Below are positions 1 through 40,364 of a stretch of 40,364 nucleotides of DNA, one piece after another. The notes under the pieces were generated by a model. The model was not told where the DNA came from, did no database searches, and saw nothing but the letters and a program-made list of their open reading frames with translations. Origin of the DNA: a virus; IMG/VR virus record IMGVR_UViG_3300038694_000002, positions 1 through 40,364 of that record. One strand, 5' to 3'. The position numbers and the translations under genes are program-made. The first letter of the stretch is position 1; each line of letters starts with the position of its first letter.

Positions 1-1
1 T

Positions 2-316
2 GGTCTGTGGGGCGACTGCACCGGACTGCGGGGTGACTGCACCGGACTGCGGGGTGACTGCACCGGACTGCGGGGTGACTGCACCGGACTGCGGGGTGAC
101 TGCACCGGACTGCGGGGTGACTGCACCGGACTGCGGGGTGACTATAGTAGTCTGTGGGGCGACTGCACCGGACTGCGGGGCGACTGCACCGGACTGCGGG
201 GTGACTGCACCGGACTGCGGGGTGACTGCACCGGACTTAGTGGAAACATTGACGAGTGCGATTTGACTAATGCAGAACGCAAAGAGGGGATTGACCTAAT
301 GGAGATTGTGAAATGA
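2..316 (+). CDS. Heptapeptide-repeat protein, 3' part (paralogue B, cut by the window edge)
   Basis: This is the C-terminal 104 residues of a repeat protein whose start lies off the left edge. It reads as about 11 copies of a 7-residue unit, mostly L-R-G-D-C-T-G, each coded by a nearly identical 21-bp repeat. A non-repetitive tail follows (L-S-G-N-I-D-E-C, then T-N-A-E-R-K and a G-I-D-L stretch). That tail is shared with the gene at 313-1188 and the gene at 39433-39960. The stop codon overlaps the next start (ATGA), which indicates translational coupling. The 5' part is almost certainly the gene that runs off the right edge (39957-40364), although joining the two edges directly puts the frame out by 5 nt. 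Function is unknown. I recall similar Leu/Gly heptad arrays with this tail in phage hypothetical proteins, usually with Val where this one has Cys. Confidence 0.8.
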   Translation, partial: GLWGDCTGLRGDCTGLRGDCTGLRGDCTGLRGDCTGLRGDCTGLRGDYSSLWGDCTGLRGDCTGLRGDCTGLRGDCTGLSGNIDECDLTNAERKEGIDLMEIVK

Positions 317-1188
317 AGCGGAACCTGATTTGTACTGGCAAGGCGTTATTCCATTACGAGGATTCGAATCGCGTGGAAGGACCCAATGATAAAATGCGCG
401 GCGATTGCACCGAACTGCAGGGAGATTGCACCGGACTGCGCGGCGACTGTACCGGACTGCGGGGTGACTGTACAAAACTGCGCGGTGACTGTAGCGATCT
501 GCGGGGTGACTGTACCGGACTGCGGGGTGACTGTAGCTATCTGCGGGGTGACTGCACCGATCTGGGGGGTGACTGTAGCAATCTGTGGGGTGACTGTAGC
601 GATCTGCGGGTAGATTGCACCGAACTGCGGGGTGACTGTAGTGGTCTGTGGGGTTACTGCACCGGACTGCAGGGTGACTGCACCGAACTGCAGGGTGACT
701 GTAGTGGTCTGTGTGGCGACTGCACCGGACTGCGGGGTGACTGCACCGGACTGCGGGGTGACTGTAGCTATCTGCTGGGTGTCTGTACCGGACTGCGGGG
801 TGACTGTAGCTATCTGCAGGGAGATTGCACCGGACTGCGGGGTGACTGCACCGATCTGGGGGGTGACTGTACTGGACTGCGGGGTGACTGTAGCTATCTG
901 TGGGGTGACTGCATGGGACTGCGCGGTGACTGTAGCAACCTGTTGGGTTACTGCACCGGACTGCGGGGTGACTGCACCGGACTGCGGGGTGACTGTAGCT
1001 ATCTGCGCGGTGACTGCACCGATCTGCGGGGTGACTGTAGTGGTCTGTGGGGCGACTGCATCGGACTGCGGGGTTACTGCACCGGACTGCGGGGTGACTG
1101 CACCGGACTTAGTGGAAACATTGACGAGTGCGGTTTGACTGATGCAGAACGCAAAGGCGGAATTGATATAAGGGGGCTTGTGAGATGA
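313..1188 (+). CDS. Cysteine-rich heptapeptide-repeat protein (paralogue C)
   Basis: 291 aa in three parts: a unique N-terminal segment (residues 1-27, starting M-K-R-N-L-I-C), 34 consecutive heptads (residues 28-265) and a 26-residue tail. The heptad consensus is L-x-G-D-C-[ST]-x. Position 2 varies (R, Q, W, L, G, C) and positions 6-7 switch among TG, SY, SD, TD, SN and TE, while Leu, Gly and Cys are nearly fixed. Regular Leu and Cys every seventh residue suggests a solenoid with stacked Leu and Cys ladders; that is inference. The N-terminus is identical to that of paralogue B over the first 32 residues. The start overlaps the upstream stop (ATGA), and the downstream gene starts by the same overlap. 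Other frames stay open only because 21 is a multiple of 3. Biochemical role unknown. Confidence 0.85.
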   Translation: MKRNLICTGKALFHYEDSNRVEGPNDKMRGDCTELQGDCTGLRGDCTGLRGDCTKLRGDCSDLRGDCTGLRGDCSYLRGDCTDLGGDCSNLWGDCSDLRVDCTELRGDCSGLWGYCTGLQGDCTELQGDCSGLCGDCTGLRGDCTGLRGDCSYLLGVCTGLRGDCSYLQGDCTGLRGDCTDLGGDCTGLRGDCSYLWGDCMGLRGDCSNLLGYCTGLRGDCTGLRGDCSYLRGDCTDLRGDCSGLWGDCIGLRGYCTGLRGDCTGLSGNIDECGLTDAERKGGIDIRGLVR

Positions 1189-1499
1189 AAAAGATTATTC
1201 CATTGATCGTGATTATCACGACCACCGTTCACCCAGTCGAAGCCGAGGATTGGGAAACACGTATCGGAATACAAGCCGGTGCGTGTGAGGCCGCCGGGAA
1301 CATTCAAATGTGCGAAACGGGCTCACCAAAATGGCACGCTTATGCAACGACGAGTTATCGACTGATCGGTTCCTGGTACGCCACGGCTACCGCTGAGCAT
1401 TACAGCCAATCCGATGGAAAGGCCGATTTAAGTGGTGACACGGCGAATCAGACCGGTGTGTTCAATTATTACGGCGTGGGCGTCGAGTGGAGGTGGTGA
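1185..1499 (+). CDS. Small exported protein, possible outer-membrane beta-barrel fragment
   Basis: 104 aa. The N-terminus M-K-K followed by a hydrophobic stretch (I-I-P-L-I-V-I-I) and V-E-A-E reads as a Sec signal peptide cleaved near residue 20. The mature part alternates aromatic and small residues in strand-like runs (about residues 50-70 and 90-104) and ends Y-G-V-G-V-E-W-R-W. A terminal aromatic after alternating hydrophobics is the usual C-terminal signature of outer-membrane beta-barrels assembled by BAM. Two Cys (about residues 33 and 43) could form a disulfide in the periplasm. The protein is too short for a standard 8-strand barrel, so it may oligomerise or be a periplasmic or surface protein. 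It is coupled by ATGA to the heptad-repeat gene upstream. I do not recognise a named family. A role at the host envelope, such as superinfection exclusion, is inference. Confidence 0.7.
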   Translation: MKKIIPLIVIITTTVHPVEAEDWETRIGIQAGACEAAGNIQMCETGSPKWHAYATTSYRLIGSWYATATAEHYSQSDGKADLSGDTANQTGVFNYYGVGVEWRW

Positions 1500-1500
1500 C

Positions 1501-1656
1501 ATGAGATTCTTGCTTCTTATAGCCGTGACGATTTGCTACGTCACTTTTGGGATATTCGCAATGCAGTCCGACGTCATTACTCACCCGGCATCCTGGGCGC
1601 TGTACGGTGGAGTCTACGCGGCCATCTTCATTTACCTTCTAACTAGAGATGATTGA
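1501..1656 (+). CDS. Small two-helix membrane protein
   Basis: 51 aa. Two hydrophobic segments are visible: residues about 2-21 (F-L-L-L-I-A-V-T-I-C) and about 30-47 (A-L-Y-G-G-V-Y-A-A-I-F-I-Y-L-L), followed by a short charged end T-R-D-D. The start is set by GGAGGTGG at 1489-1496, a near-perfect Shine-Dalgarno. That sequence lies inside the end of the upstream gene, whose stop (1497-1499) is one base before this ATG. A reading frame extending further upstream has no comparable ribosome site. The gene lies between the exported-protein gene and the small regulators, so it is probably cotranscribed with both. Function unknown; an early inner-membrane protein is the simplest reading. Confidence 0.65.
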   Translation: MRFLLLIAVTICYVTFGIFAMQSDVITHPASWALYGGVYAAIFIYLLTRDD

Positions 1657-1690
1657 AACTTCATTATCGTAAAACGTGGAGAGGGTGATG

Positions 1691-1780
1691 ATGATTAACT
1701 GGAACAACGAGCGACCAACCTGGCCACCTGACCCCTATGACGAACCAAGCGAGGACAGACGTGAAGACGTGCAATCTTAA
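1691..1780 (+). CDS. Tiny hypothetical protein (29 aa)
   Basis: Short reading frame starting M-I-N-W-N-N-E-R-P-T-W-P-P-D. It is rich in Pro, Asp and Glu and is probably unstructured. The ribosome site GGAGAGGG (1678-1685) is 5-6 nt upstream of the second of two adjacent ATGs (1688 and 1691), so 1691 is preferred. Its end overlaps the start of the next gene in another frame (1737), as in tightly packed phage operons. Support rests on the ribosome site and the position only. Confidence 0.4.
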   Translation: MINWNNERPTWPPDPYDEPSEDRREDVQS

Positions 1781-1937
1781 CTTTAAACTCCCCGTTACGC
1801 TAAGAGATGACTTTCAGCGTAAATGCGGGAACATCGCGACATCCATCGTTCTGCGAATGCTCATGAGAGACTTCGCCGATGGAAAAATCATCTACAAAAC
1901 TGAACTGAAACTGGATAATGAAGAACATGTCAATTGA
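1737..1937 (+). CDS. Ribbon-helix-helix DNA-binding protein
   Basis: 66 aa. A predicted beta strand (C-N-L-N-F-K-L-P, residues about 12-19) is followed by a first helix (T-L-R-D-D-F-Q-R-K-C) and a second helix (I-A-T-S-I-V-L-R-M-L-M-R-D-F). This is the Arc/MetJ/CopG-like layout, in which a dimer inserts the two-stranded ribbon into the DNA major groove. It most likely represses or tunes phage transcription; its operator is not known. No strong Shine-Dalgarno precedes the ATG, so translation is probably coupled to the overlapping tiny gene upstream. The end overlaps the next gene by about 20 nt. The fold is inferred from the pattern and length. Confidence 0.65.
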   Translation: MTNQARTDVKTCNLNFKLPVTLRDDFQRKCGNIATSIVLRMLMRDFADGKIIYKTELKLDNEEHVN

Positions 1938-2289
1938 AACTGAAATCAAAGAACTCACCGCTGCAATCAAAACCCTCGGGGATATTATTTCGAACATGGG
2001 TGCCGCGGCGAAAGACCTCACTGTATCCGCAGTGACAGACGAACCGCCGCGATCTGTGTCGATGCACTCCCACCCCCTGGAGATGACGTTCGAGGCTGCC
2101 GAGCAGAAACCACAACTCACCGCTGAGGAAGTCAACGCTCGCCTGAAACAGGTCGCCATCAAGATGCAAACCGCCGTCGCCATCAATCAGCTGATGACCC
2201 GTCAGTTCGGTGCATCCTCGGTGAAGGACATCGATCCTTCTCGTTACCTAGAGCTGGTTGAGAAGGCCGAGGGCCTGGTGGCTGCATGA
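1918..2289 (+). CDS. Hypothetical replication-operon protein
   Basis: 123 aa. The N-terminal third is an amphipathic helix (E-T-E-I-K-E-L-T-A-A-I-K-T-L) that could be a coiled coil. A Pro/Ser/Met-rich linker follows (about residues 42-65). The helical C-terminal part contains T-R-Q-F-G-A-S-S-V-K-D-I-D-P, resembling the ends of small phage proteins encoded beside recombination or nuclease genes. The start is 1918 or, nine bases on, 1927. The stop overlaps the next start (ATGATGA), coupling it to the DUF2800-type nuclease. A partner role for that nuclease or for the ssDNA-binding protein further downstream is inference from position only. Confidence 0.6.
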   Translation: MKNMSIETEIKELTAAIKTLGDIISNMGAAAKDLTVSAVTDEPPRSVSMHSHPLEMTFEAAEQKPQLTAEEVNARLKQVAIKMQTAVAINQLMTRQFGASSVKDIDPSRYLELVEKAEGLVAA

Positions 2290-3545
2290 TGACTTACGCA
2301 ATCATGCACGCTAAATACTCGCCTTCTAACCTCGAAGCACTGGCCCTGTGTCCTGGACGTGCGAACATTGGGGAAAACTACCCTGATCAGAGAAGCCTAG
2401 CGTCGATTGAAGGAACTCATCGGCACACGTTGCGGGAACTGTGCATCAAAGAGCGTCGAAGCGCCGCCGAATGGCTGGACATGGAGATCGAAGATCATGA
2501 CGGCAAGTTCAAGGTGAACTGGGAAATGATCACCGATGTGAATAACAGCCTGAAGCACATCTGGTCGATCCTTAACCATTATCCGGACGCGTACGTCGGT
2601 GCGGAGGTTAGAGTTACCACCGAGATCCCTGATTGTTGGGGAACAGCCGATCTGATCATTCACACTGATGATTTTGTGATGATTGATGATGCCAAGTTTG
2701 GATCGTTTCCGGTGTACCCGAAGGACAATTGGCAGGGGATAGCGTATTTCTTAGGGTATGTGAATTCCCAGGACGTTAATGTCCGCGAAGACCTCCCTGT
2801 CAGGATATCGATCAGCCAACCAAAACATCAAGTCGAACCAAAGGTGTGGGAAACAACGGCAGGGGAACTGCTGGGAAGGAAGCCTGAAATTGCGTCAATA
2901 ATCGAGGCTGCGTCAACCCCAAATGCACCACGCATCCCAGGTAACAAGCAGTGTCAATTCTGCAAGGGTAAGAATGACTGCCCTGAGCGAAACCAATGGA
3001 GGTCAAAAGCCGTGACAGAAGCATTCAACGAGATTGATATCGAGCCCAAAGGGGAAATGGTCACCGGGTTCGATCTGCCCCCCGTGGCCGAGATGAGCAA
3101 CGCCAGCCTGGGCAAGTATCTGGATTTGGAATCCATCGTCATCGGGTGGTTCAAGGACATCAAAGCTGAGGGCATCAGACGAGCTGAGGCTGGGCAGAAG
3201 TTCCCCGACCATAAGTTGGTAAGGGTCTCGGCGAAGCGACGCTACATCGAGGACCTGGACGTCATACAGAAAGCCCTCAAGGGCATGGGTCTCAAGAAAG
3301 CCGAGTACATCGAAGAGAAGCTGATGTCCTTCACCAAGGTCCTGGCCAATCCCAAGCTCACTGATCGCCAGCGTGCGCGAGTTGAGAAGGAACTGCTGAT
3401 AAAGCCGCAGGGGTCTTTGCGACTGGTTCCAGAATCCGACGAGCGTCAGGCCGTCGTGACCTCGGCGGAAGATGGCTTCTCTGGTGTTCATATCGAACAA
3501 CCGGCGAAAGAGGAATCTCCAAAACTTTCATTTGACTTTATGTGA
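2286..3545 (+). CDS. DUF2800-type PD-(D/E)XK exonuclease (Cas4/RecB-like)
   Basis: 419 aa. The nuclease core shows E107, G-T-A-D (D122), the I-D-D-A-K-F-G motif with D135 and K137 as the metal-binding D-x-K pair, and W-Q-G-I-A-Y (Q150) as the motif that follows in RecB-family nucleases. One Cys near the N-terminus (C22) and three later (C223, C226, C232, in C-Q-F-C and N-D-C-P) match the split four-Cys iron-sulfur clamp of Cas4/AddB-like enzymes. The protein should degrade or process DNA ends during replication or recombination. It sits directly before an ssDNA-binding protein and a polymerase, which matches DUF2800 genes I know in other phages. The region after about residue 250 is a helical, charged extension of unknown role. 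The first ATG at 2286 overlaps the upstream stop. Confidence 0.85.
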   Translation: MMTYAIMHAKYSPSNLEALALCPGRANIGENYPDQRSLASIEGTHRHTLRELCIKERRSAAEWLDMEIEDHDGKFKVNWEMITDVNNSLKHIWSILNHYPDAYVGAEVRVTTEIPDCWGTADLIIHTDDFVMIDDAKFGSFPVYPKDNWQGIAYFLGYVNSQDVNVREDLPVRISISQPKHQVEPKVWETTAGELLGRKPEIASIIEAASTPNAPRIPGNKQCQFCKGKNDCPERNQWRSKAVTEAFNEIDIEPKGEMVTGFDLPPVAEMSNASLGKYLDLESIVIGWFKDIKAEGIRRAEAGQKFPDHKLVRVSAKRRYIEDLDVIQKALKGMGLKKAEYIEEKLMSFTKVLANPKLTDRQRARVEKELLIKPQGSLRLVPESDERQAVVTSAEDGFSGVHIEQPAKEESPKLSFDFM

Positions 3546-3552
3546 GGCTGAA

Positions 3553-4308
3553 ATGGCACATACCAGAGTAAACAGTGAGACCATAACCGTCGGACCGGTA
3601 ATCCTGGTCTACCCACAACTGTTCGAGCCGAAGCGGTTCAAGAATAGAGAATCAAGCCCCTTGCGCTACAATTCGAAGATGTTGATCCCTGCGAGCCAGA
3701 TTAAGGTGCTATGGGAACAGATTCAGGATGTCGCTAAGCGCGGCTTCAATGGAAATGAAACCCAGCAGCGCAATTTCGATTGGTGCATGCAGCAGGTTGG
3801 ACAACCCGACCGCCAAACCGGCCTCCCCATCATGCCGGAATTGAAAGACGAATACGGTGACTGGTGGGTCATCAATCCGAAGTCAACTCCGGAATACCCG
3901 CATGAAATTGTCATGCCGAACCCAATGGGAGACCGCCCTAAGTATGTGACCGTCACGCCAGGTTCGCCGGAAATGGCATGGGTGCGCACTGGCGCGAAAG
4001 CCTACGCCATGATCAACTTCTTCAGTTTTGAGACAGGCAGTAACCTCGGCATAGCGGCTGGGTTGAGTGCTGTGCTTGTGTGGGGCGATTCGGTAGACAT
4101 CAGCGTGGGGAGTTCAGCCAATGTGCAAGACGGGTTCGCAAGCGTCAGCGTTACGCCGGTCACTGGACAAGCCGGTGGCTTTCCTGGGGCTCCTGGTAAC
4201 AATCCTGGGCTTCCTCCCGGTGGCAACGATACTCCTGATCAGCAGTCTTCTGTTCAAGGAATGAGTCAGCAACCTCCTGGTGGCGCACCCCCCTTCGACT
4301 TCAGCTAA
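3553..4308 (+). CDS. DUF2815-type single-stranded DNA-binding protein
   Basis: 251 aa from the ATG at 3553, chosen because TGAGG lies about 9 nt upstream and because a longer frame would overlap the nuclease gene deeply. The first two thirds are beta-rich with many aromatics and basic residues, as in the OB-fold DUF2815 phage SSBs. The last third is low-complexity Gly/Pro/Gln. It ends P-P-F-D-F-S, which recalls the acidic-hydrophobic C-terminal tip by which SSBs recruit partners, although acidic residues are few here. It should coat ssDNA at the phage fork and recruit the polymerase and nucleases encoded on either side. Placement between the DUF2800 nuclease and the polymerase is typical. Confidence 0.75.
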   Translation: MAHTRVNSETITVGPVILVYPQLFEPKRFKNRESSPLRYNSKMLIPASQIKVLWEQIQDVAKRGFNGNETQQRNFDWCMQQVGQPDRQTGLPIMPELKDEYGDWWVINPKSTPEYPHEIVMPNPMGDRPKYVTVTPGSPEMAWVRTGAKAYAMINFFSFETGSNLGIAAGLSAVLVWGDSVDISVGSSANVQDGFASVSVTPVTGQAGGFPGAPGNNPGLPPGGNDTPDQQSSVQGMSQQPPGGAPPFDFS

Positions 4309-4391
4309 ATAATCCGCTTGGTTGGCGGTACGCGAGTGTGTGGCCCCGAGCACTCAATAGCAACGGACATCGGGGCAACTGAGGATGCCAA

Positions 4392-6167
4392 ATGAAAAAG
4401 CAAAGCTGGACCTTCGACATTGAGTGCTACCAGAATTATTTCCTGGCACTATTCAGGAATACTGAGACGGGTGACATTTGCTGGTGGCAAATATTCAACG
4501 ATGCGATCACGACGTACAACGCCTCGGCGTTCAATCCTAACAACCTGTTCATATCGTTCAATGGTAATCGCTACGATCTCCCAATGCTCACCTTGGCTTG
4601 GAAGAACCCAACACCGACCAACGCCCAGTTGAAACAGCTTTCCGACGCATTGATCGTTAAAGGGATCATGCCGTGGCAGTTTGAAAAGCAATATGATCTC
4701 AATCTATTACCATGGGATCACATCGATCTGATCGAAGTGGCACCGCTGAAGGCTTCGCTGAAGATCTACGGGGGAAGGCTCGGATCGAAGAAGTTGCAAG
4801 ACTTGCCGATACCACCGGGCGCGGTTATTACTGAGGATCAGGTTCCGCGTCTTCGCCGATACTGTGAAAACGACAATGTTGTAACGGCTGACCTGTACAA
4901 TAATCTGAAGCCCCAGCTCGATCTTAGAGAGAAACTGAGCGGAGAGTACCAAATTGATCTCAGATCAAAGTCAGATGCGCAAATCGCCGAGGCGGTGATA
5001 GCCCACGAGTATAAACGGATAACCCAAAAGCCGCTGCTAAAGCCGAATCTTTCCAAGTTCATCGGCAAAGCATTCAAATATAAGCCGCCGAAGTTCATCG
5101 AGTTTCAAACAGATCTGTTCAATGATCTACTTGTAGAGATCTGCGCAGCCGACTTCCTGATTAAAGAAGACGGTGGGGTACAGATGCCTGACTGCTTGAA
5201 GAATCGTACTATCAAATATGAAGGACGAACCTACAAAATGGGCGTCGGTGGTATCCATTCGATGGACCCACCCGGCGAGTTCCGACAGACGCCGACTATG
5301 AATCTGATAGATATCGATGTCGCCAGTTACTACCCTTCGATTATTCTCAATGCCGGATTCTATCCGTCTCATATTGGTCCTGTGTTTTTGGATATTTATC
5401 GAAGTCTGGTTAATCGTCGCATTGACGCCAAGCATTCGAGCGACGAGGTCACAGCTGACAGTCTCAAGATCACAATCAATGGGACATTTGGGAAGCTGGG
5501 TTCCAAATGGTCAAAGGTTTATTCCCCGGATCTAATGTTCCATGTGACGGTCACCGGGCAGTTGTGCCTGCTAATGCTGATTGAAAAATTCGGTGAATAT
5601 ACCATCAGTGCCAATACCGATGGTCTAACGTTGCACTACCCTGCCGTCGTTGATAATTTCGTTATGGAGGACGTCGCCGAGTGGGAAAACCATACCGGTT
5701 TCGCAATGGAACGCACTGACTATCTTCGCCTGAACCGCCGGGACATTTCAAATTATCTCGCGGTGAAGCACGACGGATCGCTGAAGGGGAAAGGCATGTT
5801 TGCTAAGGACAATCTGGCCAAGAACCCGGTAAACCAGGTCTGTATCGATGCGGTGAAAGCGTTCATTCAGAAAGGCATTTCTGTTGAACAAACAATCCTC
5901 AGCTGTTCGGATATCAAGCGGTTCATCACCCTGCGCACAGTCAAAGGCGGTGCCGAAAAGGACGGATTGAAGCTGGGCAAATCCGTCCGGTGGTATTACT
6001 CGAAGTTCAGCTTCACGCCGATCTATTACAGCTCGAATGGAAACACGGTTCCGAGATCCGAGGGAGCCGTTCCTCTGATGGACTTTTCTGATCACATGCC
6101 GACTGACTTGGATTACAAGTGGTACATCTATGAAGCTGAAAACATTCTCGACTCGATAGGAGCATAA
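4392..6167 (+). CDS. Family B DNA polymerase with 3'-5' exonuclease
   Basis: 591 aa. Exonuclease motifs: F-D-I-E (D9, E11), F-N-G-N-R-Y-D (N57, D62) and Y-C-E-N-D (Y157, D161). Polymerase motifs: motif A I-D-V-A-S-Y-Y-P-S-I (residues 307-317), motif B K-I-T-I-N-G-T-F-G-K-L-G-S (359-371) and motif C S-A-N-T-D-G (406-411), where Asn replaces the first Asp of the usual DTD. G-G-I-H-S (286-290) corresponds to the exo-pol linker motif. The protein is shorter than cellular family B enzymes, and the spacing between motifs A and B is small, as in compact phage polymerases. Ribosome site GAGG is 7-8 nt before the ATG. It replicates the phage genome with the SSB, primase-helicase and SF2 helicase in this window. 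No terminal protein was recognised, so protein priming is not supported. Confidence 0.88.
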   Translation: MKKQSWTFDIECYQNYFLALFRNTETGDICWWQIFNDAITTYNASAFNPNNLFISFNGNRYDLPMLTLAWKNPTPTNAQLKQLSDALIVKGIMPWQFEKQYDLNLLPWDHIDLIEVAPLKASLKIYGGRLGSKKLQDLPIPPGAVITEDQVPRLRRYCENDNVVTADLYNNLKPQLDLREKLSGEYQIDLRSKSDAQIAEAVIAHEYKRITQKPLLKPNLSKFIGKAFKYKPPKFIEFQTDLFNDLLVEICAADFLIKEDGGVQMPDCLKNRTIKYEGRTYKMGVGGIHSMDPPGEFRQTPTMNLIDIDVASYYPSIILNAGFYPSHIGPVFLDIYRSLVNRRIDAKHSSDEVTADSLKITINGTFGKLGSKWSKVYSPDLMFHVTVTGQLCLLMLIEKFGEYTISANTDGLTLHYPAVVDNFVMEDVAEWENHTGFAMERTDYLRLNRRDISNYLAVKHDGSLKGKGMFAKDNLAKNPVNQVCIDAVKAFIQKGISVEQTILSCSDIKRFITLRTVKGGAEKDGLKLGKSVRWYYSKFSFTPIYYSSNGNTVPRSEGAVPLMDFSDHMPTDLDYKWYIYEAENILDSIGA

Positions 6168-6493
6168 TGATGGAAGATCTTGTAGCCCTAGCCATACCAA
6201 AAAAGAAACTACTGGAAAAGGACATTGAAAAAGCGGTAGTCGCTTATGCCAGGAGAAAAGGGATCCTTGTGTACAAATTCACCAGTCCATCTCAACGAGC
6301 CGTCCCTGACAGGATGTTTCTATTGAAGCACGGCGGCATGTTCTTCATTGAGTTCAAACGCTCGGGCGGCACGCCAACCGCCGCTCAGTTGCGGGAGCAT
6401 GCGAAGCTGCATGGCCAAGGGTGCACGGTGGTTGTGTGCGATGACATCGACCATGGAAAAAATATAATAGACATCATGAGCGAGACGTTCTAA
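6167..6493 (+). CDS. VRR-NUC domain nuclease
   Basis: 108 aa, a single VRR-NUC domain of the PD-(D/E)XK fold. Visible catalytic set: E21 in the first helix (L-E-K-D-I-E-K-A), P-D48 in V-P-D-R-M-F-L, E62-F-K64 in F-F-I-E-F-K-R, and Q74 in T-A-A-Q-L. Stand-alone VRR-NUC proteins are structure-specific nucleases encoded by many phages, often beside the polymerase and an SF2 helicase as here; Holliday-junction or flap processing is likely. The start shares one base with the polymerase stop (TAATG). A second ATG follows immediately at 6170. Confidence 0.85.
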   Translation: MMEDLVALAIPKKKLLEKDIEKAVVAYARRKGILVYKFTSPSQRAVPDRMFLLKHGGMFFIEFKRSGGTPTAAQLREHAKLHGQGCTVVVCDDIDHGKNIIDIMSETF

Positions 6494-6657
6494 TGATCAT
6501 CGACGGCAGGAAATACATCATAACCGAACCTGACCGTGCGCGGCCGACGATAAAAGTTGTTCGTTCCGACGGCAATCTGCAAACCCTTCGTCGGGGGAGG
6601 AAATATGCGGAGGTATTGAAAGAATCTAGAAGGAAGATCGATGCTTTATCCTCATAA
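6493..6657 (+). CDS. Small basic hypothetical protein
   Basis: 54 aa, beginning M-I-I-D-G-R-K-Y-I-I-T-E and ending in a Lys/Arg-rich helix. The start shares one base with the VRR-NUC stop (TAATG), and the end overlaps the helicase start by 17 nt, which is the same packing as its neighbours. The strongly basic composition suggests nucleic-acid contact. I do not recognise a family. It may assist the flanking nuclease or helicase; that is inference from position. Confidence 0.6.
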   Translation: MIIDGRKYIITEPDRARPTIKVVRSDGNLQTLRRGRKYAEVLKESRRKIDALSS

Positions 6658-8071
6658 CTTCCACGATTACCAGCGCCGGGCAATCAATCATCAGATTGCT
6701 AATCGTCGGTCTATGTTGTTTCTCTTCATGGGTAGCGGCAAAACCCCAATCACTCTAAGCACCATCAGCCATTTGAGGAAACATGACGCGATCCGAGGCG
6801 CTTTGGTATGTGGTCCGCTTCGAGTGGTCCAGTCGGTGTGGGAAAAGGAAGCGCGAAAATGGTCACATCTGAAACACATGACATTTTCCCACATCATTGG
6901 GACGCCGAGTGAACGTATTCATGCGGTGTTTCGCAAGGCCGACGTGCATCTCATCAACTATGAAAACCTGCCATGGCTAACCGTGCAGCTGCGCCATTAC
7001 TGTCTTTCGAAGGGGCACCCCGTTCCTTGGGACTTCCTGGTGCTGGACGAGTCGTCAAAGATGAAGAACTCGGAGACCCAACGCTCCAAGGCTTTGCTCA
7101 GCACAACCGACGATAACGGCAAATCGTACCCGGCGCTGTTAGACTCCTTTCAATGGCGAACAGGTCTCACCGGGACACCAGCCAGCAACGGTCTCATTGA
7201 TTTATTTGGGCAATATCGGATCATTGATGACGGCATCCGTCTGGGGAGAAACGTTTCCGATTTCAGAAACAATTATTTCAAGTCGACTGGATATGGCGGT
7301 TACTCTTACGAATGCACGGACCAAGATCAAATCCATCGACAGATAGCCGACATCACATTGGAGATGTCTGAAGAGGACTATCTAAAACTACCCGCATTCG
7401 TCACGCAAGATATCACAGTCTCACTGTCGAATAAGCATCGGCGTGAATACGCGCAACTCGAAAAAGAATTCTTTTTAGAGCTGGATGATGGATCTAAAAT
7501 CGACGTATCCAATGAAGCTGCCAAGATCAACAAGCTGATCCAGTATTCAAACGGCGCGATTTATACCAACACCGAGACCCGAGAATGGTCACGGGTCCAT
7601 GACTCGAAGCTGGACGTGCTCGACGACATTCTCGAAGAATCCGCCGGGAACCCGGTGCTGCTTGGCTACCTATTCCGCACTGACGCGACCAGGATTAAGA
7701 AGCGGTTCAAGTTCGCGGTGGATCTCACCGGGATGAACGGTAAAGATTTCAATCAGGCCATTTCAGATTTTTCGGACGGAAGGATAAAACTTCTGATCGG
7801 TCATCCGGCAAGCGTCGGTCATGGAACTGACGGTCTTCAAATCGGAGGATCGATTCTTGTTTGGTTTGGGATACCTTGGAGTCTTGAGCTATATCTTCAG
7901 ATGAACAAGCGACTCCACCGACAGGGGCAGGGCGAGCCTGTTCGCTGTTACAGGATACTGACTGAGAACACCATGGACCAGGCAGTCAGTATCGCGTTAG
8001 AGAGCAAGGATGCAACCCAGCACGGTCTAAGGGCCGCAATCAAAAAGTATAGAGAGGAGCACAACCTATGA
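6641..8071 (+). CDS. SF2 (SNF2-like) DNA helicase
   Basis: 476 aa with both RecA-like lobes. Q-like N-terminus H-D-Y-Q-R-R-A; Walker A F-M-G-S-G-K-T (residues 29-35); motif Ia C-G-P-L-R-V-V; Walker B L-D-E-S-S (135-139); motif III L-T-G-T-P-A-S-N (176-183). In lobe 2, the Q-M-N-K-R-L-H-R-Q-G-Q stretch carries the motif VI arginines. Phage helicases of this class, often described as SNF2-like or DEAD-box-like, typically follow a VRR-NUC gene. Expected role: ATP-driven translocation on or remodelling of DNA at forks or recombination intermediates. AAGGAAG lies 5-6 nt before the ATG. The stop overlaps the next ATG (ATGA). Confidence 0.88.
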   Translation: MLYPHNFHDYQRRAINHQIANRRSMLFLFMGSGKTPITLSTISHLRKHDAIRGALVCGPLRVVQSVWEKEARKWSHLKHMTFSHIIGTPSERIHAVFRKADVHLINYENLPWLTVQLRHYCLSKGHPVPWDFLVLDESSKMKNSETQRSKALLSTTDDNGKSYPALLDSFQWRTGLTGTPASNGLIDLFGQYRIIDDGIRLGRNVSDFRNNYFKSTGYGGYSYECTDQDQIHRQIADITLEMSEEDYLKLPAFVTQDITVSLSNKHRREYAQLEKEFFLELDDGSKIDVSNEAAKINKLIQYSNGAIYTNTETREWSRVHDSKLDVLDDILEESAGNPVLLGYLFRTDATRIKKRFKFAVDLTGMNGKDFNQAISDFSDGRIKLLIGHPASVGHGTDGLQIGGSILVWFGIPWSLELYLQMNKRLHRQGQGEPVRCYRILTENTMDQAVSIALESKDATQHGLRAAIKKYREEHNL

Positions 8072-8229
8072 CAATCGAAACCCAATCTCCGACTTCAAAA
8101 CAAGTCGCCAATCAACTCGGTCAGGTTATTGAAATGATGGCTATGAATATCGCCAACATCATTGAGCGATTGGAAAAGTTGGAAGCAAAGACTGACGGTG
8201 GATCAATACGGGACTACGACATTGATTAG
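8068..8229 (+). CDS. Small coiled-coil hypothetical protein
   Basis: 53 aa. It starts by an ATGA overlap with the helicase stop and has a clear GAGAGGAG ribosome site (about 8050-8058). The central part (V-I-E-M-M-A-M-N-I-A-N-I-I-E-R-L-E-K-L-E) has hydrophobic residues in heptad spacing and should form a coiled coil. Function is unknown. The next frame overlaps its 3' end. Confidence 0.6.
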   Translation: MTIETQSPTSKQVANQLGQVIEMMAMNIANIIERLEKLEAKTDGGSIRDYDID

Positions 8230-8380
8230 CGTCATCGGTGCCATAATTTATCTGGCGTTCATGCTGTGCATCTTCGCCGTGTTGGTACTAATTCTGTATG
8301 ACAGGTATTTTGAAAAGAAGCTAGACGAATTTCCACATCCAGAAAGAACCGATAAACCGAAGCTCAGGAGAGTAAAGTGA
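8198..8380 (+). CDS. Small single-span membrane protein (holin-like in size)
   Basis: About 60 aa from a GTG at 8198; a TTG at 8162 would give 72 aa. Neither has a strong ribosome site, so the start is uncertain. One long hydrophobic segment (L-I-S-V-I-G-A-I-I-Y-L-A-F-M-L) continues to about 25 residues, followed by a charged, Lys/Arg-rich tail (D-E-F-P-H-P-E-R-T). A short N-terminus, one membrane span and a basic cytoplasmic tail fit a class III-like holin or a small inner-membrane early protein. No endolysin is adjacent, which weakens the holin reading. Confidence 0.55.
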   Translation: MDQYGTTTLISVIGAIIYLAFMLCIFAVLVLILYDRYFEKKLDEFPHPERTDKPKLRRVK

Positions 8381-8454
8381 CAAGGCAGAATAAAGGCCTG
8401 TTGACCGCAATGCTTTATACGATCACGCTTTACGTCGAGTTCGACGGGGTTTGA
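8377..8454 (+). CDS. Tiny hypothetical protein (25 aa)
   Basis: GTG start overlapping the upstream stop (GTGA), with AGGAG (8366-8370) six bases before it. The product begins M-T-R-Q-N-K-G-L-L-T-A-M and is mildly hydrophobic. It is the last possible gene before the terminator of the + strand operon. Support is the ribosome site and overlap only. Confidence 0.35.
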   Translation: MTRQNKGLLTAMLYTITLYVEFDGV

Positions 8455-8488
8455 CTGTCTTACCTTTCTTGCATTTTGGCCGAATGTC

Positions 8489-8519
8489 GCCGGGTACCTT
8501 TTCTCCCCGGCTTTTCTTT
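8489..8519 (+). terminator. Intrinsic terminator of the early/replication operon
   Basis: GCCGGG (8489-8494) pairs with CCCGGC (8506-8511) across an 11-nt loop and is followed by TTTTCTTT. The T-run is on the + strand side only, so it ends the + operon, which converges here with the - strand virion operon ending at 8557. Confidence 0.8.
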
Positions 8520-8556
8520 GCAAAGAAGAGATTGCACTGTTTTCTGGTGTATGGCA

Positions 8557-11500
8557 TCACATATACCCAATCTGTTTGTAAAGCGTTTGCCCAACCGGTG
8601 AACGTTGCATCTTATCCAGTTTCTTCCTGGCCTCCGCCGCCCGCAGTTGCAGGGCCAGATCAGGATAGCGTTTGATCAACAATAGTCTGGCCATCTTCTT
8701 GGATTCGCGAAACGCCTTTTCCAAGATCCGTTCCTTCTCGGCAACCGACAGCATTCGATAAGCGTTCAGTCTTACCACGCCCTGAAGCATGAGTCTGGCC
8801 CCCGTGCCGGCAAGGCGAATGTACTCCGAGTATTGATCCGGCGACAGTTTCACGCCGAACACCTTTCGGGTTGGCATACCTGGGAAGTAGTCGACTTCCT
8901 TCATCGCCGCGATGATCGGGTCGTGTTGTCTCTGAGCCACGTAAAATGGCGACAATAGATCTGGGCCAACAGCCCCTTCAAGACGGATCTCATTGCCCAG
9001 AATGTCATAGCGCATCGGCACTTGGCGGGTCATGCCCGGGATGCGACTCTTGATCTTGTCAAGGATGGTTTGAGCGTCGCGCAGTGCCGGGTCGTCTACC
9101 CTCGCCAACTGCGCAAGACCAGTAGGAACAACAGTGCCCAGTAGATTTCTGACATAATACGGCCCATATCGATCTGGGTCAGTGAGTGCATTTACAGCCT
9201 CCGAAATGCCTCTCAACCACGTTTTACTGGTCAAGTTCTTTGATATCGAGATTAGCATTAAGCTTGCCAGGTTGTTCTGATCATCCTCACTCAACGCCTC
9301 CCACACCTCAACCGAGTCGGCGGCGATGCCGAGCAGCATGCCGAGCGGCTCCAGGCGATTGAACGCCACATACTTGTCTCCAATCAGGAATGAGTATGGC
9401 TGCCATCCGTTCGAGCGCATAGCATTGCGTTCCCTTCCATCATCAGGCCCACCGCCGGTGATCAGGCCCTGCGCCGTCAGGTACATGGTGAGCGCGCCGA
9501 TGGACGAGCCGATGAGCATGCGGGACATCGCTTCGTCCCTGGCGATATTGCCGTTCTTACCCAGGAGATCATCGCGAGTCTGCTTGAAAATAGGCGCAAT
9601 GGGTGTCCGCTCGATAGCGAACTTCACAATGTTGGTCGGGGTACGAATAAACGGGATCAATACCCGCATCAGCGGATGCTTGGCGGCCAGGTTCTGGATC
9701 TGCTTGCCGAACTGGCCCAGCTCCTTGGTGAAGGTCTGGTAGTCTGCCCAGGTCTGCGCCTCGTCCAACATCTCCTCGGTGGGAGATTCGCGATACTGCT
9801 GGTATAGGGTGCGGACCTGCGCTGAGTCCTTGGCGTTTCGCAGCGCCTCGCGCATGGCCAACTGATGCAGCTTCTTGGTGCGGGCCACGGACTTGAACAG
9901 TTCATCTCCAGCGAGCAGGGCCCTGCCCGGGGTGCGAATGATACGACCCAGCTTATCAACGGCAGCCGCCCGACCCGGGTTAGTTATGCCCAGCTTCTCG
10001 GCTGAGATGGCCTGATAGCGACGAGCCTCCATCTTGCCTTCACCACTTGGGATCTCGGTATTGAACGCGGTGCGGGCCAGTTTCAGGCCCTTGAAGGCCC
10101 CTTCCAAGGTGCCGGTGGCGTAGCTAACCGCCTCGCGGAAGCTGATCTTGTTACCGCCGTGAAGCGACCCGATGCCGGCAGCCACCCAAGTCTCCAGGTC
10201 AGAGAACAGGGACACCAGGCCGTTCGAGAACGTGTTAACCGCGTGGGTCTGAGGCCCGGACAGTAACGAGTTGATCCAGATCTCCAGCAGCACATCACTG
10301 GTGGTTGCCTTCAGCGACTCGTTGGCGAAGTTGTTGATCTGCCCGGTGGTCTGCATGTGCTCCAGCATGTTCGAGAACGCATCCCGCTGATCCTTACCGC
10401 CAAGGTCATCCAGCAGTCGACCCACATTCTTGATCCTGGCCGTGTCTTTCTTCAGGATGTTGAGCGCTCGACCGGCCTCGGTGGCCAGGCCCTGGTAGGC
10501 TCGAATGATTAACGCAGCCCGCGCACGAGCCGTCTCCAGGGCGATTGCATCCTGGTCTGAGTGAGTCTCCCGATACGCCTTGTTCGCCGCGGTCAGGTCC
10601 TCAGCGGCCCGCACGGCAAGGAACCGGGCACGTTCCAGCTGTTCGGCGTTGCCCGCCCGCCCAATCTTGGTCTTGATCAGGCTCTCCTCGCTCATGCCAA
10701 GCGCAGCCGCCGCTCTCTCGGTGGTTCCCCAGGACCGAACCCCCCGGCGTTGCTTCACGAATTCCTTCTCGAATTCCTGGTTCATTCCCTCAGTGATCTC
10801 CCACACCGCCGCCTCGTTGTCGAGCGCGTCGTTCGGCACCCAGTGTTTTCTGTTGATCGAGCCGGCATACTCGGTATTGGGGCGTTGGTTCTCGAAGCGC
10901 GGCTCATGTTCTGGCGCCTCCATGTAATCCACTTTTCCGATCTTCGCTTCATGGCTCAGCGCGGCTCTTTGTTCCTGCTGATATTTGCGATGCGTGGCGT
11001 GGCGATCAGATAGCCATTCGCGTAGAACGGATGGGTCGATTCGGCTACCCCCAGGCGCGGATATCGCTTCGGTAACGGCGGCGTCGAGGATCCGTTTTCC
11101 CTTGGGGTCTTCGGCCCAGTTGTGGACCGGTCCGGATTCGGTCTCCACCCCGACCATTTGCGCGGATTCGATTCGTTCATTGTCAATGGCCCTCTCGGCG
11201 GCCTGAAATGCATTGTCACCGGTCAGCAGAACGGTGTCCGGACCGATCTTGTGGAAGCCGACACCCGCGCCGAGCTCGTGCTGCAGGGTGTCCATCTCAT
11301 TCTCGTTCAACCCGCCCCGGGTCGTCAGCACAACGGCGTTGTGTTGCGCCGTCGGATCTGGCCTGAACCACGGCACCTGGTCCAGTTGATAGATGTACTG
11401 CAAGCCTCTGGCGTAGGCGCGGACCTGCTGCCGGTTGAACCGTTGTGAAGTGCGAAGCGTGGCGACCCCTGGCAGCTGGCCGCCGAGAGCGTCACCCGAG

Positions 11501-14500
11501 AACCCTGGAAGGCCAAGCACCTTGGACAGCAGGTCGTTCCCTTGCTTGTCTATGATCAGGGCTTTCGTTCCGGCGTCGAATTGCTTGGACTGGGCCACAG
11601 GGAGACTGGCCGCCCAGGTAGAAGTGGTTGGAGAGGGCACCGTGCTGGCCGTCAAACTGCGCGACTGGTCCTGCAACTGCGCAGCGAATTGGGCAGCCTT
11701 ACCGTCTCCGGCGCCGGTCAGTGCGGATTGAATGTGCCGTGGCAGCCAATTCGAGCCGATGGCCTGGTTCACCTCGTCGGTGACCTGACGCAGCATCTCG
11801 GTTCCGAGGCGATAGGACCGCTCGTCCACCATGCCCTTACCCGTGCCGCCCATCTCTTTGAATGTCGGATTGTCAACCACTACGGCATTGGGCCAGCGAT
11901 TCTTGCCTGTCGCCCCGTCCATCAGGTTCTGATAGAACGCCATGACTTTCGGTCCGACGCCGCGCAGGTCCCGGGTGAATGCCTCGGCCTTCTGCGCCGC
12001 GTCGATATTGCCTCGCATCGCCTCCGGATACTGGACGAACTGTGTGGCCACGTCGCTCATTGGCCCACCGTCACGCTCGGCGGTCTGCATCGCGTCCACC
12101 GCCTTGCGCCACCAGGCGAAGTCCCTGGCCGTGTTGGAATCGGTGGACAGGATCGCTAGTGTACGTGCGTACCTATCAAGGACTGAGCGATCGCCATTGG
12201 AAACGATAGCCAGGTATTGTCCGACATCATCATAAAAGCGAAAGGCGATTGGCTGTAAATCCCGCACCTTCGAAACCGCGCTATCGATTCCAGATAGGAC
12301 TTCATCTGGAGACGTGAGGCCCTGCTTTTTTATTTCCGCATAGACTTGACCGTTTGGTTTTTTGAGGGCTTCGAAGTTGGTGTAGGTAAGGTCGCCGGCT
12401 ACACGTCTATCGATGTAATCTGCTCGGAAGGTTCCGGCCATCCCATGTTCTTGAACTCCTCCACCGGTTCGCCCACCGCCAGGGACTTCTGAAGCCACAA
12501 CAGCAGGTCCTCGGGTGACCACCGGCGAATCGCTTGCGGGGGTACTTCTGAGCCGAAACGCCTTGTGTAAAGCCGTTGCGCGTTGCTGAGTTGTAGCTGT
12601 ATTGAGAGCACGTTTCACCTCGTCCATCAGTTGCATGGATCGCGGCATCAGGGCTTTGAGGTAGGCCCGCCCAGTGTCGGTTGATCCGTAGGTGTAATAG
12701 ATCGCATGGAGTTGCGCGAACGCTTCCTTGGCGATCTTTGGGATGTAGGTGGCATCTTCGGCAACCCGCTCGACATACATCATCGGATAGGTCAGATCCC
12801 GCCAGACGCCCATTTCATCCTGGTTACGGTAGACCCTGTTTAACTCCTGAGCGACTGCGCCGGTAGGTTGGAACAGTTCGGATCGAAGCGCGTACTCGTT
12901 TCCAAGATGGTGGCCAAGCTCATGGGCCAGGGCGAAGGTCGGATACTGAGAATCATTGATCTGGAAATGCCCGCCCAGCATGTCGCCGTCTAAGCTGATG
13001 GTTCTGTCACCGTTGGCGTACTCGATATACGCACCGATCGAACCGGTAGCGTTGCCTCGATGGACTGTTACGCCATCCAGACCGATCAAGGTTGCGGACG
13101 GCATGCCCCAGGCCGTGAGGTTCGTCATCGCACGATCGAGCATGACCGCCTGCTGGTAATTGGCCTGATCAATCGTGCCCAGCCGCTCGGCCGAGGTGTC
13201 CCCTGCTTTGCGCCGGGTGACATCGTTTGACAGTAGGGTCAGTCCGTCGCTACTGACCTGCAGGCGCTGTGATTGCGCCGGACCATCCAGCATGGCCTTG
13301 GTGAAGCGGGTTTTCGCTTCGCCCATCTGATCGATCAACGGAGGCAACGGAAGATCAGGAACTTGAACCTCGGGCTTGTACAACTGGGCGAACACCTCGG
13401 CCTGCATAGGACTCTTGAAACTCGCTACAGGCTGACCGTTCGCAACCACGGCGTGCCCCCTGGGGGTTTGCTGCACGGACACGCCTTGCGGGTAGCTCCG
13501 CTGCTGCATGGGGGCATTGACGTTTTGCACCGCCCTGGTCACCGCCTGCTGTTCGGCAGGGGAGGCCTTGATCACCGGGGTGGAACCGGTCAGCGCCTGG
13601 TCGGCCAGTTCCATGGCGCGATTCTGCACCTGCACCGGGTTGTTCTGGGCTTGCTCGGCGATCGGCGGCAACAACCTGGCGGGGTCGTCCCGTTGTGCCT
13701 GTTGCTTACGCGTCTCGACCAGGCCCGTGCGCCTGACGCCGTCCTGTACACCGCTTGGGAGCTGGACCAGCGCGTTAGCGAACGCCCCTTGCATCTGATT
13801 CAACTCTTTGCTCGAAGCCGCGTTGGCCAGCTTAGAAGCGATCAGTTCCTGCTCTATCGATTGCGGCAGATCGAGCGCCGGTTCCATGATGTTGAAGACT
13901 TCGTCTTCCTGAGAGGCCTTCACCTGCTGATCGAGGTCGGCTTGCCGCTGGAGATCCCGATAGGCCTTCTCGACGTCCTGTGATCGCTTAACACCCTGCG
14001 CCTGATCCTCTTCATACTGACGCCACATGAGGTCTTCTTGCGTCTTCTGTGCTCGCTCCTCGCCGTCCCTGGCCTGCCACATGCGTTCCTCTTCGTACTG
14101 GCGGAAGGTGTATTCTTCCTGAAGCTTGACCATATCTTCACGACTTGGCCCCATGGTCTGGTCGGCCATGACTTGCTCTGGATCACCACCCATCGCCATG
14201 TCCTCAGCCTGCGCTTCCATGGGAGAACGGCGAGAGCCGAATGACCCGAACAAGGCACCGGCAAGGAATGATCCTGGAGCAACGTTCAACTCGTCCTTGA
14301 ACGCCTGATATACGTCAGTTCCGAGGATCATAGCCTCAGCCGGCCCTTCGGCAACCTCGGTGACCGCCTCGGCCATACCGACCTGTGTAGCCTTTCCCAA
14401 CCGTCCCAGCTTGCCGATGGGCCCGAACAGTCTAGCGGCGGGCACGGCATTTAACCCTGTAACCGCAAGGCCCTGCTCCAGCGCCGACAGCCTGGCCTGC

Positions 14501-15006
14501 CCGGGTTGCTGTCCGAGTTCTAAAGCCTTCTCGTAAGTTGGCCCGGCCTCCATGGCGCCACCCGCCACACCAGATGCGATGGCGGCGGCCCACCGGGAAC
14601 CCGTGGCCAGGTAACCTAGGCCGCCCATGCCGATACTTAGACCCACTGACGGGAATACCTGGCCAAACCCATAGGCCCACGTCCGAGGATCTTTCAAAAG
14701 CTCGGGATTGTCGTAGAGACGTCCGCGCAGATCAGCCGGCAATGGAGAGTTCGCCATCTCCCGCTTGGCGTCCTGCACTAGAGAGTATCCGTAGCCGGGG
14801 GCAGCCATGTTGACCAGATCACCGGTGGACTGCTTCAGTCCCTCATAGCCATGTTTCAGGCCGAGCTTGAAGGCGTCCCAGTAATCGAACCCGAATCCAC
14901 TGGATCCCCAAAGCTGATCGATCTCGTCGGTGGTGTAACCCTGCTGTCCGTACCACTGGCGGAATTCGGATTCAGATGGGGTGCGATAAGCCTTATAATC
15001 GGCCAT
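8557..15006 (-). CDS. Giant polyvalent virion (ejection) protein with HEXXH metallopeptidase motif
   Basis: 2149 aa, about 16% of the window. Hydrophobic Gly/Ala-rich stretches near residues 90-240 could enter a membrane, and a long Gln/Glu-rich coiled-coil region (about 270-420) follows. The H-E-L-G-H-H motif at residues 695-700 is a zinc metallopeptidase signature. Near residue 1575 the S-L-L-S-G-P-Q-T-H-A-V-N pattern is one I associate with large polyvalent phage proteins; an alpha-helical C-terminal third follows. Position at the end of the virion operon, after Gln-rich injection-type proteins, fits a protein ejected with the DNA, like the giant internal proteins of other podoviruses. Domain limits are approximate. 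A lytic domain could be hidden here but I did not recognise one. Several long + strand frames in this region are shadows. Confidence 0.8.
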   Translation of the reverse strand: MADYKAYRTPSESEFRQWYGQQGYTTDEIDQLWGSSGFGFDYWDAFKLGLKHGYEGLKQSTGDLVNMAAPGYGYSLVQDAKREMANSPLPADLRGRLYDNPELLKDPRTWAYGFGQVFPSVGLSIGMGGLGYLATGSRWAAAIASGVAGGAMEAGPTYEKALELGQQPGQARLSALEQGLAVTGLNAVPAARLFGPIGKLGRLGKATQVGMAEAVTEVAEGPAEAMILGTDVYQAFKDELNVAPGSFLAGALFGSFGSRRSPMEAQAEDMAMGGDPEQVMADQTMGPSREDMVKLQEEYTFRQYEEERMWQARDGEERAQKTQEDLMWRQYEEDQAQGVKRSQDVEKAYRDLQRQADLDQQVKASQEDEVFNIMEPALDLPQSIEQELIASKLANAASSKELNQMQGAFANALVQLPSGVQDGVRRTGLVETRKQQAQRDDPARLLPPIAEQAQNNPVQVQNRAMELADQALTGSTPVIKASPAEQQAVTRAVQNVNAPMQQRSYPQGVSVQQTPRGHAVVANGQPVASFKSPMQAEVFAQLYKPEVQVPDLPLPPLIDQMGEAKTRFTKAMLDGPAQSQRLQVSSDGLTLLSNDVTRRKAGDTSAERLGTIDQANYQQAVMLDRAMTNLTAWGMPSATLIGLDGVTVHRGNATGSIGAYIEYANGDRTISLDGDMLGGHFQINDSQYPTFALAHELGHHLGNEYALRSELFQPTGAVAQELNRVYRNQDEMGVWRDLTYPMMYVERVAEDATYIPKIAKEAFAQLHAIYYTYGSTDTGRAYLKALMPRSMQLMDEVKRALNTATTQQRATALHKAFRLRSTPASDSPVVTRGPAVVASEVPGGGRTGGGVQEHGMAGTFRADYIDRRVAGDLTYTNFEALKKPNGQVYAEIKKQGLTSPDEVLSGIDSAVSKVRDLQPIAFRFYDDVGQYLAIVSNGDRSVLDRYARTLAILSTDSNTARDFAWWRKAVDAMQTAERDGGPMSDVATQFVQYPEAMRGNIDAAQKAEAFTRDLRGVGPKVMAFYQNLMDGATGKNRWPNAVVVDNPTFKEMGGTGKGMVDERSYRLGTEMLRQVTDEVNQAIGSNWLPRHIQSALTGAGDGKAAQFAAQLQDQSRSLTASTVPSPTTSTWAASLPVAQSKQFDAGTKALIIDKQGNDLLSKVLGLPGFSGDALGGQLPGVATLRTSQRFNRQQVRAYARGLQYIYQLDQVPWFRPDPTAQHNAVVLTTRGGLNENEMDTLQHELGAGVGFHKIGPDTVLLTGDNAFQAAERAIDNERIESAQMVGVETESGPVHNWAEDPKGKRILDAAVTEAISAPGGSRIDPSVLREWLSDRHATHRKYQQEQRAALSHEAKIGKVDYMEAPEHEPRFENQRPNTEYAGSINRKHWVPNDALDNEAAVWEITEGMNQEFEKEFVKQRRGVRSWGTTERAAAALGMSEESLIKTKIGRAGNAEQLERARFLAVRAAEDLTAANKAYRETHSDQDAIALETARARAALIIRAYQGLATEAGRALNILKKDTARIKNVGRLLDDLGGKDQRDAFSNMLEHMQTTGQINNFANESLKATTSDVLLEIWINSLLSGPQTHAVNTFSNGLVSLFSDLETWVAAGIGSLHGGNKISFREAVSYATGTLEGAFKGLKLARTAFNTEIPSGEGKMEARRYQAISAEKLGITNPGRAAAVDKLGRIIRTPGRALLAGDELFKSVARTKKLHQLAMREALRNAKDSAQVRTLYQQYRESPTEEMLDEAQTWADYQTFTKELGQFGKQIQNLAAKHPLMRVLIPFIRTPTNIVKFAIERTPIAPIFKQTRDDLLGKNGNIARDEAMSRMLIGSSIGALTMYLTAQGLITGGGPDDGRERNAMRSNGWQPYSFLIGDKYVAFNRLEPLGMLLGIAADSVEVWEALSEDDQNNLASLMLISISKNLTSKTWLRGISEAVNALTDPDRYGPYYVRNLLGTVVPTGLAQLARVDDPALRDAQTILDKIKSRIPGMTRQVPMRYDILGNEIRLEGAVGPDLLSPFYVAQRQHDPIIAAMKEVDYFPGMPTRKVFGVKLSPDQYSEYIRLAGTGARLMLQGVVRLNAYRMLSVAEKERILEKAFRESKKMARLLLIKRYPDLALQLRAAEARKKLDKMQRSPVGQTLYKQIGYM

Positions 15007-15773
15007 TACTGCACACCGAACAGGCGCGCCTTGAGTTGTTCTATCAGCAGCGGGTCACCCATGCCGGCGTCGCGAATCTGATCGAGCAGCTTCACTTTCT
15101 CCTCGACCTGAGACTTCGATCGGATCGACCCTGAGTTAACCTGCCTCTCAATGCTCTTCGTCAGGGCATTGACCATATTGGCGTCCATCTGCATTCTGCC
15201 GATCTTAACGGTCTTAGGCGCGTCAGATTGTCGCGGCGCAGGCGTCGGTTGTGGCGCAGGCGTCGGTTGTGGCGCAGGCGTCGGTTGTGGCGAGGTGGCT
15301 ACGGATTGCGCCTCTTGTCTCGCCCAGGGCGGAATGGCCTGCTGCCCGGCGCCGCCAAGCATCTGAAGCATTTCTGGACTCATGGCTCCGCCGCGTCCAC
15401 GCTGCTCGGCTATCTTCCGCTGAATTGCTTCCCAGGCTTTGTTATGGCGGATCCCCTCAGCGGATTGCTGCTCTTTGAGCCCGAACTTAGCTTGTTCCAT
15501 GGCCATCTTGTCCTGGTACTCGGTCTGTTGATTCTTCTCAGCCCGTTTCTTCATCGCCAGAAGTTCAGCCGTGTTGCCCATCTTCTGAAGATTCGCGGCG
15601 TACTGGTCCGCCGCTTGAAGGCCTGCCTGGCCGCCTTGCGCGATTGCCGCCCCGGCGCTACCGTAAGTACCACGGGCACCAAGCATGGCGAGCCCTGCCT
15701 GCAACATGGCCCGTTGCTGAAGCGCCTTCTGTTGCTCCGGTGTTAGGCCTGGGTAATTGAATATGTCGAGCAT
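15006..15773 (-). CDS. Internal virion / ejection protein, Ala- and Gln-rich
   Basis: 255 aa. The N-terminal Ala/Gly-rich region (M-L-Q-A-G-L-A-M-L-G) is followed by a charged helix (about residues 70-130). A Pro linker holds three exact P-Q-P-T-P-A repeats coded by three identical 18-bp units (15235-15288). The C-terminal helical part follows. Such Ala/Gly-rich, linker-containing proteins next to the giant internal protein are usual DNA-ejection components of podoviruses. Its stop overlaps the start of the 2149-aa gene by one base. Named function not assignable. Confidence 0.65.
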   Translation of the reverse strand: MLDIFNYPGLTPEQQKALQQRAMLQAGLAMLGARGTYGSAGAAIAQGGQAGLQAADQYAANLQKMGNTAELLAMKKRAEKNQQTEYQDKMAMEQAKFGLKEQQSAEGIRHNKAWEAIQRKIAEQRGRGGAMSPEMLQMLGGAGQQAIPPWARQEAQSVATSPQPTPAPQPTPAPQPTPAPRQSDAPKTVKIGRMQMDANMVNALTKSIERQVNSGSIRSKSQVEEKVKLLDQIRDAGMGDPLLIEQLKARLFGVQ

Positions 15774-15780
15774 AACGACC

Positions 15781-16179
15781 TCACGAGATACTAGTTCCGT
15801 ACGGCTGCCGCCCCAGTATCGACCTCATCCTCTGGTCGATCGTTGGCGCGACTCCTCCCTGCAAGGCGGTGGCTTGGGGAGCAGCATAAGCGGCTTGCGG
15901 AGAGGCAATCGACGACGGCTGGAAAGCCTGCTGGGTTTGGTTTTGCAACTGATAACCTGGCATCTGCTGATACTGGTTCCGGTATTGAGGCATCTGTCGC
16001 CCCGCGTTCTGACTCATGGACTGGCCGAAGCTTGGCGTCATGAAGGGAGACAGGCCATAACCGTAACTCTGCCCGAACATCTGCTGGAAGTTTGGAAATG
16101 GAGATGCGGGTTGATGCCCTGAGTATCCGCCATACGCCGTGCTTTGATTATAAGGCTGATAGCCACCGAGATTATACAT
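15781..16179 (-). CDS. Gln/Tyr/Gly-rich disordered virion protein
   Basis: 132 aa, almost wholly low complexity: Tyr/Gly/Pro in the first third, Gln/Met/Asn in the middle, Ala/Pro/Gln later, and a short ordered-looking end (I-D-Q-R-M-R-S-I-L-G-R). It has no signal peptide and no membrane segment. It lies between two ejection-type proteins in the same operon with gaps of a few bases. A structural or ejected role is inferred from the neighbourhood alone. Confidence 0.6.
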   Translation of the reverse strand: MYNLGGYQPYNQSTAYGGYSGHQPASPFPNFQQMFGQSYGYGLSPFMTPSFGQSMSQNAGRQMPQYRNQYQQMPGYQLQNQTQQAFQPSSIASPQAAYAAPQATALQGGVAPTIDQRMRSILGRQPYGTSIS

Positions 16180-16182
16180 AGG

Positions 16183-17052
16183 TTAACTCATTAAAAGTCC
16201 GATCACCGCGCCGGCTGCCATACCCCATGGCCCAGCCGCCGACCCCATGGTTGCACCGGCTAGGGCCCCGCCAGTCATTGCCCCTCCCGCCGCGTTCGCC
16301 AGCGGGCTGCTCGCGTTTGGATTCGGGCCGGTGGTCGTGGTACTTCCACCGAAGTCTCCACGAATCGTCGACATGTAGCGACTCAGCGCGGCATCACGCT
16401 CCGACTGGGCGAACTGCCATCGGGCCATATCTTCGTTCAGATACTGCTGTTGGTCGCCTGTGAACCTGCCGCCGACCTCCGCCATGGTCTGGTATGGCAT
16501 CAGCCCCAGGCCCATGGTCTGAGGAGCCAGTGCCATTGCCTTGACTTGCTGATCAAGACCCTGACCATAGGCTTGATTATAGAACTGCGCGGTCTGATCG
16601 GCCATGGCTCGACTGAGGCCCTGGGACGCAAGGCCCTCGGCAACGCCCTGGCGAGAACTTCCGACCTGGCCGGCTGCCACCGCGTCCCCTCGAATTCCTG
16701 GCATTACGTTCTGATTGAAATCGGTGGCCAACCGCTCATTCATGGCCTTGGTGTACTGCGCCACATAAGGGTTGTTGGCCAAGTCGGGGGCGTTAAGCAT
16801 CTGACTTTGGGTGCCAACGGCCTGTGCGGCCTGCGGTATCATCCCCTGGTTTGCGTACTGTAGCATCCCGTAATCAGCTCCCAGTTCATACTGACCACGG
16901 GGGACGAATGTTTGCCCAGGATAATATTCGTACGGGGTGTTGTAGTTCTCCAGTGCCTGCGAAAATCCCGAGGTCAAATACGGTTGCTGCCTGGCCCACG
17001 GGTCAGCCTTTTGAATTTGCGTAGTGTCGCCGCCGCCGCCGCCTGAACTCAT
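16183..17052 (-). CDS. Virion ejection protein with Gly/Ala-rich hydrophobic tail
   Basis: 289 aa. The start at 17052 is chosen because GAGGTG lies 7 nt upstream and the ATG overlaps the upstream stop (ATGA); an in-frame GTG at 17058 is less likely. An N-terminal Gly run (S-S-G-G-G-G-G) leads into a long Gln/Ala/Met-rich helical region with G-S-S-R-Q-G-V-A-E. The C-terminal 40 residues are Gly/Ala-rich and hydrophobic (G-A-L-A-G-A-T-M-G, A-G-A-V-I-G-L-L-M-S). This looks like a pore-forming or membrane-penetrating ejection protein, and the layout is common in podovirus DNA-transfer proteins. Specific role not assignable. Confidence 0.65.
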   Translation of the reverse strand: MSSGGGGGDTTQIQKADPWARQQPYLTSGFSQALENYNTPYEYYPGQTFVPRGQYELGADYGMLQYANQGMIPQAAQAVGTQSQMLNAPDLANNPYVAQYTKAMNERLATDFNQNVMPGIRGDAVAAGQVGSSRQGVAEGLASQGLSRAMADQTAQFYNQAYGQGLDQQVKAMALAPQTMGLGLMPYQTMAEVGGRFTGDQQQYLNEDMARWQFAQSERDAALSRYMSTIRGDFGGSTTTTGPNPNASSPLANAAGGAMTGGALAGATMGSAAGPWGMAAGAVIGLLMS

Positions 17053-17474
17053 GGGCACACCTCAAAGGTAAAAACCGTATATGCTTCAATAGGATTGTAG
17101 CACGAAAGAGCGCGGTTCCATCCCCGTCGTCCCCATACTTCCACCTCGGTTGCTCCAATGTTCATCGCCCCTTCGCGAACCGTTTCAACCAGTGCTGATA
17201 ACCATTCTTCCATGTCGTCCCCGCCGAGATGCACAACCCTGAAAATCTTCTTACGCTTGGTCTGCACGACCTCAGTAGTGCAGACCCCAATAATCTTAGA
17301 CTCGTCAAACACCATAACGGCTTGCATCCTGCCATTGAGCAGCTCCTCCAAAACGTCCTGGAGGTTCATGTAATGCGTCGACTTGTCCAATGCCCGTTGA
17401 ATGAACGGCGCAATGTCCACCCACACCTTATCAACCCATAGCCTATTGATCGGTTGCACTTCAACACTATTCAT
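17049..17474 (-). CDS. GNAT-fold-like protein of the virion operon
   Basis: 141 aa. The start at 17474 overlaps the upstream stop (ATGA). The order is helix, strand V-M-V-F-D-E-S, strand K-I-I-G-V-C-T-T, strand K-I-F-R-V-V-H-L, a helix (W-L-S-A-L-V-E-T-V), then strand E-V-E-V-W-G-R, which follows the GCN5-related N-acetyltransferase fold. A short motif (L-G-G-D-D) stands where the acetyl-CoA loop should be, without the full R/Q-x-x-G-x-G/A pattern, so catalysis is doubtful. GNAT-like proteins occur in the head-tail regions of several podoviruses with unknown role. The fold assignment is by pattern only. Confidence 0.5.
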   Translation of the reverse strand: MNSVEVQPINRLWVDKVWVDIAPFIQRALDKSTHYMNLQDVLEELLNGRMQAVMVFDESKIIGVCTTEVVQTKRKKIFRVVHLGGDDMEEWLSALVETVREGAMNIGATEVEVWGRRGWNRALSCYNPIEAYTVFTFEVCP

Positions 17475-18019
17475 AAGAACTGCACCCACATTCTTGTTCT
17501 ATTCGCAGCCGCTGTCAGGTTGGACCCGGTGTTGTTTAACACGTAGAGTTGTAGGTATCCAACATTGTTGTGGAACATGGGACCGGCTGATAGGAGTCGG
17601 GTTTCCGTAGACGCTGCCCCTTGATAAGCTATCTGGCGCGGGTTCCTATTCTCAGCAAAGCTGTTAAGAGACACAATCAACCCGGTTGTCCCCGCGGTGA
17701 TCGACGCCTCGTAAATCATTGCAGTGACAGTTATGTAGCTGCATCCTTTCGGGATAATGACGTTGGTCGGATCTGCACTGTTCCAATAGGAATCCAACTT
17801 ACTTCCGGTGTCCTCAACCGCAGCCCAACTCACCAGGGTTACACCTGCCCCGTACACCGTGGCCTGGTTGTCGTAAAGTTCCAAGACGTTTTGCGGGGTT
17901 CCCATGGACGGCTGTACCATGGCGCTACGGATGGCCCACAGTTCACGCTCGATCCATTCTGAATGCACCTCCAATCCATGTTCGGATAACGGCGATGGAG
18001 TTGGTAAATATTGACTCAT
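17471..18019 (-). CDS. Beta-rich virion protein (C1q/jelly-roll-like C-terminus)
   Basis: 182 aa. The N-terminal helix (E-H-G-L-E-V-H-S-E-W-I-E-R-E-L-W) probably attaches to a partner. From about residue 45 the chain is beta-rich (I-T-V-T-A-M-I-Y-E-A, L-I-V-S-L-N-S-F, G-Y-L-Q-L-Y-V-L-N-N-T-G) and ends W-V-Q-F-L, like C1q/TNF-like or jelly-roll domains of phage tail appendages. It is encoded between the nozzle-like protein and the GNAT-like protein with ATGA overlaps on both sides. A tail-tip or fibre-associated structural role is likely; direct receptor binding is possible but not shown. Confidence 0.6.
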   Translation of the reverse strand: MSQYLPTPSPLSEHGLEVHSEWIERELWAIRSAMVQPSMGTPQNVLELYDNQATVYGAGVTLVSWAAVEDTGSKLDSYWNSADPTNVIIPKGCSYITVTAMIYEASITAGTTGLIVSLNSFAENRNPRQIAYQGAASTETRLLSAGPMFHNNVGYLQLYVLNNTGSNLTAAANRTRMWVQFL

Positions 18020-19605
18020 CTGCCGGCCTTGGAAAATTCCACGTTGTAGGAGTCGACTCGCCAGCTTGCATTTTGGTTACTACTGAACTCGATGGCAAAG
18101 AAGCGGCCTTTGCATCGAGTCGAAACTCGACGGTCGGTTCCTATTACAAATGGTATCGGATCATGCCAGATTATCTCTCCCTCAGGCGTATCGGCGTGCC
18201 CGACTCTAACGGATAACGTGGCTGACCCATACGCTCGGGGATAGATGTAACGGAGCAAGAACTTCGAATCGTCGTCGCTATCACCGGGCTTTAACCCAGT
18301 GCGAGAAGCCTTGCAAACGATGTTAGAACCTGCTGCTTGTAGGCCACTTTCGAACTTCCAAATCGTGGAACCTGCGCCGAGGATGGTCTCAGCCGCCGGT
18401 GAAAAAGGAACACTATCCCAAGTCGTCGATGCCAGTGCATTCCACGTCACCGCGCCCCAATCATTCCACGTCGGCGGGCTCTGAACGAGAATCGCCTCGG
18501 CCATGTCGAATATGTTAGGCAGGTCTCTAATCGACGCCGTATTATCAACCCAGTTCCAGATCAACGCCTTGTCCATCGCTCCAGACGATGCGGTTGACGG
18601 GAAGCCTATCCATGCTTCTGATTTTGACTTTAACAGTCGTATCTGAATATTTTGGTAATGGTCAGTATTCAACGCAGAAAGGAACCAATCACGATATTTA
18701 TCCTCCGCGATGGATACAGGGTTCTGCCCATCATGGATATAGATATCCCCGTCCCCAACTACCAAATGCCTCCCATCGATCTCGGCCACGCAACCGGCGG
18801 ACAACGCGCCGCGCATACCCTTGATGCGTTGGAACCTGAACAGCAACGTGCCACCAACAAAACTCATCCGATATACCGCGTCAGTCTTATAAACGAGCAG
18901 GTCATCACGCATGGGGATCGCATCAACGATGTGGCCCTCAGTGCCGGCCAGTACGGTTCTTCCGGCCAGTGAGGTTGCGTCGGTGTAATCCCAGGTCGAC
19001 GGAATGCTGCCTGGATCGGCAACTTCTGACCACCACACCATGTGCGGCCAATGTGTGACGTTGCTAATGATGTTAAAGGCAACGAGGAAGTTCTTATAAG
19101 CCGCAATAACCTTGGCTGACAGCAACACGTCACTCCAATCATTGGTCGCGTCATAGGGTAAATTGGCAAGGTTGCCGGTACCTGGGACGGCCCAGTATTG
19201 AGGTTCGTCCTTACCGTTGTTCAGCACCGGGATCTGATCGAGTACAGTAAGGCCCCACCGCTGCGACGTCGATCCCGTGTATGGGTCATCCCCGGGGGTG
19301 GTCGTGTAGCGTGAAATGTCCGTATGAGTAGTCCCATTGTAGGAGTAAATGGCGTCGACCACCCCATCAGCCGTGGGGGTGTCGGAGGCATATAGCAGGT
19401 AATAAATTGAATCATAAAGGATCTGTGACAGGGAATAGGGGGTTCCTGTCGGAGTAACATACTCGCTATAACCGGCTACATTCTCAATCGCCCCGTTGAT
19501 CAAGCGAACGTTGTTGAGCACTGTCCATGCGTTAGGCGGAAGTTCGACATCAGACGTGTCTTTAACCAGACCTATTTCACCGAGCTTCTTAATTTGCTGT
19601 AGCAC
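18016..19605 (-). CDS. Tail nozzle / DNA stabilisation protein, beta-propeller-like
   Basis: 529 aa, GTG start with AAGGCG upstream. It begins with a G-E-I-G-L-V-K-D segment and contains repeated beta motifs with periodic Trp and Tyr (D-L-L-V-Y-K-T-D-A-V-Y-R-M, L-V-V-G-D-G-D-I-Y-I-H-D-G). This is the pattern of P22 gp10-like and T7 gp12-like nozzle proteins that form the tail tube end and plug packaged DNA. Position just after the fibre gene and two genes from the adaptor fits. The last 80 residues form a separate beta domain. The gene overlaps the C1q-like gene by 4 nt. Confidence 0.75.
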   Translation of the reverse strand: MLQQIKKLGEIGLVKDTSDVELPPNAWTVLNNVRLINGAIENVAGYSEYVTPTGTPYSLSQILYDSIYYLLYASDTPTADGVVDAIYSYNGTTHTDISRYTTTPGDDPYTGSTSQRWGLTVLDQIPVLNNGKDEPQYWAVPGTGNLANLPYDATNDWSDVLLSAKVIAAYKNFLVAFNIISNVTHWPHMVWWSEVADPGSIPSTWDYTDATSLAGRTVLAGTEGHIVDAIPMRDDLLVYKTDAVYRMSFVGGTLLFRFQRIKGMRGALSAGCVAEIDGRHLVVGDGDIYIHDGQNPVSIAEDKYRDWFLSALNTDHYQNIQIRLLKSKSEAWIGFPSTASSGAMDKALIWNWVDNTASIRDLPNIFDMAEAILVQSPPTWNDWGAVTWNALASTTWDSVPFSPAAETILGAGSTIWKFESGLQAAGSNIVCKASRTGLKPGDSDDDSKFLLRYIYPRAYGSATLSVRVGHADTPEGEIIWHDPIPFVIGTDRRVSTRCKGRFFAIEFSSNQNASWRVDSYNVEFSKAGR

Positions 19606-19606
19606 G

Positions 19607-20482
19607 TTATTGCGCCTTGGTAACCCGCAGCCAAGACCCAGCGTGTATCGTCGTGCCTACCGGATCGCTAACACTCTGGGCCCAAGCCAGGCCCAGATTG
19701 CCCGGCGTTGCCGCCGTAGTGATCGTTCCATCGATACGCGCTATATATACGTTGCCATACGAGTTAGTCGCCACTTGTGCGGTAAGACTGTACGCGGTAG
19801 ATAACGTAGGAAGCTTGAATTTGCCATCTGATCCGGTTGGAAACGTGAACCCGTACGTTAAACCGCCCGAAGTGCCAGACGAGTAAATCATAAACAATTC
19901 GAACGCATAGCGGGTCCCAGCTTCAAGGGGCGCGACGAGATGGTCGTCGGCCTGGACAACGGTGGAACTGGTAACAGTCTCGTCGGCAGTCTTAGCCTTT
20001 TGAATAATATCGAGTTCAGTCAAAACCCGCGATCCGCCGTTGTGCAACTCGGCCACGGGAACGTCCAGTACCAAGGGTGTGAGTCCGGAACGAGTGACTG
20101 TCAGGACGTTAATTCCTCCCACATAAGCGTCGTTACGCGTCCGAAGGAGACAAACTTCATCGGTCGCTATCCATTGCCAGATTTTCGAATCAGTAGTGGC
20201 GTCCGTCTCGTTTAGTGTCAAGGACGGGGTTGCGGACGCGATGACTTGGTAATCTGTGAATGTGTTGGGGCCCAACGTGGCAACCGAGGTCTTTCCGTCC
20301 AACAGATTCAGTTCGGCCTCGGTCGCCGTCACCGCGGCCCCTACGAAATTAGGGAAGCTTCCAGCCAAGCCGGTCTTGATGTTCCGAATATGATTATCAC
20401 CCTCGGCTGCGAAATCAGTGCCGTCACTGACCGGATTCGTATCATCCAGATCAGATATGTATGTTACGCTTTCAACTGTCAT
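19607..20482 (-). CDS. Tail fibre / appendage protein
   Basis: 291 aa. The N-terminal region carries D-F-A-A-E-G-D-N-H-I-R-N-I-K and then V-T-A-T-E-A-E-L-N-L-L-D-G, motifs common in phage tail fibre shafts near the attachment end. The middle is a beta-rich shaft, and the C-terminal 120 residues look like a globular beta domain (Y-A-F-E-L-F-M-I-Y, V-Y-I-A-R-I-D-G-T-I). It probably forms a trimeric fibre at the tail. It overlaps the adaptor stop (ATGA), so both are made together. No depolymerase motif was recognised. Confidence 0.7.
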   Translation of the reverse strand: MTVESVTYISDLDDTNPVSDGTDFAAEGDNHIRNIKTGLAGSFPNFVGAAVTATEAELNLLDGKTSVATLGPNTFTDYQVIASATPSLTLNETDATTDSKIWQWIATDEVCLLRTRNDAYVGGINVLTVTRSGLTPLVLDVPVAELHNGGSRVLTELDIIQKAKTADETVTSSTVVQADDHLVAPLEAGTRYAFELFMIYSSGTSGGLTYGFTFPTGSDGKFKLPTLSTAYSLTAQVATNSYGNVYIARIDGTITTAATPGNLGLAWAQSVSDPVGTTIHAGSWLRVTKAQ

Positions 20483-21108
20483 GGTGTCGGCCTATCGAGC
20501 AATACGCGGGGTCGGCCCATTGCCGACCGTGAGGTTATGTCCTTCATTACCGAATCCCAAGCCAAGGCCAGGTTCTCAGCGGCCATCGCCTTCCCATCGC
20601 GGTCTCGCAGAAAGTCATAGAACTCCATCAACGAGCCTTGAAGGTAGAGATCCGGGAAGTTGGTCAGAATGTCATTGGTTGCTACCGAGCCAGACAGGGA
20701 TTCTCGTTCTTGGTAATACTCGATGGTGACCACATAGACCGCATCCGGGATTGGGGAAAACTCGAAACTATCCGAGTGTTCAACCCAACCCCTAGGCACT
20801 CCATTCTCATAGAACGAGTACCAGTCCTTGGCCTGGTCGAGATTTAATCTCGGAATGGTAATTGACCCTCCACCGGCAGCCAACGAGATGTGCTTCACGC
20901 CCTTATACCGAGTCGGCTTACTGATGGTCGAGGTTCCGGCTACTGTGCTCGTGGACGTGCTCACCGTCAGCCTGTCGTTGCCCTTTAGTCGACGGAATAT
21001 CTTCTTCTCGGCCAGGGCAATGAAGTCGGGCAACAACGCGGTGTGTGTCGTGTCCTCGGCCCATGTCTCAATGGCAGTCTGTAGTTCGGCGTAGGTAGAG
21101 ATGGCCAC
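20479..21108 (-). CDS. Head-tail adaptor protein (tail tubular A / SU10 adaptor-like)
   Basis: 209 aa, GTG start with GGAAGG 7 nt upstream. The first part (Y-A-E-L-Q-T-A-I-E-T-W) and F-I-A-L-A-E-K-K-I-F-R-R-L are signatures I associate with podovirus adaptor proteins that form a ring under the portal. A beta-rich middle (R-Y-K-G-V-K-H-I-S-L) and a helical end (A-M-A-A-E-N-L-A-L-A-W-D-S-V) follow, as in that family. Its place between capsid genes and nozzle supports the call. Confidence 0.8.
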   Translation of the reverse strand: MAISTYAELQTAIETWAEDTTHTALLPDFIALAEKKIFRRLKGNDRLTVSTSTSTVAGTSTISKPTRYKGVKHISLAAGGGSITIPRLNLDQAKDWYSFYENGVPRGWVEHSDSFEFSPIPDAVYVVTIEYYQERESLSGSVATNDILTNFPDLYLQGSLMEFYDFLRDRDGKAMAAENLALAWDSVMKDITSRSAMGRPRVLLDRPTP

Positions 21109-21111
21109 AGC

Positions 21112-21627
21112 TTACCTTCCGGCGATCGCCTGTTCCAACAGCCGCTCCATGTCCTGTTTATTGGTCCCGCGCTCAAACCCGATACCCATCGCGCCGAGCG
21201 CCTTGCTGAGATCTTCCACCGTGTTGCCGGTACGCACTTCCTGACCGCCGCGTCGCCGCGCTCCACGAATACCCTTGGATTCCCGGATACGGGCCTTTGA
21301 CCAGCCGAGGCGTTCGGTGGCATCGTCGACCGGATCCTTGTCGGCCAAGAACTCAACTCGATCCATGCCGCCGCCGTGAACCTCGAAGGCAGACTTCACC
21401 GATGCCTCAGTACATCGCTTGTCATCCCACTCGGAATAGATACCGCATTTTCGTTTATCGTTGTCTGGAAGTTCCTCAACGATATATCCACGTTGGGCTA
21501 CAGCAGTTTCGAGGTTCTTGTGGTTGTCACGGGTCAATTGCATGATCCGATAAAATCCATCCGGCAGCACGATGCTGGCGGTATAGAGACGACCGTCGTC
21601 CACGGCCTTGTACAATTTGTATTTCAC
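21112..21627 (-). CDS. Hypothetical virion-operon protein
   Basis: 171 aa. GTG start with GAGGG upstream, overlapping the previous stop (GTGA). The N-terminal half is beta-like (L-Y-T-A-S-I-V-L-P-D-G-F-Y-R-I-M). The middle contains a Cys pair (K-C-G and R-C-T), and a basic stretch (G-A-R-R-R-G-G-Q) precedes a helical C-terminus. No family recognised. It lies between the small protein at 21624 and the adaptor, so a head-completion or assembly role is possible. Confidence 0.6.
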   Translation of the reverse strand: MKYKLYKAVDDGRLYTASIVLPDGFYRIMQLTRDNHKNLETAVAQRGYIVEELPDNDKRKCGIYSEWDDKRCTEASVKSAFEVHGGGMDRVEFLADKDPVDDATERLGWSKARIRESKGIRGARRRGGQEVRTGNTVEDLSKALGAMGIGFERGTNKQDMERLLEQAIAGR

Positions 21628-21962
21628 ACTCTACCCTCACAGGTTCGAAGCCCCCGAAAGTCGGGGTCGTTTAAAACTTTCCGCAGCGTTTTTTCGTTCA
21701 TCACATGCCATCCATCGGCACCCTCTGAGATGACGCCACGAAACATCAAATCATGTAGCACGGTCGACGGAATACGGGCAATCCACCGAAGATTATCCTT
21801 ATTCTTCGGGATCGCCTTGCCGACGTGATTGGAAATCTTTCGGTTGTGATCGATGATCGGGGCAACCTCCTGTTCGTGCCGGATGAATAGATTCCCATCA
21901 TCGTCGCCGTCGACGATGGTACGAATGTCGGAGTCCCATTCATTTCGAAGAACTTGCACCAA
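21624..21962 (-). CDS. Small conserved-type phage head-region protein
   Basis: 112 aa. The start is GTG at 21959 or TTG at 21962; a GAGGGGG ribosome site sits 6 nt before the GTG. It contains H-E-Q-E-V-A-P-I-I-D-H-N-R-K and R-W-I-A-R-I-P-S-T-V-L, patterns I recall from short proteins encoded between capsid and adaptor genes in several phages. Those proteins have no established function. The gene overlaps the glycosyltransferase-like gene by about 20 nt. Confidence 0.6.
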   Translation of the reverse strand: MVQVLRNEWDSDIRTIVDGDDDGNLFIRHEQEVAPIIDHNRKISNHVGKAIPKNKDNLRWIARIPSTVLHDLMFRGVISEGADGWHVMNEKTLRKVLNDPDFRGLRTCEGRV

Positions 21963-22665
21963 TCACCCCCTCATTTTCCGTGTACATCATGTGATAGTTG
22001 TACTCGAACGAACCTATGTGTTCCACGAACTTCGACAGATCGTGATCGAGCATAACCTTGTAGCCTGCTTTCCGGCACTTGTCGAACAGATTCACGTCCT
22101 CGCTGATCCGCTTCAGATCGCCATTCTCGATAACCCACTCGAATCGAAACCATGGACGCCGGATCGACTCGAACACTTCTCGGCAAAACAGGGCCACACC
22201 GAGACCGCCGCCTCGAACTTCCTGCAATCCATGATCACTGTCTCTAGTCGGGAGCCACTCGTTATCAAGCGACTTGGTGACCGGCCAGCTTGGAACCTGC
22301 CGCCTGGGATAGTTCGCGATCACGATGTCCTCGTGACGGTTAACCATCCAGTGACAGGTATCCGGGGGAAACTTCATGTCGGAGTCCAGCCATAGGATGT
22401 GCGTAACGTCCGGATCTTCCAAGGCGCTCAGGACCATGTGTTCCCGGTTGTAGGCCAAATCCGAACCCTGTCGATTGATGGCGAACCAGTCGGACTTTTC
22501 GCGCCCGATGGGAAGTTCAGATAGGCTTTTGCAGAGATCGGCGAAATTGAGACCGAAGGCCCCATGCCAGGTTTCCAAGCTGGGGATAAGGATCGCCAGC
22601 TTGAACTTTTCAACAAGCCCCGGCCTGTGGTGGCCGGGGTCGTTCATACTGATGATGTCAGCCAT
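21940..22665 (-). CDS. GT-A-type glycosyltransferase
   Basis: 241 aa. A first strand A-I-L-I-P-S-L is followed by a helix, then H-I-L-W-L-D-S-D-M with the D-S-D metal/nucleotide-sugar motif (D94, D96), E-V-R-G-G-G-L-G-V-A, and a late acidic motif S-E-D-V-N-L-F-D-K followed by V-E-H-I-G. These are the hallmarks of GT-A-fold, family 2-like transferases. It is placed in the middle of the head genes, immediately after the capsid gene. Targets could be a virion protein, the host surface or modified DNA bases; the sequence does not tell which. Similar genes occur in the same position in some other phages, as I recall. Confidence 0.75.
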   Translation of the reverse strand: MADIISMNDPGHHRPGLVEKFKLAILIPSLETWHGAFGLNFADLCKSLSELPIGREKSDWFAINRQGSDLAYNREHMVLSALEDPDVTHILWLDSDMKFPPDTCHWMVNRHEDIVIANYPRRQVPSWPVTKSLDNEWLPTRDSDHGLQEVRGGGLGVALFCREVFESIRRPWFRFEWVIENGDLKRISEDVNLFDKCRKAGYKVMLDHDLSKFVEHIGSFEYNYHMMYTENEGVIGASSSK

Positions 22666-22668
22666 GCG

Positions 22669-23583
22669 TTACGAAGTAGTGGTGTTGATGATGGAAGCGT
22701 TGCCGTATTCCGCCAGGCACTCCAAAGTGACCTCCATGATCAGCGCACGTTTCTCGGCGTCGCCGGTCTTTGCCAGGTCATGAAGCTTCAGCGGACGCAG
22801 GTAGGCGAGCCGCCACAGATCAGACTGAATGGCGTAAACCTCGTCGGCAACCGTGAAATGATCCGGGATTACCTTGAGCACGTTGAAGTCGGACTCGTAG
22901 ACGTCGACCGCATGAACGAAACGGCGATCCCGTGCGTCGAGATTCTTGGTCACGCCAGTGGTGAATCCAGAGATCACGGTCTTATTGTAGGAACCGACGA
23001 ACAGTTTGTCAGGCCGTCCACCGTCGTCCCAAGCTTGCTTGGCCAGGGTGTCGATCTGAGACTGCGTGACGGTGTTCGTGCCGAGGTTGTCGGTCTGGTT
23101 GGTTGCGATCCACCCGGCCACACCCTCCATCTGACGGGCGGTCGTGGCGCCACCGGTCACCGACTGAGTGTTGTTCAGTGCCCCAAACTCCAGGTCCCGG
23201 GCGATCTCTTTGGTCTGCTTGGCGACCTGATAGGCCAGCTCCCGACCCTTACCCGCCTTGTTCACTATGTCCTGGGTGCCGGAGATGATGATGGACTTGA
23301 CGTGGATCTGGGTGCGATTGGAGACCCGGGTGCCGGAACCCGCCGCTGTGAAGGTAATCTCGTTACCTTCAATGTTTGCATTGTTAGCAGCTGCCGCAAG
23401 AGTATCCTGCATCCACTCATGCAACACCGCGTTCGCCGTGGCCTTGCCGATACCTGAAATGAACGGGGTTTCGGTCGGGTCGATGTTGGTGATCAGATCG
23501 GACAGATCTTCCCGGTTGAATTTGCCGATGCCGGTCGCACCGGCCATGCCGTAAACAGTAGTCGTGCCAGTAAAAATGGCCAT
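22669..23583 (-). CDS. Major capsid protein (SU10 / DUF5309 family, HK97 fold)
   Basis: 304 aa from the ATG at 23583, which has GAGG 8 nt upstream; a frame extending eight codons further has no ribosome site. The N-terminal R-E-D-L-S-D-L-I-T-N-I-D-P and T-P-F-I-S-G-I-G-K, followed by L-H-E-W, are diagnostic in my memory for the SU10-type (DUF5309) capsid proteins. The rest has the expected alternation of beta strands and a long helix. It forms the icosahedral shell and lies directly after the scaffold gene, the standard order. Confidence 0.85.
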   Translation of the reverse strand: MAIFTGTTTVYGMAGATGIGKFNREDLSDLITNIDPTETPFISGIGKATANAVLHEWMQDTLAAAANNANIEGNEITFTAAGSGTRVSNRTQIHVKSIIISGTQDIVNKAGKGRELAYQVAKQTKEIARDLEFGALNNTQSVTGGATTARQMEGVAGWIATNQTDNLGTNTVTQSQIDTLAKQAWDDGGRPDKLFVGSYNKTVISGFTTGVTKNLDARDRRFVHAVDVYESDFNVLKVIPDHFTVADEVYAIQSDLWRLAYLRPLKLHDLAKTGDAEKRALIMEVTLECLAEYGNASIINTTTS

Positions 23584-23593
23584 TTGAAAAACC

Positions 23594-24694
23594 TCACATT
23601 TTGTCAAAACCTAATCGATCAAAGAGATGATCCGCCCAGTCCTGGGTTGCCCCAGTTTGTATAGCGCGTTTCGCCGCTTTCTGTGATCGCGTAGTCTTCG
23701 ACGGTGACTGTTTCCCAGTGCCTGACCTGACCGCCCTCGGCGGGATGGAGCGCTTGCGCTTGCTCTTCAGGGTCGGCTTGGCCGCCTTACCGTTGTCGTT
23801 ACTGCGATGTTCACCGGTTCCCTGGCCCATGGCCCGCATCGCTGCCGCAATGATCAGCTTTTGCCGGTGATCTATGACGCCCTGCTGAAGTTCGGCATCC
23901 GAGTATCCAATCCGGCGCAGGAATTCTGTCGCTGCCGAATCGTCATAATCTGGAACCAACTCCTTAGCACGGGCATCTTCATGCGCCTTCCATTGCGTGA
24001 ACTGTTGCTGCTGGTACGCCTGAGCCTGTTGCGTAACTCGTTGGCGTTCCTGCATCTTTTGCTGAAGTGTAGCACGCCCGGAAAGAATCTGCCTAGCCTT
24101 GGCGCGATCCTCGTCGTAGTCACTTGAGACGAGTTTGGCAAGATCCTCGTCGGAGATCTGAAGTGATGGATCGGTTTGCGGCATGCCACCGGTCTGGAAG
24201 TAGTTATTCACGTACTCCAGAAAAGCCGGGTCTTCCCGGGCATAACTGACCAGTTGGGAGTACGGCAGCATTTCCCGCTGCTGCTCGGCCATCTGCTGCT
24301 TGCCCTGGGTGTAATCTTTGTTGCGCTGGTATCCACCGATCAGGTCATGGTAGGAAACATACTCGGACTTCCCATCGACAACGATCTCATGCATGGTGTC
24401 CTTGAGCAGGTCGTCGATTTCCATGTCGAACGGCTTGCCGTCCTTGCCCATCAAGGTGAGCTTGGAAACGCCTTCCGGCGCTTCGTCTACCTCATCCCCT
24501 TCTGCTTCCTCCAGGTCTTCCCCTTCTTCGCCCCCCTCGAGTCCTTCATCTTCCGCTCCTTCTTCATCGGGCACGCTTTCTTCATTCCGCTCTTCATCGT
24601 CGTAGCTCTCATCGGGTTCAGGTTGCGTTTCAGCCTGGCCCAAATACTCGTTGGCCAGACCGTCTAAAATCTCGGTTACCATTTCATTGCTCAT
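23594..24694 (-). CDS. Scaffolding protein
   Basis: 366 aa. After a short helix, residues about 20-75 are an extreme acidic tract of Glu/Asp/Gly. A beta-like domain with M-G-K-D-G-K-P-F-D follows, then Gln-rich coiled coils (K-Q-Q-M-A-E-Q-Q-R-E-M, V-T-Q-Q-A-Q-A-Y-Q-Q-Q). The C-terminus is very basic (K-S-K-R-K-R-S). Acidic N-terminus, central coiled coils and a basic C-terminal capsid-binding end are typical of phage scaffolds, and the gene immediately precedes the capsid gene. Start overlaps the gene upstream by ATGA. Confidence 0.8.
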   Translation of the reverse strand: MSNEMVTEILDGLANEYLGQAETQPEPDESYDDEERNEESVPDEEGAEDEGLEGGEEGEDLEEAEGDEVDEAPEGVSKLTLMGKDGKPFDMEIDDLLKDTMHEIVVDGKSEYVSYHDLIGGYQRNKDYTQGKQQMAEQQREMLPYSQLVSYAREDPAFLEYVNNYFQTGGMPQTDPSLQISDEDLAKLVSSDYDEDRAKARQILSGRATLQQKMQERQRVTQQAQAYQQQQFTQWKAHEDARAKELVPDYDDSAATEFLRRIGYSDAELQQGVIDHRQKLIIAAAMRAMGQGTGEHRSNDNGKAAKPTLKSKRKRSIPPRAVRSGTGKQSPSKTTRSQKAAKRAIQTGATQDWADHLFDRLGFDKM

Positions 24695-24939
24695 GCGATA
24701 CCTCGCTTCATCTCGCTTAGTCTCCCGGTCTGAATGTAGGATTGCAGATGCAATTTCAACCGCTCGACCGCTTTCAAATACGCGAACAGTTCTTCGCGCT
24801 CCTGTGGATTCTTTGACATCCGAAAGTCTTGTAAAAGCTGCTCTTGAGCCTCGGCGAAGAATCCGGTAATCATGGGATCGGCCAGCAACACTTCGGCATG
24901 CTGCCGGTCACGTTCAGTGTTAATAATCGGTTTTGCCAT
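24691..24939 (-). CDS. Small helical head-region protein
   Basis: 82 aa, almost wholly helical and charged (A-E-A-Q-E-Q-L-L-Q-D-F, R-E-E-L-F-A-Y-L-K-A-V-E-R-L-K). The start at 24939 shares one base with the upstream stop. It sits directly before the scaffold gene; short helical proteins in this place are common in podovirus head operons. Function unknown; an assembly cofactor is possible. Confidence 0.6.
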   Translation of the reverse strand: MAKPIINTERDRQHAEVLLADPMITGFFAEAQEQLLQDFRMSKNPQEREELFAYLKAVERLKLHLQSYIQTGRLSEMKRGIA

Positions 24940-26339
24940 CAAATGTCACCCATCAACATAAGTAGTTCTAGGACCTCTTCGTCCTCCATTAGAATCTCGG
25001 TTTCTTCCCGTAGCGCAGCCGCTTCGATCATGGCCAGCATTGATTCATACCGCAACCGGTTCACCAGTTCTACCCGTTCGGCGTCAGATACGACCGGGAC
25101 ATCAATGGCCGGGATGGACATCTCAACGCCAGCCTGTTCCAGAGAGACGTATTCAACCGGCTCTGGCATATCGTCATCCGACGCCAGTTCTTCTGGAACA
25201 TCCCCCGCGAGCCACGCCTCATAGTCGGGGGTCGTCACCCGACGGTAGGATCTGCGAGGTTTTTGCGGAAGCCATCCCCCGGTGGTTACTACCTCACCTG
25301 CGGTAGCGGATAGTGTCAATTCGCCGAGGGTGAACGCCGAGTCAGCCACTACATCAACTGATCCGGCAGCCGATAGCGTCAACGCGGCGAGGGTAAAGTC
25401 AGCCGTGCCGGATATCGTCCCTGCTGCAGCCACTGTGCCTGCCGCGGCGACGGTTAACGCTCCGAGTGCCACTGTAGCCCCGCCGGCGACCTCAACCCCC
25501 GCTGCGGATGCCAGGCCCAGGCTGCCTAGAGAGATGGGGGCCGAGCCAACCACGTCCACCGAGCCGGATGCAGCCAGAGTTGCAGCGCCAAGAGTGATCG
25601 ACGCGGTAGAAGCAACCTCGATCGCCCCGGTCGCAGAGGCTGTCAGAGTCCCCATCGAGATGGTGGCTGAGGCAGTAACCCCGGTCGTCGCCGCGTTATA
25701 GGCAATGCAGCATCCAGTCTCGGAATTAGGATCAGCCGAGAAGCTGACCGCAACGGAGCCACCCGTCGCATACCCGGTGGTTATCTGCATGGCCACGCTC
25801 TGCTGGCCGATACGATTGTTATACTGCTCGGTACCCGTCGTCAGGGACGATGTGATCGACGAGGTGGTGGCCGCTTGGAACACCGCCGATTGGTAATCAC
25901 CAGCCGTTGCCGGGGTCAGCGAAGTGGCGGTGCCATAAGCCGAATCCGAAGCCACGGACGCCACAGTTCCCATGCCACTGTACTCGATGACCTCCATGAA
26001 CCTGGTCTGCATCGTCTCGCTAACAGTGAGCGCAACCGTGTAGGTCCCGGAAGTCGCAGGCAGATCGGCATCATCGATGGTGAAGATGGCGGAATACGAG
26101 TCCTGATTGTTGGCGTATTCGTTCGCGGTGACTTGGCTTGTGCAGGCCGCCCCATCGAAAGTCAGTGACGTAATCGTCGCGACGGGCGGGGTTGTGTTGG
26201 AAAAGGTCTTGAAGGCGAGACTTATTTCAACCCGCCTGCCGGTCGTCGAACCATTGGCCAGGATGAAGGAACCGCTGAGGGTCGTACCGTTTGAGGTATC
26301 GAGTATCTGGGTAGGACCCGCAGCGATCGCAATGACCAT
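24939..26339 (-). CDS. Virion surface/decoration protein with about 21-residue beta repeats
   Basis: 466 aa. Residues 1-215 look like an immunoglobulin-like or jelly-roll beta domain rich in Thr/Ser. Residues about 220-353 hold six imperfect repeats of about 21 residues with the pattern [ST]-I-x-L-G-x-L-T-L-x-A-x-G-S-V-D-V-V. The C-terminal 110 residues are quite different: acidic and helical (P-E-E-L-A-S-D-D-D, E-E-T-E-I-L-M-E-D-E-E), perhaps for assembly on the capsid. Similar G-A-L-T-L-S-A-A-G-x-V repeats occur in phage and prophage structural proteins I know of, without assigned roles. Head fibre or decoration is inferred from position. Confidence 0.6.
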   Translation of the reverse strand: MVIAIAAGPTQILDTSNGTTLSGSFILANGSTTGRRVEISLAFKTFSNTTPPVATITSLTFDGAACTSQVTANEYANNQDSYSAIFTIDDADLPATSGTYTVALTVSETMQTRFMEVIEYSGMGTVASVASDSAYGTATSLTPATAGDYQSAVFQAATTSSITSSLTTGTEQYNNRIGQQSVAMQITTGYATGGSVAVSFSADPNSETGCCIAYNAATTGVTASATISMGTLTASATGAIEVASTASITLGAATLAASGSVDVVGSAPISLGSLGLASAAGVEVAGGATVALGALTVAAAGTVAAAGTISGTADFTLAALTLSAAGSVDVVADSAFTLGELTLSATAGEVVTTGGWLPQKPRRSYRRVTTPDYEAWLAGDVPEELASDDDMPEPVEYVSLEQAGVEMSIPAIDVPVVSDAERVELVNRLRYESMLAMIEAAALREETEILMEDEEVLELLMLMGDI

Positions 26340-26352
26340 TGGCTATGCCAAG

Positions 26353-26640
26353 TTAACTGAATTTGCGCAGAGAATAGAAGTAGTCCCCTTGCGCGGGGGT
26401 CTGATTGTCGGCGTAATTGTAAACCGCCAGCATCGCCGAGTAGCAGGAGTCCAGATCAGCGACGGCGGCTTCGGTCACTGATAGGGCGGTGGCGATCTCC
26501 AGATTCGTCCGTCCAGCCCGGAACGACTGCCATTCGTCATAGGCCTTTTGACCCTCGGTGAGGGCCGAAATGAGAATTCTGGCATAGTTGCCAGCAACCC
26601 CGGAAACCTGGATCCAGGTCATATCGGCATTGTACGTCAT
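26353..26640 (-). CDS. Hypothetical virion-operon protein
   Basis: 95 aa, start supported by AAAGGAGC about 9 nt upstream. It is mixed helical, with aromatic residues at both ends (M-T-W-I-Q-V, Y-F-Y-S-L-R-K-F-S). No motif recognised. It is encoded between two decoration-type genes, so a minor head component is likely by position only. Confidence 0.55.
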   Translation of the reverse strand: MTYNADMTWIQVSGVAGNYARILISALTEGQKAYDEWQSFRAGRTNLEIATALSVTEAAVADLDSCYSAMLAVYNYADNQTPAQGDYFYSLRKFS

Positions 26641-26663
26641 GTTCGTGTTGCTCCTTTAATAGG

Positions 26664-27068
26664 TCATGCGTTCGCGTCGGTCAGGGTAAACGTACTCACG
26701 GTGATAGTTTGACCGGTTGTCACAGCAGTGTTGTCCAGCTCCATGTCACCTCCGCCACCCGTCCCCGTCACGCTGCCCTGCAGGTGGCAGGTCGTGTCGG
26801 TCGACTCTTTGATTCGGAAATGTGCCACCGTGCCGTCAGCATCCGCCGTGCCGGTCCAAGTGCCAGCCTTGGCCTTCGAACCCGAAGCCGCTGCGGCCAT
26901 CCAATCGGATGGTAACGCCATGTGCTCCACCTCGGTGCCTGAGTCGGCCGACGCGCAGTCAGCAGGTTGCGCTCCAGTGCGCAGGTCGAGGAACGGGGTC
27001 ACCCCGATAGTGCTTTCGATCGAATCGAGCCGTGCGTTTCTCACGGCAACGGACAGTTGAGCAGCCAT
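26664..27068 (-). CDS. Phage virion protein (beta-rich, decoration-like)
   Basis: 134 aa. The pattern R-N-A-R-L-D-S-I-E, then L-R-T-G-A-Q-P-A-D-C, then S-K-A-K-A-G-T-W, and finally H-L-Q-G-S-V-T-G-T-G-G-G-G-D-M, matches a widespread small phage/prophage protein that I recall next to head genes. It is mostly beta with a short N-terminal helix. The function of that family is not established. The start shares one base with the upstream stop (TAATG). Confidence 0.65.
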   Translation of the reverse strand: MAAQLSVAVRNARLDSIESTIGVTPFLDLRTGAQPADCASADSGTEVEHMALPSDWMAAAASGSKAKAGTWTGTADADGTVAHFRIKESTDTTCHLQGSVTGTGGGGDMELDNTAVTTGQTITVSTFTLTDANA

Positions 27069-27289
27069 TATTTCACCTCAACGATTTTAAATTTCTTGCC
27101 TTTGGGCAAGACGAGTTTCTGAATCTTACCCTCCCTTTCCCAAACGGCGCACTGCTTTCGCAAGGCGTCATGCCGGGAATCCGCCGTGCAGTTGTAGGAC
27201 ATGCCGGGATGATATTCTCCGACGAGAACGCCATTGCGCTCCCATCGAAAAAGCTCAAGTGGAATGAAGCTAAACTCAGGCTTATTCAT
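27068..27289 (-). CDS. Small hypothetical protein
   Basis: 73 aa from the ATG at 27289. This start overlaps the end of the exported-protein gene by 8 nt; a longer frame would overlap it further. The sequence (M-N-K-P-E-F-S-F-I-P) is mixed, with two Cys and a basic C-terminus (L-P-K-G-K-K-F-K-I-V). No family recognised. It belongs to the same - strand operon. Confidence 0.55.
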   Translation of the reverse strand: MNKPEFSFIPLELFRWERNGVLVGEYHPGMSYNCTADSRHDALRKQCAVWEREGKIQKLVLPKGKKFKIVEVK

Positions 27290-27542
27290 CGCTGTCGCCG
27301 CAGATGACAATCACATCACCGACCAGACCATCGCAGAAAAAGAGCACCTGGGAATGATCTGGGGAGGTGACCGCGTCGCATGTGTCCAGATCGATCCCAT
27401 CGGGAAGCGTGTAATAACAAGTGTTGTCGCCAGGGGGAAGGATCGGCGAACCCTCACGGCGCTTGTCACCGTCAGCTTGAGCAATGGCGCTGGCGATAAT
27501 GACAGCCATGGCGGTCATGAACAAAATTACATAAGTTTTCAT
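27282..27542 (-). CDS. Exported Cys-containing small protein
   Basis: 86 aa. The ATG at 27542 has GGAG 8 nt upstream. M-K-T-Y-V-I-L-F-M-T-A-M-A-V-I-I is a signal peptide with a probable A-Q-A cleavage near residue 22. The mature part has four Cys (C-Y-Y, T-C-D, F-C-D, I-C-G) that could form two disulfides in the periplasm. There is no lipobox, so it is not a classical Rz1. Adjacency to a membrane coiled-coil gene suggests a lysis-related pair, but no peptidoglycan hydrolase motif is visible. Confidence 0.55.
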   Translation of the reverse strand: MKTYVILFMTAMAVIIASAIAQADGDKRREGSPILPPGDNTCYYTLPDGIDLDTCDAVTSPDHSQVLFFCDGLVGDVIVICGDSDE

Positions 27543-27556
27543 CAAAACATCTCCGT

Positions 27557-27925
27557 TCAAGGGGGCGGTCTCCCGCCGAAAAAATGATCTAAAAGAAAGT
27601 GACCGGCGAGGGCCAGTCCGCTTAGACTGGTCATCCAAACAGCGAACTTACCGAGCCATTTGGCTATTTTAATGCCAGCTTGCCCGGTTTCATATAGTAT
27701 GATCAACTCCTTAAGTGCCTGTTCCTGGGCTCTATAGGCGTCGATGTGCTCGCGCATAAGGTCGCGGTTCTGTTGGGTAGACATGATCAGCTCATGCCAC
27801 CGAGCCTCTTCCGTGGTGATGTGCGCCAAGAATCGTTCGATATGTTTGTCTACCTCGTTGCGGTGGGTCCGCCAGGAATCATGAAACGATTGCAATTGTT
27901 GGTCTGAAAAGCGCACGATACACAC
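27557..27925 (-). CDS. Coiled-coil protein with C-terminal membrane anchor (lysis-like)
   Basis: 122 aa from a GTG at 27925, preceded by GAAGGG. Residues 8-85 form a long charged coiled coil (W-R-T-H-R-N-E-V-D-K-H-I-E-R-F). Residues about 90-115 hold one hydrophobic segment (F-A-V-W-M-T-S-L-S-G-L-A-L-A-G-H-F-L-L), with a short Gly/Pro end. Tail-anchored coiled-coil proteins of this size occur near lysis or head genes of phages, acting as spanin-like or holin-regulating factors. Topology here is inferred and no named family is assigned. It directly precedes the exported Cys protein. Confidence 0.5.
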   Translation of the reverse strand: MCIVRFSDQQLQSFHDSWRTHRNEVDKHIERFLAHITTEEARWHELIMSTQQNRDLMREHIDAYRAQEQALKELIILYETGQAGIKIAKWLGKFAVWMTSLSGLALAGHFLLDHFFGGRPPP

Positions 27926-28043
27926 TCACTTACCCTTCAAGGTCTTGGTTATATTCTCGGCGGATCGACCTACTACGTGGCCGCCGAGACCTATTTGAAT
28001 GAGAGGGAGCAGAGCCTCTACTGATGAGATTCGAAATCGCGGA
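27926..28043 (-). other. Possible small gene lacking a standard start (start codon or frame disrupted)
   Basis: The 126 bases between the portal stop and the GTG at 27925 contain an open frame reading V-E-A-L-L-P-L-I-Q-I-G-L-G-G-H-V-V, then a short Lys-rich end. Its TGA (27928-27926) abuts the next start. No ATG, GTG or TTG opens it. An ATG in another frame begins at 28054, overlapping the portal stop, and reads M-T-P-I-S-A-I-S-N-L-I-S, so a one-base frame change would join the two into a protein of about 45 aa. This could be a sequencing error, a non-standard ATC start or a broken gene. Confidence 0.3.
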
Positions 28044-28051
28044 AATGGGCG

Positions 28052-30427
28052 TCATGACTCACCCACACCTGTTGCAGGCACCGCTTCACCAATCTCAATA
28101 ATCTTCCCGGTCTCATCACGGGTAACCGGTCGACCGCCGACCGAGATGATTAGACCCATCTCGTCACGCTCGAACCGTTTAGGCTTGCGCATCTCCATCA
28201 GATCGCCGGCCAACTCCTGGAGCGTCATGGCAATGGATTGTAGATCCCCGTCGCTCTGCATCGGCGCGACCTGTCGCTCGAACTGCCTGACCTTGGCGTC
28301 CACCTCACGCTCCTTGATGTCCAGTTCTCGTTCACGCAAAGCCAACTCTTCAGGGGTGAGGACCCCTCCGCCAGGGCGAATCTGAGAACTGGCCTCAGCC
28401 TGTAGCTTGGCGATACCAATATTCTGACCGATCTCCATTTCCTTGATGGTGAGTTCACGCTCCTTAATCGCCAGCTCGCGCATCTTGATCTCATACTCCT
28501 GCTTCAGCTTCTGCTGTTCCAGTTGCGCATCAGTCTGATCCGATTGGGCCTGCTGTTGGAGTTTCTGCTGCTCCAGGGCGGTCCTGGGGTCTTCCCTCGG
28601 CGGTTGCACTGGATCGCGCTCAGCATCCTGGTTGGATGGATCAAGGATGAAATCGGAGTAGTTGCGATAACCCATGTTCTTGATCTTTTCCCGCATCGCA
28701 TTATGCAAGTTCTTGATCGTGAACATAGCCTGCTCGCTGCCAGGGCCGAGCCCGGCCTGAGCCAGGGCCATGTAATCCTGCATCAGGGACTGTAGATGCA
28801 TCAGCATCTGATCCTTGTTTCCCGTCCCCAGCGCCGGATTGATCACCAGATCGTATTTCCCCTCAATCGCCTCGGCAGTGATGTCCCATTGCTTCTCGCC
28901 GAGCAGAACAGTCATCTCGCCGACATAGTCGGGGTACTTAGTGGACAGGGCCAGCAGGCCCCGGATCTTGTCTCTGATACCGGTCTCGGCGAACACGCGA
29001 GCGATCAGTTCCACTCGCTGCATGGCGGCCTGGAAGATCTGGGAAATGCCGGACGCAGTTTTATTTAAGCTGTCTGAGTCGAGGCCTTGGTTGTACCGTG
29101 TCACGCCGCTACGGGCTTCCAGCTTCGATTGCCAGTGCTCGACGATACTGAATACCCACGGCGGGAGGCCCGAGGTCTGAAGCGGATTGACGGTTCCAGC
29201 GTGCTTTACCCGAACATAGCCGCCGACCTGATTATCGAGATAATCATCAATCGTATGCTCAGTGATTCCATCTTCAGTAATCTCCGATCTTGGGTTAATG
29301 GATTGATAGATTGCGTCCATGATCTGTCGATGCAGATTGGTACTAAGTCTATGAATTTCATGAACAGAATCGATTAGGGAGTAGCCGGTCAGCCGATGGG
29401 ATTTGATAATGGGCGTGATGCAGTACATGGGTGGCTCTTCGATCTCTTCCTTTCCCAGCAGCTCAGAACCGACGAAGCAGACCTGATTCCACTCGGTCAT
29501 CCCATCGCCGTTAAGATCGACCTTCATGTAGCACTCGTAGAACCACACCTTCCTGCTCGCCGGGTCAATCTCTGACAACTGACTGGAAGCGTCCTCGTCC
29601 CGGTAATAGTCGGCACTGTCCATGCGACTCAGCACCAGGTCGGAGGTATCCAGGGAATCGATCTCAGGGCCCGTAATGTCGTCAGGCACGTCGTAACCTG
29701 AATCTCGCAGCTCACTCAGCGTCTTGCGGCACTTGTGCGCCACGAAGCGCCAGGAGTCCCGGTTCAGGGTGGCGTCAGATAGGTACAGCACTTCCTCGTT
29801 CGGGATCACCATCTCACGGAGAGTAGCGTCGGTGTCCTGCTCGTATCCCTCGACGTTGAATGTCGCTGCCAGCTTCGGGCCAGCAGGAGTCACCATTTCC
29901 TGAGGAATCCCAGGCTCAATCTTTTTCGGCTTGAAGTTCTCATCCTGCTTCAGGGCCTCCAGTTCGGCCATGGTAAGACCGTCATAGGCCACCGGCTTTG
30001 ACTCCTCCTTCACGTCCCAGAAGATCTTCTCCCAACCCGTCTTCTCGATCAGTGCGTCCTGAAACCAGGTGTAGTCATTGACGAATCCTGGGTTGCAGCG
30101 CTGCTCAACATAGTTCACCCAGGCCTCGGCGGTATCGGCTCGATCCCGATCTTCCTCGGTCTGGCCTTCGATGCTGATCACCTTGTCACCGCTGTTGAAG
30201 ATTCGGATCAGGGAGGGCAGAACTGACTGCACGACTTCCCAGGACATGTTATCAGTGACGGATGATCGACCCTCCACAGTGCCGAGGTCGGGGTCCTCGC
30301 CGTTGTAATAACGCAGGTTGCGATCTCGTTCCGGGTTGATCTTTTCCCGTAAAAAGTCTTCGGCCTCGACCACATATAGGTGGGCCAGCTTTACGAGTTG
30401 GTCGTCGGATATCTTTCTCTTGGCCAC
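28052..30427 (-). CDS. Portal protein (SU10-like)
   Basis: 791 aa. GTG start with GGAGG about 10 nt upstream, sharing one base with the methyltransferase stop (TAGTG). The N-terminal region has R-S-S-V-T-D-N-M-S-W-E-V-V-Q-S-V-L-P-S-L, then R-I-F-N-S-G-D-K-V. F-Q-D-A-L-I-E-K-T-G-W follows. These are features I associate with the large portal proteins of SU10-like and related podoviruses. Residues about 560-730 are a long Gln/Glu/Lys-rich coiled coil, the barrel or crown region. The dodecameric portal forms the DNA channel and binds TerL and the adaptor. Gene order TerS-TerL-(methyltransferase)-portal supports this. Confidence 0.8.
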   Translation of the reverse strand: MAKRKISDDQLVKLAHLYVVEAEDFLREKINPERDRNLRYYNGEDPDLGTVEGRSSVTDNMSWEVVQSVLPSLIRIFNSGDKVISIEGQTEEDRDRADTAEAWVNYVEQRCNPGFVNDYTWFQDALIEKTGWEKIFWDVKEESKPVAYDGLTMAELEALKQDENFKPKKIEPGIPQEMVTPAGPKLAATFNVEGYEQDTDATLREMVIPNEEVLYLSDATLNRDSWRFVAHKCRKTLSELRDSGYDVPDDITGPEIDSLDTSDLVLSRMDSADYYRDEDASSQLSEIDPASRKVWFYECYMKVDLNGDGMTEWNQVCFVGSELLGKEEIEEPPMYCITPIIKSHRLTGYSLIDSVHEIHRLSTNLHRQIMDAIYQSINPRSEITEDGITEHTIDDYLDNQVGGYVRVKHAGTVNPLQTSGLPPWVFSIVEHWQSKLEARSGVTRYNQGLDSDSLNKTASGISQIFQAAMQRVELIARVFAETGIRDKIRGLLALSTKYPDYVGEMTVLLGEKQWDITAEAIEGKYDLVINPALGTGNKDQMLMHLQSLMQDYMALAQAGLGPGSEQAMFTIKNLHNAMREKIKNMGYRNYSDFILDPSNQDAERDPVQPPREDPRTALEQQKLQQQAQSDQTDAQLEQQKLKQEYEIKMRELAIKERELTIKEMEIGQNIGIAKLQAEASSQIRPGGGVLTPEELALRERELDIKEREVDAKVRQFERQVAPMQSDGDLQSIAMTLQELAGDLMEMRKPKRFERDEMGLIISVGGRPVTRDETGKIIEIGEAVPATGVGES

Positions 30428-30990
30428 TACTTCACCGCCTCCAATACGAATTCGAATCCAGACTCGGTGTTCTTCTGATGGACGCAGTGAAAGTTACCCT
30501 TGTACCAAGCCCGGTAATCGGTCATCGGTGTCTTGCCGACTTGATCCCGATAGGCCTGTTGGGACAGGAATATCAGCGTGCCCTCATTGATTACCCGAGT
30601 ATGGCCCGGATCACCCCATGCCCACAACGTGTCCCACCGAGGGACGGTAGCGAACAACAGGCCTCCTGGTTTCAGGATACGCCAATACTCCTCAAACTCT
30701 TCCAGGAATCGCCGCCAATCGCCCTGCGTGCCGATGTGCTCCAGCACCTCATAGGCGTGTATCTCATTGAAATTATTTTCTGGAAATGGGAGTGGGCGAA
30801 TATTCAGGTCGTACAGGAAATCGGGATTCGAGTTTGGGTCAACGTCCAACGTGACCAGGTTCTCCCAGTCTGGACGCTTGGTATGTCGCAGAATCTTTTC
30901 TCGTCGGTTGCCGCAACCTATGAGCAATTCCCGGTAATAATCTGGCTCTTGGTCTCGCTGTAATGGTTCCATGCCTTGATCACGGCTCAT
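30427..30990 (-). CDS. SAM-dependent methyltransferase (class I)
   Basis: 187 aa from the ATG at 30990 (GGTGGGG upstream); an in-frame GTG at 31029 is possible but has no ribosome site. SAM-binding motif I is L-L-I-G-C-G-N-R-R (residues 22-30), and motif II V-T-L-D-V-D-P-N follows. Y-E-V-L-E-H-I-G is motif IV-like, and L-K-P-G-G-L-L-F-A-T-V-P closes the core fold. It belongs to the Methyltransf_11-like group. No N-P-P-Y or D-P-P-Y motif is present, so a DNA-base methylase is not supported; the substrate could be a protein, a small molecule or a sugar. Its position between TerL and portal is unusual. Confidence 0.75.
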   Translation of the reverse strand: MSRDQGMEPLQRDQEPDYYRELLIGCGNRREKILRHTKRPDWENLVTLDVDPNSNPDFLYDLNIRPLPFPENNFNEIHAYEVLEHIGTQGDWRRFLEEFEEYWRILKPGGLLFATVPRWDTLWAWGDPGHTRVINEGTLIFLSQQAYRDQVGKTPMTDYRAWYKGNFHCVHQKNTESGFEFVLEAVK

Positions 30991-31056
30991 GACGAACCCC
31001 ACCGATCTTGAACGCGTTAACCTTTTCACGGCACTGCCAAGTTTTCATTAACTTCC

Positions 31057-32634
31057 TCACACAATTGAAATGTTCGGCCTGCCACGCGCCCTGTTCCAGG
31101 CATCCAGGGCCGCCTTTGGCGTATTTTCCCCAGCATAGACGATCGCGTCTCCAAAGTCAGGCGATCTTCCGATCCTTTTCTTGATTTCCCCTTTTGATTC
31201 AACGATCAGGCCTGCATGGCTCACGTTGAACCGAGGCGTTGTGAGATCTGCCAGCAGACGGTCGTCATTCGGCAGCGCGATACCCACATCATTGGCCGGA
31301 TCCAGGGCTTCGCGGAACGCCCAATACAACGCGGCTCGTTTATTACGTAACCGAATTCGTCCACTTTTGTCAGTCGTTTCAACACCTTCCGCTCCATTCA
31401 CCTCAATCGTCTGCACCTGGTTAGAATTGAGAAAATCAACCACCGAAGCGCCGATGCCAATCACATCGACGTGGATTGGGGCGGCATCTCGCCGGTTGGC
31501 GATCACCAGCCCGGCCACCGTAGGGCCATCTGGCGTCTGACCACCGGGGGCGACGATCAGTTTGTCGAACCAGGTTCCGTGCCGTCTGGAGATCACCGTG
31601 TTGTCCCTGCCTCCGCGTGCAGGGTCCACGCCCATCGAGTCCATAATCCCTTTGGAGTCTCGCGGCTGCCACCGCGCCATCGCGGCCTGCACCCATTCTG
31701 TCGGAATAACCTGATACGCATCGTCATCGAGTGATACGCGGAAATCACCGTGCAGCATCTGGCTGCGCAGCGGCTCAGGCAGCGCCTGAAGCGTAGCCAG
31801 ATATGGGGTGTTGCGCAGATAGGCGTTGTCGGTCACCTTGGCCGGGATGAACGTCCTGCTGTGTGGGGTAATGATGTCCTCGGGTGGATAGTCTGCGGGA
31901 TTGAAGTCGTGGATCCGCTCACCGTCCACCAGGACAAATTGATCTCGCCGGCCCAGCTCAATGTCTCGCCCATCGACCGTGGCGAACCACCGCAGCTCTC
32001 CTGGCGTCGCCGGGTTGGGATGAGTCGGTGATAGCCACGGAGAGAAATACTCGATCAGCCAAAGCCCTGTGCTGTCTGTCGGTGGGTTTGAGGACATCAC
32101 CGTACGACAACGTTGCCCGGGTCGAGTAGAGCGCACCCAGCCCATCAGGAACCGCGCTACCGGTTCTGTCAGGTTCGCCGCCTCGTCCAGGATCAGCAGA
32201 TCTCGAGGAGCGCCCTGATATTTGGTCTCGTCGCCAGGGTTGTTGACACCACCGAATCGGATCTGTCGGCCCTCGCCAGGGACGTTCCAAACACCTGTCT
32301 GCGATGAGAATCCGTCCATGCTTCCCAGGATCTCACCGATCTCGTCTTTCACCGGGACCAGCTGCGCGGCCTCTTTGCGGACGAACAGGGTGCGATAGTG
32401 CTTGGTCAGCGCCAGGATGATGTCCAGAAACGTCTTTCCGCCTCCCGCCGCGCCACCGTAGAGCAGCACATCAGCCTGGGAGTTGATGGCTTCGGTTTGA
32501 GGTCCGGGTTGCGGGATCAGTTTCGGCAGGTCACGGCGCATCTTGCGCTTGAGCGCTTCGACCTCCTGTGGCGCCATGGCCCGCACCAGGGCCGCGCATT
32601 GCTCAACGGTTGGCGACTGACCTTGCGGTATCAC
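31057..32634 (-). CDS. terL: Terminase large subunit (TerL)
   Basis: 525 aa. Walker A G-G-A-A-G-G-G-K-T (residues 60-68), Walker B L-L-I-L-D-E (146-151), a coupling-type motif M-S-S-N-P-P (180-185) and the RNase H-like nuclease motif G-V-D-P-A-R-G-G-R-D with D337. It pumps DNA into the prohead and cuts the concatemer. GTG start overlapping the TerS stop (GTGA). Headful versus site-specific packaging cannot be decided from this sequence, though a repeat-broken circular assembly fits a circularly permuted headful phage. Confidence 0.9.
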   Translation of the reverse strand: MIPQGQSPTVEQCAALVRAMAPQEVEALKRKMRRDLPKLIPQPGPQTEAINSQADVLLYGGAAGGGKTFLDIILALTKHYRTLFVRKEAAQLVPVKDEIGEILGSMDGFSSQTGVWNVPGEGRQIRFGGVNNPGDETKYQGAPRDLLILDEAANLTEPVARFLMGWVRSTRPGQRCRTVMSSNPPTDSTGLWLIEYFSPWLSPTHPNPATPGELRWFATVDGRDIELGRRDQFVLVDGERIHDFNPADYPPEDIITPHSRTFIPAKVTDNAYLRNTPYLATLQALPEPLRSQMLHGDFRVSLDDDAYQVIPTEWVQAAMARWQPRDSKGIMDSMGVDPARGGRDNTVISRRHGTWFDKLIVAPGGQTPDGPTVAGLVIANRRDAAPIHVDVIGIGASVVDFLNSNQVQTIEVNGAEGVETTDKSGRIRLRNKRAALYWAFREALDPANDVGIALPNDDRLLADLTTPRFNVSHAGLIVESKGEIKKRIGRSPDFGDAIVYAGENTPKAALDAWNRARGRPNISIV

Positions 32635-33068
32635 AAAAAGTTGAACTCCTCGTCACCGGCTTCCTGCTCGGCCTCAGTGCCCTTCTCAGCCTGGTTCAGG
32701 TAATAGAACAGCCGATTCACCAGTTCGGTGTCGCTCATGTCCACCGAGGTGGTGACTTGTTCCACATCGGCGTCGATCTTCATCTCGACCTGCTTGAGAT
32801 CCGGCAGCACTTTGTTGAGCAATTTGAACCGAGCATCGATCGCCGCCTTGACCGCCGGGACATCAATCTCAGGGAACGCCTCGTGGACGTACTCACCGAT
32901 GTCACCGTCCCATTTCTGCTGAATTGTCTTGGACATCTCCAGCCGGGCGATCTGGATTGCAATCGCCTGGATCTGCTCACGGGCTTCGATCAACGCATTG
33001 CCACCGACAGAAAACACGCCGTGCTGTCGGTTGATAGGTGCCAGTGCTGGTTCGCGTTTTCGTGCCAT
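32631..33068 (-). CDS. terS: Probable terminase small subunit (TerS)
   Basis: 145 aa, mostly helical. The first 25 residues are basic (M-A-R-K-R-E-P), a central helical region (I-Q-A-I-A-I-Q-I-A-R-L) follows, and the C-terminal tail is acidic and ends E-F-N-F-L. Assignment rests on size, helical make-up and its place immediately before TerL with a GTGA overlap. The ATG has no visible Shine-Dalgarno (the upstream bases are C-rich), so it may be translated leaderless or start at a later codon. It is the first gene of the virion operon. Confidence 0.6.
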   Translation of the reverse strand: MARKREPALAPINRQHGVFSVGGNALIEAREQIQAIAIQIARLEMSKTIQQKWDGDIGEYVHEAFPEIDVPAVKAAIDARFKLLNKVLPDLKQVEMKIDADVEQVTTSVDMSDTELVNRLFYYLNQAEKGTEAEQEAGDEEFNFL

Positions 33069-33251
33069 GGGGGAATTTTAGGGAATAGTCAATAACAAAT
33101 AAATGTTGAAATGATGTTGACTGTCCTCAGGTGTTTACCGCCGGGATACCGCCGGGATAGGGGGTGACAAGCTGACGCTGCGTCACTAAATTTTAGGTCG
33201 CCACGCTGAGTTTGCGTGAAAAAATCTATTCACTTTCTTCTCGTAGCAATT

Positions 33252-33279
33252 TCTATATTTTAGTGTCACCGGTCACCAA
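33252..33279 (-). promoter_or_regulatory. Candidate sigma70-like promoter for the virion operon
   Basis: On the - strand, TTGGTG (33279-33274) and TATAGA (33257-33252) are separated by 16 nt, and the spacer carries two GGTGAC copies. Match to consensus is moderate. It points towards terS, about 185 nt downstream. Confidence 0.3.
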
Positions 33280-33419
33280 ACAGTAAAAAATATAATAAAA
33301 TCAATAGAGGTTTAGATGACCATAAAAGTAAAGTGTTCGTCATCTAGTGACGCCTGTCGTCATCTCGTTGATTTATAAAGAGTTTTTTACTGCAACACTC
33401 GCAGTTTCGAAAACAGTGC

Positions 33420-33448
33420 TTGCATTCTGCTAACGTGACGGTTATGGT
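33420..33448 (+). promoter_or_regulatory. Sigma70-like promoter upstream of the 134-aa gene
   Basis: TTGCAT (33420-33425), 17-nt spacer, TATGGT (33443-33448). The next gene starts at 33495 with GGTGAG upstream. An inverted repeat overlaps the expected transcription start. Confidence 0.45.
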
Positions 33449-33450
33449 GG

Positions 33451-33470
33451 AATTGCAGCTGAATGCAATT
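33451..33470. promoter_or_regulatory. Operator-like inverted repeat
   Basis: AATTGCA (33451-33457) and TGCAATT (33464-33470) are perfect inverted arms separated by 6 nt. They lie just after the -10 of the candidate promoter, where a bound repressor would block initiation. The regulator is unknown; the HTH protein at 34293 or the ribbon-helix-helix protein at 1737 are candidates. Confidence 0.45.
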
Positions 33471-33494
33471 TAAATTTTCTGTAAAAGGTGAGAA

Positions 33495-33899
33495 ATGAAC
33501 TACTCAGGCGTATTGAAAGCTTCAACAAATGATATTATTGCGGCACTCAGAGAGGCGATCAGGCGCGGCGAAATCGCCGAAAATGTTCCATATCTGACGT
33601 CGCACATCTCAAATTTAATTGGGAAATACCTGAAGACCGGTAGAGGCAGTCCCATCCCCACTGGTAAGGTTTTGACAAAGTTATCCGAAATTGACGTGTT
33701 CGACCGCAAGCGATCGAAAGATGGAACCGTGCTGACTTGGACCGGTGTACCTATTCCGCTTACCCCGCCGGAGACCGATATCCTGGCGCACATGCAACGT
33801 CAAGCGACGACCACATGTCCCTGTTGCAAACGCCCATTACCTTCGAAGCAAGAATGCCCATTGCCCCAGGCGGAAGGTGAAAAATTCGATTTCATGTGA
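33495..33899 (+). CDS. Hypothetical protein with Cys-rich C-terminal knuckle
   Basis: 134 aa with ribosome site GGTGAG 3-8 nt before the ATG. The N-terminal helices (S-T-N-D-I-I-A-A-L-R-E-A-I-R-R) and a middle region with K-L-S-E-I-D-V-F resemble a small winged-helix or replication-associated domain, but I cannot name it. Near the end, C-P-C-C-K-R-P-L and E-C-P form a possible zinc knuckle. It ends K-F-D-F-M, similar to the C-terminus of the DUF2800 nuclease (S-F-D-F-M), which hints at a shared partner-binding tip; that is inference. First gene of the + strand group after the control region. Confidence 0.65.
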   Translation: MNYSGVLKASTNDIIAALREAIRRGEIAENVPYLTSHISNLIGKYLKTGRGSPIPTGKVLTKLSEIDVFDRKRSKDGTVLTWTGVPIPLTPPETDILAHMQRQATTTCPCCKRPLPSKQECPLPQAEGEKFDFM

Positions 33900-33935
33900 C
33901 GAGCGGGCCAGCTAAAAATAATTGTTAGATCTCCC

Positions 33936-33963
33936 TTGCAATACCGCCCATTGGGTGTATACT
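33936..33963 (+). promoter_or_regulatory. Sigma70-like promoter
   Basis: TTGCAA (33936-33941), 16-nt spacer, TATACT (33958-33963, five of six consensus bases). It would drive the 94-aa and HTH genes; the 34012 start has GAGAGG 8 nt upstream. Confidence 0.55.
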
Positions 33964-34011
33964 AATAATCAAGGGAAGCGCAGTGCGTCCCAGCAACGAG
34001 AGGAAACGGAA

Positions 34012-34296
34012 ATGAGCAACAACTACTACGCAGTGATTCAACTCGGTTATTCGATATTAGGTAGCGGCGAGAGCGCAGAGGCGGCAACCGACGACGCTCA
34101 TGAGTGGGTTGACGGCGACATGAATCTGGTTGACGAAAACCAAGCGGTGGACGGCGATCTGGTGTTGGTGAAGTGCACCAAGGCACTGCACGACGAGGTT
34201 AAGGAAAACGGCGGTGATGTGTTTTATACGCTGCTGGAAAGCGGCCTGTACGGACTGGAAAGCGGCCTGTACGGACTGGATAGAGGGGGAGAATGA
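34012..34296 (+). CDS. Small acidic hypothetical protein
   Basis: 94 aa from the ATG at 34012, chosen for GAGAGG (33998-34003) and the promoter just upstream. A strand (Y-Y-A-V-I-Q-L-G-Y-S-I) and helix (S-A-E-A-A-T-D-D-A-H-E-W-V) are followed by a second strand (D-L-V-L-V-K-C) and helix (A-L-H-D-E-V-K-E-N-G-G-D-V), an alpha-beta pattern seen in small plasmid and phage proteins. The end carries an exact duplication of E-S-G-L-Y-G-L from a 21-bp tandem repeat. The stop overlaps the HTH start (ATGA), so the two genes form a pair. Function unknown. Confidence 0.65.
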   Translation: MSNNYYAVIQLGYSILGSGESAEAATDDAHEWVDGDMNLVDENQAVDGDLVLVKCTKALHDEVKENGGDVFYTLLESGLYGLESGLYGLDRGGE

Positions 34297-34496
34297 ACGC
34301 AGCAGATGCCAGGGAAAAGCTGGGCATCTGCCGCAAGGAGATGGCCGAGCTAATGGGTGTGCATTACGAAACATTGGCAAAATGGGAGCGTGCGCAGCGC
34401 CAGCCGGATAAAGCTGCCGTGCAGTTGATGCGATGGTTGTGCTGGCTACACGGCAAACACCCGCGAGTATTCACCAATGGGCGAAAAGAAATCTAA
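34293..34496 (+). CDS. Helix-turn-helix (XRE/Cro-like) regulator
   Basis: 67 aa. The HTH is formed by C-R-K-E-M-A-E-L-M-G-V-H-Y-E-T-L-A-K-W-E-R-A: the first helix ends at the Gly turn, and the recognition helix is Y-E-T-L-A-K-W-E. A further helix (A-A-V-Q-L-M-R-W-L) follows. This is a minimal Cro/XRE-like DNA-binding protein. It is coupled to the 94-aa gene by ATGA. It probably controls its own promoter or a nearby divergent region. Its stop codon lies inside the inverse core of the attC-like site at 34491. Confidence 0.75.
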   Translation: MNAADAREKLGICRKEMAELMGVHYETLAKWERAQRQPDKAAVQLMRWLCWLHGKHPRVFTNGRKEI

Positions 34497-34602
34497 CACC
34501 AAGCCTAAGCCGCCCTGCGAGGACTGACAATGACAGACGAACAAAACACAGAAACACCAAGCGCCGCCGATCCGCAGGGTCGGCTTGAGGCGCTTGTTAG
34601 CC
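34491..34602 (+). repeat. attC-like recombination site (112 bp)
   Basis: Inverse core ATCTAAC (34491-34497, a perfect RYYYAAC that overlaps the HTH gene's TAA stop) and core GTTAGCC (34596-34602, one mismatch to GTTRRRY). The inner arms AAGCCTAAGCCGCCCTGCG and CGCAGGGTCGGCTTGAGGC are complementary apart from two single extra bases, and about 50 nt lie between them. This is the R-box, spacer, L-box, extrahelical-base layout of integron attC sites. The start of the following reading frame lies inside the loop. Confidence 0.6.
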
Positions 34603-34748
34603 GCCGCGATGATCTGATACGGCAGTTGTGGCTAGTGTATCGGGACATGAGTGATCTCATGCAGGTTGATGACTGGGAGACTGCCGATCTTGATTTGTGG
34701 GGGAACGTCACCGGACATTCTGCCGTACAAAGCAAATTGGGCGGCTAA
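34530..34748 (+). CDS. Small hypothetical protein overlapping an attC-like site
   Basis: 72 aa, starting M-T-D-E-Q-N-T, with AGGA 6 nt upstream. Residues 1-24 are coded within the attC-like element, so the true start may be later. The remainder is an acidic helical stretch (R-R-D-D-L-I-R-Q-L-W-L-V-Y-R-D-M) and W-E-T-A-D-L-D-L-W. No family recognised. Confidence 0.45.
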   Translation: MTDEQNTETPSAADPQGRLEALVSRRDDLIRQLWLVYRDMSDLMQVDDWETADLDLWGNVTGHSAVQSKLGG

Positions 34749-34779
34749 CAGCGGATTATATATCCAGCCATGTGACGAC

Positions 34780-34802
34780 TGTTCCCTCTCCAGACGGGAA
34801 CA
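34780..34802. repeat. Perfect 7-bp inverted repeat
   Basis: TGTTCCC (34780-34786) and GGGAACA (34796-34802) around a 9-nt loop. No T-run follows on either strand, so it is not a good terminator; it precedes the promoter at 34811 and may be an operator. Confidence 0.35.
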
Positions 34803-34810
34803 AATGAATA

Positions 34811-34838
34811 TTGACAGAATGTTGATTTAGTGTAGACT
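34811..34838 (+). promoter_or_regulatory. Sigma70-like promoter
   Basis: Perfect TTGACA (34811-34816), 16-nt spacer, TAGACT (34833-34838). It lies about 40 nt before the 148-aa gene at 34880. Confidence 0.6.
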
Positions 34839-34879
34839 GCAATTGTGACTCAACTTTAAACATCAAACGGGTGGACAGA

Positions 34880-35326
34880 ATGAAATTGTCAAGAACCAAA
34901 CTTAAAAAGGCATTTCGGAAACATGACACGCTATACCTATCCGAGACCTGGGTTGGGAACGAGCACTTCATGATGAAGCGGGAATATTTTCCGGAAATTG
35001 TCGATGAAATTTCGGCTGCCAAATTTATGGGAAGAGCTATCTCCAAGTTCGCGACGCGATCTGATGCTTATATTGCCAAACTGATCCCAACCCCTACCGT
35101 CAAAGTTGAGATGACACGAGAACTATACTCGCCAGACTTCGGTTCTAATTTTACGAGCAGGAAGTACGCATCGAAGGATAAACTGTATGACATGAACGTT
35201 TGGATAAATGAACATTACGCCGACATGTTCGATCTGAGGTGCTGCTATACTGATCGTAAAGGCTTCGTTGTTACCGACAGTGAAGAGGCACCGACGGTAA
35301 TAATTGCGCGATTCAAAAAAGACTAA
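34880..35326 (+). CDS. Hypothetical protein with its own promoter
   Basis: 148 aa from the ATG at 34880 (GGGTGG 6-11 nt upstream); a GTG three codons earlier is possible. It is basic at the start (M-K-L-S-R-T-K-L-K-K-A-F-R-K) and then mixed alpha-beta, with many Tyr, Phe and Met. No motif or membrane segment recognised. A strong promoter before it and an intrinsic terminator about 30 nt after it make a single-gene transcription unit, a common arrangement for early or host-takeover genes and accessory genes. Function unknown. Confidence 0.6.
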   Translation: MKLSRTKLKKAFRKHDTLYLSETWVGNEHFMMKREYFPEIVDEISAAKFMGRAISKFATRSDAYIAKLIPTPTVKVEMTRELYSPDFGSNFTSRKYASKDKLYDMNVWINEHYADMFDLRCCYTDRKGFVVTDSEEAPTVIIARFKKD

Positions 35327-35358
35327 CCGCCGACAAAAACTCCATCATCCGACTTTAA

Positions 35359-35380
35359 CCTGGCTCCAAGGCCGGGTTTT
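35359..35380 (+). terminator. Intrinsic terminator
   Basis: CCTGGC (35359-35364) pairs with GCCGGG (35371-35376), with one G-T wobble, across a 6-nt loop and is followed by TTTT. It ends the + strand group before the convergent primase-helicase gene. Confidence 0.65.
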
Positions 35381-35416
35381 CATGGATGACGATCCCCCGG
35401 TGGTTATTCGGCAAAT

Positions 35417-37903
35417 TCAGTTGAAAATGACCATTCTCGCCGATTTGGTTCGCTTCCTTTGTGCCCCGGTGACCTTCGAAATCGCTCTGCCTACCCACGT
35501 TTCACTCGGCGGCGCCTTCATCCCATAGCGTCCCAGGTTTGTCCCGTCGCTGGCGACAATCTCATAAATCTCTCTAACCTCGTACCACTGGTTGCGCATG
35601 ATCGTCCCGCTCTGAATCATATCCTCCAGCATATTCGCCAGCTCGCCTTTAGTGACCTGGATGGTCTCCTCCCTGTATTGCGTCATCGGCGGTGACGCTT
35701 TCGGATCGAACCCAGTGAGATCAACCCGCATGAGCCATCCCACCACGGCGAGCCATCCTCTGCCCTGCTTCATCCATCCCCACAGGTCCCGATACCATTG
35801 TGCCCATTCCGGCAGCATGTTCCCGTCGTTGCCCATCACCCTGATGTCGGTCCATAGCATGAAATAGCGCCGGTCACCGCCGAGCACAGCCAACGGTGCG
35901 TGCTCGGCGTTCGTTGTGATGACCGCCGACACGCAATTGCGCACCTCAAAGGCCGACACGCCCTTCAGGTTAACCCGCAACTCATCCGGCGGGGTCACCA
36001 GCAAGGTTCGAAGCTTCCGCTCGATGTGCGCCCCATTGTCGCCTTCCAGCTGGGCTTCCTGGAACACGACCAGCTTGCTCTTGGTCAGATACTCATTGAA
36101 ATCACCGCTCAGAGCGTCGGCCTGGACGTTGCGGGCGTGTTCCCCTAAGGCCTGCATCAGAGGCCATAAGATCGTGTCCTTGCCGCAGCCTGGCCGGGAC
36201 CCCCACACCACCGCATGATTAATTTTTTCCCCTGGATGCTGCAGGGTGTGGGCCATCCACTGTACCAGGTGCCGCCGCTGCTTCTCATCAGGCACCATGC
36301 GTGCCAGATGGGACAACCACGGCCCGGCATCCCCGTCCACACCTTCGGCGGCCAGGCCGTCCCATAGGTTGTAGTAACTCGCCCCAGCCTTTTCGAATAT
36401 TTTTTCTTCACCCGGGTCGAAGGTGACCTCGTGAACCTTCTCGACCTCTCCTCGACTTTTCACAGCCTCCCCAAGGGCTTCGCCGAGGTGCGAGTATTTG
36501 GCCTGGAACCCGACCATTGGCAGCATGACGCCGGATTGCCGGTGCAGGAAAACGTTTTTGCTGGCCAAGTACACGTATTGCTCCAGCACTCTCCCGATTT
36601 CCGTCTCTCCCCTGCCGCTAACCCGCCGGTGATCCCGCACATAGCCGGCCAGCAGTTTTTGCAGGGTAGCTTTTTTCATGGCCATTTGACTGCCTACTGC
36701 CTCGATCACATCGTCCTGGTAACCTGGGTCCAGGGTGACAGCTGCGCGAAGCACGCCGCGATAATTCTCCCCTGGGACCATCCGCTGTACCTCGGCGACC
36801 AGGCGGTCCCGCAATTGTGTGTCGCTTACCACCGCCGAGCCGTTCCATGGGCCGACGGTTACGTTTGGTGGTCTCTCGATCAAAGGTTCGCGACTCCAGG
36901 CTGCGTCGGCATGGGCGAATCCTTGCTCGAGGTCGACGCCTCGTCGCTGACCGGCGAACTGGATAGCGGCTTCGGCGTCAGTGAGCCCTCGGTGGAACTG
37001 GAGCCACTTGACGAGATCGTTTCCGGAACGATGGTTACAATGCCCGTGATGACATTCGAATCCTACAGAACCATCTGTCCTGGACATGACTGCGGTGCCA
37101 TTATCGACCCCGTCGGTATGCTCTCCGGCCCATGGACAAGTAACATCATAGATGCCTGTTCGAATTCGCCTTTTGATATCCAACTTGCTGAGTATTGGGT
37201 GGCCTTTGACGTTGGTGTCGACGAATCCTGTTGATCGTGACGATTCCAGTCTGTCATTGTGGATTTCCTCCGGATTGACGTTGAAAAACCGCAGCAGGCC
37301 GTCGATGGAGTACCGCCATTCAGGGTGCCACGATAGGAGCCTATGACGCGGATAGCCCCCGGTGATGAAATCGACATACTTGAGCTTAGTGTTACTGCCT
37401 ACAGGCAGCCTGGCGTAGCGCGTGACGCCTTTCTGTCCAGGATCCTTGCCGTCGCATAGCCGGCGTACGATCGCGTCCTGAAGCGCGTCCACGGCGGCCT
37501 GGCTTGCGCACGGCGCGTCCAACAGGTATCCCCATTGCTCATTCCCCGGTGATGTCTCCAGCTGGTAGCTGGGATTGGGTACGCCGTGGACAGCCTTGAT
37601 CTGCGCCAGGTCGATCTTGGTGCCCACGTCGTCGATAACGATCACATGGGTGGACTTGAAGAGTTCTTTCCGGCGCCTTGCACTGCCATTGTCTGGCTCG
37701 AACAGGGACACGGTGAAGAAATTGTTCTGCTCAGGCGAAAGCTCGATTTCTTCAGCCCAACCGCCTGACCAGATCGAGTAATTGTCCGCGTCCGAGGGGT
37801 CTTCAGTGAACCCGGTTACAATGGCCCGTGCCCAATGATCGCCAAAAATTGTCTGTAAAAACTCGGTGTTGCTTATTTCATGGTCTGCTGTAAAATTATT
37901 CAT
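35417..37903 (-). CDS. Primase-helicase (AEP/RepB-like primase region plus DUF5906-type helicase)
   Basis: 828 aa. The N-terminal 240 residues show an archaeo-eukaryotic primase-like pattern (V-I-V-I-D-D-V-G-T-K near residue 86, Q-W-G-Y-L-L-D-A, R-Y-A-R-L-P-V-G-S-N). A Cys/His cluster F-E-C-H-H-G-H-C-N-H near residue 283 probably binds zinc. The C-terminal half is a superfamily 3-like helicase: Walker A G-S-R-P-G-C-G-K-D-T (568-577), then L-V-V-F-Q-E-A-Q-L as Walker B and V-I-T-T-N-A-E-H-A as sensor/motif C. Single-chain primase-helicases of this kind start and drive replication in phages without DnaB. It is encoded away from the polymerase operon and on the opposite strand. The start overlaps the stop of a leader peptide (ATGA). 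Confidence 0.82.
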   Translation of the reverse strand: MNNFTADHEISNTEFLQTIFGDHWARAIVTGFTEDPSDADNYSIWSGGWAEEIELSPEQNNFFTVSLFEPDNGSARRRKELFKSTHVIVIDDVGTKIDLAQIKAVHGVPNPSYQLETSPGNEQWGYLLDAPCASQAAVDALQDAIVRRLCDGKDPGQKGVTRYARLPVGSNTKLKYVDFITGGYPRHRLLSWHPEWRYSIDGLLRFFNVNPEEIHNDRLESSRSTGFVDTNVKGHPILSKLDIKRRIRTGIYDVTCPWAGEHTDGVDNGTAVMSRTDGSVGFECHHGHCNHRSGNDLVKWLQFHRGLTDAEAAIQFAGQRRGVDLEQGFAHADAAWSREPLIERPPNVTVGPWNGSAVVSDTQLRDRLVAEVQRMVPGENYRGVLRAAVTLDPGYQDDVIEAVGSQMAMKKATLQKLLAGYVRDHRRVSGRGETEIGRVLEQYVYLASKNVFLHRQSGVMLPMVGFQAKYSHLGEALGEAVKSRGEVEKVHEVTFDPGEEKIFEKAGASYYNLWDGLAAEGVDGDAGPWLSHLARMVPDEKQRRHLVQWMAHTLQHPGEKINHAVVWGSRPGCGKDTILWPLMQALGEHARNVQADALSGDFNEYLTKSKLVVFQEAQLEGDNGAHIERKLRTLLVTPPDELRVNLKGVSAFEVRNCVSAVITTNAEHAPLAVLGGDRRYFMLWTDIRVMGNDGNMLPEWAQWYRDLWGWMKQGRGWLAVVGWLMRVDLTGFDPKASPPMTQYREETIQVTKGELANMLEDMIQSGTIMRNQWYEVREIYEIVASDGTNLGRYGMKAPPSETWVGRAISKVTGAQRKRTKSARMVIFN

Positions 37904-37971
37904 GAGTCTTGCGGCTCCACTTGATGTATATCAGCATTCAGTCGTATATAGAACGCTGTGGATTGAAACAA
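37900..37971 (-). CDS. Leader peptide of the primase-helicase gene
   Basis: 23-aa frame from a TTG at 37971, with a triple GGAGGAGGAG Shine-Dalgarno ending 8 nt before it. It contains F-Y-I-R-L-N-A-D-I-H and ends by an ATGA overlap with the primase-helicase start. The very strong ribosome site for a 23-codon frame and the overlap imply translational coupling. It may be a translation starter or a small functional protein. Confidence 0.5.
   Translation of the reverse strand: MFQSTAFYIRLNADIHQVEPQDS
37921..37950 (+). promoter_or_regulatory. Candidate antisense promoter
   Basis: TTGATG (37921-37926), 18-nt spacer, TATATA (37945-37950) on the + strand, opposite the leader peptide. A transcript from about 37957 would reach the terminator at 38050. 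Confidence 0.4.
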
Positions 37972-38050
37972 AGGTTGGTCTCCTCCTCCTACGCGCTACC
38001 CGGCGCACTTAACCCCGGCTCAGGCCCACACTGACCGGGGTTTTCTTTTT
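37957..38050 (+). ncRNA. Candidate antisense small RNA over the primase leader
   Basis: About 94 nt between a sigma70-like promoter and a strong + strand terminator. No + strand gene lies here. It would contain the exact complement of the leader ribosome site (CTCCTCCTCC) next to a GCGC-loop-GCGC hairpin, so it could block translation of the leader and primase-helicase. Entirely predicted. Confidence 0.35.
38013..38050 (+). terminator. Strong intrinsic terminator on the + strand
   Basis: CCCCGG (38013-38018) and CCGGGG (38035-38040), with CAG/CTG extending the stem inside, followed by TTTTCTTTTT. The T-run is on the + side; on the - side only TT follows, so it is weak for the - strand cassette genes. 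Confidence 0.75.
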
Positions 38051-38107
38051 AGATCACGTTGATTATGTCGAGTAAGCCATTTGATCGCCGGCTATATAAT
38101 ACGCTAT

Positions 38108-38149
38108 TAGCCGCACACAGCCGAAGCAATGCGCGGCCATTGGTTACGC
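38108..38149 (-). repeat. Degenerate attC-like hairpin after the Gp49-like gene
   Basis: Reading the - strand, GCGTAAC overlaps the gene's TAA stop, and TGGCCGCGCA pairs with TGTGCGGCTA (8 of 10). A GTTRRRY core is not found. It sits where the last attC of the cassette group would be and is probably a decayed or truncated site. Confidence 0.3.
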
Positions 38150-38446
38150 TGCCTCGTGCAGCTTCTGCTTCAGTGCGTAGCCCTCAAGCGCCCAGATCTT
38201 ATCGCGGGCATTGTTCCGGGCGATCTTGCGGCCCAGTTCGGCGTTAAAGTTCTCAGGGCTGGCGCAGGCGCTTTCCCCAGTTACCGTAAAGCCGTTCTCA
38301 AGGGTTAGGCAGCACACAGTCAACTGGCTGCCTGGGAATACGTGATAGTCCTCTCCAGCAATCACTTCATCCAGTCGTTCGGGAGTAACACGCGCGGCGG
38401 TCAGTCCTTTATCCTGAATCTCTTTTTCAATCTCTTGCTCGTTCAT
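38144..38446 (-). CDS. N4 Gp49 / Sf6 gp66-family protein
   Basis: 100 aa. The N-terminus is acidic-helical (M-N-E-Q-E-I-E-K-E-I-Q). The core reads Y-H-V-F-P-G-S-Q-L-T-V-C-C-L-T-L-E-N-G, then G-E-S-A-C-A-S-P-E-N-F-N, then G-R-K-I-A-R-N-N-A. These match the small phage family named after N4 gp49 and Sf6 gene 66, in which F-x-x-x-x-G-x-x-x-A-x-x-x-A is conserved. Molecular function of the family is unknown. It is the most downstream gene of the attC-flanked group and lies directly after site 38463-38549. Confidence 0.75.
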   Translation of the reverse strand: MNEQEIEKEIQDKGLTAARVTPERLDEVIAGEDYHVFPGSQLTVCCLTLENGFTVTGESACASPENFNAELGRKIARNNARDKIWALEGYALKQKLHEAA

Positions 38447-38462
38447 CTTTCAAGGTCTCAGC

Positions 38463-38549
38463 GGCTAGCAAGTAAATCAAGCAGACGCCTTAAACTTCTG
38501 CGCATTGCCCTGGCCGCGTGCAGGGCGCTGCTTATTAAAATCGTTATAC
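38463..38549 (-). repeat. attC-like recombination site (87 bp)
   Basis: On the - strand: inverse core GTATAAC (overlapping the stop TAA of the zinc-ribbon-like gene), inner arms AATAAGCAG and CTGCTTGATT, which pair except for one extra base, then ACTTGCTAGCC as the core end. Ends with the same TTACTTGCTAG found in the site at 38831. About 87 bp, a normal attC length. Core boxes deviate from consensus at one or two positions. Confidence 0.55.
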
Positions 38550-38807
38550 GCATCCACTATCAGGTAATTTTGAGTCTAGATTATCAATTGATTCAATGTG
38601 TTTTGCTCCGCATTTTTGACATTCGTACGTTGAGTCGTACTCACCAGGCGAAATGCATTTCCATACGTGCGCATTAATCGGATAAATTTCGTGTATTGAG
38701 CAACCAGATCCATCACAAAATTCAACTTGTGCGTTTCCATTCTTTATCACGGCTCTACCGTACCCGTATGGAGTGCAAACAAAATCGCCTATTTCTATTG
38801 CTGTCAT
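38544..38807 (-). CDS. Small zinc-ribbon-like protein
   Basis: 87 aa from the ATG at 38807; an in-frame GTG at 38849 would extend it into the neighbouring attC-like site. It begins M-T-A-I-E-I-G-D-F-V. The first part is beta-like (G-R-A-V-I-K-N-G-N-A-Q-V-E-F-C). The C-terminal part has W-K-C, Y-E-C-Q-K-C-G, I-E-S-I-D-N and G-C-V, four or more Cys that could bind zinc. I recall similar small proteins in enterobacterial phages and prophages without assigned role. The stop codon lies inside the inverse core of the site downstream, as in integron cassettes. Confidence 0.6.
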   Translation of the reverse strand: MTAIEIGDFVCTPYGYGRAVIKNGNAQVEFCDGSGCSIHEIYPINAHVWKCISPGEYDSTYECQKCGAKHIESIDNLDSKLPDSGCV

Positions 38808-38830
38808 ATCGTATAACCAGTCATCTCCGC

Positions 38831-38916
38831 GCCTAGCAAGTAATTCCACCGGACGCGGAATAGCCCGCGCTTCGCATCTGGCCGCATTCAGCGCACCGGT
38901 GAATACGCTGTTGGGC
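38831..38916 (-). repeat. attC-like recombination site (86 bp)
   Basis: On the - strand: inverse core GCCCAAC (38916-38910, a perfect RYYYAAC, two bases after the MazG-like stop), inner arms ATTCACCGG and CCGGTGGAAT, complementary except for one extra base, and core GCTAGGC (38837-38831, one mismatch to GTTRRRY). Arms enclose about 45 nt. Confidence 0.65.
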
Positions 38917-38918
38917 GT

Positions 38919-39203
38919 CTAAATGTGCCGCCCCCGTGTGCCTCGCTGTTCGTTCAGCTTCATCTTGGCCTGTATCGTGGAGGCAAGGTCAATCCCGTGA
39001 GTGTGGGCAAGGTCGGCAGTGCGCAGAATTATGTCTGCCAGCTCCGTGCCAAATTCCTCGGTCGGTTCATCGCCGCGGCATTCGTTCACAGCCTCGCCGA
39101 CTTCGGAACCGATGAGCGCTAGCGCCTCCAGTACGGTCTTGTTATGCCAGCCCATACGCTCGACCCAATCATGCTGCTTTGCTGCAATTTCATTAATGTC
39201 CAT
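38919..39203 (-). CDS. MazG-like nucleotide pyrophosphohydrolase
   Basis: 94 aa, a single all-alpha MazG domain. The metal-binding pattern E34-V-G-E37 followed by E54-L-A-D57 is the ExxE...ExxD signature, with the preceding helix K-T-V-L-E-A-L-A-L-I-G-S typical of the family. It should hydrolyse (d)NTPs to monophosphates; phage MazG proteins are thought to adjust nucleotide or alarmone pools in the infected cell. GGAGAG lies 5-10 nt before the ATG. The gene is flanked on both sides by attC-like sites (39227-39285 upstream, 38831-38916 downstream), making a complete cassette-like unit. Confidence 0.8.
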   Translation of the reverse strand: MDINEIAAKQHDWVERMGWHNKTVLEALALIGSEVGEAVNECRGDEPTEEFGTELADIILRTADLAHTHGIDLASTIQAKMKLNEQRGTRGRHI

Positions 39204-39226
39204 CGTTCTCTCCGTTTGATGGCAAC

Positions 39227-39285
39227 GCCCAACCAGTTATTCCAGCGGAGCCGCTACCGTGTCCCGCTGAATGTCATCGTTAATT
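39227..39285 (-). repeat. attC-like recombination site (exactly 59 bp)
   Basis: On the - strand: AATTAAC (39285-39279, one mismatch to RYYYAAC), inner arms GACATTCAGCGG and CCGCTGGAATAAC, which pair with one extra base, and core GTTGGGC (39233-39227, perfect GTTRRRY). Total 59 bp, the size of the classic 59-base element. It lies 20-25 nt before the MazG-like gene; whatever gene preceded it is missing. Confidence 0.7.
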
Positions 39286-39306
39286 GTCATGTCGTCCGTG
39301 CTCACC

Positions 39307-39336
39307 ATGATAGACCGCACACCGGACAACATTCAA
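39307..39336 (-). promoter_or_regulatory. Candidate promoter for the attC-flanked genes
   Basis: On the - strand TTGAAT (39336-39331), 18-nt spacer, TATCAT (39312-39307, five of six). It points at the MazG-like gene and would transcribe the whole cassette group, playing the part of an integron Pc promoter. Confidence 0.4.
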
Positions 39337-39358
39337 TGCCATTGAGCAACATTTTTAC

Positions 39359-39387
39359 TTGACGCGGTGTTGACCATGACCTAGTAT
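39359..39387 (+). promoter_or_regulatory. Sigma70-like promoter of the heptapeptide-repeat genes
   Basis: TTGACG (39359-39364), 17-nt spacer, TAGTAT (39382-39387): five of six at -35 and optimal spacing. The first repeat gene starts 45 nt downstream with GGAGAT before its ATG. It is back to back with the candidate - strand promoter. Confidence 0.65.
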
Positions 39388-39432
39388 TTGAGTCGCACCA
39401 ACTACAACTTACAAATTGCTTGGAGATACCAA

Positions 39433-39960
39433 ATGAAGCGGAACCTGATTTGTGCTGATAAGGCGTTATTCCATTACGAGGATTACGATGATTCGAATCG
39501 CGTGGAAGGACCCAATGAGAAAATGCGCGGCGATTGCACCGAACTGCGGGGTGACTGTAGCTATCTGCGGGGTGACTGCACCGATCTGCGGGGTGACTGC
39601 GCCGAACTGCGGGGTGACTGTAGCCATCTGCGGGGAGATTGCACCGGACTGCGGGGTGACTGCACCGGACTGCGGGGTGACTGCACCGGACTGCGGGGTG
39701 TCTGTACAAGACTGCGCGGTGACTGCACCGATCTGCGGGGTGACGGTACCGATCTGCGGGGTGACTGTACCGGACTGCGGGGTGACTGCACCGGACTGCG
39801 GGGTGACTGTACCGAACTGCGGGCTGACTGTACCGGACTGCGGGGTGTCTGTACCGGACTGCGGGGTGACTGCACCGGACTTAGCGGGAATATTGACGAG
39901 TGCTGTTTGACCGATGCAGAACGCAAAGGCGGAATTGATATAAGGGAGCTTGTGAGATGA
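39433..39960 (+). CDS. Cysteine-rich heptapeptide-repeat protein (paralogue A)
   Basis: 175 aa: a unique N-terminal segment of 30 residues (M-K-R-N-L-I-C-A-D-K-A), 17 heptads of L-R-G-D-C-[TS]-x, and the same 26-residue tail as the other copies (L-S-G-N-I-D-E-C, then D-A-E-R-K-G-G-I-D-I). It is half the length of paralogue C, so copy number differs between otherwise similar genes. One heptad has Gly and another Ala in place of a conserved residue. GGAGAT precedes the ATG and a good promoter lies upstream, making this the first gene of the tandem set. The stop overlaps the next start (ATGA). Function unknown. Confidence 0.85.
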   Translation: MKRNLICADKALFHYEDYDDSNRVEGPNEKMRGDCTELRGDCSYLRGDCTDLRGDCAELRGDCSHLRGDCTGLRGDCTGLRGDCTGLRGVCTRLRGDCTDLRGDGTDLRGDCTGLRGDCTGLRGDCTELRADCTGLRGVCTGLRGDCTGLSGNIDECCLTDAERKGGIDIRELVR

Positions 39961-40364
39961 AGCGGAACCTGATTTGTACTGGCAAGGCGTTATTCCATTA
40001 CGAGGATTCGAATCGCGTGGAAGGACCCAATGATAAAATGCGCGGTGACTGTAGCAACCTGTGGGGTTACTGCACCGGACTGCGGGGTGACTGCACCGGA
40101 CTGCGGGGTGACTGCACCGGACTGCGGGGTGACTGCACCGGACTGCGGGGTGACTGTAGTGGTCTGTGGGGCGACTGCACCGGACTGCGGGGTGACTGCA
40201 CCGGACTGCGGGGTGACTGCACCGGACTGCGGGGTGACTGCACCGGACTGCGGGGTGACTGTAGTGGTCTGTGGGGTGACTGCACCGGACTGCGGGGTGA
40301 CTGCACCGGACTGCGGGGTGACTGCACCGGACTGCGGGGTGACTGTACCGGACTGCGGGGTGAC
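39957..40364 (+). CDS. Heptapeptide-repeat protein, 5' part (paralogue B, cut by the window edge)
   Basis: 136 codons without a stop up to the right edge: an N-terminal segment identical to paralogue C over 32 residues, then 15 heptads and the start of a sixteenth. The start is set by the ATGA overlap with paralogue A. It should continue into the 104-residue piece at 2-316. Direct edge-to-edge joining is out of repeat register by 5 nt, so some repeat sequence is missing or collapsed. Confidence 0.8.
   Translation, partial: MKRNLICTGKALFHYEDSNRVEGPNDKMRGDCSNLWGYCTGLRGDCTGLRGDCTGLRGDCTGLRGDCSGLWGDCTGLRGDCTGLRGDCTGLRGDCTGLRGDCSGLWGDCTGLRGDCTGLRGDCTGLRGDCTGLRGD

Follow-up and report, generated by a model that had tools for sequence, protein, structure and literature searches.

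Antisense gene cassettes at an attC array in an uncultivated phage genome and at related viral loci

Integrons are usually viewed as platforms of bacterial gene capture: the cassette genes lie in the sense orientation and are read from a promoter at attI. In the sedentary chromosomal integrons of Gammaproteobacteria the array lies on the attI side, upstream of intI, and the cassette genes follow the polarity of their attC sites and diverge from intI. CALINs, that is, groups of at least two attC sites within 4 kb and with no intI nearby, have been described in the virulent phages TJE1, PH101 and P12002L (Qi et al. 2023, PMC9892861), and that article reports that five of six tested phage attC sites recombine with IntI1, the sites of PH101 (also called H101) included, describes methyltransferase cassettes and proposes illegitimate or homologous recombination as the route by which the phage arrays were acquired. 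The existence of phage CALINs, the activity of their sites and their methyltransferase cargo are already published. Another arrangement, in which intI runs with the array, defines the 'reverse' integron of Treponema denticola (Coleman 2004, cited in PMC4909258).

The locus described here lies in the IMG/VR record IMGVR_UViG_3300038694_000002, and the window that we analysed is this entire virus record of 40,364 bases, whose genes include those for a terminase, DNA polymerase, helicase and primase, all of phage type. Like the phage CALINs of PMC9892861, it carries a cluster of attC sites without intI. The sections of that article consulted describe neither a bias of gene direction relative to attC, whereas we find PH101 to be antisense and TJE1 to be sense, nor a single cassette common to unrelated phages, which the gp49 cassette of the window is. 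A search limited to open-access papers found no account of phage cassettes having a biased gene direction, and the antisense, intI-directed arrangement in phages is new as far as we could check.

attC sites of the window

An earlier note made from the letters of this DNA had proposed three attC-like sites of 87, 86 and 59 bp, and these lie exactly where it placed them. We add a fourth site and a degenerate core:

38463-38549, + strand: attC1, 87 nt, R'' GGCTAGC and R' GTTATAC, part of the gp49 cassette, 30.0 bits
38831-38916, + strand: attC2, 86 nt, R'' GCCTAGC and R' GTTGGGC, part of the zinc-ribbon cassette, 34.1 bits
39227-39285, + strand: attC3, 59 nt, R'' GCCCAAC and R' GTTAATT, part of the MazG cassette, 26.1 bits
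34491-34602, - strand: attC4, 112 nt, the top score of the window, 39.8 bits
38106-38112, + strand: degenerate core ATTAGCC, left border of the gp49 cassette (GTTAGCC at the related locus L034)

The scores come from a covariance scan without gaps which, together with an Infernal covariance model, was built from one alignment and structure of 44 attC sites of gammaproteobacterial chromosomal integrons, the genomes having been located through the IntI gene. We wrote the ungapped scan because Infernal alone finds attC3 (20.8 bits, E=0.009) yet largely misses the sites with long loops, giving only a partial match of 8.2 bits to attC2 and not reporting attC1, which we attribute to long loops and altered R'' boxes; Infernal recovered all three attCs of the TJE1 CALIN. 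Training exclusively on bacterial integron attCs, with no phage DNA, avoids circularity in the scan. A first, rule-based version of the scanner was dropped for its poor separation of real sites from noise. Only attC1 to attC4 exceeded 20 bits in the window, the fifth best place reaching 13.7 bits in the 38-kb part scanned, and the maximum was 17.7 bits among 12 Markov-generated sequences, each 40 kb long, and 15.7 bits in about 131 kb of real phage DNA free of attC sites.

All four sites possess R''/R' cores, L''/L' arms, an extrahelical base in L'' and a covariance score above background, and the inner arms of attC1 to attC3 are complementary apart from one extra base, as the earlier note had said. 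Its description of a CALIN without integrase in a phage is also upheld, since three attC sites fall within 0.8 kb and no match to the integron integrase profile TIGR02249 was found anywhere in the record; the window thus does not hold a complete integron, which would comprise intI and attI. It is extremely improbable that the three sites owe their likeness to attC to chance and are ordinary imperfect palindromes, either terminators or repeats. The bottom strands of attC1 and attC2 do fold no better than shuffled sequences (z of -0.13 and -0.08), as this explanation would have it; the bottom strand of attC4 folds as an attC (z = -2.75), and that of attC3 has a z of -1.09. The scores of 26-34 bits lie well above the null maximum, however, in a model made without phage DNA; a search of the window against Rfam at gathering thresholds matched no family; and both the complementarity of R'' and R' across the MazG gene and the exact unit shared with another phage, presented below, speak against chance.

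In attC1 and attC2 the AAC of R'' is changed to AGC (CTAGC for CTAAC), whereas attC3 is intact, as is attC1 of L034, which has GGCTAAC, scores 30.7 bits with Infernal and folds with a z of -2.06. The sequences suggest that the array is partly decayed and possibly static now, and attC1 and attC2 may be inactive at present. Positions 38456-38488 and 38824-38856, in the regions of attC1 and attC2, share 33 nt with 82% identity, including the AAC to AGC change in R'', and judging from this likeness half of one site may be a copy from the other.

The polarity of attC4 is opposite to that of attC1 to attC3. It lies within a cluster of + strand genes, and a + strand ORF at 34293-34496, HTH-like by eye, has its 3' end inside the site. 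About 140 nt beyond attC4, at 34743-34749, there is a GGCTAAC box complementary to the attC4 end GTTAGCC, as expected of a further cassette end; a full attC was not detected at that place. Elsewhere in the record, positions 39433-40364 and 1-1109 consist of a 21-nt unit repeated in arrays (with about 70-91% matches) that extend past both record ends and encode LRGDCTG repeats in at least two tandem ORFs, and the record may be circular or broken within this repeat. A single - strand ORF of 2149 aa occupies 8557-15006.

Cassette units, their polarity and exchange

The cores delimit three units, each with one gene:

38107-38543, + strand: gp49 cassette, from TTAGCC through attC1 to the G of its core; gene antisense; 86% identical to positions 53419-53857 of phage contig G001
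38544-38910, + strand: zinc-ribbon cassette, cut points from the attC1 and attC2 cores; gene antisense
38911-39279, + strand: MazG cassette, cut points from the attC2 and attC3 cores; gene antisense
38144-38446, - strand: gp49 gene of the Phage_gp49_66 family (PF13876, E=6.9e-33)
38544-38807, - strand: gene of a zinc-ribbon-like protein of 87 aa, with a CxxC...C pattern by eye
38919-39203, - strand: gene of a MazG-like nucleotide pyrophosphohydrolase (PHROG 3301, E=1.9e-21; weak match to Pfam MazG)

The R'' of attC3 (GCCCAAC) exactly complements the start of the MazG cassette (GTTGGGC of attC2). This complementarity between R'' and the start of the same cassette shows one change in the gp49 cassette and is absent from the zinc-ribbon cassette, where the complement of the start, GTATAAC, is found just outside attC2 at 38811-38817. 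The far GTTATAC whose complement lies at these positions was considered as the core of attC2 and rejected, the core with normal spacing giving a better score and a better fold.

The zinc-ribbon protein had no Pfam or PHROG match and no relative in the viral contigs. Relatives of the MazG-like protein occur at L003, L012, L017 and L018 with attC-like sites on their flanks, and a search with the MazG alignment in genome contigs gave nine matches. Vibrio integrons reportedly contain an iMazG cassette (attributed to Robinson, 2007), a MazG-like enzyme carried as an integron cassette as in the window. The gp49 protein is 93% identical in amino acids to its relative at L034, and further gp49 relatives stand beside attC sites at L051, L053, L054, L070 and L080, as at L034 itself, in arrays of up to ten, whose neighbours are phage genes for single-strand binding proteins, exonucleases or polymerases according to inspection of their translations.

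The asymmetry of an attC site lies in the extra base, which the top strand has in its L'' arm. By this rule attC1, attC2 and attC3 belong to the + strand, where their cores read GTTATAC, GTTGGGC and GTTAATT, and on the - strand the same scan gives them -10.9, -22.5 and -11.1 bits; the + strand of attC2 folds to a full attC hairpin. Scanning both strands therefore bears out the attC layout that the earlier note proposed, and contradicts its placing of the sites along the - strand genes. What it said of the extent of the array was right for the three sites, and it missed attC4, the ATTAGCC core and the fact that gp49 is itself in a cassette. Because the three sites are read on the + strand, the gp49, zinc-ribbon and MazG genes, all on the - strand, are antisense to attC polarity, and not along it as in cassettes of the bacterial type.

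The + polarity is shown independently by L034, a locus of G001, a phage contig of 55.8 kb otherwise unrelated to the window phage. The DNA of the two phages has one stretch in common, 38107-38543, which is 86% identical, besides which attC2 weakly matches attC1 of G001; beyond this stretch their proteins do not match except for one marginal case (E=1e-4). On the left the stretch begins with the first base behind the cut point in the core (ATTAGCC in the window, GTTAGCC in G001), and its right end is the G of the attC1 core, with the alignment continuing for three bases since both cores read GTTA. The shared stretch is thus the gp49 gene plus attC1, a single + strand cassette, and this shows the polarity by itself: if the polarity were -, attC1 would stay behind and gp49 would move together with the site at its opposite flank, which the two phages do not share. 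Bounded by G/TT at both ends and containing one attC, the gp49 cassette behaves as a unit of transfer, and the predicted gain or loss of cassettes at this point agrees with G001 sharing exactly one cassette with those borders.

Seven pairs of viral loci likewise share one isolated stretch with both ends at most 12 nt from attC cut sites in both members, where the density of cut sites predicts about 0.3; some of these pairs depend on one another, three forming one trio (L246, L250, L257) and two involving near-copies (L179, L196). One of these pairs joins an intI-free locus (L053) to an intI-bearing one (L306) through an 805-nt stretch with a C5 methyltransferase, at 95.8% identity. Besides gp49 and several DNA methyltransferases, viral cassettes were found to hold a DHH phosphoesterase, HNH, one Acb2/Tad1 hairpin protein and one Lar-like protein, and it is likely from these matches to DNA methyltransferases, an Acb2/Tad1 hairpin domain and Lar-type restriction alleviation that phage cassettes carry counter-defence genes.

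We consider it highly probable that the locus is a CALIN in a phage operon, whose units from G/TT to G/TT (gp49, zinc-ribbon and MazG) are cassettes exchangeable by an IntI acting in trans. Such an integrase, from the host or from another phage, would cut the folded bottom (-) strand of attC, which would become available during replication or transcription, and would insert or remove whole cassettes at G/TT; the cassettes would be expressed from the promoter of the phage operon rather than from an integron promoter. It is unlikely that the gp49 unit instead owes its transfer to homologous recombination at short stretches of common sequence, without an integrase. The attC arms are partly alike between sites and could offer such short homologies. 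However, the left border begins immediately after the cut point, where the core alone is common to other attCs, both borders fall exactly at G/TT, and the seven further pairs have borders of the same kind.

Antisense cassettes and integron integrases in viral contigs

The first arrays were located through MazG and gp49, and the genes there mostly opposed attC polarity. The test was repeated with a DNA pattern for canonical attC sites that ignores gene direction, taking IMG/VR loci among the matches listed. In the first 80 loci among those matches the neighbouring genes were opposite to attC in 69, the same in 3 and mixed in 8, with 109 cassette genes opposite and 10 the same, seven of the latter in one contig. 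Another 40 loci from the same scan gave 31 opposite, 3 the same and 6 mixed (78 genes against 6), which brings the 120 attC-bearing loci among the matches listed to 100 opposite, 6 the same and 14 mixed, and their cassette genes to 187 opposite and 16 the same. Identical treatment of 19 bacterial integron loci, almost all from gammaproteobacterial integrons, yielded 107 genes in the same direction and 9 opposite. Fisher's exact test between viral and bacterial sets gave p of about 1e-55 for genes and 2e-15 for loci under an assumption of independence that is not fully true. DNA similarity links 35 of the first 80 loci, and when these 80 were reduced to 41 sequence clusters the figures were 34 opposite, 2 the same and 5 mixed. 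Cassette genes of viral contigs are thus antisense as a rule.

The length of open reading frames is nearly uninformative on the coding strand, the antisense frame being longer in 224 of 413 cases, and we therefore used homology to assign it. For 38 dissimilar viral cassettes we compared the longest ORFs of the two strands: those on the antisense strand matched 16 PHROG and 8 Pfam families, and those on the sense strand matched none of either. Among described phages, H101 (PH101) has four attCs of + polarity at about 75.9-78.0 kb and all annotated genes there are on the - strand, whereas the cassettes of the published CALIN of TJE1 are sense, against the rule. Some of the IMG/VR contigs, which are uncultivated, may be host DNA; with a single profile we detected a terminase in 21 of 43 attC contigs and in 6 of 36 intI contigs, which supports a phage origin for only part of them.

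The sense cassettes of TJE1, and the fit of the window sites to a model built on bacterial attCs, would accord with an ordinary bacterial integron fragment brought in by illegitimate or homologous recombination and having no special phage polarity. We hold this origin to be very unlikely for the array of the window, given that bacterial cassettes are sense by 107 to 9 and viral ones antisense by the totals above, and that one of its cassettes contains a typical phage gene (gp49, PF13876) in common with an unrelated phage.

The earlier note had named host integron integrases as the source of recombinase, and they stay as one option; viral contigs encode IntI too. Two of 40 attC-bearing viral records tested did so, and a scan with these two IntI proteins found relatives in 222 IMG/VR stretches, far above the few phage integrons published. 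Of 80 stretches kept from these, 50 had attC sites upstream of intI, and almost all of these sites have the bacterial orientation, away from intI. In these 50 loci with arrays the upstream genes ran toward intI in 47, were mixed in 3 and diverged in none, and the cassette genes of viral intI loci were co-directional with intI in 44 cases and divergent in 6. Viral cassette genes hence oppose attC and run toward intI, unlike those of the gammaproteobacterial integrons, with which the viral loci share attC architecture and the placing of the array on the attI side of intI. As in the 'reverse' integron of T. denticola, intI and cassette genes share one direction. In T. denticola it is intI itself that is inverted, and the cassettes are sense to attC. 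Compared with that arrangement, the viral loci have normal intI-attC geometry and inverted genes inside the cassettes.

Of 57 genes scanned that lie directly after intI, 24 matched PHROG 1, the phage integrases; others encode single-strand binding, portal and tail proteins, and in G254 a GemA-like protein by eye. In a phylogeny of IntI the viral and bacterial proteins were clustered yet interleaved (6 changes), with strongly biased sampling. At one locus (G268; L301 2411-3745) a cassette of about 669 nt adjoining intI occurs in two identical tandem copies, and the exactness of this duplication suggests recent integrase activity. The duplicated cassette has plausible ORFs in the sense direction, an exception to the antisense layout, and G268 was accordingly rejected as a clean case of genes toward intI.

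Two causes of the antisense bias were weighed. The order operon, cassettes, attI and intI, in a single direction in temperate phages, would favour reversed genes. A doubtful though possible cause is that attC bottom strands lie on the lagging-strand template while phage genes are co-directional with the forks, which would also fit lytic phages without intI. In chromosomal integrons the bottom strands do lie preferentially on the lagging template. Operon order alone, however, would explain the bias in intI-bearing phages.

Viral and bacterial cassette pools

We lean toward the view that phages keep an integron world of their own, in which temperate operons run from cassettes through attI and intI to a phage integrase, an antisense pool of cassettes with counter-defence cargo is swapped between unrelated phages, and this pool stays apart from that of bacteria because cassettes of the wrong polarity are silent in phages and bacteria alike. 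Selection for reversed genes would separate the phage from the bacterial pool, and phages free of intI, such as that of the window, would carry cassettes drawn from the pool of temperate phages.

These results indicate a large viral branch of integrons with inverted genes in which, where intI is present, the array is read into the integrase gene. Such a branch would explain clean swaps of single small genes between unrelated phages, anti-restriction and counter-defence genes included, and polarity is predicted to act as a barrier between the cassette pools of phages and bacteria; and inferring the direction of a cassette gene from attC polarity goes wrong in phages.
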